Source: Turbatrix aceti
Taxonomy: Eukaryota; Nematoda; Chromadorea; Rhabditida; Panagrolaimidae
Direction of reading: 5' to 3'
Assembly (NCBI GenBank): GCA_963969345.1
Contig: OZ017768.1
Span: forward strand, 5,604,718-5,668,717
DNA: 64,000 nt
Below the pieces are notes generated by a model. The model was not told where the DNA came from. It was given only the letters and a program-made list of their open reading frames with translations, and did no database searches. A program made the translations under genes and the position numbers. Of the stretch, positions 1 through 64,000 are shown piece by piece; within the stretch, counting starts at the first letter, position 1; each line of letters opens with the position of its first letter.

Positions 1-36
1 AATAAAATCAGCAATAAGTGGAAAATCTAAATCAAA

Positions 37-2096
37 TCAGTGCCAGAAAAACTCTTCGGGATGCAAAAGTCCCACAAAGGGATTGTCAATGCCGGCGTAG
101 TGAGCGTCATAATCGTCTTCGTCCTCGCCCTCCTCGTCTTCGTCTTCGCCCTCGTCGTCGGTCATCGGGTAATCATCGTCGCTGAGAAAGTCATTGTCCA
201 TGCCGTAAATTAAATAGTCTGGATAAAGGAGATGGAGGTCGTTCTCCAATTCGTCGTCGCTGTACTCGTAGTCGTCGATCTCGCATGGGGTGATGGAAAA
301 CTTCATATGAACGCTTTTGTTCGACGTGACGTTGGGTTCTTCGACCTCCGTGCAGATGGCGTCGTCGCCGGACGGCTTGGTCCATCCCGGCTGGATCGCC
401 TTGGTGAACGGTACGTACGCCATGAGGTACTCTACGTGGCACTTGGAGTGGCGATGGGCAGTCGACGTGATGTCGACCTTCAGATTGTCCGGGAGACGGG
501 GCAGGTTGTCCTTCAGACGGGTGTAGAGGTCGTGCATCTCCGTGTACATATCGAGATAATCCTTAAAAAAAAACATGTCAGTCAACAAAATTTTTTTTGA
601 CAAAAACCGCCGAACAGAACAAACCGTGTCAAAATCATAGATTCTGCGAACTTCGAGTTCGAAGCAGACCTCCTCGAGGTCGGGGAAAATGCGGCACAGA
701 GCCCCGACGAAGGGGAAGACGTTGAACGACTTGTGGAAGGAGATATTCAGCGAGATCTTCTTCGTCCCCGGCATCCGAAGAACAGAGCGCTGCAGGGTTC
801 TGATGATGGCCGGCGGCTGGCAGCCTGTGATCTTGAAATTGAGGGTCTTCGCTTCGATGCGTTTTTCGTCAAAGAAGAGCTGCAAATCCCGAAATAGACA
901 CAAAAATGCAAACAAGGAATGTGTCAGGTGACATTTTGAAAATTCTTCATGAAATTTGGCCAAACACACTTCAGGCAGATGAATTTTACGATAAAAACTG
1001 TTTTATACAGTGAAAATTACTTTTTGCAATGTTTTATCAAAAATTTTCAAAATGTCTAATAAAATGTCTGTAAGTCCCCAAAACCAACCGCAACATTGAC
1101 CAGTTGTTTGCAGTAAACAGAAGCCACTTCAAAACCAGGAAATCTGGCGTCTTCGTCTCCTTCTCCATCCGATTCGACTTTCGGGAGCTGTGAGTAGAAA
1201 TCCGATGGTCCAGAAATGGTAACCAACTTGGACAACTGCAGTTTCAAAAAATTAGTCATCGGTTCCGGCATCGGGCCTTTCAGTTGGATCGGTTTGACAG
1301 AAAATGAGTCCACGTCTGAAATTGGAATAAGGGTTTTAAGGTACTCAAAATCACAAATAAAAACAGTGCTGTCGGGTATCCCAAAATGTCGGGTACCCGA
1401 CACGGACCCAAATTTTTTCGGTACCCGACAAAACTGCTCAAAATCACAGCAGCAAAGACTCACACGCTTTTCTGCCCACCAACTCAATGAATTTGAGGCA
1501 TCGAAGAATTTCGGTCCGACGAGACTTCCGAGCATTGGGACTGATGACAGCGAAGGCTTTGAAGTCAGATATCACGAGATTTCGGACAAAAGGCGCCAGC
1601 CAGATGATTTGTTGAAGTGGAGGAAGTTTGACCGGGATTTCAATCTCTTTTTTCTGCATTTGCTAAATTTTTTTTGTATTTTTTATTGCATCTCTTTCAT
1701 GTTCATCAATAACTCACTTCTGCTTCTTCCGAACTCAATCCTCGTTCTGGAAAGTTCCCGGAACGCTTCTAAAATCCAGGTCATTTATCTGAGCATAAAA
1801 ACCGTCAAACTAACCAGGGTAACCTTAGATTGCGAAATGTAAACCGTGTTTTTCTCCATGACTCCGTGAAAAGCAACGGACATCTCACGGCACGACAAGG
1901 CAACTTTTTTCATCGTCGTAATGCTGGGCTTTGTGTCAGCACGCAACAGGTGATCAAAGATGTGCTGGTGAAAAGCACTGCTCAGTGGCTTCTGAACCGG
2001 CTTTGGCGCCTGCTTCTTCTTAGCCGCCGACCTCCTCCCTCGGGGCTTCGCTGGCTCCTTCGAGCAGGCGGGAGCAACGGACTTTTTTGGAGGCAT
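37..2096 (-). CDS. Uncharacterised F-box-like protein with acidic tail
   Basis: No family recognised with certainty. Six exons agree in phase: 1815-2096, 1718-1768, 1464-1653, 1101-1315, 625-879 and 37-561, giving about 505 residues. The first intron is only 46 nt. The N-terminus is basic (MPPKKS, then RGRRSAAKKK), like a nuclear localisation signal, followed by a helix-rich stretch (HQHIFDHLL...VALSCREMSVAF) that resembles an F-box. The middle looks like the leucine-rich/FTH-type substrate part of nematode F-box proteins. The last about 50 residues are dominated by Asp and Glu. The exon 4 to 5 junction uses a weak donor (GTCAAT); otherwise exon 4 would run to a stop at 1056 and the first 1 kb would be a separate gene. 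If the F-box reading is right, it would be a substrate adaptor of an SCF ubiquitin ligase; that is inference. Confidence 0.5.
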
Positions 2097-2672
2097 AACA
2101 CTCTGAAGAACAACTAACATATAAGATGGATTTGGATATCAGTCAGTGACAACAACGCAGAAATAAATATTTACAAGCACAGCGCACTGCCAACAAAAAT
2201 CAATCGAAGAAAGAAAGGTCAGAAAAAAGCGGGGTTTACGGTGTAGTCACGAGCAAAAATGAAATTTGTTCTGTTCAACTTTCAAAAATCAACGATTGTT
2301 CGAAATAAACGTGCCGTGCTGCGCACAAACGGACGAACGGATGATGCGCATCTTCGTTAGCAACGCCGCAACGTTGCAAATATTGAAGCGGTCTTGATAC
2401 GATTTTCAAGTCAAAAAACATCAAAAAAACCGTAAATTTGTAATACTAACTTACGGTAGGTACCTATGAATAACAAAAAAATCGTAGGACTGATCACTTT
2501 TTTGTTATTCGATCAACAAATTTGGATTGTTGAAGACGAATAACATTTCTCATAAACAAAAACAATTTGGCAAAGTGCGTCGAAGAAACAAAGCGCGGTA
2601 AAAATCATGCTCGGCGATTTCGTCGAGTTTTTTTGGTGAGCTCCTCTCACTGGCAATCCTGCTGGATGCACA
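2097..2672. promoter_or_regulatory. Divergent intergenic region upstream of SMC2
   Basis: These 576 bases separate two genes transcribed away from each other and so should hold both promoters. The sequence is AT-rich. No clear TATA box, tRNA or ORF is visible; no trans-splice leader is seen. Confidence 0.4.
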
Positions 2673-5600
2673 ATGCGGCTCAAAAAGCTCGAAATCGAAG
2701 GCTTCAAGTCTTACGCGAATCGCGTGACCATCAGTGACTTTGATGCGTCGTTCAACGCGATCACAGGCTTCAATGGAACCGGCAAGTCGAATGTGCTGGA
2801 TGCGATCTGCTTTGTCCTCGGCATCACCAATATGTCCCAGGTCCGTGCTTCGCACATCGGTGACCTCATCTACAAGAGGGGCAGTGCGGGCATCACGAAG
2901 GCTTCCGTGACGGCGACTTTCGAGCACAGCGATCCTCATCACAAGGTGCCCGGCTACGAGCTTGGCAAGGATATTGTCGTTCGTCGACAGGTCTGTTGAT
3001 TTTATAAATCCGCTTCGAAGTACAATTTTTGTTCTGTAGATCGTGATGGGCGGTCGAAACACGTACACCGTCAACGGATCGAACAAGACGGCGAATGCGG
3101 TGTCGGATATGTTCAAGACTGTTGGCATGAACGTCAACAACCCACACTTCCTTATCATGCAGGGCCGCGTCGGCAAGGTTGTTAACATGTCGCCGAAGGA
3201 GGTGCTTGCCATGGTCGAGGAGGCTGTCGGCGTCAGAATCTACGAGACCAAGCGTCAGGAGAGCGAGAGACAGATTGCGCGCAAGGACGCCAAACTCAAC
3301 GAACTCAATCAGGTTCGTTTTTAGCTGGGTTGGGTGAATGTCCGTGTTTGTTTGCAAACGAATTTTTATTTTTTCGCGTTCGTTCACGAACAAAGACAAA
3401 TTTTCCGAACAGAAAAAACGAACAAAAATTGGGATAAAATTAGGAAAACGTAGTCAAAATTGATTTTGTTGACAAGAAAATGGCAACTTACATTTTTTGA
3501 ATTCAGCCAAATAAAAGTGTAGCTGTATCCAAAACGAGAAAATGTGTTTTACCCAGAAAATGTGTTATTTTAGTTTTTCACCAGGAGAAAAAAAATTTCG
3601 CATAATTTATAAAAAAAATATTTTTATGTTCGTTCGCGATCAAAAAAAACGGATGTTCGTTGATTTTTGGTTTTTACCTTCTTTCAGCAGAATATTTGCT
3701 AAACTGCGTGTTTCAGCGTCTGGACAACGACATCATGCCCCTGATCAACAGACTGACCGACGAGAGAAACCTCTTCCTCAAAGCCGAGCGTCTCAAGGTA
3801 GAAAACGAGAAAATCAAGACGAAACTCATCGCCTGGGAATACATGACGGCGGATGGCGGCATCCAGCGCTACCTCGACGAGGCAGATGCCAAAGCAGAAC
3901 ACGCTGTTCGCATCAATCAGGAAATCAAGGAGGCAAACGCTCGCATCGCTGAAGTTCGCGCCGAAATCGAAGCCATCGAGAAAGAACGCGACGGCGTGAG
4001 TTTTCTTTTTTTGCCAGATGAACTTTTTTATCTTCAAATTCCTTCAGATGATCGGTTCGGAGAAGTCAGCCATCGACAAGGAGCTCAAAGAACGTCAGGT
4101 CGTCCTGGTCAACGCCGAAGCTGCGGTCGACGAAGCAAAAGGCGAAAAGAAGCGCGCAATCGACGAAATCAAGATTCAGAAGACCTACATTGCCAAATCG
4201 CAGAAAGAACTCCAAACAGCGGAGAAAAAGCAGTCAGATCTCGAGAAACAGGTCGGAAACGATGTCAACGCGCTCGAACAGGCTCAGAAGGACCTTGATG
4301 CCGCGCAGAAGAAATTGACGGCTCTCCAGAAAAACATGGTCACCGATGACGACGGAAAAGAGATCCTGCTCACCGATCTTGTCATGCGTGGGTTTTTTTG
4401 GCGCCTGAGAGAGGCAAACAACCGTTTTTTGTTCGCGAACAAACACGAGCATTTTGTTTGAGAAATAGAACGAACGCGAACTTTTTTGACCGTGTTCGCG
4501 AACGAACATATTATTTTTTTCATTTGTTCAAAATTTTATCATAATTTTTGCAGAAAAACTCACTTTTTGCCATTTTTTGTCAAATAACATCAATTTCGGC
4601 ACAATTAAACTCATTTTACCCAAATTTTTGTTCGTTTTATCTGTTCGAAAAATTTCTTTTGTTTTTGTTCACTTTTGCCCGGTTTTATGCCTTGCTTGTT
4701 TTTTCAGAAAGCAATACGGAATATTCGAATGTAAAAGCCAACCGGGACGGCGCATCCCAGAGGATCAAGTGCATCGAAGACCGTCTCAAAGGCATCGAAC
4801 GCGAGCTGGCGACGAAGGGAGACACGGATACCGCTGCGCTGAAGGCAGACGTCGCCCGTTTCACTGCCCAGATCGCCAAGCTGCGGGGCTCACTCGAACG
4901 CCTGGGATACGACGAAATGAGGGAACAAGAGCTCTCCGCGCAGATCAACGATGCCTCGTTGAAGGTCAACGGACTGCAACGACAGGTAAAGTCGTTCACG
5001 GACAACTATCCAAACTTCAACTTCACCTACAAGCTCCCCCACGGCGCCCAGGTCGACGAAAGTCTCATCTACGACATGCTTTTCAAGTTTTTCCGCGTCA
5101 AAGACAAGAAATTCTACCGGGCTGTCGGAGTCGCTGCCGGAGGTCTTTTTAAGTGGGTTTTTAATTTTTTTTGCATTTTTAAACTTCTTTTGAAAATAAT
5201 TTTTTTTATAAAAATAAAAAAAATGAGTTTATTTTTTTTTCTGTTTTTAATTTTTTTTAATTGAATTTATTTTTTCTTGAGAAAAAAAGCCGTCATTGGA
5301 TTTTTTTGTTTTTTGAAGTTAATTTTTAAAAATATTTTTGGAAACATTTTTTTTGTAAAAAAAATAAAATTGTTTAAAAATAAGTTTTATTTTTTTTATT
5401 AAATATTTAAAAATTATTATTTATTTTTTATTTATTTTAGTTTTTTTCTTAAATTTATTTTTTTTTTTTGGTTTTTTAAAATTTTTTTTTTAATTGAATT
5501 AAAATGTTTTTTTAATTTGAATTTTTTTTTGTTTTTTTGTACTAAAATGTGTGTTTCTAGGAACGTGGTGGTCGAAAAAGCGGAAGTGGCATCCTACCTC

Positions 5601-7885
5601 GTCCACAAAAACTGCCTGGCGTCTAGGACGACTTTTATCCCGCTGGACCGGATCCGCGGCGATTGGCCGAGACCCGATATCCTCGACAAGGCGAAGCGAA
5701 AGTTCAACGGCGAGGTCTACAGCATCAACGAGCTCATCGAGTACCCGCCCCACTACGAACTCGCCATGCGCTACGCCTTTGGCAGCGTTCTCGTCTGTCC
5801 CGACCGGGATTCGGCTTCATACGTCGCGAATACGCTCCGGATGAGGGCAGTCTCGCTCATCGGTGACGAGTTTTCTCCTGGAGGCACGGCTTCCGGTGGC
5901 AGGTCCAGGGATAACTACGACAACCTGCTTCGGGACATGGAGGATTACAATCGCGTTAGTGTGGAGTACAAAGAGGCCAGCAGGGAGCTGGAAGACCTCA
6001 AAAAAGAGCAGATGAAGCAGCAGGACGTCGGCCACGAGGTTCAGCGCATCAAGGAGGAGATCAGACTCACCCAGGAGAGGGTCAAGGCGATCGAGGACCA
6101 GCTCAAGTCGACGGCCGTCGAGATGCTCAAGGCTGAGAAGGAGGCCTATCTCGCGGAAAAAGCACAGAAGATGGATGAACTTGCCGCGCTCGATGCTAAA
6201 CTCCCGGAACTCGAAGCGAAGATTGCGAAACTTCGGGAAAACCAGAAAGATCAGGCGTTCATCGAAAAGCAGAAGGCGGAGACCAAAAAGGCCAAAACAG
6301 CGGCGCAGAAGAAGGTCGAAGAGCTTTCCGGGTCTTCCGGGAAGAAGGATGAACTTGATCGAATGAAGTGAGTTTTAAAAAATGCGTCCTGGAAAAATCT
6401 TTGTAAAATTGTTTTAAAATCAAAAAAATAACATAAAAAACCTATTTTTTTAATAATTACAAAAAAGCTAAAAAAAATTCTCAATCAAATTTTTTTCAAA
6501 AAATGCAGATATCAGCCAAAATAATTTTTAAAAAAATAGCAAACCGTGTTTTTTGTACGATATTTAAAAATCTTTATAAAATTTAGCAAAGTAATTTTTT
6601 TTGCGCGGGCCGTCAAAAATTCAGGCACCGATTGTTTTGAGAGCCTTGCTTTACAATTTTTTTCAGGGACCAAATCGAAGCAATCAAAAGCAACATTGCG
6701 CTGTCGGACAAGGAAATCAAGGACAAGGAAGACGGCATTGCCCTCATCGAAACGAAGCTCAAGGAACTCGCTGCGGCGGTGGAAGCTGCGAAAGAGGCCG
6801 TCGAAGAGCAGCAATCGAAACACGACGATTGCCTCGGGAAAATGGCCGCTCGCGACGCGGACGTCAGAGACAAGCATTCTGAAATCAGCGCCACCAAGAA
6901 ACAGGTCCTCGAGTTGCAGAATGCCGTTGAGCAGACAGCCAAGGAAGCCGAAACCTGTCGACAGCACTCGAAAGAATCCGCCAACAAGGTAAGAGTCGAT
7001 TTTTTGAACGGAATTTTTTTTTTTTTAATTGTTTTTTTTTCGTTTGCGGATAAAAAACGACTGTTTTTACGCTACTTATCGTTATTTTTTTAGGCCTCGC
7101 AACTTTTGCGTCAGTTCCCGTTCCTGAAGGACGCCAAGCAGCGTTTTCATACTCCCGGCAGCGAATACGACCTCACGAACTTCAACTACGCCGAAGCGAA
7201 GGAGAAACACGCGGAAAAGTCCAACGAGCTCCAGGAAATATCGCAGAACATTAACCCTTCTGCCGCCGAACGCCTGGAAAAGTTTGAAACGAACGCAAAG
7301 GAACTCGAGCACAAACGAACCCAGCTGCAGAATGAGAAGGCAAAAATGTACGAAACGCTGAAGGCCATCGACGAACGCAAGCGCAACGAACTGAAACTCG
7401 CCTTTGTCCAGGTAAACGTGACTTTCAATGAGATTTTCGGCATGCTGCTGCCAGGCGCCCAGGCAAAACTCGTGCCCATCGGCCCGGATGAAAATGACCT
7501 GGATCGCATCGAAGAGGGTCTCCGATTCCGGGTTGCCTTCAACAACCTCTGGAAAGAGTCCCTCACCGAGCTCAGCGGAGGCCAGCGTTCGCTCATCGCC
7601 CTGTCCATCATCCTGGCCCTGCTGAGGTTCAAACCCGCCCCGTTGTACATCCTAGACGAAGTCGATGCCGCGCTCGACATTTCTCACACTTCTCAGATCG
7701 GTGCGGTCATCAAGAATCACTTCAAGAGCGCGCAGTTCATCATCGTGTCCCTCAAGCCTGGCATGTTCAAGAATGCCACCGCCATCTTCAGAACACGCAT
7801 GCAGGATGGCGTCTCGGCTGTCGTCAGGGTCAACGACGACGTCGGCGAAGATTTCGAAAACCCCGAGGGCACTGCGGCTGCTTGA
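2673..7885 (+). CDS. smc-2: SMC2, condensin ATPase subunit
   Basis: Structural maintenance of chromosomes 2, the ATPase arm that pairs with SMC4 in condensin to compact mitotic chromosomes. Eight exons agree in phase: 2673-2990, 3040-3312, 3717-3995, 4048-4387, 4708-5152, 5561-6367, 6667-6988 and 7094-7885, coding for 1191 residues, close to the about 1200 of other SMC2 proteins. Visible landmarks: N-terminal EGFKSY and Walker A GFNGTGKSN; the SMC2-type NVNNPHFLIMQGR; two coiled coils around a hinge (exons 5-6, RNVVVEKAEVASYL to SPGGTASGGRS); and a C-terminal ABC signature LSGGQRS with Walker B YILDEVDAALD. The SMC2-like start MRLKKLEIEGFKSYANRV and QVRAS rule out SMC1, 3 and 4. Introns 2 and 4 carry dispersed repeats, intron 5 is almost pure A/T. 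Confidence 0.96.
3345..3716 (-). repeat. TTCGCGAA-type dispersed repeat in SMC2 intron 2
   Basis: Contains CGTTCGTTCACGAACAAA, GTCAAAATTGATTTTGTTGAC and AAGAAAATGGCAA, which match in reverse orientation the copy at 4425-4700 and in the same orientation the one at 44880-45290. It fills most of a 404-nt intron. Confidence 0.6.
4425..4700 (+). repeat. TTCGCGAA-type dispersed repeat in SMC2 intron 4
   Basis: Starts with GTTCGCGAACAAACACGAGC and includes TGACCGTGTTCGCGAACGAAC, TTTTTTGTCAAATAACATC and AATTTCGGCACAA. The same ordered blocks are found at 23200-23520 in the same orientation. Makes up most of a 320-nt intron. Confidence 0.65.
5153..5560 (+). other. AT-only intron 5 of SMC2
   Basis: A 408-nt intron built almost entirely of T and A runs, between donor AA|GTGGGT and acceptor TTTCTAG|G. 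It splits the SMC2 hinge region. No repeat unit is obvious. Confidence 0.8.
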
Positions 7886-8664
7886 AGCCTGGGTTCTGGC
7901 TTTGATTGATTGTAACTTGTTTGCCTTTCTGTATTTTTTACTGGATGTTCACTGATCTCGCTGCTATAACGAGTAAACGCAGCTTTGTCGATTTTAAATA
8001 CAAGGAATAGTCAGGGGACGTTTTTGAAATTTTGTCAAAAAATGAAAAAAAAATTTTACGATGAAAAAAAATTTTCCGTAAAATTCACCTGCTGAACTGG
8101 GAAAGTTACGTTCGCCTGAAGTCGCTTTTTGCCATTTTTGACTATTTTTTGCACGTTGTTGTTAAAAAAAACTGCGGCATTTTCGAAGCCAGGATACATA
8201 ATGATCGACGTAATCTTTGATGGAAAATCCGAAAAATTCGAAAAAAAAATTTTTAATTTAAAAAAAAAAAAACATACGGAATTTCCAAAGTCAGGGGATG
8301 GAAAATCCGAAAAAAATATACATATATAAAAATAGGGGTTATCGCCTGTTTTTTCAAGGTGTATATTTTTTTTCGGATTTGCCGTCAAAAATTACGTCCA
8401 TTGTACCCTGACTATGGAAATGCCGTCTATTTTTAGGTACGATGCGCCAAAAATTGTCAAAAAAGCAAAAGTGATCGGTAAATCTGCCAGATCATGCCTC
8501 CGGCAGACGAATTCTACAGTAAAAACTTTTCTTCATAGTAAAATCTACTTTTTGGCGAACTTTCATGAACACATTCCTCGTTAGACAAAATTTGGATGAT
8601 TCAATATGCTTTATTGCAAAAAGGCAGGGTTCAGTGCACACAAGAGGTGAAATAGAGACTGGTC
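7886..8664. other. Convergent intergenic region, SMC2 to TMEM254
   Basis: Lies between the 3' ends of SMC2 (+) and the TMEM254-like gene (-). It holds no gene; most of it is a foldback element. A TTTATT near 8611 is a likely AATAAA signal for the minus-strand gene. Confidence 0.5.
8019..8590. repeat. Foldback element, TTTGCCAAAAAGTAG family, long copy
   Basis: The left end carries TTTGTCAAAAAATGAAAA, TTTTCCGTAAAATTCACCTG and GGAAAGTTACG. The right end carries the reverse complement theme: GAATTCTACAGTAAAAAC, CATAGTAAAATCTACTTTTT and GGCGAACTTTCATGAA. The inner part (GCCAGGATACATAATGATCG) also recurs inverted at 8390-8410 and matches the copy at 43255. No transposase ORF is inside, so it looks like a MITE-type non-autonomous element. 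Confidence 0.6.
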
Positions 8665-9096
8665 TCACGCGGTATTCTTCTTCCTGTACCTCAGGAGAAT
8701 GCCAAGCGAAGCGAAGCCGACGATGAACGTCTGCAGCGTCCACTTGAACGAGGCGGCGTGCGTGAGGTCCAGTTTGTCGCAGAGGTACAGCGCGTAGCCT
8801 GCTTCCCCGAGGTGTGCCAGGAACGCGAGGATATTGATCCACAGAACAATCGTGGAGTACTGGGTTCCTGAAGCAAAGGCAGGAGAATAAGTAAAGTCAC
8901 AGAAAAAAATAAACCTACCCAGAGTGTACGAGAAATCGCCGACAACAGGCAGATACTGCCGAGGAATGGCCTCTGGTCGCCACCAGACGAGAAAGGTGAA
9001 CGCGAGGGCGACGGGGATGACGACGTACCAGACGGGAGAGGCCCAGCGGAAGTAGGACCTCCGAGCCCGGTTGGCAGCTGCTCGCTTGACGGTCAT
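8665..9096 (-). CDS. TMEM254-like membrane protein
   Basis: Homologue of the small vertebrate transmembrane protein TMEM254 (C10orf57), whose function is not established. Two exons, 8919-9096 and 8665-8867, with a 51-nt intron, give 126 residues from the ATG at 9096 (vertebrate form about 123). Recognition rests on WWRPEAIPRQYLPVVG, AHLGEAGYALYLC and FKWTLQTFIVGFASLGILL with a basic RYRKK end. Three membrane segments are visible, at about residues 17-34, 63-85 and 99-116. The frame stays open upstream as a Ser/Asp-rich stretch to about 9257, where TTTCTTCAG could be an acceptor, so an extended N-terminus from another exon is possible. Confidence 0.75.
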   Translation of the reverse strand: MTVKRAAANRARRSYFRWASPVWYVVIPVALAFTFLVWWRPEAIPRQYLPVVGDFSYTLGRFIFFCDFTYSPAFASGTQYSTIVLWINILAFLAHLGEAGYALYLCDKLDLTHAASFKWTLQTFIVGFASLGILLRYRKKNTA

Positions 9097-9397
9097 CTGC
9101 GCGGTTTCGTCGACGGTACTGCAACTGTCAGACGAGTTCTGCTGGAGCAAAGTGTCGTCGTTGTTGTTGTCGGGAGTCGGGGATGGCGTGAGCGGTTCGT
9201 AGCGCGCGTCGAGATAGGCCCGACCTGCTCGCTGCACGAAGTGGGGTAGGAAACTGAAGAAAGACGCACGTCCACGATATAATATACCTTACTTGTATCG
9301 CCGCCTAATTTTTGCTCTCCTCTACTCTTTCAGGTAGAGGCGCGCGGAAAGGTGTGTAGTTCGGTCCGTGAATGTTAATGTGAACGTAATGTGCGCG

Positions 9398-10827
9398 TCA
9401 ATACTCCTTGACTTCCAGAAACAGCGGCCTGATTTGTGCAGGCGATAACGAGAATGAATTGCTGCCCGCCGAGGCGGTAGGCAGCCGCAGCGTGCGTGCA
9501 CAGTTTTGCCCGCGGACTTGGCCAATCAAAAAAATAATCAAACGCGCGTCAAAATCCCAAAATCCATTACCTTTTACAAATGACAACCAATCCTACGAGC
9601 GAGGGCACGTAGGATATGTTCTTTTTCTTCAAAATGCCGTCTATGATTTCTCGGGAACTCCTGTTGACCGACATGAAAGGGAGTATCCTAAAATGCAATC
9701 ATGTTTTTTTGCTGTTTGGTTACGCGAGACCATTTTTTTTTCTTTGCAGGGCACTTACCTGGAGGTAGGGCGCATGCCCATATTCAGGATCATGGGAGTC
9801 CGGATGAACCAGGGACAGACGGTGGTGCACGTGATGCCGTCGAAGCCGCGGTCTTCCATCTCCATCTGGATGCACTCCATCGCGCCACGGACCGCGAATT
9901 TTGACGGGCAGTACGCCAGACCGTACGTTTCACCAATGTGTGACGTCACGGATCCGATTGTTACTACCTGGCCCGAGTTTCGGCGCTGCATGTCGGGCAG
10001 AAATCCTCGGATTGTCTGAAATTTTGAGTTTTCGGTTTTTTGAAGGGCCTCAAATTTTTTTGTCTTCAAAAATTTTTGTACAATAGAAAAAAAAATAATA
10101 GTAGCGCCAGGTAAAACCCTCTTTGCCCCTCACTATCTGATTTGAACGCCGATAGCAACAAAAAAAACCGTTTTCGTTTGACTGACGGGTTTAGGAAAAT
10201 TCAAGATGAGGTTTAAAGAACGAAATGTCCTACATTGAGCGTTCCCATGATGTTGACGTCAAATGCCCGCTTGAGCTGATCCGTGGTCAGCTCGAGAGTG
10301 TGACCGAAGTAGAGTATCGCCGCGTTGCAGATGACGATGTTCACCTGCCCTTAAAAATGTTTTGCTTATTTTTTGGCATTTTTTATCCCTGATCGCCTAC
10401 CGAATTCAGCCAGGATGTCCTCCGCAGTCTTCTGCATGCGAGGAGCATCTGTGGTATCGCACTGCCAGCTCTTGGCCACTCCGCCTTCCTTGGTAATAGC
10501 CTCAGCTGTGGCAGCGGCCGTTGCGGCATCGATATCAATGATTGCGACCCGAGCACCGTGGTCGATAGCGAGTATCTCAGCCATGCGACGACCAATTCCA
10601 CTGCCGGCGCCCGTAATGACGACGGTCTCGCCACGAATGTCACGGGGTTTCATCGAGAGCCATCGCCAGATATCACGGGGAATCGCGATGAAGAGGACGT
10701 GCAGGATGAAGCCGAGCGTCGACGGCCAGAAGGTCTCGCCGTCGGAAGCCGCCATGCCGCTAGTCGGGGGCGGAGACTCAGGCCGTTCGTCTGCAGGCAC
10801 CTCGATTGTGTATTGGCATTTTTCCAT
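9398..10827 (-). CDS. Membrane-anchored short-chain dehydrogenase/reductase (RDH10/SDR16C-like)
   Basis: NAD(P)-dependent oxidoreductase of the classical SDR fold, nearest in layout to the retinol/sterol dehydrogenase group SDR16C. Exons 10401-10827, 10234-10349, 9759-10015, 9571-9687 and 9398-9461 agree in phase and give about 326 residues; the last exon is the least certain. A hydrophobic N-terminal segment (FILHVLFIAI) anchors it to a membrane. TGAGSGIG binds the cofactor, and the acidic IDID after strand 2 favours NAD. The catalytic Ser lies in IGSVTS and Tyr/Lys in YCPSK. The usual NNAG is CNAA here. Exon 2 starts after a TTTTTAAG acceptor, which is the only choice that keeps the frame (EFGQVNIVICNAA). 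It lies 302 bases upstream of the TMEM254-like gene on the same strand. Confidence 0.8.
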
Positions 10828-12082
10828 GATCGTGGTAGCGGTAAATACGCGAAAATAAATCCAGACCGGACGACAGAGGAGTGTTCAGGTGAGCAAAAAA
10901 AGAGGTGCGTGCGCCGCCGGTGCGCTGATTCCGATTCTATCTGCCCTCGCCTATCTGCCTTGAGCGCTAACCGGTCGGAAGAGAGACCGACCCTCCTGGA
11001 GCGTCAGGGGATTATGGCGAAACCCCGCTGACGGCGATGGTGGCCACCGAGGGTCGCGTGTCTTAGGCCCTGCCTACCTGTGCAATTTTTAGGATCATCT
11101 GGGGTGCAAAGCAATCTACGCGCTGTTGTTTTGCACTTTTTTGGTGATCACGGACCGATAACAATTGTTTTGACCGACACCTGCGTGCACGTGTGCTGAT
11201 TTTTGTTGTCTAAGCAGCCAGAATTCAGAATTTTGGGGTTTTTCACGTTTTTGATCGATTTTGTTTGCATGTTTTCAAAAAAAATAAAAACATGCTTCAG
11301 GTGAGCTCGGACACCTGCGGGGCCTTTGCTGACCTGATTAAAACTGTTCGCTCGACATTGATCGTTTCTGATCAGCTTTGGAAGGGGGCCAACGGTTGAA
11401 CCTTGCCGAGGAAGGCGCGGCGCAAATCCGCTTCCTATGACAAAAGGGATCAACTCTGCTGCAGCGATCACGATCGTATCCGATGGTGCGTGCCTTCCTG
11501 GACTACTTTTCTAATCCCTACTACCACTTCTGGACGGAAGAAAACAACACACACAAATAATACAATGGGAGGGCTACGAGGTGACAATAGGGAGCAAATC
11601 AGACGGCACTCCAGAAATATTGTTCTGGAAAACGACGAAAAAAACAGCGCCATCGATTGCGATCGCTTTCGGGATCCGCATCGCTGCCGCAAGTGCTCAA
11701 AATTCACGCAATGTCCACGTCGGTGTGGTTGGATCGACGGGTGGCAGCGGTGGTAGTGGTCAAGGTCGTCGCGGCGGGAGAGACAGACGCCCGCGGTCAT
11801 GTCAAATGCCCTTTTTTAGTATTCAGAGGAAAGTTGTTGTCTATCACAGTTGTTTCGGCGGCGATAAGAGTAGCACAATTTTTGTTTGTTTGTTTTAAAG
11901 CAGTTTGGCGCTGCTTCTTGGATGCTCACCTGCTCACCTGTACGAAGACGAAGACGAAGACGAAAGCAACAAACGTAAGAAACTCGCGCATTTCGATGCT
12001 CCCGACACGAAATGCGCAAGACACGCCACATAAAATATTCACGTGAGACGCCGTCCGTCGGAGAGTGTTACTTTGCGAGGGG
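10828..12082. promoter_or_regulatory. Divergent intergenic region, SDR to AMMECR1
   Basis: 1.25 kb between two divergently transcribed genes. Apart from a short (GAAGAC)n run at 11942-11965, no gene, tRNA or large repeat is visible. ORFs here have no recognisable protein features. Confidence 0.4.
11942..11965 (+). repeat. (GAAGAC)n microsatellite
   Basis: Four near-perfect hexamer units in the AMMECR1 upstream region. Confidence 0.8.
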
Positions 12083-14074
12083 ATGGCGGCGACACCCGAT
12101 CTGCCGTACTACTGCTTCGACGTCATCATAGCCAAGCTGAAGAAGCACCCACTTCCCAAGCTCAAAACCTCGTCGGATGAAGACAAATAGTGGGTTTCTT
12201 AGCAGTCGTAAATACAACAAATTTTTGGTATTGATTATTGATATTTTGGCTTACCCGAAGTTTTGTGCACCCACGAACACGGATAATCACACAAGATGTA
12301 GTTTCTGTCTTTACCCTGAGTGAATCATTGTCATCATTGCAGTCCGTTGTTTGTGACGTGGAAGAAAGGCCCGCGCCACGAGTTGCGCGGCTGCATCGGC
12401 ACCTTCTCCCACGACGAACCCATCCCACGGCTGCTGCAGGAGTACGCGCAGACAAGCGCCTTCCGGGACAATCGATTTCGGCCGATCTCGATCGAGGAGG
12501 TGCCGGCGCTGACGTGCGGCGTCTCGCTGCTCGTCCACTTCGAACCCGCCCGCGACTACCTCGACTGGACCATCGGCGTCCACGGCATCCGAATCGACTT
12601 CAACTACCGCGGACGCAGACATTCCGCCGTCTTCCTGCCGGAAGTCGCCTCCGAGCAGGGCTGGAACCACGTCCAGACCATTGACCACCTCCTGCACAAG
12701 GGCGGCTTCGAAGGCCGCGTCCAGGAAGACGACAGACTCGCCTGCAGGGTGGAACGCTTCCAATCCAGCAAAGTCACTCTCTCCTACGCTGTAAGTTTGC
12801 TGAGGGGGGTTTTATTATTTTTTTGGGACCTGGCAAACAGAAAAACCTGTTCTGCCAAAAAAAAATTTCCTGATCATCTCGGGAAAGCGGTTTATCTTCT
12901 GCAAAAACCTCCTGGTGTCCGTGTCATTTAGGGGCGACTAATTTATGAACCCCAGAGTGTGAGTGTATTTGGTTTTTGTTGTGAGCCTCGGATAGATGGG
13001 GTTTTTTTCTGAGTATAAGGTGTTTATGAACAACAAATTCCAAACAAAACAAAATATCATGTGGGGGGGCTTTTGGGTGCCAATTTCGTTCTGTCGGTGA
13101 AAATCGTCCGTTTTCATGATCCTCTAAGATCTGTGAGCATTTTGGAACGGCAGATTCGAAAAATCAAGAATGTACGAACTTTCGTTCATTCACAAACACG
13201 ATTAAAAATATTTAATCGCGTTCAAACGAACAATTTAAAAAAAAAATTGTTTGTGCAATTATTTAAAAATCGTTATTTTTAAATAAAAAATTGCAATTAT
13301 TTAAAAATTGTTCGAACAAAATTAAAAAAATTGTTTCTCTTCGTTCGCGAACAAAAAAAACGATTGTTCACCCATTTTTGATGCCAATATAAGCGTTGAA
13401 GTCTTTATAAAAGTACAAAACTTGCCAACTGTTTCTGATGCACTTTTTGCTCTTATTCCAACACAACAAGGCACTTTGGCACCCAATTTTTTAAATATTA
13501 CTGAACAACCTTGTTGCCCACCGAAAATAAACCTGTTCCACCAAATTTTGTTTTCCTGATCACCTCGCAAAAAGGGTTTTGGCTGCCGGGAAGGAAAGCG
13601 GTTTATCTCCTGCAAATCTCCAAGTGTCCATGTCACTTATAGGGCGACTAATGTATGAACCCCAGAGTGTGTTTGTTTTTCTTACCCGCCACCACGAGAC
13701 GACAACTGGTTTCGCTCCAGACATCCAAAGGCCATTTGCCACGTTTTATTAACGGGAAACTCCATAAAAAAAAGAAGAATTCCAATGGTCCTTGTCTTGT
13801 ATCTTGGTCCGTTTTTTGTAGGCAACGCAAAGAAATAGGGCTTCTCGGTGTACTCTAACTTCTAATCACCGGTGCACAACTTTCTAAATCCCCTAATCCG
13901 GTTATCTCTCATAACTATATTTTATAATTGCATGCGTAGTTTGGCACCACCTTCCGTCTGGCGGGTGCAACAACGTGCCGAGTTGTGTTTTTGTTTTCGT
14001 AGACGGTTTATAATTTTTTTTAATTTTTCTTTTTTTTGCAGGATTACCTGGCGATGAAGGCCAACAAGTCGTAA
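12083..14074 (+). CDS. AMMECR1-family protein
   Basis: Single-domain AMMECR1 protein; the family is conserved from archaea to humans and its biochemical role is not settled. Exons 12083-12189, 12343-12790 and 14042-14074 give 195 residues, i.e. the AMMECR1 core without the long N-terminal extension of vertebrates. The family signature LRGCIGTF is intact. It is followed by DYLDWTIGVHGIRIDF, FLPEVASEQGWNHVQTID and LSYADYLAMKA, the same order as in human AMMECR1. Start codon chosen because MAATPDLPYYCFDVI matches the beginning of the domain. The second intron is 1.25 kb, long for this region, and holds a duplicated segment around a repeat. An AATAAA lies about 130 bases after the stop. Confidence 0.92.
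12828..12985 (+). repeat. Direct duplicate A in AMMECR1 intron 2
   Basis: Carries AACCTGTTCTGCCA, TTTCCTGATCATCTCG, GAAAGCGGTTTATCTTCTGC, GGGGCGACTAATTTATGAAC and CCCCAGAGTGTG, in the same order as 13515-13680. Confidence 0.75.
13150..13400. repeat. TTCGCGAA-type repeat in AMMECR1 intron 2
   Basis: Contains ACTTTCGTTCATTCACAAAC, CGTTCAAACGAACAA and TCTTCGTTCGCGAACAAAA with AT-rich filler; a degenerate relative of the copies in SMC2 introns and at 23.2 kb. Confidence 0.5.
13515..13680 (+). repeat. Direct duplicate B in AMMECR1 intron 2
   Basis: Diverged second copy of 12828-12985, including AACCTGTTCCACCA, TTCCTGATCACCTCG, GGAAAGCGGTTTATCTCCTG and GGGCGACTAATGTATGAACC. Confidence 0.75.
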
Positions 14075-15105
14075 TCCTCGGCTTTCAAAGGCATCATCCA
14101 CGTTCACGTTCCACCGTCACGTGACAACACTGACTGACCAAATACTGTACATGAATTCATATTTTTTGACATTTTGTGACCTGACTGACTGACACTTTTT
14201 TTTGACAATAAAATTGTTACCCGGATGTAGACGATCCCCCGGGCTTTTTTTGGGGACAAGAAAAAAAGTCGAAAGACCGGGCGCTTTCGCTGGGATGAAT
14301 TTGAGCCGATTTTAGAGCCGTTGTCGAAAAGCCAAAAGCTACAATAAAAAATCTTAGCAGGTGCCTTGAAAGAACAAGAGACCGTAATCAGCACTTCGCG
14401 GGAATAAAAATAAGAAGATGTTATACAGACAATCATGTAAGCGACTTATATGTCCTACTGTGAACGGAAATTATGCCAGAATCATCCTGTGCTTATCCGG
14501 ACGATTTTTGCAACTTTTGATGGCTTATCATAAAATTTTTCCTATTCCATGTATTTTCACTGCAAAATTTTATTCCCGAAGTGATTGAAAGTGAAAAGCT
14601 GCTAATATTTGCACTACAATTAGAGTAAAGTATGCCATAGGAAGTGCAAAACTCTGTTAACAAAAAAATCGTTTCAGGACTCAATGAGTATGCTTGCAAC
14701 AGACGTCTGCAGAAAAAAAAACAATCTTCTCAGGAGTCACTGGATGATGAAGGTGTTACGATGGCGAGACAAATATGTTATTCAAAAAGGCAAGCAACTT
14801 ACGACAGAACTGTGGTGTTATATGTATTTATGTGGATCCAGTCAGCGTGCCCTTGTCATCACAAATCTGGTGATTCTACCAGCTTTTTGTTGACTGTAGT
14901 CTATTCTCCTTGTTAGCTGACAGTTATCCCCCCTGGATAAGGAATTCCAAAGCACTTCGACAGATGAAAGAAGTTGTCGCCGCTCACCAAAATTTACGGG
15001 GATAATCCCTGCATTTTTTATTATCCGTACGAGACACGGCACTGACTAAGATCTGAGGCAGGCACACTGGGCTGAAGGTGAAGGTCCTCTGGGAGCAGAC
15101 AGCAA
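14075..15105. other. Convergent intergenic region, AMMECR1 to MTFP1
   Basis: 1.0 kb with no supported gene. It contains AATAAA at about 14207 for AMMECR1 and TTTATT near 15014, a likely poly(A) signal for the minus-strand MTFP1 gene. Confidence 0.45.
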
Positions 15106-15670
15106 TCAGAGTGCCCTGGCACGAGGAGGGTACCACTTCCGGATGGATTCGTCCATCGCGAGTTCGACGAATGCGTCGATGGGTCGAACGATGAAGGGAA
15201 TCGCGGAGAGACCGACCGCTGTCGTCAGGCCTTTGAGCAACGGTGGCGCGAGGGTGGTCGTCCGACGGAGGACGGCAGCGGTCAGAGCGCAGAGTCGATT
15301 GATCGTGAATCCGGGAATAGCGACCGAGGCCAGGCCCTGCCATAAAACTGTATCAGCCGCGGTGACTGCGACCTGGGTTCGGCGTTCTGAGGCGTTGGCA
15401 AAAGGTTGTATCGAGACTTTGTGGCTCTTGTCCATGGTATCGGCGAGAACATAGCCAGAGGCAACGACGTAGCTCAGCCGAACGATCGAAATTGGCACCA
15501 GCGCGCGAAATGCTTCGCCGACTTCGTTCGCATAGCCTAAATCAGAGATACGTCATTTTTTTGTTCATATACTGCTAAAAAAACGTACCGAGATATCGAA
15601 TGGGAGTATTCCGATAAATGTCGATTTCAGCGAGCTTCTTTTCTGGGTCGACGACCGTTATCCCCGTCAT
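15106..15670 (-). CDS. mtp-18: Mitochondrial fission process protein 1 (MTP18)
   Basis: Inner-mitochondrial-membrane protein needed for Drp1-linked mitochondrial division. Two exons, 15589-15670 and 15106-15536, with a 52-nt intron, code for 170 residues (human MTFP1 166). The match is colinear: IDIYRNTPIRYLGYANEVGE, AFRALVP, VVASGYVLAD, WQGLASVAIPGFTINRLCA, then IPFIVRPIDAFVELAMDES and the basic end. About three membrane segments are expected. The phase-1 intron falls inside the conserved Y-L-G-Y-A-N motif. The start at 15670 is the only ATG in exon 1 and gives the family's normal length. Confidence 0.93.
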
Positions 15671-16599
15671 GACCGGAAAAAAGCAGTGGACTTCGACCTA
15701 TGAAACCTGAGTGAGTTAAAAATCACAACGAACATCATGTAATATGTCCGCACGCCGCGACATGTCTAATCTTCGATGCGACGGACAACAAAACAAGAAG
15801 ACAAGACACTGCAGGTAATCCCAAAGTAATTAAGGCACAGTCGCGTCCGCGGCCACGGCCGTGAGTCCACTGAGACCCCACGTGAGAATTCATTTAATTC
15901 GCAACATCAAGCAACGAAGAACCGCTTCTGCTAATGACTACGACGTCAGAACGTCGTCTGGAAAGAACAAAGAAAAAGTTTTCTGACGTCGTTTTGCGCA
16001 CTTTGACATCTTTCGTCTCGGAAGTACCTCTGGCTGCGAGTGCGTGCGCATCCTGTTATCAACCATCCTCCATCCGGATAAATGGCCCTTTCTTGCCATT
16101 CTCGACGACTTTTCTTCATTTTATTTTTGGTTCGTGGTGGTGGTGCATGCCATGAGGGGGGAGGGGAAGGTAATGAAGCTGCGTTGAATTTCGGCGAAAT
16201 GCAGTGGAGCGGCGCGAGAGGCACCGCATTGCCTACCGATTGCTCTTCTTGAGGCATGGGCACAGGTAGCAGCCGCGGGATTAATAACGAGAACCGCTGA
16301 GGCTCCGCTGCCTCGCCTGGTGGCGCCGGTGAAGCTCGTGCTTTGTAGCAGATTAATTAGCGGGTGATACACATGTTGGAGGTGCGGTGCCCTCAATACG
16401 GAAGAAGACTGTGCCACACCACCTGGGTGCAAAACAAACGTGCTTATGTTTTTCCTTTTTTTTTTTGAAAAAAAATGTCGCATCGGATTCTTCGGAATCT
16501 TCCGGATGCCTGCTTAAGCTTCCTTAAAGTCACGAAAGGCGGTTCTTAAAGTGGGCTTTTCGCGAATTTCATGTCCTCAACTAGTAAGTAAAATATCGT

Positions 16600-16830
16600 A
16601 CATCTTTGATTCCGATTTTTCATTTTGTTTTTCGCCGCGAAAATGTAACGTTCAGTTTTTTGCTGTATCGTATCTTTTTTGATTACGATTTGTTTTTCAG
16701 TTTGTTTTTCGCCACGAAAATGTTACTTTCAGTTTTTTGTTCTATCGTATTTCTTGGATTACGATTTATTTTTCAATTTGTTTTTCGCAACGAAAATATT
16801 ACGTTGTGTTTTTTTGTCTTTTTTGTACCT
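16600..16830 (+). repeat. Tandem repeat, three units of about 78 bases
   Basis: Each unit reads roughly GATTACGATTTGTTTTTCA, TTTGTTTTTCGCCACGAAAA, TGTTACTTTCAGTTTTTTG, TCTATCGTATTTC; three diverged copies follow one another. Confidence 0.7.
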
Positions 16831-18883
16831 GTTACGATGATTTTTTTGACTTCTAGTCTTTTGCCTGTTCCTTTTGGTCCTCGGCGCCGGAGGATATGAC
16901 GATGAGTTGTCGAATATCGCGTGAAGGGACTCCATCAAGCTGACTGCGCCCTGCCTGTGCGCGCATCGGCCACCTGTTGTCGGGTGAGCGGACACGTTTT
17001 GCATGAATTATGGGTGTCTCGGCAGCGCTGCCGCTCGGAGAAGAAGATTCGAAGCGTCACGCTGCTGGGACTTGTTCAGTAGTCGACACTCTGGCACGCG
17101 ATCGTCATAAATGGCATAAGCAGTCCAGACTGTACCGTATCCATCCCATAGGCATGTCTCGACAGAGATGGATGCTTTTAATGCAACTCGCCCGACCGCT
17201 CAGCTTGGTGGCATAACAAGTGACGACTACTAGGTTCAATTAGCAAGTGCCGGGGTCTGGCGCATGCCATCCTGTCTTTTCATTTTTGCGACCTTGCCTG
17301 CGTGCTTCCTTTCAGCCACCCCCTTTTTTTGAGGATTTTTGGCGTACTTGTTGGCCTGGATAGTTTCCGACTGATAAAAGGAACTTCGCGTACGCATCAT
17401 GTTTTATTCATCGGATTCCGCGAAGCCATTGACCGGCGGCACGCGGCATCAGCGTGCCCCTGGGCGTCTCGGAGGTCGCGTAAAATTATCCTACACCCCT
17501 CCAGCAGAGACGACCACCTCGATCTATGGGATACGGTGGCTGGCATGGCCTCTGGCTTCCTGGTGAAGTGCCACACTTTTTTGGCGCCGTCGGGCATCTA
17601 TATCGACAGCCGGCAATTAGAGCTCTTTTGTATCCTATCCGACACCACCTGGGAAAGGAAGGCAGTGCCGGCTGACTCACTCACGTCGGAGTTGAGTTGG
17701 CAGCACCGCAATCTCGCTCTCTGGCATCGGCTCCTCATTTCCTGCCAGGTTTGACTGCTAACTTGTCATCATTAACGATCATTCAACAAGCCTGCCTGCC
17801 AGTCTCGCGAGGAAGCGTCTTAGTCTGAAAGCCACCAATTTGGGGCTCTTTGACACTTCAGAGGCAGGGCAGCCACCGTTTTTGCCCATCTGGAGAAATA
17901 TGTATTTCTTCATGCCACACATATATATATTTTTTGTTCTGTTTTCACATCGCTGTGCCGACAGCCATTCAGGCTTGTGGGAACGCAATCGACGTTATTG
18001 GAGCCGCAGTCAGACCAATAACAGGGGCGTGTGATCGAGGCACAGGTTGTTGCATTGTACTCTTGGCGGGCGCACTCCTGCCCCGACTTCTAAGGGCACC
18101 GGGTGCCGTTATCACCATTCACTTTGCTTTCTTTCCCCCAGCCATGTTGTTGTCCTATGGAACTAAATAAGTATTGTAGACACTGTGAGTAACCGTTACC
18201 GAATTAGTGCCAAAGTTGACGTGCCACCTCTCTTGATCCTCGATGAGAAAACATGTTTTGGTGTTGTTAAACCGATTAATGCCTTCCAATGAGACGATAA
18301 GCGCACTCACGAGACGGCGGTATCCATTCTGTACAGTATGCCCTAAGGTTCTTTCTCTGCAAAAACTCATTTATTTATTAGTTGTTGTTTTTTGAATAGT
18401 TGCATTTGTTGCTTACAGACAAATTTGTATTAATTTTCGTGTCGAGACCGACCAAACATTGACAGACCAATCAGCTCGGATCTAACATTAATAAAATCTA
18501 AAAGTATTTCAACACATGTAGGCTTATGCTTTGTGACCTATGTTTTGGATCCTAATTGGTCTAAACCCAGGGATAAATCCTCCCTCGCTTATCGCTTTGC
18601 CCGCAGCGCAACGCAACCCCCTCGGCTTACCTAATAGGATTGGCGCGGTCGGTCCTTGAGGTGGTTTGTGTGTGTTTCATGGAGATCACGTACGAACACG
18701 TACTCTGTACCCAGGGCACAATAAACAAACGAAGCGGCATGGTTAGAGTGCGGAGAGGCTTCCTATTAACGTTATTAACAAAGGATTGCCCGGGTGTTAT
18801 TGCCCCCCCCCCCTCACGTCTCCTAAGGCGGGGATTATCACCTGCACGGCGCGCGGCTCATCCCCCCCGGCGCCGTCTTGGGT

Positions 18884-18895
18884 ATATAAGGGGAC
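18884..18895 (+). promoter_or_regulatory. TATA-like core promoter
   Basis: GGGTATATAAGGGG sits in GC-rich sequence 2.5 kb before the plus-strand C2H2 gene, whose ATG is directly preceded by a splice acceptor. It could serve a non-coding first exon of that gene. Inference from sequence only. Confidence 0.35.
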
Positions 18896-20713
18896 GTCTC
18901 GGCTGTCCGTCCGCCGCCTGTCTCGGTTTATATCTTTCCTGGCCAGCCTGCGGGGGTCTGTGCCGATCGGTGCAGCTTGTGCCCTCTAAAAACAGTCGAA
19001 ATTACTAGAAAACTTGTGCTCACCGGTGCATGCAGTACTCAACTCGGTCGGTTTGCAGTCCTTGCAGCGATTTGGCCCCACAGACTAGGGGCACACCTTT
19101 TCCAAACCACGCTGGCTGGCTTCTGTCTGACTTTTCTGAAGTGAGGTTGCTAATTAATGTGGCATGGGTGCACACCACGTTCTTTCATTCATTGATGGCA
19201 CCAGCCAACCAACCAGTCTGCCAGCAGCGCCAGATGCATTTCTTTCGCGCACCACGACTTGAGGGTCTGGTCTGGTCCCATCTCTCCCCCCCCCCAAGCT
19301 TTTGAAGTGCGTCAGGACACCCCACCCGTCTCGTTCCCTCTCCATTACTCCACTTTACGCAACATAATGGCACACTTGGGGTCATCGCGCGTAAATGGTT
19401 ATGCCTGACCTGACCAATCATTGCTTCGATGCATGCAAACTCGATGGCAACACTCTCGACTTCTCGAACACCCCCCCTCCCCTACGACCCTCAATCAAAT
19501 GAGCACTCAGCCAAACAAACGCCAAAATCACATCAGGACCACCCACGGCTCGCGTCTAAGCGGTCGATTACAAGTGCCAGGCACATGTCCCGGTTCATGT
19601 TGGATTGCGCAACGGAGCTACCATACGACTCGACCCGCGCGTGGCCCCCCTCGTCCTCTCGCCCTCCTTGACTCCCATTCTTACGCAAACACACACGGCG
19701 GGGGCGGATTAGCGCCCACTACTGTCACCAATGATCCGTGTCAAGCCTGAAAAAAAAAATTGAGTTCCATTCACAAACAACAACTTAATTGGTTATCCGG
19801 GATAAATCAAGACCGTACCTGTTCAGGCATCCAGAAAAAGAGTTCAGGCATCTGCGCGAGGGAGGAAATTCTTGGATTCATCCATCTTTGCCGGAAAGAG
19901 CGCCCAGAAGAGATTACTTACCGGATTATGGCACGGCACGCACTTGGAAAGGCCACCGGGGCTATTCACAGGGAAACCGCGTGCTTTGCCTGTTTGGACT
20001 TCGGGGGGCTTTTTCAATCCCCAGTTTGTTCGGATTTGCGAAACAAAACAAAAAAAACAAACATTTTTTGGCTTCGTTTTGAAGAAAAATGAAGAAAAAC
20101 CTGAACGGCATTTTGATAGGCTGAAAAATAAGCAGAGTTGCATACAAATTGTTTTGCAACCAACCCGGAAAAAAAATAATGACGTTGATGAGTTTTTACA
20201 GCTCGTCTGAGGTGAGCAAGTCTCGTCGCAGAACGTCAGCAGCGTGCCGTATTTTTTGAGAATTCTTCTCACCTTGGTTCGTTAAATGCCCGTCACCGCT
20301 GTCTTTTGCTGTCCGCATCCATGCATCCCCCTCGTTTTTCCGACCTTTTCCGCAGATTCTTCTTCTTCGTTTGCCGGCAAACGCACGTGTTTGTTCCTCC
20401 TACCGTAAGCCATCCGAGCCCCCGACCATGGCATGCCGTTCAAAGGAGGAAAGCCCCGAAGCGGCATTGAAAGCCGCAAACGCACCGCACCGCCTTGTTC
20501 CTTTCTGGGAGTGCTCCCCGAGTTGGCAGCAATTGCCGTTGCCACCGTTGCTCATCTGCCAGTCGGGTGAAAACAATGGCCAGGTGCGTGGATCTGGATC
20601 GGCTCTATTGTTTTTGGTTCTCCTCGAGGAAGGATTGCTGAAAGCACCCGCCATCCATGTCCATTCATTGTCGCCCTTCGCTTGCTTCGGCGGTGCCGAT
20701 GAATCATTTACGC

Positions 20714-20731
20714 GCGTGTGTGTGTGTGTGT
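20714..20731 (+). repeat. (GT)n microsatellite
   Basis: About nine GT units. Confidence 0.8.
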
Positions 20732-20838
20732 ATGTGAGAGACACGCGCCATCCGCAAGAGGCATCGTCGCATCGTTGCTTGGTGCTCGGTGACTTGACTC
20801 CTTGGCCCAGGCAGACATAATTGCGTGTTTCGCCCGGG

Positions 20839-20873
20839 CTCGTTCTCGTTCTCGTTCTCGTTCTCGTTCTCGT
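20839..20873 (+). repeat. (CTCGTT)n microsatellite
   Basis: Between five and six perfect CTCGTT hexamers in a row. The same unit in opposite sense, GAACGA, recurs at 52518-52541. Confidence 0.85.
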
Positions 20874-21382
20874 GCTCCGCCTTCTTCCCGAGACTGACTC
20901 GCATCAGATGCGCGCACCACCGAGGCAAGGCCCGCTCGCCTCGCTCTTCCAACATGGGAGCGGCCAATGAGCCGCTTCACTGCCGCCCGCCTCTTCTCTT
21001 CTCCGCTTACGGTCAGGCGCCACACAGAGTCAAAAAGCTTCGTCGGGAGCGAACCACCGAGGATTTTCTTTTCTGAAGACATCTTTTTTGGATTTTTCAA
21101 GTTTGCGTGTTTTTTTTCAAAAATTGTCTGCTTCACGTAGGGTTTTAAGAACGGCATTTTTTCCCGCACTTTTTTTTTGTAAGTCATGATTTCAAAATCG
21201 CGAGCACCAAACCGTAAACTGAGTAAACGTAAACAATTACCATTAATTGCCATTTTTGGCACGGCACAATCGATTCAATTCAAGTTCCCTCTTTTTTTTT
21301 ACGTTCATTTCCGTGCCGTCCATCGTCTTTCATCTTTTCGCGCAGTTTCTAAGCTCAAAATCGTCTTCATTTCCTTCCAGGA

Positions 21383-23065
21383 ATGGCAACAACAACTCTG
21401 ACAAAAGCCCGCAAAAGCTTCCTCATCGACTCTCTGCTCGAAGAGAAGCAACGCCAACTCCAGCACGGTGAGGAGGAAGACATTCAGTCGACTTCCACCC
21501 GTCCCGACGACGATGACGACCGCGTCGAGCCGGATACCGAATCCGCTCAATCCTCTCCGATCGAGCCACACAACCACCCCGGTGGCGTCAACCTGCTCAG
21601 CGCTTTTACCAAACTCGTCGGTGGCAGCGCTCCGGGCGTGATCATGACGCCGGCGGACTACGCAGCGCGCTTCCGCATGATGCCAAACTTCGCCGCCCTC
21701 GCTCAGGCCCAGATCGCAGCTGCCGTCGCGGCTTCGAAGCCGGGAGCCTTCGCGCCGCACCCTTTCTTCCGTCCTGAAGGCCAAATTCCGCTGAGTAAGT
21801 GTTCCAATCTTTTTTTTCTTTCTGGGTCACGTCAGAATGACGGAATACTTGCAAAATCTGATTTCCGCGAAGACGATGTCGTTATTTTCGTCCACGAACC
21901 CGCAAAAGGATTATTTATTTATTTTGAGCTTTCTGCAACGTCAAAAAGCTCTTCAGCTTCTAAATCAATCGGTCATTTCTGACAAAAAACTGAAGATGAC
22001 GACAATTTGCGAATTGTAGCATCCTCCTGACGTCGCAGAGGGTCGCCTAATTAATCCGCGCTTTTTGATTTATTAACTCTGAGGTAAACTTGTGCGTGTT
22101 TACTAACTAGACGCATCCGGATTCAACCTGAGGGATTATCCCGTGCCATCGAGGAAAAAAATTGATGTCTGTTGTGCCGACAGTGTTCGTGCAACGTGAC
22201 GGGTCTAATCTTATCTGCCGACTTCCCGACGACTATACAAAACGTTCTGTGACCTCATTGACCTTGCAGTGCCCCCAGCAGCCGCTCTCAACCGGCTCCT
22301 CACGCCCCAGGCCTTCGCCGCTGTCGCTGCTCAGCACCAGCACCACCAGCACCAGCAGCATGCGCGCTTCATCGGCATGTCGGCGACTTCTTCGACTTCT
22401 ACGACCACGACGTCATCGGTGGGGTCGGCGTCGTCTTCGGTGCGGTCGTCGAACGTGAAGAAGTATCGCTGCGACGTCTGTGACAAGACCTTCAGCCGGA
22501 GCAACACTCTCATCACGCACAAGGTGGGTAAACAAACTGCGGAAAACCGAGGCGGCCTGATCAGAGTCGGGTGTCGTCTCGGAAGACGAAGATGCACCTG
22601 GACGATGTCATGGCCCCCTGCCGAGAGTACTTGCGAGGATTACGGATTACGTTTCAGAGAATCCACACCGGAGAGAAGCCGTTTCGCTGCGAGCACTGTG
22701 GACGCGCCTTCCGGCAGCCTGGCAACCTGACACGTCACCGACTGACGCACACTACCGTAAGCCAACCCCCACCGAGATTCTATTTATTTTTTTCATTTCA
22801 GGAAAAGCCATTCGTCTGCGCGGAGTGCGGGAAAGCGTTCAACCGCGCCAGCAACCTGCATACCCATATGCGCACCCACATGCAGGGCTCCAAGCTGCAG
22901 TGCGGCTTCTGCTCCAAGACTTTCATGCTCAAGACAGAGCTCCGATCTCACTTCTGCGCAGGTTCGTCATTGGCTGGCGCTACAGCCGCCGCAGCCTCAG
23001 CCCCATCCATCGGCGAGCGATTTATTTATGTCTGATGATTTTCAGGGAAAGCGTTGCTCGGTTAG
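21383..23065 (+). CDS. Four-finger C2H2 zinc-finger transcription factor
   Basis: Sequence-specific DNA-binding protein; subfamily not assignable by eye, with GFI/FEZF-like linkers. Exons 21383-21794, 22270-22523, 22658-22756, 22802-22961 and 23046-23065 agree in phase and give 314 residues. The N-terminal KSFLIDSLL resembles an EH1 (Groucho-binding) motif and is followed by an acidic and then Ala/Pro/His-rich region (HQHHQHQQH). The four fingers at about residues 190-305 are CDVCDKTFSRSNTLITHK, CEHCGRAFRQPGNLTRHR, CAECGKAFNRASNLHTHM and CGFCSKTFMLKTELRSHFC. The first two are joined by HTGEKPF, the canonical linker. Finger 4 ends His-x2-Cys rather than His-His. A CTTCCAG acceptor lies right before the ATG, so a 5' non-coding exon or trans-splicing is likely. 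Confidence 0.85.
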
Positions 23066-23638
23066 ATGACCTCCCCTCCCCGATTTTGAGCCTCCCATAA
23101 AGTTCAAATAATAATTACACACGTCATGCCCCTAGTGGATCCGCTTGTCGTTCACAAATAAACACTGCAGAGCTAGGATGGACACCTGGGAGGGGTGAAC
23201 GAACACAAACATTTCGTCGAGAAATCGAATGAATGTGAACATTTTTGGCCGTGTTCGCGAACGAACAACGAATTGATTATTTTATACAAAATTTTGTCCT
23301 AATTGGGCAGAAAAACGTAAACTAAAATGCGTTTTCACGTTTGCGATAACAGTCTTTCTACATTTTTTATGGCCAAAATCAATGTACACTATTTGCCATT
23401 TTTCGACAAATAACATCGATTTCGGCACAAAAATAACTAATTTTACCCGAATTTTCGTTTTGCCTGTTCGGAAAATTTATCTTTGTTCGTGAACGAACTC
23501 AAACAAAGTAAATGTGCTCCCGAACGAATACAAACGCAAAAAAGAATTTGTTCGCGAACAAACTTGAACAAACACAAACGTTTGCTTTTCTCTGCTGGAC
23601 ACAGGTCTTTATGCAAAAAAACAGGTGAATACGGTCGT
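23066..23638. other. Convergent intergenic region filled by repeat
   Basis: Separates the C2H2 gene (+) from the Ser/Lys-rich membrane protein gene (-). AATAAA at about 23157 may end the first. The rest is the repeat listed separately. Confidence 0.5.
23190..23580 (+). repeat. TTCGCGAA-type dispersed repeat, long intergenic copy
   Basis: Contains GGCCGTGTTCGCGAACGAAC, GGGCAGAAAAACG, TTTTTCGACAAATAACATCG, ATTTCGGCACAAA, TTTTACCCGAATTTTCG and ends in GAATTTGTTCGCGAACAAAC. Same order as in SMC2 intron 4. Both ends carry TTCG-rich inverted sequence. Confidence 0.65.
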
Positions 23639-25113
23639 CTAAGCTGGCGCAGCTTCGGATTTTGCAGTCCGGGAAGTTTTACGCTTTCCACTCTTCGCAG
23701 GCGCAGCGTGGGTTTTTTTGGAGTTTCGCGTGGACTTGGATTTTGTGGATTTGGACTTGGATTTGGAGCCTTTGGGTTTACTGGAGCCTCCGGAGCCCCC
23801 GGAGCCGCTAGATTCTTTGGAACCCCCAGATTTCTTGGAGCCAGTGAATTTCTTGGACCCGCCAGATTTCTTGGAGCCAGTAAATTCTTTGGAGCCAGTG
23901 GATTCTTTAGAACCGGTCCCGCTGGAGCCACTGGATTTCCGTTTCCCACTGCGACTGCTGGTCCTTGTACTACCTTCTTTCCTGCTCCGGCGACTGCTCC
24001 GACCCTCGTGACTGCTCCGACCCCCACGACTGCTCCGACTGTGACTCCGCCGGGGCCGACCTTTACGCTGGGGATTATCCTGGGCGAGAAGGGTGTTCCT
24101 GCGAGAGTTGTTGAGCGCTGGCTGCGGGGTCCGGGGTTGGGGTGAGGTGTTCTGCTCGTAGAAAGAATTCCGCAGCGACTCCCGGGTCACGCGATCATGC
24201 GACCGCGCCGACCGCGCCGAACGCTTCGAGGATTCCTGGGTCCTGCATTCTCGGAGAGATGACCGGGTTGAACTCTGAGTGGACCGAGCTGAGAGCTGGC
24301 GTAGGAATGGTGTTTGGGCGTTGCTATTGTCAGGCTTGTGGCGGCGGGTGGACACGTTTCTCTGCTGAAAATTTGAAAATTTCGTTTTGCATTTTTCAAT
24401 CGATGGAAAAAAAGACATACGCGTGAGTTTGATGCACACGGGGAAAATCCAGGATTATCGCCTTTTTCTGATATGCTTCGATTTCGATTCCAATTCTGAC
24501 GATCACTTTGGGTTTTCTGGAGTTTCTCTGAACTCGAAATTGAGCGCCCTGTAATTGACACGGTTCGAGCATTCGAATTTGAGCGAGTTTTGAGTTTTCG
24601 AGAATTTTCGAGTCAAGCAAGTAAAACTACGTCCAATTTTTCAAAATAAAGTTTTTTTCGTCCAATATGTTTGTTTTTCTTTTGTTTCTAAAAATTTTCT
24701 TATTGCAAAAAAAAAATTCAGTAGCAAACATTTTTTCACCAAAAATTTTTTTTTGGGAACGAAAAAATTTCGAGTGCTCGAAAACCCGACCATTCAATTT
24801 CGGCTCGTTCGAAAAACTCACCACTACCAGAATTTGACATATCGGAAAACGGTTGAGTGCTTGGTGGCCTCAGAATGCCATTTATGGGTACCCCAGGTGC
24901 GTTGGCTTCCCGGGATGATGTCTGGCTCGAAGGCTGTTGCTTGACGCCAGGTAGGTTGCTGCCATCTGGATTGACGGATTTCTCTTCTCTCTTGTCGATG
25001 CGACTTCCGATTTTTCGGATCCTCTGCACGAGGAGGTGGCGTCTTTGACACTGCGCAATGCTTGCCGCGAGCATCAGCAGAAAGACCACGATTCCTGCGA
25101 TTATCTGCAGCAT
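23639..25113 (-). CDS. Single-pass membrane protein with Ser/Lys/Gly-rich repeats
   Basis: Family not recognised. Three exons agree in phase, 24822-25113, 24421-24548 and 23639-24364, giving 381 residues from the ATG at 25113. Residues 1-22 (MLQIIAGIVVFLLMLAASIA) form a signal-anchor or signal peptide, followed by a basic stretch (RRHLLVQRIRKIGSRIDKR). The rest is low-complexity: Ser/Arg-rich, then about nine short units such as GSKKSGGSKKFTGSKKSGG and a highly basic tail. The frame is open upstream to an acceptor at about 25192 (KQQFRRRHTRRT precedes Met 25113), so an extra N-terminal exon is possible. With an extracellular N-terminus short and a charged tail, an intracellular scaffold or a secreted matrix-like protein both remain possible. 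Confidence 0.55.
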
Positions 25114-25395
25114 CGTTCGGCGTGTGTGTCGTCTCCTGAACTGCTGCTTCGTCAACTGAAGCTGATCTTTTCGATTCGCAGCAGCACTGCAAAAAATTTA
25201 CGCACGCAAATTCTCTTCTTTCCCAAAAAAAATTGAAAGAATGAATAAATGATTTTATTTTCATTTTTTTTCGGGGGGAAAAAAATAATCAACACGTAAT
25301 AATATTTAGATTAGTTACAAACAAAATCAGCTCAATTACAGGTTATCACACAAGTTTTGTTCATTCGTTCGTACATACTAAAAAGGCACAGGTGG

Positions 25396-28300
25396 TCACC
25401 TGTTATTTGGGCAGTCGGCAGTGTCGTGGATGAATTCCTCACAAAAGTCACAGTAGGCCCGGGCCGGTCGAGAAACCCCGAATCCGTTGACTTCTTCGAT
25501 CGCAGGATTCGTGTCGGGAACCGGCGCTTTGCCGAGGACGAGATCGTTGAGGTACTGAATGCGACGGTCGCGTTCGTCGACCTTCTCGACGAACTGAGCG
25601 ATCATGGAGTTGAGAAAGTCGATGTGCGCGTCGAGATCGGTCATGGAACCTTCGGCATCCTGAAAAGACTGTTGTATGAACGGTACAGGAGGTTGTGGGG
25701 TCAGTAAACGAAAAAAAGCTGTGAAACCGAAGAAAACAGCAGACCACCACAAAGCACAAAGAAAGTTAACACCCAAACGACAAAGAGGTCGATCGACGAG
25801 GGATACGGTAGAATTTGTTTTTTTGACCGAAAAAATGGTTCAGAGTATAAAAAAAAACTGTTTTTGACCAAAAAAAGTGTTGAAATATAAAAACTGCTGT
25901 TTTTTGTCCGAAAAAATGTTAAAAAAATAAAAAATGCTGTTTTTGACAAAAAAAAATTTTCAGAAGTATAAAAAAACCATTTTTTACCGAAAGAAATGTT
26001 AAAAATATAAAACAGCCATTTCTGCCCCGTTAAGTTCCAAAAAAACATCCGAAAAAAATCCACCTCCGCCAAAGACCCCACTGTCGCCCGAGCAAAGCAC
26101 CCCGAAACTCACCATGGACGACTTATTAGCGAAACTAACTTTATGCAGCTGGGAGAAGACCTGAAGCTTTTCATCGGCCAGGTGCTTCTCCCGCTCGATG
26201 AGGGACACAGCGTCGAGGGCGCGTCTCAGCTGTTCGTTTGCGTCGTTGAGTTCCTGAACCCTCTTTGACTCGCGTTTGTTTGCAGCTTCGAGTTCCTTTT
26301 TAATGATCTCCGCGTAGGTTTGGAGTTGTGAGTATCGTTCTTCGCTGATTCCCCCTGCTGTGGCCGTGGCTGAGGGTCCAGAGCTCTGAAGCGCGGCTAC
26401 TTGGCTTTCCAGAGAAGCTTTTTGGGCCGCCGCAGAATCGAGTTGGACTTTGGTAGCGGCGAGTTGGTCTTTCAGGCCGGCGGCTTCGCTTGAAATTGCC
26501 TGAAGCTTGGTTATCTCGGCTTGGAGAGCTTCTTTCTCGCTTGTAGCAGCCGCCAGTTGAATTCTGGCTTGGTTCAGCTCTTCTTGGTGTTTGGCAGCGG
26601 CTTCAACAGCGGATTTCTCAGCGTCCAGGCTGGCGACGAGTTTTTGCTTCGCGTCGACATCTTTTTCAGCGCCTGATTGAAGTTTTTCGATTTCAGCTCT
26701 GAGCGAGAGGATTTCCGCGGATTTGGCCTCATCGAGGACCGTCAGCTTGCGTTCTGCTTCGGCGAGAGTGCCAGTAAGCTCTGTGATCTGTTTCTGCTTC
26801 GCGTCGTCGTCGGAATTGGAGGACAAAAGCTGCTGTTCGATCGCAGCTTTCTGAGCGGTCAGCGCTTCGATCGTCGCGGTCTTTTCGCTTTCAGCCGCTT
26901 TCGCAGCAGTTAATTCGGCTTCCAGCTTCGCCCTGGCTTCGTCATTCGTTTTGGCAGCGATTTCCAAAGCAGCGTTTTGATCCTTGACTTCCAGCAACTC
27001 GGCAATCTTCTCAGAAAGCGTGCTTTCCAACTGGGCCCGAAGTTCGGCAATTTCAGCATCGCCGGCTGAAATTTTTTGTTCGCTGTCGGATTTTTCAGCT
27101 TCCAAAGCCGCTGTTTTGCCCTTCAAATCGACCAGAGCGGCGTTTAGCGCGGCAATTTGCTGCTCCTTGGCATCTTCCGAATTTCCAACGGATTGAAGCT
27201 GCTGTTCCAGGGCGGATTTTTCAGCGTTCAGCGTCGCAATGAGGGTTGTTTTCTCTGCATCGGCGATTTTCAAATTGACAAGAGCGGTTTCGGTTTCAGC
27301 GAGAACGATCAATTGTTTTTCAAACTCAGCGTTCGCCTTCTGCGCGTCTGCGAGTTCGACAGTCAGCGTTGACTTGTCTCCGACGGCCTTGCGCACCTCT
27401 TCTTCGAGAACCTCAATCACTGATTTGAGATTTCCGACTTCGTTTTGGCGTTCTGCGAGTTCGGATTGCAGGCTGGTAACATTTTGGGATTTTTCAGCCG
27501 TTTCAGCTTGCAGAGCAGAGCTGGAAGCTTCGATCGCAGCAAGTTTGGTCTCAAGATCGCTGATTTTCGCAGTCTGACTCGCAGATGTCGTTTCGAGATC
27601 CAGTTTGGTCTTTTCGATGGAAGAAAGTTGATTTTTGGATTCAGCGAGGGCGTTGCTGAGATCCGCGATCTGCTGTTCTTTTGCGTCGCCGGAAGAGCCC
27701 AGAGACTGAAGTTGCTGCTCAAGTGCTGTTTTCTGGGCCGTCAGCTGCTCGATAGCAGCCGTCTTTTCAGCTTCCAGTGCCTTCAAAGTCGCTGCGTCGA
27801 CTTCCAACTGTGCCAGAAGGCCGTCCTTGGCCTTGATAGACTCCGTGAGCTCCGATTTTGCCTTCTGCGCGTTTTCGAGTTCAACAACCTGAGCCTGTCG
27901 TTCGTCGGCTGATTTTTCCAGGTCGGCTTTCAGAGTTTCCGTTGCTAGGATCAGTTTTGCGTTTTCAGCGGCAAAGTTGTCCTTGATTTGCTCGATTGAA
28001 GTCGCCTTTGTCTGGAGTTCGGAAATCTGGGTAGTTTGGGTCGATAACTTTTCTTCCAACTCGATTTTTGCCTGCTCGGTTGCAGCTAGTTGGTTTTTCG
28101 ATTCGGCTAGAGCGTTGCTGAGGTCCACGATCTGGCCGTCTTTGGCGTCACCCGACGAGCCTAAAGACTGAAGTTGTTGCTCGAGGGCGGATTTTTCTGT
28201 CGTCACAGCATGCAGGGCAGCCGCCTTTTCTGTTTCTACAGTTTTCACAGCGGTCAAATCAGCTTCAACCTTGGCCAGCAGTTCATCCTTTGCCTTGATA

Positions 28301-31300
28301 GAATTTTCCAGCTCGATTTTCGTTTTTTTCGTCTTCTCAAGTTCAGAAAGGTGACTTTGGTTCTCAGCAGTCGTCTTTTCCAGGTTGGCAGCCAACTGCA
28401 CGCCTTGTTCCGCCAATTTTGAATTTTCATCCGCCAAATTGTTCTTCGCCTCCTCATTTGAAGCCGCCTGAGCCTGAATTTCAGCAATCTGAGCAGCCTG
28501 AGTCGAGACAACAGATTCCAGCTCGACTTTTGCTTTCTCGATTAAAGCCAGTTGATTTTTGGATTCAGCAAGAGCGTTGCTGATGTCCGCGATCTGCTGC
28601 TCTTTCGCGTCGCCCGACGAGCCCAGAGACTGAAGTTGTTGCTCGAGCGCTGTTTTTTGAGCGATCAGCGTTTCGAGTGCCGCGGCCTTGTCCGCTTCAG
28701 AAGCCTTCAAGGCGGTCAGCTCAGCTGCAGAATTCGCCAGAAGTTCGTCCTTCTCCTTGATCGCGCCTTCGAGATTTTCTTTCGTCTGCTTCGCGACTTC
28801 GAGTTCAGTGGAAATCTTCTCCAGTCCTGTCTCGAGCGTCAGGGCTTCGTTTTTCAATTCATCGAGCTTTGCCTGGAGTCCTGCTTCTGCTTCTCGTCGT
28901 TGATTCAATTCCTCGGAAAGTTTGGAGTTCTCAGCCGCGAGATTTTCTTTTTCCGCCTCGAGAGCCGTGATTTTGGTCGTCAAATCGGAAATTTGAGCAA
29001 CTTGGCCAGAAGAAGCGGATTCTAGCTCGGTTTTCGCGCTTTGGACTGCCAGAAGTTCATTTTTGGCTTCAATTAACGAATTTTTGAGATCCGCAATTTC
29101 GGTGTCTTTCGCGTCACCGGATGAGCCCAGGGACTGGAGTTGCTGTTCGAGAGCGGCTTTTTCTGAGGTCAAAACATCCAAGGCGGTTGATTTTTCGGCT
29201 TCTGAGACTTTGATGGCCGCCAGATCGGCTTCGGTTTTCGTCAGGAGTTCTTCCTTGGCTTTTATCGAGTCTTCAAGCGTCGAATTGGATTTCTTGGCGT
29301 TTTCTAGTTCGCTCAGACGGGTTTGGCTTTCCGCAATCGACTTTTCCAGTCCAGCCTGCAGAGATTCAGCTGTCTTTTGGGATTCCAAAAGTTGAGTCCG
29401 CAAATTTTCATCCGACGATTTCAACTCGACGATTTCCTTGGATAGATTCGCGTTCTCAGCAGACAGAGAAATTCGTGCTTCTTCGCCGGACGCGATTTTG
29501 GCCGCCAGCTCAGCAGCCTGACTTTCCAATTTCGCCTCCAGGTCAGCCCTGGTTTTCTCGACACCAGAAAATTGATTTTTGAGTTCAGCCAGTGCGTTGC
29601 TGAGCTCCGCAATCTGGCCATCTTTGGCATCACCGGTCGAGTCCAGCGACTGAAGTTGCTGTTCCAGTGCGATTTTCTGGGCAGTAAGCGAATCCATGGC
29701 AGCGGCCTTCTCGGCGACTGAATCCCTGCTGGCGGCCAAATCAGCCTCAAGCTTGGCTAAAAAATCATCCTTCACTTTGGCGGAGTCTTCGAGGCCGACG
29801 TTAGCTTTCTTAACTGCGTCCAGCTCGGTAAAATAAGCTTGCCTTTCGCCGGATGTCTTTTCGAGGTCGGCTTTGAGCGAGTCAACGGTTTTCTGAAGCT
29901 CGGCGAAACTCGATTTGAGCGTTGCTTCGGAGCCTTGGAGATTCTGCAGTTCTTGGTTCAATTTGGCGTTTTCGGCGGAAAGTGCCTCGATTTTCGCTGA
30001 TTTGGCCTGAAGATCGGATATCTGGGCAGCCTGGGTGACGGCTGCAGCTTCGAGGTCCGCTTTGGCACTTTGGATAGAGGAAAGCTGATTTTTGGCATCG
30101 GCGAGCGCGCTGCTGAGATCGGCAATCTGCTGGTCCTTGGAGTCGCCGGAAGAGCCCAGAGCATGCAGCATTTGTTCAACCGCAGCTTTCTCTGCTTTGA
30201 CGCGTTCCAGCTCCTCGCCAGCATCTTTGGCAGCCGACGTCTGGGTTTTGAGGTCGTCGACAGTCTTCTGCAGCTCGTCAACTTGGGCGGCGAGAACATC
30301 CTTTTCGGCTTCGACGAAAGTGACGGCTTCTTCTTTTTCAGCGAGGGCCGCTTTGGCTTCGGCAGCGGCTTTTTCGGCAGCCGACAGCTGGATTTTGATG
30401 GTTTTGAGCTGAGCGTTGAGGTGAGCAGAAAGCGTGATGGCAGCGTCTGACTCGGATTCGACGCTGATCCTGGAAGTGTCCTGCTCGGTATTTGCCTCGG
30501 GAATGCAATGAAGCTCCGCGAGTTGGGCTTCTCTCTCGGCTGCTTCGAACTCCATTGCCAATTTCTGGGTATTGGCATTTCTGACAACTTCATCGAGATT
30601 GGATTTCTGCCTTTCAATCGAGCACAGCTGATCGGTGAGTTGTTTGACCTTCTGCTCGAGCGATTTTGTGTACGCCTGAAAAACCACGTATATGAATAGA
30701 AAAGTCCGCCAGAAAAAGATCGCCAATGAAAAGAAAGAAAAACCCACATTTCGGTCGACCGCAGCAACGTCCGCGGTCTTCGCCGGCGGTGCAATTCGTG
30801 AGATACGGGATATCATTGATCCCGCTGCAGAGCCACTGACACTGCCTTGCTCAAATCGCAGGCGAGAAGCCTTGTTGTCACGCACGGGCACCTGCTTGGC
30901 CGCCGGAATCACGGCAACCTGGTCTGCTGGCACGAAAAGGCCGTGATTTGGCTCGCATTTGAAATATTCCTTCTCCTATAAAATGAAAAAAAATACAAAT
31001 CAATGCATTGATTCATTGCTAATGTCGACCACGCAACCACACAAAAAGCACAACAAAACGTAAACAAAAGAAAAACTCACCTGGACGGTTCCGTCGTTTT
31101 TGCCGACGGGTTCGTCGAGTTCGACTCCGACGTAGATTTTATCATCTGTCGTGAAGTGGACGGGTCCGATAAACCGGACAATGCCTCGTCGGTTCCTGGT
31201 GAGCACCGTGTCACCGATCTGCGGCCGCCTGCAAAAAAACAACAAATTTCAATCAGATCATCTAGTACAACTAAATTTTAACCATAAATACCAAAAAACT

Positions 31301-31320
31301 TGCCTGTGAGCATTATTCAT
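25396..31320 (-). CDS. clip-1: CLIP-170-like CAP-Gly microtubule plus-end protein
   Basis: Binds microtubule plus ends and links them to cargo or cortex. Exons 31304-31320, 31081-31228, 30748-30975, 26113-30675 and 25396-25659 agree in phase, coding for 1739 residues. There is one CAP-Gly domain near the N-terminus (GDTVLTRNRRGIVRFIG, ending VGKNDGTV then EYFKCEPNHGLFV) with the tubulin/EB-binding GKNDG intact; vertebrate CLIP-170 has two. A Ser-rich linker follows, then about 1500 residues of coiled coil in one 4.6-kb exon with eight internal repeats. The end has DAHIDFLNSMIAQFVEKVDE and a CCHC zinc knuckle, C-x2-C-x4-H-x4-C (YCDFCEEFIHDTADC), the site that binds p150Glued/LIS1 in vertebrates. 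The first intron begins AG|GCAAGT, a GC-AG intron. Confidence 0.9.
25825..26035 (-). repeat. Degenerate tandem repeat in last CLIP intron
   Basis: About five units of 40-45 bases, each with TTTTTGAC/TTTTTGTCC, AAAAAATGTTAAAA and ATAAAAACTGCTG variants, within the 453-nt intron 25660-26112. Confidence 0.6.
26790..30210 (-). repeat. Eight coding repeats in the CLIP coiled coil
   Basis: The protein block LEQQLQSLGSSGDAKEQQIA, followed by LSNALAESKNQL, recurs eight times with drift (VEQMLHALGSSGDSKDQQIA first, IEQQLLSSNSDDDAKQKQIT last). Start-to-start spacing on the DNA is about 460-520 bases for the first seven and about 370 for the last. Confidence 0.9.
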
Positions 31321-31610
31321 GATTCGTGAACCGTAAAAAGATACAAAATGACTGCGGATACGACGAGAACGGCGACTATCACGCGATAAAACAACAAATA
31401 AATCTTGACAAAGCAAACGTAAATTTTCTGCGCAGGAGTCGCCAATTATTAGTTTTATAATCCCGCGACGAAGCAAACAACGAACGTAAGCCGTTGCTAC
31501 TGTGCTACTGTTTTTTCTCCGTAAAAATGTTACGTTTCTGTTATTTTCAATTGTTTTTTTGAGGTTCTATTTATTTCTGACTAAATAACAAAACTGCAAA
31601 TGCAACAATC

Positions 31611-32444
31611 CTATTCCAAGAGCTTGACCTGCGACATGACCTGTCCAATGCGGTCTGGGTCGAGGGGCTGATCCCATTTCCCGTTTCGTTTGAAGTCTGA
31701 CCCGATAATCAGGGCGTCTGCGTCGGAGAAATCGAACACATTTGCCGCAGTCACACCGCTGCCCACCAAAACCGGGAGCTTGCAGCCTGCTTTGGCGGCT
31801 TGGAGGTCGGCAACACTCGCTGCGTGACCCGTCGCGGAGCCGGTCACGATGACGCCTTCAGCGCCGAAGAACTCCGCCGCAGCTGCGGTTTCTCCGAGAG
31901 AAACGTCAGCAGTGATAGAATGCGCCGCGTGCTTTTTTTTGACGTCTGTGATGACAGCGACAGCATCGGCACCAATTTTTCGTCTGTACCTCAGCAGAGG
32001 GCCGGCACAGGCATTGATGATGCCTTCGTCCGCGACGTGGCTGAAGACAAAGGCCTCCGCCCGGATGAAGTCGAGACCCGCGACGTGCGCTACAGCCAGT
32101 GCCTGAGCGTTCGCGGCGGCCAGGATCTGGATGCCGATGAGGGCGGGTTCCACGCGGCCTTTTGTGAACGTTCGCTTGGCTGCAAGCGAGCAGGCGACCA
32201 TAGACGCGACGATCTCTGGCCCGACGGCGTCCGGAAGACAATACGGCAGGTCATGCATGTTTTCCAGGATTATGCCATCCACATTGGAGGACCTGAGAGT
32301 GGCGGCTTCGAATCTGACGTGCTCAACGATTCTGTCGATAGACAAGGCCGATTTTGGGGTCCCCGGGAGTGCGGGGACGTGGATCATGCCAAAGACCAGC
32401 GGCCTTTTCGACGCCCTCAGCAGGCTTGTAAATCTGGATGCCAT
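31611..32444 (-). CDS. BtpA-family TIM-barrel protein
   Basis: Intronless ORF of 277 residues from the ATG at 32444. The BtpA family takes its name from a cyanobacterial factor needed for photosystem I; animal members exist, including one in Caenorhabditis, with no established role. Family features: FGMIHVPALPGTP at the start, DGIILENMHDLPY, GIQILAAANAQALAVAHVAG with FIRAEAFV, and a phosphate-binding-like end VLVGSGVTAANVFDFSDADA, LIIGSDFKRNGKWDQPLDP. These fit a complete (beta/alpha)8 barrel without truncation. Lies 290 bases before the CLIP start and 510 after V-ATPase C on the same strand. A TTTATT at 31569 gives its poly(A) signal. Confidence 0.9.
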   Translation of the reverse strand: MASRFTSLLRASKRPLVFGMIHVPALPGTPKSALSIDRIVEHVRFEAATLRSSNVDGIILENMHDLPYCLPDAVGPEIVASMVACSLAAKRTFTKGRVEPALIGIQILAAANAQALAVAHVAGLDFIRAEAFVFSHVADEGIINACAGPLLRYRRKIGADAVAVITDVKKKHAAHSITADVSLGETAAAAEFFGAEGVIVTGSATGHAASVADLQAAKAGCKLPVLVGSGVTAANVFDFSDADALIIGSDFKRNGKWDQPLDPDRIGQVMSQVKLLE

Positions 32445-32953
32445 AAACAAGCTGTAAGGACATCATTTATGAAATTTTGCCAAAAAGTTGCTTTTACTAT
32501 GAAATTTTTTTTCCGTAAATTTCACCTGCTTGAGATATGAACTGGCGGAGTTACGATTGTCTGCCAAAAATCAACAAATATGGCAAAAAAAACGATTTTA
32601 GGCAATCGTAACTCCCCCAGTCATTCCCTAGACAGCTGAATTTTAAGGTAAAAACATTTTTTTCCATAGTAAAAGCTACTTTTTGGCAAAATTTCATAAA
32701 AACCTTCCAAAATGTCATTTGTGAGATAATTTTGTTGGCAAGAACCCCCAGGTGACCACGTGAACATAAATTTATGCAAATGCGTTCCGTATGGAACAGA
32801 TTTGATTTGTTTATTGATATAAGAGCCAGGCATAAACAGGTTTTATCTCTCTATAAAATAAATTCCAAATAATTCCTTTCGTCATGTCGAACGGCAAGTG
32901 AATGATTAGTATTCGTGCAAAAAAAAAGCGTTGTGATACGGTGTACTTCGCGT
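32445..32953. other. Spacer between V-ATPase C and BtpA genes
   Basis: Half of these 509 bases are the foldback element. TTTATT at about 32809 is a likely poly(A) signal for the V-ATPase gene. Nothing else seen. Confidence 0.5.
32455..32720. repeat. Foldback element, TTTTGCCAAAAAGT family, short copy
   Basis: Left arm TATGAAATTTTGCCAAAAAG and TGCTTTTACTATGAAA; right arm CATAGTAAAAGCTACTTTTT and GGCAAAATTTCATAA are its inverted copy. Inner arms pair GAGTTACGATTGTCTGCC with GGCAATCGTAACTCC. The arms are about 120 bases each with a small loop near 32575-32590. Confidence 0.8.
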
Positions 32954-34108
32954 TCAGCGGTGCTGGTCGACAAAGTTGGTAGGGAACTTGAAGAAGACGT
33001 ACGGGTAGTACTCACCGACGCCCAGCGAAGCAAGGGTCGTGTCGTCGAACGCGTCGATGGGGGCCGAAGCGCTGCCATCAAGGTGGAGGTAGAGTTTGTT
33101 GAGCTCAGTTCTCAGCTTTTTGACAGCGCTCTTCTTCGGTTCCATGATGACGGCCTGGAAGTTGACCGGGAGCCCGTAGCGCAGGACGGATTCCACAAAA
33201 GCCCGGAGGGCTTTGATATGGACAAAAGCGCTGAAGATCTCGCCAAAGTTTACTTTGAGCCAGCGAACGAGTTGCGCGTACTGCTTTTGGCGTTCGTGGA
33301 GAAGTTTGTCGCGCTGGGTTTTACCCGCCTTCAGGGATGCTTCGTCGTAGACAAAATCCCGGACAATAATTTTGTTCTCCCGGCAGTTGGCTCGGTACTC
33401 GTCTATCACCTTTCTGAACAGCGTCACGAGGTAGAGAGCGTGTTCGCCGTCTTCGGTGACCTTACGCGCGGATTGTGGGACGACCATGTCGGCAAAGGTC
33501 GTGTACTTCTGCTCCCACTCCCGGATCTGCATGCGGGGCACGACGACGACCACGGTCTGTAGATATTCCGAGTTTTCGACAAAATCATCGGCTTTGAAGA
33601 GCTCGGAGATGTCTTTCGTGACGAGAGAGCCCGTGGCCTTTCTTTCAATCGAAGCAATCGTATTTTTGAGGTTATTGTAGTGCGCCGCCTTCGCTTTGAA
33701 ATCATTGTCGATCTGAGTGACCTGACGACCGATTCCCTCTGCGAGGACCTTGAGCGAGTTCTTCAGCGGATATTTTGCGCTGTCCCAGGTGAATTTCGTC
33801 AGGTAGGCGTACATGTTGCGGTTGCCGACGAGCAAGTTCTCCTCGAGAGTCGATCGTTCTTCGACGACTTCCAAAAAGTACTGCACGAGTTTGCGGGTCG
33901 TCGCCTCAGCCGCGACATCGAGTTTAGCGAGGTCATCGGAGAGCCCGACAAGTTGGTCGAGTGTGCCTACCTTCAAATCCGGGATGCTGAATTTGTGATT
34001 CAGCGATACACCTGAAGTGGCCGCGTTCAGTTTATCAAACGCGTCCTGTGGTGTTTTGTCGCCCGGGACGGTGATCAGCCAGAGTTCTGGCGCCTGGGTG
34101 ATGCTCAT
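32954..34108 (-). CDS. vha-11: V-type proton ATPase subunit C
   Basis: Peripheral-stalk subunit of the V1 sector that reversibly couples V1 to Vo of the proton pump acidifying organelles and, in nematodes, the excretory canal. Single exon, 384 residues (human ATP6V1C1 382). Start at 34108, MSITQAPELWLITVPGDKT, is the conserved N-terminus. Other colinear blocks are KFTWDSAKYPLKNSL, YNNLKNTIASIERKATGSL, TVVVVVPRMQIREWEQKYTT, MVVPQSARKVTEDGEHALYL, FVYDEASLKAGK, WLKVNFGEIFSAFVHIKALR and RYGLPVNFQAVIMEPKK, with the C-terminal YYPYVFFKFP. No intron and no internal break. Confidence 0.96.
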   Translation of the reverse strand: MSITQAPELWLITVPGDKTPQDAFDKLNAATSGVSLNHKFSIPDLKVGTLDQLVGLSDDLAKLDVAAEATTRKLVQYFLEVVEERSTLEENLLVGNRNMYAYLTKFTWDSAKYPLKNSLKVLAEGIGRQVTQIDNDFKAKAAHYNNLKNTIASIERKATGSLVTKDISELFKADDFVENSEYLQTVVVVVPRMQIREWEQKYTTFADMVVPQSARKVTEDGEHALYLVTLFRKVIDEYRANCRENKIIVRDFVYDEASLKAGKTQRDKLLHERQKQYAQLVRWLKVNFGEIFSAFVHIKALRAFVESVLRYGLPVNFQAVIMEPKKSAVKKLRTELNKLYLHLDGSASAPIDAFDDTTLASLGVGEYYPYVFFKFPTNFVDQHR

Positions 34109-34329
34109 GGTCTTTTTCCTGAAAAAAACAAATATGGATTCATAAAAAACATCCCGGGAACAAAAAAAACAGGTAATAGCCGTGGAAAACACCCGATTTG
34201 TCATACAACATCATCCGCGCGAATTTTTTTATACCCGAGCACGAAAAACGAATACGAAAATGTAGAGAACAAAGATCAATGTGCACTGCTGCGCGAATGG
34301 ATGGATTCCGTCGGTTGCGCAGTCAGTCG

Positions 34330-34940
34330 TCAGTCATCATCGCTCTCGGACGCGCTCTGGTAATTTTCGTTAGCAGCAAAATCCTTGGCAGCTCTCTTCT
34401 CCATGAGGGGATTGTAGACGTCTTTCTTGGTGCCAACGCATTCGACGGTGGACATGAAGATGACAGCATGCCGATTGCGCTGGCATACAAAACTGCACAT
34501 GCGCGAACCGCATTTTCGGCAGGACGGAAAGCAGCCCTCGCAGGTCACCCTCAGGCAGTCACAGAGCGCGGTGGGAGTCACCTCGGCCTTTTCTACGTAA
34601 TTCACGAGATAACCCCGGTAATCGTGGTGCGGAAAATCCGAGCCATTTGGCTGAACCGTGGTTCGACGACGTGGCGGCAGGTAATCGGTCGTCTGGTTAA
34701 AGTCTGCGAACTTTCGACCCGGATTTTTGAACATGAGATTCTGGAGTTTGTTCACCGAGGCTGGAATCCCACTGAACACAGAAACCTGCGCGGCAGATAC
34801 AGGTGCATGCACCACTCTTCCCCTGGAATATAAAAATTATGCAATCCAAACAAAACAGTCAATAAAACGAACCCGGAAGACTTTTTAGCCTTCGGCAAAG
34901 ATGTCTTGGACGTGCTCGGTGGCGCGTCCATCTCAGCCAT
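34330..34940 (-). CDS. ARL14EP-like (ARF7EP domain) protein
   Basis: Homologue of ARL14 effector protein, which in mammals links the small GTPase ARL14 to myosin 1E. Exons 34873-34940 and 34330-34822, phase 2, make 186 residues. The C-terminal ARF7EP domain is a Cys-rich module, here CDCLRVTCEGCFPSC, RKCGSRMCSFVCQRNRH; the N-terminal part has a NPGRKFADF block. The protein ends in an acidic SASESDDD. The start at 34940 (MAEMDAPPSTSKTS) is the first ATG in frame downstream of the divergent promoter. It lies 221 bases upstream of V-ATPase C on the same strand. Confidence 0.8.
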
Positions 34941-35344
34941 GTCGTCGCTTTTGTAATAAAATCGATGAAAAAGAAACTGCAAATGAATTAGTAGCGGCGG
35001 TAACCAAAAAAGGCAAACAGCTTGGCAACATTTTCCAACTCTCAGGCGTCTCGAAGCGAAATTCAAAGCATCACTTTTTCGCGCGCTCAATTTTTTGCTT
35101 TCTTGTGTTTATTTACGTTCAATTTTTTGGGTTTTTACGTTGTTGAAATTTCTTATCATCGATTACTGAAGGTCCTAAAAAATATACATGCGTTTGATGT
35201 TGTCTCGAGAAGATTTTTGAAGACAACTGCTTTGATTTCGGATAGTTGGAATCTGTTTTGTTGCGTTTTCAATTTTTTGTGAAGGCATTTAGTATTGGAT
35301 TGTTCACTGATGATTTCTCTGCTTTTCAGGCGCATTAATCCACA
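34941..35344. promoter_or_regulatory. Bidirectional promoter region, ARL14EP-like/SSRP1
   Basis: 404 bases between two start codons pointing apart. A TTTTCAG acceptor lies just before the SSRP1 ATG (CTTTTCAG|GCGCATT), so SSRP1 has a 5' non-coding exon or is trans-spliced. No TATA box is obvious. Confidence 0.45.
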
Positions 35345-37905
35345 ATGACGGACTACATAGATGTTCCAAACGTCGTCCGTGAGGACATGGGTGTCCTGGT
35401 GAGTTGTTTTTATGAAAATTGTTCTGCAATCAATGATTTGGCTGATTTTTAGGTCATGGGTCGCATGCGAATCTCTCCGGGCAACCTTCGCTGGGTCGAC
35501 AAGGCTAACTCAAACTCGGTTCAGTGCAACGTGCAGGACATCGAGGAGGTTGACGTCACGTGGCTCGCGAACGCCGCCGGCCTCAGAATCTTGCTGAGCG
35601 ACGGTACTCTGCATCGTTTTGGCAATCTCGATAGCAGCGTCGAACGCGTCAAAACATTCATTGTATCCAAATGGAAGAAAGAGGTTGGTGACGTGCCGAT
35701 CTCGATTTGTGGCTGGAATTACGGAAAAGCGGGAATCGTCGGATCCAATCTCCAATTCAAAGTTCGGGATCAAACGGCCTTTGAAGTGCCCCTGAACAAC
35801 GTGTCCAACTGCACGTCTGCGAAGAACGAACTCGTCATCGAGCTTCAGCCAAACGACGAATCTGCAGTCGCCCTCGTCGAAATGCGTCTCTTCGTTCCCC
35901 AGCCGGAAGGCGGAGGCGACGAGGAAGAATCCGCCGCCGAAAAGCTCCGCGAATCCGTGCTTCAGTACGCCGGCATCGAATCGGAGACCGAGCAGGCCAT
36001 CATCATGCTGCCCAACATGCCATGCGTCCAGCCCCGTGGTCGGTACGACATCAAAGTCTATCCTACGTTCCTGTCGTTCCACGGAAAGACATATGATTAC
36101 AAAATCCCGAAACGGTCGATCGGACGACTCATGCTGCTTCCCCACCGTGATGGACGTCGGTTCTACTTTGTCGTGCAGGTTAATCCACCGATTCGGCAGG
36201 GTCTCACGCGGTACAACTTTATCGTCTTTGAATTCAACAAGGATGCCGAAATCGACGTTGAACTTGCGCTTACTGAGTGAGTTTTTTATATTTTTTTTAA
36301 ACGGTCGGCAAGGCTCTCAAAACGGCTTTTTTTAAGTTTAAAAACTTTTTTTGTCGCCCGATCCTAAAACGGCTCGCGTTGTGCGAAAAATGTCTATTTT
36401 GTCCTAAATTTTATAAAAATTCAAAAATGTTGTACAAAATGCACGATTTGCTTACTTTGCACCTTTTTACTTTTTTTTGGAATCGTTTTGGGCATTTTTT
36501 GAAAAAAAAATTATTTTTTTTTGATTTTTACAATTTAAAAAAAATTTTTAAGGAGCATTTTTGATTTTTACATTTTTAAAAAAAAATTGGCCCGCTGTAA
36601 TGCCCCTTTTGCAGTGAACAGATCAAAACAATGTTCTCCAACTCGATCGAAAGACGACTCAGCGGCCCGCTGCACCAGATAGTCGCCAAGTTCTTCCGTG
36701 TCTACACAAACATCAAAGTCACCCTTCCCTCCGAAAAGGTGAAGAACGCGGTCAGCTGCTCGCACAAGCAGTCTCACGGCTTTCTCTACATCATGGACGC
36801 CGGCTTCCTCTACGTCCCCAAGCCCACGGTGTACCTTGACTTCCACGAAGTTGCTCTCATCGCTTTCGCTCGTAACGAAATCTCGACCCGTACTTTTGAT
36901 CTCGAAATTCAGTCCAAGGGTGGCGTGGCTTTTGTATTCAACACCATCGGCAAAGACGAATTTGATCCGATCCAGAAATTCTGCAAGGAAAAGTCGCTCC
37001 CGCTCCAGAACATGAAGGAACTCAAGGCGGCCGCTATCAACGCTGCTCTCGGCGAGGACGACGACGAAGTCGACGCGTACAAGGAACGGCTCAAGTCCGA
37101 CGCTGCGGACGACGAATCTCTGTCCGAGGAGAGCGAAGACGAGGACTACGATTTCGAAAAAGACGCTGCCAAGCGGAAAGCCAAGCCCGCCGAGGACAGC
37201 GAGGCGACCGACGGATCAGAGCCCGACGAAGAATACGACACCGGAGACGACGAAGTCGAGGACGAAGCTGCCGGCAAATCCTCGAAAAAAAGGACCAAAT
37301 CCGACGACGACGATGAAGACGACACTGAAAAACCCGCGAAAAAGTCAAAATCCTCGTCTGAACCGAAAAAGTCGTCCAAGTCAGACAAATCTTCGTCCAA
37401 AGCCTCCAAAAACGAATCGAAAGCCAAGGGCAAGGCCAAGAAGGATCCCAACGCGCCGAAACGTCCCATGTCCGCGTACATGCTCTGGTACAACGAGCTG
37501 AGGCCCTCGCTGGCGAAGAAGGGCCTCTCGGTGGCCGAAGCCGCGAAGGAAGGCGGGCGACTGTGGAAAGAGGTCGACGACGCGACGAAAAAGAAGTACG
37601 AGAAGCTCTACGCCGACGACAAAGTGCGATACGAGCGCCAGATGACCGAGTACAAAAAGTCGAATCCTGTGACGCCTGCGAAGGCCGCGGCTGCGAGCTC
37701 GCCGAAGAAGTCAGTCGGCGGCGGTGGGGGTGGTCCGTCGCCTTCCAAGGCCAAATCGAAGGAATTTGTGTCCTCATCGTCGGAATCCGAAGATTCGGAC
37801 GACGGAGAGGCCGCCAAAACCGCGGCTGCTGCGAAGAAGAAGGCCAGAACGCCCTCGGATCCGGAGTCTTCGGATGTCGACAGCAGCAACGACGACAGCG
37901 ATTAA
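35345..37905 (+). CDS. ssrp1: SSRP1, FACT histone-chaperone subunit
   Basis: HMG-box subunit of FACT, which with SPT16 loosens and rebuilds nucleosomes during transcription and replication. Exons 35345-35398, 35453-36276 and 36615-37905 give 722 residues (human 709). Order of domains: the N-terminal POB3-type domain (MGRMRISPGNLRWVDK), the SSRP1 middle/PH domains (KVYPTFLSFHGKTYDYKIPK, then PLHQIVAKFFRVYT and SCSHKQSHGFLY), an acidic Asp/Glu stretch, a Lys/Ser-rich linker, and one HMG box (KDPNAPKRPMSAYMLWYNEL to YKKSNP, about residues 545-615). A Gly/Ser/Asp tail ends the protein. Nematodes often have two paralogues (hmg-3/hmg-4); only one is here. Intron 2 (338 nt) is very AT-rich. Confidence 0.95.
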
Positions 37906-38572
37906 CTGGATTGCTTTTTTTTATCTCTGGCGATGCAACCTTTTTTTCCATTGTTTTTGTTGCCTATGATGACCCTGCAGGCAGTTTACCTGACAGCTTG
38001 ATGTGTATTTCTGTTTTTTCTGTTTCTTGGCCCTTTTCCCCGTTTTTTTTGCTTTTGCAATGTCAGATAAATGTTTTGTTTCCTTAGCCCGATGTGTTAT
38101 TTCGGGTGTTTTGCCGCCCTTTTGGCACGAGGCCGGAAGCGGAGCCAGCCTGCACACCGGCCTGGCAGCAGTGCTTGCGTTCAGGTGAAGTGCTGAAGCT
38201 AAATATGCTCTGCGGACTCATCGCGGCGAGGTGAGTTGTTTTTTGGACTTAAAATGGATTCTGAGGTGGCGCAATGGGATTCACAACTGGCATTTTGCAC
38301 TGACTTTGTAAGCAACCATGCTTGCTTGCTTGCTTTTTTACGTTCAAAAAAAAAACAATAGGAAGCCTGTTGAGTGTTCGAAAACGCCGGTCCAGCAAGC
38401 AGGGCTCCGTAAATACCGCGCTCTTGCCTATAGGCGTCCGCGGATGAATTTTCGCTGTGCATGTCCCTTCTTTCCTTCCCGTTGTACGCGATCTTCAGAT
38501 GACTGATGATGACGGTTGCGGCCATGATAGTGTCGCCACAAACCGTACAAATTGGCAATAGGTATTGTGATG

Positions 38573-38593
38573 CGACGACGACGACGACGACGT
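38573..38593 (+). repeat. (CGA)n microsatellite
   Basis: Seven trinucleotide units. Confidence 0.85.
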
Positions 38594-39413
38594 AAATACG
38601 TGTATTTGTTTTCCTAGCTCCAAATCGTCCGGTTCCAAGTTTATCGCCAGCGCGAGCATTTTTTGTGCGTAGCGACAGCGTGCACGCGTCGTCGATTCAT
38701 CATGACATTGTTTACGAGTCTTACTCCCAAGCTTTGTTTCTTTTCTGATAAATTTTTAATTTTTGACTTTGTCCCCAAGAAATGGAAATGGAAATGGCGG
38801 TCGGTCGCCTGCCACGAGCGAGCTACATGCGTGACTAGGGGGAGTTCAAGGGTCGATATCGTATTGATAGTGCACCCGACGCCGGCGTCGACGGTGGCGG
38901 CGGCGGCGTGATTCATAGACCAGCGCTATCAGGCAGAAGTCGCCATTTTGTAAATACACAACTCAAATGAACCGTTGAAAAAAGCGCAAACAGCAGCAAA
39001 ATTTCGAAAATGTTCCTTTTCGTAAATGTTTTCCTAATAAAAGTTGGTGACTTATTTTGCATGACAACAGAAAACGCAGACTAAAGCGTGAATCATCCAG
39101 GAGATCCTCGATGACGTGAGAGACCACGCGCGCGCCCAGTTAGCTAATAGCATCTTGCGAAATTCGGCGAGGCGCATTTAAAAGGTCCAGGAGCCAGCTG
39201 CCTTTCCCTCCTCTTTCCCTCCGGCAGCGGCGCCCCCCCAATTTTTTTCTTTGACTCATTTCATCTCCTCTGGCCATGGGGGCACTCGACGCACGACCAC
39301 GATCCTGCAGCGTGCGCGCAACTAGTCAACAACGCAAAACAACGTGCAGTGTAAAAGTTTTTACCCTTGTTGTCTTTGTCAGGTAAAAAAATTGTGGGAC
39401 GACCCACAACTTT

Positions 39414-39433
39414 GTCGTCGTCGTCGTCGTCGT
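39414..39433 (+). repeat. (CGT)n microsatellite
   Basis: Between six and seven trinucleotide units. Confidence 0.85.
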
Positions 39434-40653
39434 GACGAGGAGGGTTAATTGAGAGCGATAGTAGCGGGTTGAGCGGCGGCCGGACGACCGCTTGCGGCGG
39501 TCTTTGCCCTCTCCGCACGTTTCGTTTCACCCACGGGGAATTGTTTTTCCTTTTTTTTTCCTTGTTGGTTGTTGTTGTTGCGGTTCTGGCTGCTAGCTAA
39601 CTGGTTTGCGACCAAGGCGTTTTTTTAATGCACTCTAAAGATTGCATTCATCCATTCATTGATCGATTTTTGTGTCCGATTTGTTGTTGTTTCGTAAAAT
39701 TTAACTCTTCCTCTTCCTGGACTCATCTTCCCTCATTTGACAAGTCTGAGTGAGAAATTCCGAGCAAGGTTTTTTGTTTGTCACCACGCCGCGGCCGCGG
39801 CCGTTGCTGATTCACAGGAGAGGAGATTTTTTTCGAGACAGCCTACATAACCCCGGTAAGAGCCGGGATAACTTGTTTTGCTCGCTCGCATGCTACCTGC
39901 GGGCAACTGACTGCATTTATGACGCTGTCTTGCCCTCGAGAGATGGATAACTAATGACTTTTGGACGCCACGCCGGCTGGCGCATTTGTCCCGGTTGTTT
40001 GTTTTGACACTCACTGCTCGCTTTTCGTCTGGACTCGTCCTGACATGCACGCGGGTGCTTGTGATCTGATCTGGCTGACCTTGAGAAAAGCACAACAGGC
40101 TGGCTCATTGCTTGACTTTTTATCTGTCTTCTCGCTTTGCGTGTTCTACGCTCACTCTGCAAGTTCAGGGCGTCGTTGATAAGGATGTTGCCAAGAGTGT
40201 TTTTGTCTGAACTCGAGAACAAAGACTCATTGGATTAGTCTGGCTACCAATTGTTTTTGTGTTTTGACACTTTTACACGCACACGTGTTTTTAACGGTTT
40301 TAAAAAATTACGGAGCGTGGAGCGTTGCTGCGAGGCGCTTTGTCATAAATGTTAGGCCATAAAACTGCCTTAGTGCTCTGTTGTTTATCCCACCAGTCAT
40401 GAATAGCAAATGACACTTACACTTTTTTTCGTGTTGCAGCCCGTTCTCTTGCTGCACCTCGTCGATCGCAGCAACAGACGACGTTCCCGAAGTTGTTCCC
40501 AAACAGTCTCTTAAACGCGAGACTCGATCCCCGGGCTCACTAGAAAGCGTCGACCTCGGCGATATTCGTGTCAAGACAACAGTCCCTGAATCCCGCAACG
40601 ATCCCCAGTCGGACGAAATCGTCCTGCAGCAAAGCAGGCCCCTAGAAAGCACA

Positions 40654-42990
40654 ATGGCCCAGAACGACATCGAACCCCCGTGCCAGCAGCTCAAGCTGCA
40701 CGACCAGGAATTCAGCGGACTGATCGGCAACCTCGCTGGCAACCTCATCCGTGACCGCGTCGGCGGAAACTCCGGTGATCTCCTTGGAAACCTCGCCAGT
40801 GGCATCTTCAGCGGCGGCGGAGGCAGCGGAGGCGGAGGTGGCGGTGGCGACATCGGCAACCTCATCGGAGGCCTCATTGGCGGCGGTGGAAGCAGCGGAA
40901 ACCGTGGCGGCGGAGGCGGCTTCGGCGGTGGCGGAAGCAGCGGAGGAGGCCGCGGCGGTGGCAATGATATCATCGGCGACATCCTCGGCGGCCTCATCGG
41001 TGGAGGCGGTGGAAACCGTGGCGGCAGCAGCGGTGGCGGTGGTTTCGGAGGCGGTGGACGCGCCAACGATATGGGCAATATCGATATCGGAAACATCATT
41101 GGTGGCCTCATCGGAGGCGGTGGCGCTGGAAAATTCTCCGGCGGTGGTCCCAACACGAAAAACAGCTTCCTTAGCGGTGGCGTGTGTGATATGGTGGGTC
41201 TCGTGACGACTGTTTACAAAAATGACACGAACCAATGAAATTTCAGATTGGGAACCTGATCGGTCAGGCAGCCCACCGATTCCTTGGCGTCGACCCCGGC
41301 ACCGGTAAAATCATCGGCGCTGTGGCGGGAAATATTCTTTTCAACCTGGGAGGCAAGGATAACAGCCTGGGCAACATCGGCAAGGTCATCCTCGACAACA
41401 TCATCAGCGGAAAGTTCCGTCGTGATGTTGATCCATATGTCCGCCCCGAACCCTCACCTGGACCCACCCCGGGCCCGCCCCGCAAGGTCGGAGCCATCCA
41501 GGACTTCTACGCGCTCCGAGACGAGTGCATCCAGGGCAGACGCCTCTTCGAGGACCCCGAATTCCCGGCCTCAGACAGCAGCCTGTTCTACAGCCGTCGC
41601 CCGCCGGTGCGCGTTCAATGGAAGCGTCCCGGCGAGATTGTGCGCGATCCGCAGCTCATCTGCGAGGGCCACTCCCGCTTCGACGTCATCCAGGGCGAAC
41701 TCGGCGATTGCTGGCTGATGGCGGCCGCTGCATCGCTCACGCTGCGTGACGAGCTCTTCTACCGCGTCGTCCCTCCGGATCAGTCGTTTACCGATAACTA
41801 CGCCGGCATCTTCCACTTCCAGTTCTGGCAGTATGGTCGCTGGGTGGATGTCGTCATCGACGATCGTCTCCCGACGTCCAACGGCGAGTTGCTCTACATG
41901 CACTCTCGCGAGAATAACGAATTCTGGTCGGCTCTGCTGGAGAAGGCGTACGCGAAGCTCAACGGATCCTATGAGTCGCTCAAGGGCGGTACGACTTCGG
42001 AAGCGCTGGAAGACATGACTGGTGGTTTGACCGAGTTTATCGACCTCGCATCGCCGCCTAGCAACCTTATGGAGCTCATGATCCGCGGAATTGAGATGGG
42101 ATCTCTCTTCGGGTGCAGTATTGAAGCCGATCCGAATGTCTGGGAGGCAAAGCTGCCCAACGGACTGGTCAAGGGTCACGCGTACTCGATCACGGGCATG
42201 CGAATCGTCGAAGGCCCTCGCGGACAGACTCCGCTTATCCGAATCCGTAACCCGTGGGGCAATGAGTGCGAATGGAACGGCGCGTGGTCCGATAACTCGT
42301 CTGAATGGCGCTCCATCCCTCAGGACGTCAAAAAAGACATGGGCCTCACCTTCGCTCATGACGGAGAATTCTGGATGTCTTATTCGGATTTCATGAAAAA
42401 TTTCGAGAAACTCGAAATCTGCAATTTGGGACCGGATGTCACGGAGGAAATCTCGCAAATGACGGGCGTGAGCTCTGGCCAACACGCTTGGGCCACAAAC
42501 ACGCACGACGGCGCCTGGCGACGCGGACAGACCGCCGGCGGCTGCAGAAACTACCTGCGCTCATTCGCCTCCAATCCACAGTACCGCATCGTCCTCACCG
42601 ACTCCGATCCCAACGACGACGACGAACTCTGCACACTCATCATCGGCGTCATGCAAAAGTACAGACGCGAGCTGAAGCACGCCGGCCTGGAAAACCTCGC
42701 CATCGGCTTTGCTCTCTACGAAGCCCACGGCGCGAGGGGTCGTCTCGACACGTCGTTCTTCTCGAACAACAAATCCTGCGGTCGTAGTCCGGCCTTCATC
42801 AATCTCCGCGAAGTAACCGGTCGATTCCGCGTGCCTCCCGGCGAATACGTCCTCGTGCCTTCTACCTACGAGCCCAACCAGGATGCCGATTTCATGGTCC
42901 GCCTCTTTACCAACGGATTCATTGAATCTGAGTGAGTTTTTATTTTGTTTTGCATGACAGTAATATCAATTTTTTTTCAGCGAACTCTGA
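40654..42990 (+). CDS. clp-1: Calpain CLP-1, calcium-dependent cysteine protease
   Basis: Closest by recall to Caenorhabditis CLP-1, a muscle and neuronal calpain. Exons 40654-41193, 41247-42931 and 42981-42990 give 744 residues. The N-terminal third is Gly-rich (nematode-type, starting EFSGLIGNLAGNLIRDRVGG). The linker IGNLIGQAAHRFLGVDPGTG, DNSLGNIGKVILDNIISGKF is nearly invariant with CLP-1. The protease core has the catalytic Cys in QGELGDCWLMAAAA, His in GLVKGHAYSITG and Asn in RIRNPWGNE. A C2-like domain (beta-sandwich, former domain III) follows, and no penta-EF-hand domain, as in other atypical calpains. It ends ESDEL. The frame is also open for 71 codons upstream of this ATG, right back to a splice acceptor, so a longer isoform is possible. 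AATAAA lies only 10 bases after the stop. Confidence 0.95.
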
Positions 42991-43530
42991 ACTCTCTCTA
43001 AATAAAACCTGCAACTCGACTCGTTTTCCGTTTTTCGCGCCAAGCCCCCGGTCGGCGTGCACACCTCCTCAAAGGCGTGCCGGCCTTTGCCACCCCGCTT
43101 TTCGTAGCCATGCCCTCCTGTAGCATGCTTCTCGCTCTCTTCTAGCGCACGTTTCCACCCACCCGCTGTTTTTTGATAATAACGAAGAGGTGTAAATAAA
43201 TATCTGAATAAATCCGGCGTTTTTTTTAGTTTTTTACCTGTTCGAGGGGGTAAAGAATGTGTTCAAGTGACAGTTTGGAAAATTTTTATGAAATTTTGCC
43301 AAAAAGTAGCTTTTGCTATGAAAAATTTAGTAAAACATGGTCTGGGAGAGTTACGGTAGTCGGAAATCGTGTTTTTGGCATTTTTGGCAATTTTTGGCAT
43401 GTTGTGACTAAAAAACTACGACATTTCCAAAGCCAGGGTACACACTGATTGACGTGTATAATTTTTGATGGGAAACCTTGAAAAATGCCGAAATTTGTCA
43501 CATTGTCATTTCAGGAGTTGCCTGTGCGCT
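42991..43530. other. Spacer, calpain to ShKT gene 1
   Basis: 540 bases without a gene; the last half is a foldback-family copy running up to the next gene's start. Confidence 0.5.
43255..43500 (+). repeat. Foldback-family copy, one arm
   Basis: Contains GACAGTTTGGAAAATTTTTA, TGAAATTTTGCCAAAAAGTA, GCTTTTGCTATGAAAAA, GGGAGAGTTACGGTAGTC, GGCATGTTGTGACTAAAAAA and CATTTCCAAAGCCAGGGTAC. These match the left half of the 8019-8590 element; the inverted right half appears absent. Confidence 0.7.
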
Positions 43531-43835
43531 ATGAAGCTCCCAGTAGTAACTGCGTTGTCATTGATGTTTCTGCTGGCCGTTCTACAGCTGCAAATGACAA
43601 CCGCGCTCACGGATTATCCCCACTACTACCCCAAGACCTGGGAAGAAGGTGAGTAAAACAGCTTTGAAGAGCGCATAGATCACTAATCTAATAAATCACG
43701 AGTTCAGGAATGCCCTGCGTCGACCAGGACGACTGCATCTTTGCCTGTCCGACCCCCAAGATGATGATCAACAAAAAACAGAGGGCGTATCTCTCGAACT
43801 GTCCCGTGAGGTGCGGATACTGTAAACCCTGGTGA
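43531..43835 (+). CDS. Small secreted ShKT-domain protein
   Basis: 81 residues from exons 43531-43648 and 43708-43835. A clear signal peptide (MKLPVVTALSLMFLLAVLQL) is followed by a short linker and one ShK-type Cys-rich domain, MPCVDQDDCIFACPTPKMMI to YLSNCPVRCGYCKPW, with six Cys in the CxxxxxCxxxC...CxxxCxxC pattern. Such domains are abundant in nematode secreted proteins and often modulate potassium channels or serve in cuticle and pharynx; the target of this one is unknown. AATAAA at about 43890. Confidence 0.8.
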
Positions 43836-44066
43836 AACTGTGTGGTTTTTTTTCTGATGTCAGTTGCATAAAACTCGTTTTGTCGTACTGTGAATAAATC
43901 GGAGAATTTAAAAAAAAAATTGTTTGCGTGACAAGAAAAAAGTGCCAATCCTGTCAGTGCCGTGGGCGTCTGTCACACCTGCGAAAGGTGCGGTTGTGTC
44001 CCATGGGTTTGTCGAAAGTCAGTTGAGCGTAGGCTTTGTCTTGTGATCCCTTTATGTTAGTCCGAC

Positions 44067-44697
44067 ATGGTCTGGCAAGTGGTGTGCTGTGGCCTAATCC
44101 TGGCCCTGGTCTCCCCGGCCCATTTGAAGGAAGTCCAGAAAAATTACCAACATATCATAACATTTGGTGAGTTTTGCAGAATTTATACCCAGCAATCCAG
44201 TTTTTTTTCAGAAGTCGACATGATCGATGGCAGCGAGGAATTCAACCGCGAGGTCTGGAATGAATGTGAGTCCCCGGATTTACTTTACCTGGCACCTTAC
44301 CTATCTCGAGACCACTTTCAGCGATGCCGTGCGCGGATCCTGCCTGGTGCTCGTACCTGGAGCCGCCTTCGTTCTGGGAGTACTTTTTCACGACCAGAGA
44401 CCGACAAGCGATCCTCGACAAGTGCCCTGTCAAGTCCGGTAGGTGCAAGCCTCAGAATAAGAAACCCGTCCACGACACCTGCTACCCGTCAAACAGCACG
44501 GAGCTTCAGCCCATGCCACCCGCATGGCATCCGAGTAAGTCAGGTAAAAAAAGGGAATACAGGTAAACGACCACCTCCTTCCAGACTATCCTTGTCTCGA
44601 TCGCTGCTTCTGCCCCGGAAAGTGCTCCGCCACGATGCCCCATCTCGTCGCGTTCTACGCCGCCTACTGTCCCAAGCTCTGCGGGTGGTGCACGTGA
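44067..44697 (+). CDS. Secreted protein with two Cys-rich ShKT-like domains
   Basis: Exons 44067-44166, 44212-44265, 44322-44534 and 44585-44697 agree in phase and give 159 residues. The N-terminus (VVCCGLILALVSPAH) is a signal peptide. Two Cys-rich segments follow: MPCADPAWCSYLEPPSFWEY to LDKCPVKSGRCKP, and NYPCLDRCFCPGKCSATM to AAYCPKLCGWCT. The second has the ShKT ending seen in the gene at 43531 (CPVRCGYC against CPKLCGWC). The internal GTAGGT at 44439 must be read through to keep domain 1 complete. Tandem neighbours of the same type suggest a local duplication. Confidence 0.7.
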
Positions 44698-45345
44698 CCC
44701 CATCCTTCCCCCCAATCTTGTAAAAAAATTACCTACGAGCGTCAAAATGTACTCTTCAACAAAATCCCTTAAAGCCGACGTTCAGGTATATAACCTCGTT
44801 GTTTGGTCCGCGAATCCAGTTTTAGGCTAAAATACATATTTATAATGGGAATAAATAAACGCATAACTTTTCTCTGATTGAACGAGGGTTGGACGAACGC
44901 TCGCCCGAACAGATCTTATAGGATAAAATTAGAGTAACGGTGTCAAAATTGATGTTATTTAGCAAGAAAATGGCAAATAACATTCATAAAATTTAGCTGG
45001 GAAAAATTTTAGGAAAACTGTTATCCAAAAAGAAAAAAAACGCAAACTACCAAATTTTTCGTTTTTCTGTTCCGGAGAACAAAATTTAGCACAATTTGTA
45101 AAAAAAAATTTCCTAACAGTTACGGTATTTGAAAGTTCATGTTTCTTTTGTCTGTGCCTACGAAGAGTTTCTTTTGTGTATTCAACAACATGTTGTCTGC
45201 TTGCGCGAACAAAAAAGTGCGTGCGCACTCCATCCAGCGCACTCCGAAGGCAAACGATTGTTTTCGTTTTTTTTTGCAGTTTTTTCAAAGCAAAGCATCA
45301 CACGATCGCGAGCGAGTCAAGTTTCTTCAATGACAGCGCCTAAAT
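44698..45345. other. Spacer, ShKT gene 2 to TERT
   Basis: AATAAATAAA at about 44851 probably ends the ShKT gene. The remainder is mostly a TTCGCGAA-family copy. No gene seen. Confidence 0.5.
44880..45120 (-). repeat. TTCGCGAA-family repeat before TERT
   Basis: GTCAAAATTGATGTTATTTA, GCAAGAAAATGGCAAATAAC, TTTTTCTGTTCCGGAGAAC and GGATAAAATTAGAG match the SMC2 intron 2 copy and, reversed, those at 4.5 and 23.4 kb. Confidence 0.6.
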
Positions 45346-47742
45346 ATGTCCAAATTTTACGGCGCTGATCTTTTGAAATCAAAATATCACTGCCATGAAT
45401 TTTACGAGGCGACAGAAGCTATGGTTTGTTTGCTTACTGCTCGTAACTGCTGTTCGTATGTTTTTTTTTTGTTCTTTAGATGCTCAACAAACTTCCCGTT
45501 GATCTAATCGGGCGAATCCTAGGCAACGACAGACCAGAAGCCGAATCTGAAGGATGCGAGGTGCTCAAGCGACACCTGAAAGCCGCGACTAAGAATTGGA
45601 AAAGGTTGTGGCCAAAATACGCGATTGATCAATTTGTGCCACCTTTGAAGACACGACCGTTGCATCAGATGTCTCAGCAGAATGTCAAGTTGATTCATCT
45701 CAGGTAAAAAAGCAAACGTAAACCTCTGTCCGCACTGATAATTTAGTTTTGACGTTTTTGTCTGCGAGCGTCGTAAACTTTTTTACTTCTGGCCTTAAAA
45801 TATTTTTTTTAAATCCGTATTATCGTTTTCTTCCTTTTCAGAGCTGTGATATCATTTTGGATCCGGACTATTTTCGGCCAAGATTTCCTGGGTGACGACA
45901 ACGTCAAGCAGCTCGCTGACCGTATGGCAGCTTGCGTGCTTCACGTTCGGTACTCCGAGATCGTTCTCCCGCCCGAACGCCTGCTGTCAGTCGTTTCGCC
46001 ATCATCGGTGCCCTGGGTTACCCTCCTGCCGCCCCACATCCAGACCTCTGCTCTCCGTGCTGCCATCGACATCGTGTCCGACGTTATCTTTGCCGTGGTC
46101 TGGCGGCATTTTTACTTCCACCTCAACAACGCTGGCTTCTTTGTCGTCTTCCGCATCGACGTGTGGGATGCCATTCGACAGGCTGCCTTCGTCAAACACG
46201 TCCAAGACCGGCAACTCGTTCGACTGGATGGGCCCCTGGCTCCCGAAGCGCCTTTTGTCAGGCTGCGATTTCTGGTGAAGAAACACGGTCTACGACCCAT
46301 CGAATCGAGATCGAAGGAACCCATTGTTTCCAAAAAAGAGAAATTTGCTCACAAGATAGTCAATTTTTTGTTGACTACTTTTCGCAGCAGGCGAAGGCAG
46401 GACGTTGTCTTCTCCATCAAATGTATGTTTTTTTGGCCTTGAATTTGTGAAACTGTCCTTTGTTTCACGTTTGACTATCAGAGAAGCCAGCATTTTAGCT
46501 CCAAAGACATTCACCGCACTCTACCACTTGTTTCTTCAAAAGACGAAAAATCGTCAGCAAATTCCCTCGCTGGAATCCGCAGAAGTGCACTACTTCAAGA
46601 CGGACGTCAAGAACTGTTTCCCGTCGATGGACTGGAAGCTGCTCGATGAAGCCCTACACTTTTTTATGGGCTCGGAGGATGTGTAAGTTCTGGGCGTTTC
46701 ACTCATGCGGTCATCTGCTTTCTTCAGCGAGTTCGCAGTTTGTACCTATTCTCGGCGCAAGTTCGTCGAGGGCAAGATGCGCGTCTTCAGCATCGTCGTC
46801 GTCGACTTCCGCCGTTCTGATCTCGCCAGCCACAGAGGCAACAACGCAGGCAATCGCCTGCTCGCCTGCGAGTACGTGACGGGCAGTGAGCTACGGACTC
46901 TCATCAGGGACGTACTCCTGCTTCCCGTCGTCTTCGAGGGCGTCGCCTACGCTGCCTCCCGCGGCGTGCACCAGGGCATCTCGATGTCCTCGTCTCTCTG
47001 CGACCTCTACCTGTCCTACCTCGAGCACAAGCTGCTCAGAGGCCTCTCGCTGTGGCCGGAGGTCCTGGCCATGCGGTACGTCGACGACTACTTTGTCGTG
47101 GCCACCAATGCCGGCATCGTGGAGACGTTTATCGCGCGGCTCTTTTCACCGCCTGACCCTTCGCAGGCCCACCTGGAGACTGCGAAGCGCAAGACGCAGG
47201 CAACAGACGGCCTGGCCTCTCTGAAGCACCTTTCTGCGCTCAAAAAGGCCCACTTCATCCCCCGGACGGAGGGCGTCTTTTCTTGGTGCGGATTCGCCAT
47301 TTTCACCAACACTGCCTGCGTTAGTATTTTGTCTGTCTTTGCCAAAACCGTGTTCTGGCCACTTCAGATGTCCATCGATGCCGAGCGCTTCGGCAGAACA
47401 CGGGCGATCGTTAGCATTCCTGCCAACCTTCCGACTGCCCCTTCCCATGAGATCGCGCTCTGGCTGACGCGGAAGGTTTGCTACCGACTTCATACCAAGC
47501 TCGTGGCACTCCGCTCTACCGCCAAACGATCCTCCAACCACCGCCGCGCCCTCGTCGCGAACCTCGTCCGCGTCGTTCGTCGCTGCTACCTGATCTACTT
47601 CAAATCGAGGATTGGCTTCGATGCCGCATGCCTTCGAGAAACAACAAAGCTGGTGCGGCGCATGATTCGACGCTCTCTTCGCCCCCGCCGGAAGCGAAAT
47701 CGCAAATACCCTGGACGCGTCACGCTGAATTTCGGGGATTGA
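45346..47742 (+). CDS. trt-1: Telomerase reverse transcriptase, compact form
   Basis: Catalytic subunit of telomerase, which copies an RNA template onto chromosome ends. Exons 45346-45423, 45480-45703, 45842-46422, 46499-46682 and 46728-47742 agree in phase and code for 693 residues (human 1132; Caenorhabditis TRT-1 is also short). Visible motifs: TRBD-like region (VVWRHFYFHLNNAGFFVVFR), motifs 1/2 RLRFLVKKHGLRPI (about residue 240), motif A YFKTDVKNCFPSMDW (about 326) with the first catalytic Asp, motif B' GVHQGISMSSSLCDLYL (about 436), motif C LAMRYVDDYFVVA (about 470) with the Asp pair, and motif E FSWCGF (about 542). All three catalytic Asp are present. The TEN domain is not visible. Acceptor CATTTTAG at 46498 was chosen because nearer AGs give stops or break phase. 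Confidence 0.93.
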
Positions 47743-48097
47743 AAACGTTCACAATGGGTGCCAGAAGGCTTATAAACTGTAGTTTTTTGAATTAACAAAA
47801 TTATATGTATGTAAAATAAAAAAATCAACTAACTGGTTAATCATGGGGCGTTGGCGGGTACTCGAAAATTACGAGTTCGGGTCCGAATCCGGGGGCACCC
47901 AGAAATTTCTGGTACCGGAAAAGTTTTTCAAAAGAACCCTTGGGTTGTTGGGGAACACTCGGTCGCTGTTGAGTGACCCCGATAAAATTTCTTGGCGCAC
48001 TTTCACTCGCGCGAACGAACGACGGTCCGGTCATCGCTTTTCAAAGTCTTTTTTTGTACTCAACTTCTTCCACGGCCTCATTTTTTAACACCACAGC
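47743..48097. other. TERT-MCM10 spacer
   Basis: 355 bases in a same-strand pair. AATAAA at about 47814 probably ends TERT. The MCM10 ATG is preceded by TTTTTTAACACCACAG, a plausible trans-splice or 5'-exon acceptor. Confidence 0.5.
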
Positions 48098-50457
48098 ATG
48101 GCAGATGCGGCAGACAACCTGGATGCCCTTTTGGCTGATTTCGATGACGACGACGATTGCGATGAGACAAACGCCGCGTACATAACAGCATCCGAATGTG
48201 AGTTTTCCCGCGTCTTTTCCCCTGGCTAAAAATAAATGTTTGAATTTATTTTCAGCCCGAATCTGCGATTCATCGTCCGGTACTTCGTTCTTTTCGTGTC
48301 GCGAGGATATCACGAGATCAGAAGTGGATCTCGAAGCCGAAACCGAAACCGATTTTGAAGACTGTGATGAGACGATCGTGCACAAGGACGAACACGAAAG
48401 AACGCCCGTCAAAGATGACGGCTTCGGAGAACGCGTCAAAACCGCCGTCGCCGCCAGCAGAGCGCATGTTGCCGAGGAAAAATCCCTGTCCCACGCAGCG
48501 TCACCGTTTCCCTTCTCTTCTGCTTCGCTTTCGACGCCACAGACGGCAATTCGTGTCAAGACCGAGACCGTCAAGAATAACATTTTGGCTTCCAAGAAAA
48601 CTGATGATTTTGAGGTTTTCGACAAGACTTTCGACATTCGTGTCAAGTGAGATTTTATTTTTTTTCATTGATTACGATGGTTTTATCCCAGGAACCCCAA
48701 GATCACGCTGACGACCCTCAATACATACTGCTCGGGTTTCAAGAAGCTGAAGGTGAGCCAGCTGAAGCGCTTGAACCCCCCAAAGACGGACTGGCTGACG
48801 ATGGGCGTCATTGTGAGCAAGACCGAGTGCCGGAAGAGCGCTGCCAATAACGAGTACATCATCTGGCACCTCTCTGACCTGCTCGGCTTCGCGGATGCCC
48901 CTGCGAAGTTGCTTCTGTTCGGCGATTGTGTCAAACAGCACTGGAAGCTCCTCGAGGGCAACGTCGTCGCTCTCACGACTCCACAGATTGCAGAATCCCA
49001 GGACAAGTGTACGTTTACCGTTTTTTTTTTAAAATTGGGGTATGACGCTGCACGATTTCAGCTCTGACCCTCAAAGTGTCCAAGGCGGCACAAATCATCG
49101 ACATTGGCTTCTGTCCGGATTACGGTAAGTGCCAGGGAGTCAAGCCGGACGGCACCCGGTGCTCGCAGTTTGTGAACACGTCCAGCACGGATTACTGTGT
49201 ATACCACGTGCAGAAGGCGGCCGCGCAGACGTCTGCCAAGAGGCCCGGACTCGGCTCGCAGTACAACAGCCCCATCGGCTCGTCCGTCGTTCGCGGAAAC
49301 CCTGGAGTTGGGGTCCCGAAGCGACACGCGTTTATCGTCCCTCAAAAGTTTGTTTTTTGAATTTTTTGTGTTTTTTTTGTACCCTAAATTTAGGCTGGAC
49401 TTCTCAGACGACGCAGCGGACAACAAAAAAGCCGCGACGAAGGCCATGACCAGGGAAGAGGCTCTCGGCGTCCGAAACAAGGAGAACGTAACTCTGGAAA
49501 AACTCATGAAGCAGCGCGTCAACTCTTTCGGTCGCAAGAATGTTCTGAGCACGCAGAAGCTGGAGTCCACCGAGGCCCAGAAGGCGGAAGCCAAACTGAA
49601 GAAGCCCGCAAAGTTGCCTGTCAACGTCAAAGATCTTCTCAAAAAGGCTGCTTATACGTGGGTTTTTTACCTTTTTTTACCACTTTTGCCATGTTATGCC
49701 CTGTTTTTAGCTCAGATGTGTCCTCCCTCCTCCAACCCACCGCAACCAAAGCCCCGCTGAACAAGGGCTTCCATCTCCGCGCCGAGGCCAACCGACAACG
49801 ACTCGCCGAACGAATTCGAGCCGAGGGCGGCGCTTCGGCTTCCAGCGCTTGCGCCCGGAAACGAACCGCCTCCGGATGACTCCCAGAATAGCAATTCGTC
49901 CACCCGGCCGGCTTCCAAGAAATCCAAAGTAGAAAATACGGATAATAGCGGCGCTGGACCGTCGAAGACGTACTCTGCCGAGGCCCTTCAACGTCTTCTG
50001 GGCAAACCCGCAGCTCAGGAGAAGGCAATCGGCGACGTCGATCGCGAAAGACAGGAAAATTACTTCAAGGGCGCCGAAGTGCGTGAACGCATCGAATCCC
50101 ATCTCACGGAGGTCAGCGAGATCAAGGATGTCAACGTGGTCACCTGCAAGACGTGCGACTACACCTGCGAGAAGCGCAGCTCGCACTGCCTCATCCAGGG
50201 CCACGCTGTTCAGAAGCACAAGGCCACAAAGCGGTTTTTCAAGTGCTCAGCCTGCAAGCAGAGGCTCACGGCCTTCGTGCCTATCCCGACGGCGCCGTGC
50301 AGGGTGAGTTGTTTTTTTGCAAGTTTCGATGAACCTGTGGAGTCTTTAGAACTGCGGCTGCAAGGCCTTCGACCGCGTTGGCATGCGGGACGAGCGCAAG
50401 ATCCACGAAGAAAAGCTCGTCGTTCGCGGAGAAGAGCGAAAGTACGTCAATTGCTGA
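48098..50457 (+). CDS. mcm-10: MCM10, replication initiation factor
   Basis: Binds DNA, the CMG helicase and polymerase alpha at origins. Exons 48098-48197, 48256-48646, 48692-49008, 49062-49347, 49394-49657, 49711-50303 and 50350-50457. Domains in order: acidic N-terminus; the OB fold (MGVIVSKTECR, WHLSDLLGF, KLLLFGDCVKQHW); the MCM10 zinc finger (DYGKCQGVKPDGTRCSQFVN, then DYCVYHVQ); a charged linker; and the C-terminal Cys-rich domain (VVTCKTCDYTCEKRSSHC, FFKCSACKQRL, CRNCGCKAFDRVGMRDERK). Summed exon lengths leave one base over: exon 6 must change frame between 49761 and 49876, see findings. About 686 residues if that is resolved. Confidence 0.9.
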
Positions 50458-50659
50458 GATTTCATTGTATTTAGTCACCTTTTTCCCATTATTTCCATTT
50501 TCACAGTTAACCAATCTCCATTAACTTATTTGTTTGTTTGTTACCCCCGTTTTTTGTTGTTTTCAAGGGTTTGTTTTACGATACAGTGACTGACAGGTTT
50601 TTCGTTGGATGAATTTATTCTGACTTAACATTACACACACGTGAAGGCGATTGTTTGTT

Positions 50660-51448
50660 TCATTGCGGAGAAGGGGATTCAAGACAGACGGCGGAGTCGG
50701 AAGAGACGTCCCCGTGGGCGTGGGGAGAAGAGAGGACCAGGCCAAGGGGCAGAAAAGGGGAATTGGCAGCCGGACGGGAGGCCTTCTTGGGTCTCGGAGG
50801 GATGCCGTGGGCGGAGTAGCGGTGCTGCTCCATGGTTCGGGACTGGCAGAAGCCCTTGTCGCAGACCTCGCAGACGAATGGCTTCTGCGAGGCGTGGATG
50901 AACTGGTGGTCGCGGAGGTGGTCCTGGCGGCGGAAGGCCTTGTGGCAGACGGGGCACGAGTACGGTCGCTCGTCGGTGTGCGTGCGGAGGTGGATCATGA
51001 GGTTGTACGACTTGGTGAAGTGCCGCTTGCAGAAGTCGCACACGTACTCCCGCTTTGCGCGGCCCGGTCTGCTGGGGCCCCGGCGATTCGTTGGCCCGCC
51101 CGGCAGCAGGAACCACGGTGCGGTCGTCGTCGTCGCTGATGCTGCTGCGATGGCGGTGGAGGTGGCCGTGGAGGGCGTCTCGACGGCGTCGGTGTCGTCT
51201 TCCTGCAGCGAGGCGATGGAGGCAAAGTCAAACTTCTTGCGTCGCTTGGGGGGAGGCGGCTTGGCGGGCTGCTGCTGGAGGGCGAGGGTCGCCTGCCGGT
51301 ACGCCGCGAGCCAGTCGAAGCCGCCGAGCGGAGGGAAGATGGACGGCGGCTGCGCGCCCGGCATCAGCGGAGGCAGCATCGGGGGCCGCAGCACCGCGGC
51401 CAGCAGCGGATTCAGGCCGAATGGCATCTGCTGCAGCGGGACTGACAT
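50660..51448 (-). CDS. odd: Odd-skipped-related zinc-finger factor, copy 1
   Basis: Developmental transcription factor of the Odd-skipped/OSR family. Single visible coding exon, 262 residues from the ATG at 51448, just after a TTTACAG acceptor. The N-terminal part is Pro/Ala/Leu-rich. Three C2H2 fingers follow at about residues 145-225, with the diagnostic [40 protein letters not shown] and [20 protein letters not shown]. The tail ANSPFLPLG...CLESPSPQ is longer than in copy 2. It converges on MCM10, 202 bases away. TTTATT at about 50611 is the likely poly(A) signal. Confidence 0.92.
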
Positions 51449-51518
51449 TTCTCCTGTAAACGAGGGCACTTAAATGGTGTACGGTAGCTTCATACCTTCA
51501 AAACGCGTCACAACGTCA
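50768..51518 (-). repeat. Inverted duplicate block, arm 1
   Basis: Pairs with 59843-60593 in opposite orientation. Over the 681 coding bases the two arms differ at five positions without indels; over the 70-base 5' flank they differ at about eight. Confidence 0.95.
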
Positions 51519-51563
51519 GAAAATAGCACGGGCCGATCCCACCTTTCAGTCCCGAGACAAAAA

Positions 51564-51587
51564 GTGCTCCTTTGCGCAAAGGAGCAC
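51564..51587. promoter_or_regulatory. Perfect 24-base palindrome with C/EBP-type core
   Basis: Twelve bases GTGCTCCTTTGC are followed immediately by their exact reverse complement; the centre reads TTGCGCAA, the consensus for C/EBP bZIP dimers. It lies 116 bases before the ATG of Odd copy 1 and has no counterpart before copy 2. Confidence 0.55.
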
Positions 51588-53554
51588 CCTGGCTACGGTA
51601 TTGTTTGCCTAGGAGCTGTTAGAAGCAGCGGGGAGGGACGCGGGGCGTGCTATTGGCTGTCAAAGTTCACGCAACGGCGGGAGGGGCCAGTAGCAGAGAA
51701 ATAAACAAATAAACACTGCCGCTATGGTTTCGACACGGTTTTAAATAATTTCTCCAAGACAAGAGAGCGTTCAGGAAAGCAACCTGCCACGCGCAACACG
51801 AATCCCAACAATTAGCGTCCCCATGCAAGCCGGAGTCGATTGTCCGAAATGTGTTTCGGCGGGTTCCCATGTCAAAGGCGCGAACGAACACGGATACATA
51901 CCCATGGACGTAATCAGTCAACACGCTGCTTTTGTCGTAGACCCGCCACTTTGTCATAAAGTGACAACATGGGGTGCGGGGGCATTTACGATAACCATTG
52001 ACAACACCCGGCACGAGCAGGAAGGCCGGGTGTGCTGCTTCTCGCCGGGGATGGTGATCATCGCTTGCTCGTTCGCTGTCACCTCCGAGACTTGCAAGTG
52101 GCGAAATGGAATTGTTTGCCGTCTTCCTTCTTCCGGAGTATCATCGCGCGCGCTTTGATCGTCTCTCGCTTGCGCCGCCCCCAATCAAGTCGGGGTCACC
52201 GGTTGTACAGTAATCTAAATACATACATATTTCAGCGGTCAGGTGAAAGTTGCTGGGGAACAAAAGAGGCATGAAACAGGTAAACCTGGGCGGTCAAAAA
52301 AAACAAATGAAAAAAAAAGTAAGAAGATAGGAATGACTCGCCCAGCCGGTCCCGGCCGGGAGTGAGTGCTTCCCCCAAAGAAGTATAATACTATGTATGC
52401 ATGCTAGACAGGCTGACGAAGCCCCAGCGCCAGCCAGCAGCCAATCCCTCCACCTGGGCGTCTGTTTTTTTACAGACAGACACGAAGGCGACGGGAGGAG
52501 GCAACTGTAGGAGGGACGAGAACGAGAACGAGAACGAACCTCTGTGAGGGCTGTAAACCCGCAAAACGTGTGATTATTGACACATTCCATCCCCCCGGGG
52601 AAAACTGACTGACTGACTCAACTGAGTGAGTGAGAAACGGTAGGTAATGGCGAACATCCTTGTAGGATGTGTAAAACGCAAAACACGCATCTTCGAGACC
52701 CAAGACCCATTCAATCGATGGCGACGACGGGAGCAACAAATATTTAGATATCACTCGTACCGTCGCGTATTCGCTCTCGACGGCAACTAATCCCCTCGGT
52801 GTGAGAAATTAAGCAGCTTCCGTGCTCAGTGATAGCAGGTGTGGCGTACACCGAGAATCCGTGGTCGGTCGCGATAAGAAACGGGAACAGGCCCAAGATG
52901 GTGAGCACGAGGGAAACGGTCGCTGCTTACTGCTAGTACCAACGGCCCGGCCCTGCCCCGTGGCTTGTTTGCATCGGGAGACAACGAAGTAAGCCTACTA
53001 AACTCTGATTTTAGATGATTTGATTTTCTGAGACAAAATGGATGGACAAATGGAAGGTCGGAGATGACAAATCCAAAAAATTTGAAAATACATAGTTGCA
53101 TTGAATGGTGTCCAGGTGATCAGTCTGTCCCTTCGACAACGCGCAAAGGTGCGCAGGGCACGTTTTCTCAGACACCAATGCTCGTCGTCTCGTTAGCTGA
53201 CGACGGCCGCACCTGACCATGTTGGACGCGCGGAAGAACTCAAAACTTGCGCCTGCCCCAGTTTTTTCGATTTCGACAGAGCTTCCTGGACAAAAAAATG
53301 TGAAACACCCTCGTTCCTGAAAAAAAGTGAATGTGATAAAAAAGAAAAAAACGGCTCTGTTCGAGGAGCGGTTGGGAGGGATGTTAGCTTTTCCCGGTTG
53401 GGCGCGTGCTGTTGTTGGCCAGCGTAAATACCGCACACCCCGGTCGCGTACCCTCCTACCTGTGACGCTGACAATACCCTATTCGGGAACAATGAAAGTT
53501 TAATTTCTCGTTTTCGTTTCCTTTTTTTTTCTTGGGATGGGGATTAAAAAAAAG

Positions 53555-54080
53555 CAGAGTTGTTCGATGCTCACCAAATTGCTCCTGCTCACTGCTCGCT
53601 CCTGCTCAGCTCACGAGCGCGAGCGGAGCGAGCGCGAAAAATTGGAGTGCTCAATGAGCATGAGCAGAGCGAGCACGAGAAATTGAATTGCTCAAAGAGC
53701 GCGAGCAGAGCGAGCAAGAGAAATTTTTAAAATGAGCACTGCTCACTATAAATTTAGTGTTACAGATACTAAAATACTGGTAATTTCGACCAAAAACACG
53801 ATGTTGGGGGTATCTCCAAGCAGTATACGGTATTTCTTTTAGTGAGGAACTGAATTTTGGCTCAAAATTCACTTTTTTTTGTGTGAGCCATGTTCGCTCA
53901 TTGCTCGCTCTTGCTCAACTCACGAGCGTGAGCAGAGCAAGAGCAGAGGATCTGAGAATAAAAGAGCGCGAGCGGAGCGAGCGCGAAAATTTTAGGAACT
54001 CAAAGAGCATGAGCAGAGCGAGCACGGAAAAGTGAATTGCTCAAAGAGCGCGAGCAGAGCGAGCACTGAAAATTGTCGAA
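53555..54080. repeat. GAGC-rich inverted repeat cluster
   Basis: Many units like GAGCGCGAGCAGAGCGAGCA and GAGCATGAGCAGAGCGAGCA on one side, with GCTCACTGCTCGCTCCTGCTC-type complements at 53565-53615 and 53890-53925. The whole can fold on itself. Confidence 0.75.
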
Positions 54081-57000
54081 TTGAACAACTCTGAAAAAAA
54101 GGGAGAAGAAGCGTGATTGGGAGCGGCAGAGGCACCCATCGATGCTGCGTCTGACGAAGAAATGAAAAAAAATAGAAGACTGCGGGCCAGGGGTTATGGT
54201 AGCCACAGCCTGCAGAAGGCCGGGCAGGTAGGCTCATGCAGCGCCTCCCCCCGACGACTCCCAGGACGAAGCAGGTCACGGCGCTTGCCTGATACATATC
54301 CCCGATCGTACGTATCGTCCGGTCTGTCGTGTGTGCGCGATCCGCGACCTGAAACAAATTGAACGGCAGAGCGCACAAGCGCACAGGCGGCACTCATGCC
54401 CCTCCACTCGGCATCCGGGAATCTCAATGCCGCCTACGGGGCACCTCTGAGAAAGTAGGGACGTTGAGTGAGAAACGAAAGGTGTGAGCGTCGCGCTGTA
54501 AAGAGGTGTGAAGGGTTATAAACACCCCAGCGAAGCTCACTTTCAGGCTGCGTCGACGATCACAGAAGCCACTCCTAGGCAACTGGCTGGACGACTTGCG
54601 AACCAACCGGCCGGCTAAATTTACAATCGCCGGCTCTTTAAACAGCTAATAACGATGCAGGAAGCTGTAAATCTTTTTATGGACAAAAAATCGTATCGGA
54701 AATTGTGTTTGATGGGCTGAGAATTTGGAGCATCAAAAAATCGTATCTGTCATGTTTCCTAAATAAAATTTTGTACAAAATACATACGATTATAGTAAAA
54801 AAATCAGTGATCAGTAAAAAATATCGTAACCAAACGGAAGTATGTAAAAGTGATAGAAGTAACAGTAAAACAGCGGCGTCAGCAGTGCTTATCGTAAAAA
54901 GCCACCAACCACATGCAGGTCAAAGTGGGTGCCGTCCGCGGCCGTCGTCGGGAGTATCGGTGTCCATCTCGATTGACTGCCTAATCCGCAAAAGATGTTA
55001 CGGATTGTTTTGGGGTGAACTGTGCGACGCTTACGACATGCCGACCCTGACAGGGCACTGTTTACACACTCCGAGAAAGTTTTTTTTTTTCTCATTTTTT
55101 TTCCGATTGCAAAAAAAAATTAAACGACCGGGAGCAGCCGGACCCCGTTGAAAAGATGCTTCGAACAAGCGAACAAGCTGATTTGAATCGTAAAAAAAAT
55201 GACGAACCGGGAGAGGGACAGGACAAAAAACGCCTGTGCAGGCAGGCGCATGCAACCTTTTGTCGTTCGTTCTTTTCTGCGACTTTCCTTTCATGTCTTT
55301 TTTGCCCGGAAACCTTTGCAATCCAGGCTGGCAGAGGAGGCAGTGTGTCACCATCCGTGTTCCGTTGCGTAAGAGCCTGATCTGGCGCCTGCGAAGGCGA
55401 AGAGGTGGCTTGACTTCCTCTTTGACGACAACGACCACGACCACGAATACGAATACGACGACTCGTGCCACCTTTTGTCCTCCCCCGTCAGCCACCACTT
55501 CCACCGTCGAGACCAACGACCCGCATTCAACGACGCGGTCCCGGCTCTCGATTGTTACGCAAAAGGCAAGGCTGCCACGACAGGACAATGCTTGCTTCTC
55601 GACTGGGAAACCGTAACCCGGCTTTCTATTTGTATTGTTTATGACTTTTTGGCGAACGAACGGATTACGATATAGCACCTTTGCGTGTCTGCCTTTTTTT
55701 GGTAAAAAACTGAATAGCGTTAATTGCGTCAATATTTTATGGATCTAACAAGCTCGGGTTTTGTTCGTTCAACTGTACGAACTTCATAGAATTTGGTACC
55801 ATCTTCGTGGATCCGTATGACCGTACTCAAGGATACCGCTTCGCTTATGAGTCGAGTCGTTAGCGTGCATCTTTGTTTGTTTACAGTTCTTTCTTTCGTG
55901 AAAACTGCCGACTGGGATGTCCTCCGATTAACAAAGTCGTCTTCAGCGAAACCTATGCGGGCTCATGGAACGCGACCCGCCTGGCAGGGGGTAAAAGCAG
56001 CCTCTGCAGGCGTGCTTGAACACGTGGAGATCGTTTGAAGGCAATAGCAAGCCTTTGAAGCCGGAAGGAATCATCATGCGAGGTGAGAGGGCCACCACTC
56101 TGATGTGAGGTGCTCCAGCTAATCCGACGACGACCCAACCGATTAGCGGGAAGGAGAGAGCAAAGAAGCGCCCGGGTTCAGTACGGGAGAGGTGAAGGTG
56201 AATGAATCATGACGCTTTATACCCCCGGCCAGAGGCTGCGGAGCAAATACGGACGAGCGCGCGTGGTAAACAAACGACATGCTGCCAGGCGGCAAGCGGA
56301 TCCACTTTGAGCCGCCGCCCTCCGACAAAGCGCGAAGACGCGTGCCGCTAACTGATCTGCCCCTGCGATAAATTGCTTAATCCAATAAACATTCCGTCGC
56401 GAAGCGGAGGGTGTCGAGGAGGGGAGAAGGAAGAAAAGCCGTGCCGAACCCGCATGCGCGAAAAAACCGGGGGCCAAGCAAATTCGAGTTTGTCGGTTGT
56501 CAACGAGCGCGGGCTTTTTAGGGTCTTGAGCCTACTCCATGCCTTGGGAAGCACTCCCGAAGGCGAAGGCAAAGACGAAGGTGACCTGGAGGGTAAACAG
56601 CCAGCCCAGAAGTGTGTGCTGCGCCTACCCGCCGTGTATGTATTTATTATAGAGTCAATCAGTCACGCATGTGCAAATGTTTGCAGGTTGTCTTTCTTTG
56701 GCTTTGCAGCTTTGAACTCCCCGCTGCCCCGGTGTAATAAAGTCTGTCTTCTCGCGTGCACGCATGCTTGTATACGCGATACAGGACAAGACGGCGTTGA
56801 CGCGGGCCGACCGCGGCCGCCGAGCAACATCAACAGCAGCACCAGCTTTCGCTCGCTCTCGACCAAGTTTGGACACCGCTTTCGATGATGATGATGATGA
56901 TTCGTCATGATCGGTTACGATTAGGATTAGGATTAGGTGGCGGTCGCAATTGCCTGCCCGTATTGGCCGACTCTTGATCAAACAAACAAGCGCGGGCGTG

Positions 57001-59842
57001 CGAAGACACCACAGACACGAACGACAACAGATGGTTGTCCTCTCAATTCGATGACCGGTTACCGAGGCAAATGGCTGACTAAAACGGTGACTGTCGGGAG
57101 TTGAGTGGGACTCCGGGGTGTCTACCAACTCACTACCGTAACCCAAAAATCTGAAAAGACACTCCCGTCTTCGCTGTTTTTTTTGAGTCCAGAAAGAACA
57201 AAAAATAAGAAGAAGCTCGTTGATACGAAAATACAGGTACACCCACCCAGAACAACCGTGTTTATTGCCCGGTCGTGACTCAGTATGCTCATGAGTACAG
57301 CGGCGAGTGCTTTTTGGGCCATGTTCCTGTCATGTTTTTTTTTGGGGTGTAACAAAAAATATCGGTGTGAAGCAGGTCATAAAAGGCGCTAAACAGCAGA
57401 GAATACGCGGCAAGAGGCCTTCTCTGCCGAGAATGGAATCGTCCGTCAATCGTCAATCGTCAATCGTCATAATGCAAGAGAGACAAAAAGCGAGAACATA
57501 ACAGGCAGGAAGCGTTGATGTCTTTTTTTTCTGCTTTCGGGAAAAACATGCACTTACTTTTTTTTTACAGTCGAGATGAAGCCGGCCGGGTGTTGCGCGG
57601 CAGCTTGCTTTGATCTCACCGACTGCCCTAGCTCTCGCCCGCGAGCGTAAGCGTAAGCGTGAGTGCGATCGGCTCCTACTTTTCTCCCCGAGGCCGGAGG
57701 CAGGTGATAACGGCGCAGGCACGGACAGAGGCACATTAAAAACGTGTGACGGCTCTCGTCGCTTCCTTTTCGGTGAACACGGACAAAAACGGAAGGTGGC
57801 GGCGGTAGTGGTGATTACGCAGTCAATCAAAGGCAGCAGCCGCTCCGAGAGCGCCTCTAATCAGTCACGCTGCCTACTGTCGGCCGCTATGAGCCGCAAC
57901 CAATCGAAGCCAGCGTCGGGGACCGGCAACTAGCCCGCCGAGTCAATAAATTGCGGTTCTACGAGACTGCTACCATTTGGCTTCTCTTCGCTTCGTTTCA
58001 CGCGTGTTTCTGATGACTTTGTTTTAACCATTGTAAATACATATGTTTGTTTTTCCAGAATCCGCATTAATTGTTTTGAAATATGTGAAAATTTATAAAC
58101 TGTTTCTTAGAACCGTAAATTATTTAAAAAATGTAATGATTATCGATTTTTGATGGCTATCACAGTATTTTTAACCAAAGAGCGAAGATTCAGTTGCATG
58201 CATTTTTTTGCATCTCAATGCAATACGACGACGGCCGTGTGTTCATTTGATTTTAAATGCCCCAGAAGCACGACAAACAACAACCGGAGGCAAACAAAAG
58301 CATGACCGCGATCGTCTGTGAGACTGGCGAGTTGGCCTTTTTTCTTCCCGTAAATAAATTTCGTGTTAATTTACTCCTCCTGGTGACACTACACCGGGCG
58401 TTGATCAGCCTCGCCTTCCTCCCCGTTGCACCCCTTTCTTTCTTTTTTTACAGACGGCACCGAAGGCGGCGGCATTTCCGCCTGCGCAACACGCACCAAC
58501 CTGGTCGTGTCCGTCTCCGACCGCTGCTGTTTTTTTTCGCGCAGACACAAAAAACTGCTGTTTTTTCCCGTAATTTTTAATCGTCGTCATTTCATAACCA
58601 CTCACGATTACGGCCGTTAATTGCCAGAAGGACTGACAGGGTCCCGTCACCTTCAGGCGTTTTTTACGCACTTCAGGGAGGGAGTAATCGGCCCCAAACG
58701 CCCGGATAATGACAGCCTTGGGCGCACCGTTTTTGTCGTTTTCGTAGATTGTAGCCGATCATTTGTTTCAGTCGCGTGTTCAGTGCGAGTTTTTGCTTCT
58801 TTCTGACATGTGGCAATTAGACAAATCCCACCCTTCCTCCCGGATGGATTCTATGTGCCCGGAGATGGATTACGATACTTTTTGACTCGTGGCTACTGCC
58901 TTCGCGTTACGTTGACGACTCCAGGATCCTGGGACCCAGAAAAATGGCGCTCCTGGGAAATTTTTCACGATCGTTTTTGCTTTTTGCACTGTGCGTGTTT
59001 GGAGGCATCGTGGGGAAACTGGGATGAATGCTTCCCGTCATTCGGGCTTTTTTCCTGAACGTGTACTACTGGCCTATATTGGGATACTGTAACCGTAAAA
59101 TTTTTCAAAAACTGACAAACTTGATTTTCATCTCAGCGAAAGTAACAAACTTCTGGGGTGTCCACACTCTCAAAAAAATTAAACGGACCCATGAACAGTG
59201 CACGAACATGAACAGAACAGTGTTCGTTTGATTTCGGGGCCTATTTGTCTCCCTGTGCTGACTGACCGTTGTTTCCCTCCTTACTGTCTTTAATTCATTT
59301 CCGCATGTGTGTTTGCAAACTGATAACGAAGACGAAGACAGTATTTGGCCTGGAAAGGGGGGCAGAGGTGTCCCGACCGACACCCAAGGTGTCAAAACAG
59401 GACCGCTTTGTTTATCGCGTCCACCGCGGTCGCGGCCCTTTTTCCGACCGCGGCCGGGTGCCGGCGCCGGCCTGATCGCTAATCATCACGAAGAGTACGG
59501 AGAAGCGCGCTAAGCGGCTTCCAGCCAGTAAATATCAGTCGAATGCTGCTCAACCAACGGCAGCGTGATAACGGAGCACGGTTAATCGGCTTGGCCTCTC
59601 TTGCTTCTGCTCGCGGATCGCTTCGACGGAAGGCGTATCCGCGTTGTCATCCAAGGTGTGCCTTTTGGCTTTGGGAATGCGATAACACGTTGCTTGTCGT
59701 CACTTTTAAGCTTCTTTTTTTAAGCCTGCAGTGTTTTATCCAAGTGGAATCAGCAGCCACAGTAACTGCTTTTCACAGCTGCTAGTTAAGATTTTTTTCT
59801 TTCTGGTAAACGATCACTGAAAGTTTTTGTCGTCATCTTTTT

Positions 59843-60593
59843 TGACGTTGTGACGCGTTTTAAAGGCTTCCAGCTACCGTACACCATTTAAGTGCCTTCG
59901 TTTTCAGGAGAGATGTCAGTCCCGCTGCAGCAGATGCCATTCGGCCTGAATCCGCTGCTGGCCGCGGTGCTGCGGCCCCCGATGCTGCCTCCGCTGATGC
60001 CGGGCGCGCAGCCGCCGTCCATCTTCCCTCCGCTCGGCGGCTTCGACTGGCTCGCGGCGTACCGGCAGGCGACCCTCGCCCTCCAGCAGCAGCCCGCCAA
60101 GCCGCCTCCCCCCAAGCGACGCAAGAAGTTTGACTTTGCCTCCATCGCCTCGCTGCAGGAAGACGACACCGACGCCGTCGAGACGCCCTCCACGGCCACC
60201 TCCACCGCCATCGCAGCAGCATCAGCGCCGACGACGACCGCGCCGTGGTTCCTGCTGCCGGGCGGGCCAACGAACCGCCGGGGCCCCAGCAGACCGGGCC
60301 GCGCAAAGCGGGAGTACGTGTGCGACTTCTGCAAGCGGCACTTCACCAAGTCGTACAACCTCATGATCCACCTCCGCACGCACACCGACGAGCGACCGTA
60401 CTCGTGCCCCGTCTGCCACAAGGCCTTCCGCCGCCAGGACCACCTCCGCGACCACCAGTTCATCCACGCCTCGCAGAAGCCCTTCGTCTGCGAGGTCTGC
60501 GACAAGGGCTTCTGCCAGTCCCGCACCATGGAGCAGCACCGCTACTCCGCCCACGGCATCCCTCCGAGACCCAAGAAGGCCTCCCGTCCGGCT
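59843..60593 (+). repeat. Inverted duplicate block, arm 2
   Basis: Counterpart of 50768-51518. The shared 5' flank includes TGACGTTGTGACGCGTTTT and CTACCGTACACCATTTAAGT. Confidence 0.95.
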
Positions 60594-60656
60594 ACCATAT
60601 CCTCCTTTCTGGGGCACTCCGATGAAGTCTCCTCGGAGTCCCCTGACCCGCAATGA
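59913..60656 (+). CDS. odd: Odd-skipped-related zinc-finger factor, copy 2
   Basis: Second Odd/OSR paralogue, 247 residues from the ATG at 59913, after a CGTTTTCAG acceptor. The first 227 residues equal copy 1 except for one Thr to Pro change near residue 108. The three C2H2 fingers are identical. The tail is shorter ([20 protein letters not shown]) but still resembles that of copy 1 (SPFL... DVSSDS... ESPSPQ), so the paralogues are older than their coding identity suggests. AATAAA at about 60699. Confidence 0.92.
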
Positions 60657-60851
60657 CACACACACAGCTTGCCAAAATTTGGCAGATTTCGTTTGAAATA
60701 AAATGCCCGGTATCGTATTTCTTTCTCATGCCAATGAAGTAGTTGTTGATCGACAGGGTTAAACAAATTAATTTTAAAAAAAGCTCGACTCGGGTTACGG
60801 GTTGGTTTGCATGCGAGGGTGAGTCTTCTTCGCAGGGCAGATGCCCAGGCC

Positions 60852-61683
60852 TTATTGCTCTGCGAGGTAGTCTTTCTGCGCGGAGGCAAAAGGCAAAAAG
60901 TAGTAGTCCTTCTTGCTCTTGAACTGACTGAACTTGGGAATGTGGCGGTAGAGGCCGTAGATGTTCTTCTTCTGGAGCTGAAAAAATGAAAAGTATGTGA
61001 TCGTTGGTGTCACCGAGGCTGCCAGCCCTCCCGGCAAACCTTTATGAGCTCGCTGTCGTCGGGCGCGGCCTGCATGACGTCGATTTCGTCGTTGTCCTTC
61101 GTGAGCAGCGGCAGCGCGTCTGCCAGCAGCGCTGCTAGGACAATGGCCACTGCAAACACACCAGGTTCATTGGCAGTCTGTGCACGGAAGTGACCAGATC
61201 ACTTCACTGCGCAGAGTGAATTTAAAATTTCTACGACGCCCCCGATGAAGTTTGTTTAGTTCATTCAAAAAACTACCGTAGTCCAAACCAATAATGTGCA
61301 CTTGACATAAACGCATTGACATCACCGAAAAAGCATTCCAGCCGGCAATTTGCCTTTCTGAATGGCCCAGAACTTTGTTCATCGTTCAACGCAGGAGCTC
61401 CATAGCTACCCCGAACATGGACCCAAATTTTTACGTCACACCGTATTTTTTTTTGGCGTTGGCAGGAAATTCAAGAACAAACACTGTCACCATGCTTTTG
61501 TCCCATTAAGCCGCTCAAAGAGGAAAAAAGTGCTTTGTACACGCATTGAAATTACACTTACTCGCGGCGGAATGGAATGGAATTCTTATCTGGCAGATCC
61601 AAATAACAAAACAACCCCCCGCAGATAAGTAAAAAAAGAAAGATGTACTTACGTAGGAAATACTGCAAAATACGCCGCGCCAT
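60852..61683 (-). CDS. Small secreted protein, possible peptide precursor
   Basis: Not recognised. Exons 61653-61683, 61040-61149 and 60852-60977 agree in phase, giving 88 residues. The N-terminus, MARRILQYFLLAIVLAALLA, is a signal peptide with likely cleavage after LADA. The mature part is acidic at first, then has two Lys-Lys sites (QKK before NIYGLYRHIPKFSQFK, SKK before DYYFLPFASAQKDYLAEQ). Dibasic sites in a short secreted protein suggest a neuropeptide-like precursor; no C-terminal Gly for amidation is seen and there is only one copy of each peptide. Alternative: a small secreted structural or antimicrobial protein. Intron 1 is about 500 nt. Confidence 0.6.
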
Positions 61684-62338
61684 AGGTACACACAAGATTT
61701 TGTCGCCTCTGAAATTAAAAAAAAACATTAAACAATTAACACCCCCAAAAAAAAGCAGAGCACTGGCCACCAGTGGACACGGACACGGTGACGGCACTTT
61801 CGGACGCGGCCCGAAAAAGAAGGGGGAAAAAAAAGGCCCTCGTCGTCGGCGTCGCGGAACAACGCCCATGGCAGCGCCCCGCCCGCAGCATGGAGAGTGC
61901 TTCTGTCCCACAGGGCGGCAGGACATCGTGTAAGGGTTCACTTCTCGGATCGCCTCACATTACGTCAATCACGGCCAAAAAATACTCTAAAAATGGCACC
62001 ACACGGAAGGCGGAAGCAATTTGACGAAAACAATGGTGCCTCCCTCGACGAATGATAATCCGACGGAGCTCAGAAACGTGCACGTGAACAAACCGTTGTG
62101 TTCCTTCGACGTTTATCATGCTTTGGAAACCTTTCAAGTTGTAATAAAAAGCAGAGTAACCAATTCAACAAGGATTTTAGAAAAAAGTACGAAAAAAAGA
62201 CAAAAAAATTCAAGTAGCCAAAATGCGCGATTTCGGTACTCTCGACGCGAAAAAAATTGAGGAGAATCTTACACTTTTTTTGTTGAAGGATCTTGCATCA
62301 AACGGGTGTTTATCAGTCAAACTGCCGATATATCCGTG
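61684..62338. promoter_or_regulatory. Divergent region, secreted protein gene to SURF1
   Basis: 655 bases between two start codons pointing apart. Slightly AT-rich, no TATA box or repeat seen. Confidence 0.4.
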
Positions 62339-63742
62339 ATGTTATCACGAAAACCTAAAAACCTCGACTTACTGCGGTCGTTTGCGAGCCGTATTAAAGG
62401 AAGTAAGCGTCCTCCGGGCGTTCTGACGGTTTGTGTTTATTATAAACCTTGCGGCACTTATTTTTTTTTACAGTTGAACGATCGCTCCGGAACGTCAAAA
62501 AAATCCGGCAACTCATCCCACTCAAAATTTAAACCATCCAGTATACTGATGCTGGTGAGGACATTTTATAAAAAAATTTTGAAGTTTTGACGAGGTTGCA
62601 GGCAGTTCCGGGAACGGCATTCGCTCTTGGCTGCTGGCAGGTTCGTAGGCTTCAGTGGAAGCAGTCCCTGATCGCGGATTTGGAAGCCAAACTCGACAAT
62701 TCTGCTGTTGATTTTCCTGTTCACTCGTAGGGGATTTTTGGAAAAAATTTAAATTTTTTGGCGAAACCAAAAAAAAAACTGAATGCAAGATTTTAGGATA
62801 GAAGAACTCGAAGACCTCGATTACCACAGAGTCAAGCTGCGAGGCCGGTTCCTGTACGACCGAGAATTCGTCATCGCTCCTCGGGGCCGCTTCGACAGGG
62901 CGGCCAAAAAGCGGAAAGGAGGTCTCGCCGGTGATGCGTCTTCGTCCAGCCACGGCGGACACGTCATTACGCCCTTCCAAATCGAAAACAGCGAGTGAGT
63001 GGATTTTTGAAGAAGGCAGTTGCAAACTTTCTTTCCTGGCCCTAGGATTACTCATTTTCGAGAAAAAACAAGTTGTTTTGCACTGGAATGGACTTTTTGG
63101 ATTAAGACTAGCCGCCGGTGCCAAAGAAGTGCAGTTTTTTGTTTTATTTTTGACCGAATTACCAGAATAGTCCTATTCTGGGGTGCAAAGCTAAAAAAAA
63201 TGGAGAAAAATATATTTTGTGGCCTCATTGATGCTTTTTTTTTTAAATTCAAGCAAAACAAAGCCTAAAATTCTTCCCATGACCACCCAACCTGACTTTC
63301 ACACGCCAAACCCTCTCTTTTCAGCGCCGTGATCATGGTAAACAGAGGCTGGGTGCCACCGGAGCATGTCCGCTCCCCGCCCCGGCATCCGGGAGACGGT
63401 ACCGCTCATTTTGAAGCCATTGTTCGTCGGGGAGAAAACGTGAGTAACAACTCGGCTTGACGGATGACAAAATACATTTTCTTGCAGAGACCCCAATTCG
63501 TGAGCGAAAACATGCCAGAGCACGGAATATGGTATTACAAGAACCACCAGCAAATGGCCGCTGCCTGCGGGGCGTGCCCGGTCTACGTCGAGATGGTCTA
63601 CGAAGCGACGCCTTCCTCAGGGCTGCCCATCGCGGGTCAGACGAACGTCTCCGTCGCCAATGACCACCTCAACTACCTCGTCACCTGGTTTTCGCTATCC
63701 GCGATTACGACTGTTATGTGGTTTTTTAAATTTTGTCGATAG
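62339..63742 (+). CDS. sft-1: SURF1, cytochrome c oxidase assembly factor
   Basis: Inner mitochondrial membrane protein that helps insert haem into complex IV. Exons 62339-62428, 62474-62554, 62602-62726, 62797-62994, 63325-63439 and 63488-63742 agree in phase and give 287 residues (human 300). The N-terminus (MLSRKPKNLDLLRSFASRIK) is basic and amphipathic, like a mitochondrial presequence. Two membrane segments: ILMLAVPGTAFALGCWQVRR and NYLVTWFSLSAITTVMWFF. Between them are the SURF1 blocks DYHRVKLRGRFL, VITPFQIENSD, VIMVNRGWVPPEH, PQFVSENMPEHGIWYYKN, GLPIAGQTNVSVANDHLNYL. The start was chosen for the presequence. AATAAA at about 63757. Confidence 0.94.
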
Positions 63743-64000
63743 GAGGGGAAATGGAAATAAAATAGGCCACGAGAAAATTTAAAAAAATTGAATTATCTGG
63801 ATTGCACCGGGACGCGGGGGAGGGGGGGGGGCTGGTAAAAGTTGCAGAAGAGTTCTCCAAAAATTTGGAATCCAAATAACCCCAAACGTAGAGTTGACGC
63901 ACGACTCCAATTATATAATGCTTGTCTGCTGCCGAGACCCCCTATTTATAGCATGGCCAGTTTTGCATGCCGAAACGTCGACTGCATGGGTTTCAAACTC
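63743..64000. other. Window end, 3' of SURF1
   Basis: 258 bases with a G-run (GGGGGAGGGGGGGGGG-like) near 63820; no gene visible. Confidence 0.4.

What the first reader, a model, noticed from the sequence alone, without database searches (positions are those of the whole stretch)
50768..60593. Divergent Odd-skipped paralogues kept near-identical by gene conversion
Over 681 coding bases the two genes differ at five positions (four synonymous, one Thr/Pro), with no indel. Directly upstream, 70 bases differ at about eight, and the C-terminal tails, though related, have changed in length and sequence. A simple recent duplication would leave flanks as similar as the coding part. The sharp boundaries at the ATG and at codon 227 instead suggest ectopic conversion between inverted copies 8.5 kb apart, covering all three fingers. 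That would give two factors with the same DNA-binding domain but different tails and regulatory DNA.
Basis: partly seen in the sequence, partly recalled or inferred. Interest (0 to 1): 0.85.

Follow-up and report, generated by a model that had tools for sequence, protein, structure and literature searches.

The report
Nematode Odd-skipped pair, core gene-converted
Two back-to-back copies of a worm developmental control gene share an almost letter-perfect middle but have older, drifted edges, which is best explained by one copy having overwritten part of the other, a known process seen here in a pair of Odd-skipped genes.

Summary
Copies A (minus strand, 51448-50660) and B (plus strand, 59913-60656) differ at 5 of 681 core bases (4 synonymous, one Thr/Pro) and at 9 of 75 bases upstream. 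Their C-terminal tails are alignable but differ at 18 of 71 aligned bases plus four gaps. The genome is a nematode's (145 exact SL1 leaders), and no third Odd gene was found in it. Stronger evidence: the tails are homologous yet about ten times more diverged than core synonymous sites. In the same genome, four direct transcription-factor duplications are 97-100% identical over 4.8-8.1 kb. A second inverted head-to-head pair (GATA, same chromosome) has a 97.6% core and collinear 78-81% flanks. Ectopic conversion within an older inverted duplication is the best explanation (0.75). Sister-species, population and read data were not available. 'Different regulatory DNA' is only partly right: the proximal 75 bases are shared and end near a likely trans-splice acceptor.

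The parts
50660..51448 (-). Copy A, Odd-skipped-type zinc-finger gene, intronless ORF of 262 aa
   Evidence: ORF and translation; Pfam C2H2; relatives are Odd-skipped-related proteins
50768..51448 (-). Copy A near-identical core, codons 1-227; finger region codons 135-214 = 50807-51046
   Evidence: 5 differences in 681
50660..50767 (-). Copy A diverged C-terminal tail and stop
   Evidence: 18/71 mismatches plus 4 gaps against the B tail, over tail plus 9 bases; homology tests
51449..51523 (-). Copy A proximal block: likely outron end and promoter-proximal DNA; TTTACAG acceptor-like site at 51454-51460
   Evidence: 9 mismatches in 75 against copy B; sequence; acceptor reading is recalled, no transcript data
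59838..59912 (+). Copy B proximal block; TTTTCAG acceptor-like site at 59901-59907
   Evidence: in the genome this block matched only the A and B loci in a search with the whole spacer
59913..60656 (+). Copy B, Odd-skipped-type zinc-finger gene, intronless ORF of 247 aa
59913..60593 (+). Copy B near-identical core, codons 1-227; finger region codons 135-214 = 60315-60554
60594..60656 (+). Copy B diverged C-terminal tail and stop
51524..59837 (.). Spacer between the divergent copies; no gene recognised in the 7 ORFs tested
   Evidence: 7 spacer ORFs of 135-237 aa had no Pfam match; no arm similarity above shuffles upstream of -76

Best explanation
An older head-to-head inverted duplication of a nematode Odd-skipped gene gave two intronless, probably trans-spliced copies whose outer flanks, proximal block and C-terminal tails then diverged. 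Later, one or more ectopic gene-conversion events between the inverted copies rewrote a tract covering about the first 227 codons, with all three fingers and the N-terminal KFDF motif. On the 3' side the tract ended where indels and substitutions had broken homology; on the 5' side it ended near the acceptor and ATG. The result is two factors with the same DNA-binding part, different tails and different distal DNA. Shown: the segmental divergence, tail homology, no third Odd gene found, and contrasting duplications in the same genome. Inferred: conversion as the cause, its direction and number of events, trans-splicing, and any difference in function.
For: Core synonymous divergence 4/170 (dS 0.024) against 9/75 upstream and 18/71 plus 4 gaps in the homologous tail (p 1.3e-7; pooled flanks p 1.5e-6). 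Tail homology is supported by two tests. Codon bias alone would leave about 83 synonymous differences. Controls: four direct duplications in this genome are uniformly similar over 4.8-8.1 kb. An independent inverted head-to-head GATA pair shows a 97.55% core of 2,208 bp, coding and non-coding alike (20/768 v 34/1440 differing columns), with collinear 77.8-81.1% blocks on both sides and clustered differences (p 5e-5). Inverted neighbours in Caenorhabditis are reported to convert, with tracts of 12-2,958 bp (PMC3966223, section 4 part 1).
Against: The upstream contrast vanishes if the -51..-42 cluster is one event (p 0.13). The tail alignment was optimised and is short. A 681-bp tract is long against the usual 50-200 bp, so several tracts may be needed. 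No similarity above shuffles survives upstream of -76 or after the stop, so the older duplication is seen only through the tail and the 75-bp block. The direct-duplication controls may simply be younger. There is no outgroup DNA, population or read evidence.
Confidence: 0.75

Rival explanations
1. A recent, short inverted duplication of about 0.8-0.9 kb without conversion: flanks differ because they were never duplicated, and the tail and proximal block changed fast afterwards (recruited 3' end, relaxed or positive selection, multi-base mutation).
For: Newborn worm duplicates are often inverted and structurally unequal (PMC2728529, passages; PMC2728738, passages). fog-2 recruited a new 3' end after a partial duplication (PMC3966223, section 6). 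The upstream contrast is not significant if one cluster is one event. No outer-flank homology remains.
Against: The tails stay homologous through the stop yet carry 18/71 mismatches and four gaps against 4/170 synonymous sites. The fetched direct duplications show no such contrast.
Confidence: 0.17
2. Old paralogues kept similar by strong selection on the nucleotide sequence (codon bias, RNA or overlapping function), without conversion.
For: GC3 of the core is high, 0.885 and 0.903, against a mean of 0.58 and a maximum of 0.80 in 35 other domains.
Against: Independent draws from the same codon usage would differ at about 83 of 226 codons; 4 are seen. Fourfold sites still include 12-14% A/T, and 3 of 132 differ.
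Confidence: 0.04
3. Assembly artefact: one gene placed twice, with flanks joined wrongly.
For: No reads were available. The same assembly holds a perfect 8,108-bp head-to-tail repeat elsewhere, so false duplication is conceivable in general.
Against: Both copies lie in one 11.6-Mb contig, differ at 5 core sites and have different tails and flanks. The search found no third copy in the other contigs.
Confidence: 0.04

Closest known systems
Inverted or adjacent gene-converted neighbours of Caenorhabditis: hsp16-48 modules, hsp70-7/hsp70-8 (PMC3966223, section 4 part 1)
   Same: Adjacent inverted paralogues with homogenised tracts; tract lengths in the same range
   Different: Heat-shock genes, not transcription factors; hsp16-48 modules are 416 bp apart, here about 8.4 kb
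fog-2 / ftr-1 of C. elegans (PMC3966223, section 6)
   Same: Conversion in a shared core while the 3' ends differ, so function can diverge despite conversion
   Different: Same-orientation pair; the fog-2 3' end was recruited and is not homologous, whereas here the tails are still homologous
med-1/med-2 and the inverted end-3 pair of C. briggsae (PMC6945043, passages)
   Same: Near-identical duplicated nematode transcription-factor genes; end-3 copies inverted within several kb; med genes of the Elegans group intronless
   Different: GATA factors; the passages I saw ascribe similarity to recent duplication and do not give a core/flank contrast
C. elegans odd-1 and odd-2 (PMC8411216, whole text)
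   Same: Two Odd-family genes with three fingers; gut expression or gut phenotype reported
   Different: odd-1 has two exons; the two are distinct enough that odd-2 is placed closer to the mammalian genes than odd-1
Drosophila odd/sob/drm cluster (recalled, from no call)
   Same: Linked Odd-family paralogues
   Different: Old, clearly distinct proteins; separate origin

Membership tests
Odd-skipped / OSR zinc-finger family | Tandem C2H2 fingers of Odd type | tested here: met
   Pfam C2H2 matches over cut-off (three fingers read by eye from the sequence); solved OSR2 2ee8 matched over residues 121-211 at 2e-41; Odd-skipped-related proteins fill much of the best-120 list
Odd-skipped / OSR zinc-finger family | Groups with Odd proteins of related species | tested here: met
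   A and B sisters (100/100) inside a six-row Panagrolaimus-like group (100/99) in a 23-row tree of nematode Odd proteins; no non-Odd outgroup was included
Odd-skipped / OSR zinc-finger family | N-terminal KFDF..(I/L)A motif (feature noted from the alignment) | tested here: met
   KFDFASIAS in both copies; KFDF in the other full-length rows of the 12-row nematode alignment (row P0034 starts after it)
Pair under ectopic gene conversion | Tract of excess identity, with homologous but more diverged sequence on both sides | tested here: met
   Tail v synonymous p 1.3e-7, pooled p 1.5e-6; the upstream side alone is inconclusive if its cluster is one event (p 0.13)
Pair under ectopic gene conversion | Core identity within the species above orthologue identity between species, and trees that differ by segment | not testable with these tools
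   No DNA of a sister species or of other individuals was available
Newborn short inverted duplicate without conversion | Equal neutral divergence across the duplicated span | tested here: not met
   18/71 plus 4 gaps in the tail against 4/170 synonymous sites, on the premise that the tails are homologous

The most novel reading that the evidence does not exclude
In this nematode, head-to-head inverted pairing is a recurrent arrangement that keeps duplicated developmental regulators homogenised in the DNA-binding part by repeated conversion while tails and distal regulatory DNA diverge. The Odd pair and an inverted GATA pair on the same chromosome are two examples, and their unusually high GC3 (Odd fingers 0.96-0.99, GATA domain 0.91) would be the footprint of repeated GC-biased conversion. 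Conversion that stops at the ends of the DNA-binding module would let a pair share targets yet differ in partners and timing.
Probability: 0.2. Interest if true: 0.65.

Novelty: new member of a known kind. Interest (0 to 1): 0.47.

Why it matters
It is a compact natural case of two transcription factors that appear to share a DNA-binding domain through conversion while their tails and distal DNA drift apart, with a second, cleaner inverted GATA example and four direct-duplication contrasts in one genome. It is a reminder that low synonymous divergence between paralogues does not date a duplication, and it offers a testable system for how conversion boundaries shape regulatory duplicates.

Tried and rejected
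Simple recent duplication as the full account: disfavoured on the tail; the upstream evidence alone would not reject it. Unrelated, recruited tails as in fog-2: disfavoured because the tails stay homologous through the stop. Codon bias alone: about 83 synonymous differences expected, 4 seen. A and B as separate odd-1 and odd-2 lineages: they are sisters within a Panagrolaimus-like group, but conversion of the core would itself force that, so this is not decisive. Third copy: none among 58 genome matches; the third best is 35% identical and generic. More homology outside the block: none above shuffles upstream of -76 (59 of 100 shuffles as good) or after the stop (23 of 100).

A first GC3 table read minus-strand loci on the wrong strand and was redone. 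That table covers 30 of 77 homeodomain matches (the best-scoring ones, two of them the identical tandem copies) and 5 C2H2 loci; L006 was left out for an internal stop. Polarity: all five core differences have A/T in copy A and G/C in copy B, a hint that A has mutated since conversion (5 of 5, two-sided sign test 0.06 by hand), but there is no outgroup to polarise them. The Panagrolaimus strains show one such protein each in the listed best 120, a capped list, so copy number there is not established.

Papers: PMC3966223 (abstract and outline, section 4 part 1 of 2, section 6), PMC6945043, PMC2728738 and PMC2728529 (passages), PMC8411216 (whole text). All others were seen only in search listings. 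'odd-skipped' together with 'gene conversion' listed one paper, on bird bone genes; that open-access library is the only place searched for earlier reports on Odd genes.

Full report
OBSERVATION. Self-comparison of the window finds a strong inverted block, 50750-51523 against 59838-60611, 774 bp without a gap. Copy A is an ORF on the minus strand, 51448->50660 (262 aa); copy B is on the plus strand, 59913->60656 (247 aa). Over the first 681 coding bases they differ at five positions, codons 106 (Thr/Pro), 110, 121, 190 and 204, the last four synonymous. The 75 bases upstream differ at nine, five of them between -51 and -42.

WHAT IT IS. Both proteins have C2H2 fingers over Pfam's cut-off (three fingers by eye), match solved OSR2 and find Odd-skipped-related proteins as relatives. 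The window's genome is held: 59.9 Mb in 28 contigs, the window inside an 11.6-Mb contig. It carries 145 exact copies of the nematode SL1 leader (60 forward, 85 reverse) and none of the reversed control pattern. Its mitochondrial COX1 has Rhabditophanes as best-scoring named relative (86%); an unnamed environmental sequence reaches 96% (in which only the 7,999 candidates sharing most words were scored). The Odd pair groups with three Panagrolaimus proteins and one metagenome protein (100/99 support, 23 rows). So it is a nematode near Panagrolaimus by this gene; the species is unknown. Of 58 matches to the protein in the genome, only these two are Odd; the third best is 35% identical. In both copies the ATG follows TTT(A/T)CAG by five bases, a likely trans-splice acceptor (consensus recalled; no transcript data), so the upstream block is probably outron plus promoter-proximal DNA. 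The spacer showed no Pfam match in 7 ORFs tested; the left neighbour is an mcm-10 gene, convergent with A.

SEGMENTAL DIVERGENCE. In the core there are 4 differences in 170.2 synonymous sites (dS 0.024) and 1 in 510.8 non-synonymous sites; the first 315 bases are identical. Upstream, 9/75 against synonymous sites gives p 0.0037, but p 0.13 if the cluster is one event. For the tail plus nine bases, 18 mismatches in 71 aligned columns and four gaps give p 1.3e-7; upstream and tail pooled, p 1.5e-6. The key question is whether the tails are homologous at all, since worms often make short inverted duplications with unequal ends (PMC2728529, passages; PMC2728738, passages). Two tests say yes: anchored at the stop codon, 23 of 36 bases match (reached by a fraction 5e-5 of other offsets), and the alignment beats codon-shuffled tails in all but 2 of 2000 shuffles. 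The first test includes the stop codon itself and the second uses an optimised alignment, so they are good but not overwhelming. The tail length difference, 45 bases, is a multiple of three. Beyond -76 and after the stop no similarity above shuffles remains. Codon bias cannot account for the core: independent draws from the same usage would give about 83 synonymous differences.

CONTRASTS IN THE SAME GENOME. Six transcription-factor families were scanned (homeodomain 77 matches, GATA 10, forkhead 25, T-box 23, HLH 27, zf-C4 99). I fetched five sets of close neighbours with equal or near-equal scores. Four are direct duplications that stay near-identical over spans far longer than the ORF: homeobox 8,108 bp at 100%, GATA on C6 6,898 bp at 99.84%, T-box 6,854 bp at 97.3% with 20 gaps and cut by the end of the fetched stretch, and an HLH triplet, 4.8-5.8 kb at 99.7-99.98%. 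A same-strand zf-C4 group on C1 with equal scores was seen in the table but not fetched. The fifth is an inverted, head-to-head GATA pair on the same chromosome as the Odd pair: 2,208 bp at 97.55%, then four collinear flanking blocks at 77.8-81.1%, two on each side. Its core is as similar in non-coding as in coding columns (34/1440 v 20/768 differing, with approximate ORF limits), and its differences are clustered (p 5e-5). This is the conversion pattern in cleaner form. The sample is small and was picked by score, so 'inverted pairs show the contrast, direct ones do not' is only a lead; the direct pairs may simply be younger.

MECHANISM. Best reading: an older head-to-head inverted duplication, divergence, then one or more ectopic conversion events across about codons 1-227. 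The sharp 3' end fits loss of homology by indels. A 681-bp tract is longer than the usual 50-200 bp but within the 12-2,958 bp reported for C. elegans, and inverted neighbours are reported to convert (PMC3966223, section 4 part 1). Direction is unknown. That the products share a DNA-binding part but differ in tails and distal DNA follows from the sequence; that they differ in function is inference. The proximal block keeps stretches of 19 and 25 identical bases (-70..-52 and -41..-17, from the mismatch list), so regulatory divergence is partial.

GC3. Core GC3 is 0.885 (A) and 0.903 (B), the fingers alone 0.96 and 0.99, and the inverted GATA domain 0.91 over 34 codons against 0.59 in the direct GATA pair. 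Thirty-five other domains average 0.58 and reach at most 0.80. This would suit repeated GC-biased conversion, but samples are small and the GATA open frame as a whole is only 0.62.

KNOWN OR NEW. The process is known in nematodes (hsp16-48, hsp70-7/-8, fog-2/ftr-1; PMC3966223), and near-identical duplicated transcription factors are known there too (med-1/2; inverted end-3 of C. briggsae; PMC6945043, passages). C. elegans odd-1 and odd-2 are two genes with gut expression or gut phenotypes reported (PMC8411216). One search of the open library for Odd-skipped with gene conversion listed one unrelated paper. Hence: new member of a known kind, moderate interest.

Noticed in passing
G000 C4:2083939-2086144 (-) and C4:2090204-2092410 (+) (loci L047, L048): Inverted head-to-head GATA-factor pair, 97.55% over 2,208 bp with collinear 78-81% flanks; the reading frame of the second copy is not continuous in its 5' part.
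   Followed up: partly
window 53553-54094: A repeat of about 540 bp in the spacer with 39 other listed genome copies at 97-100% identity (40 of 309 candidates scored, so a lower bound): probably a recently active mobile element.
   Followed up: partly
G000 C1:3624496-3640710 (loci L044-L046): Homeobox gene in a perfect 8,108-bp head-to-tail duplication, 100% identical: a very recent duplication or an assembly duplication.
   Followed up: partly
G000 C6:710928-724713 (L049, L050); C2:8772001-8784190 (L051, L052); C1:2123937-2141917 (L053, L054): Direct tandem duplications of GATA, T-box and HLH genes, 97-100% identical over 4.8-6.9 kb.
   Followed up: partly
G000 C4:728148-753676: SL1 leader genes in a regular array at about 1.5-kb spacing (18 copies listed), besides scattered copies.
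   Followed up: no
window 27544-30161: Several related direct repeats at about 68-76% identity, nature not examined.
   Followed up: no
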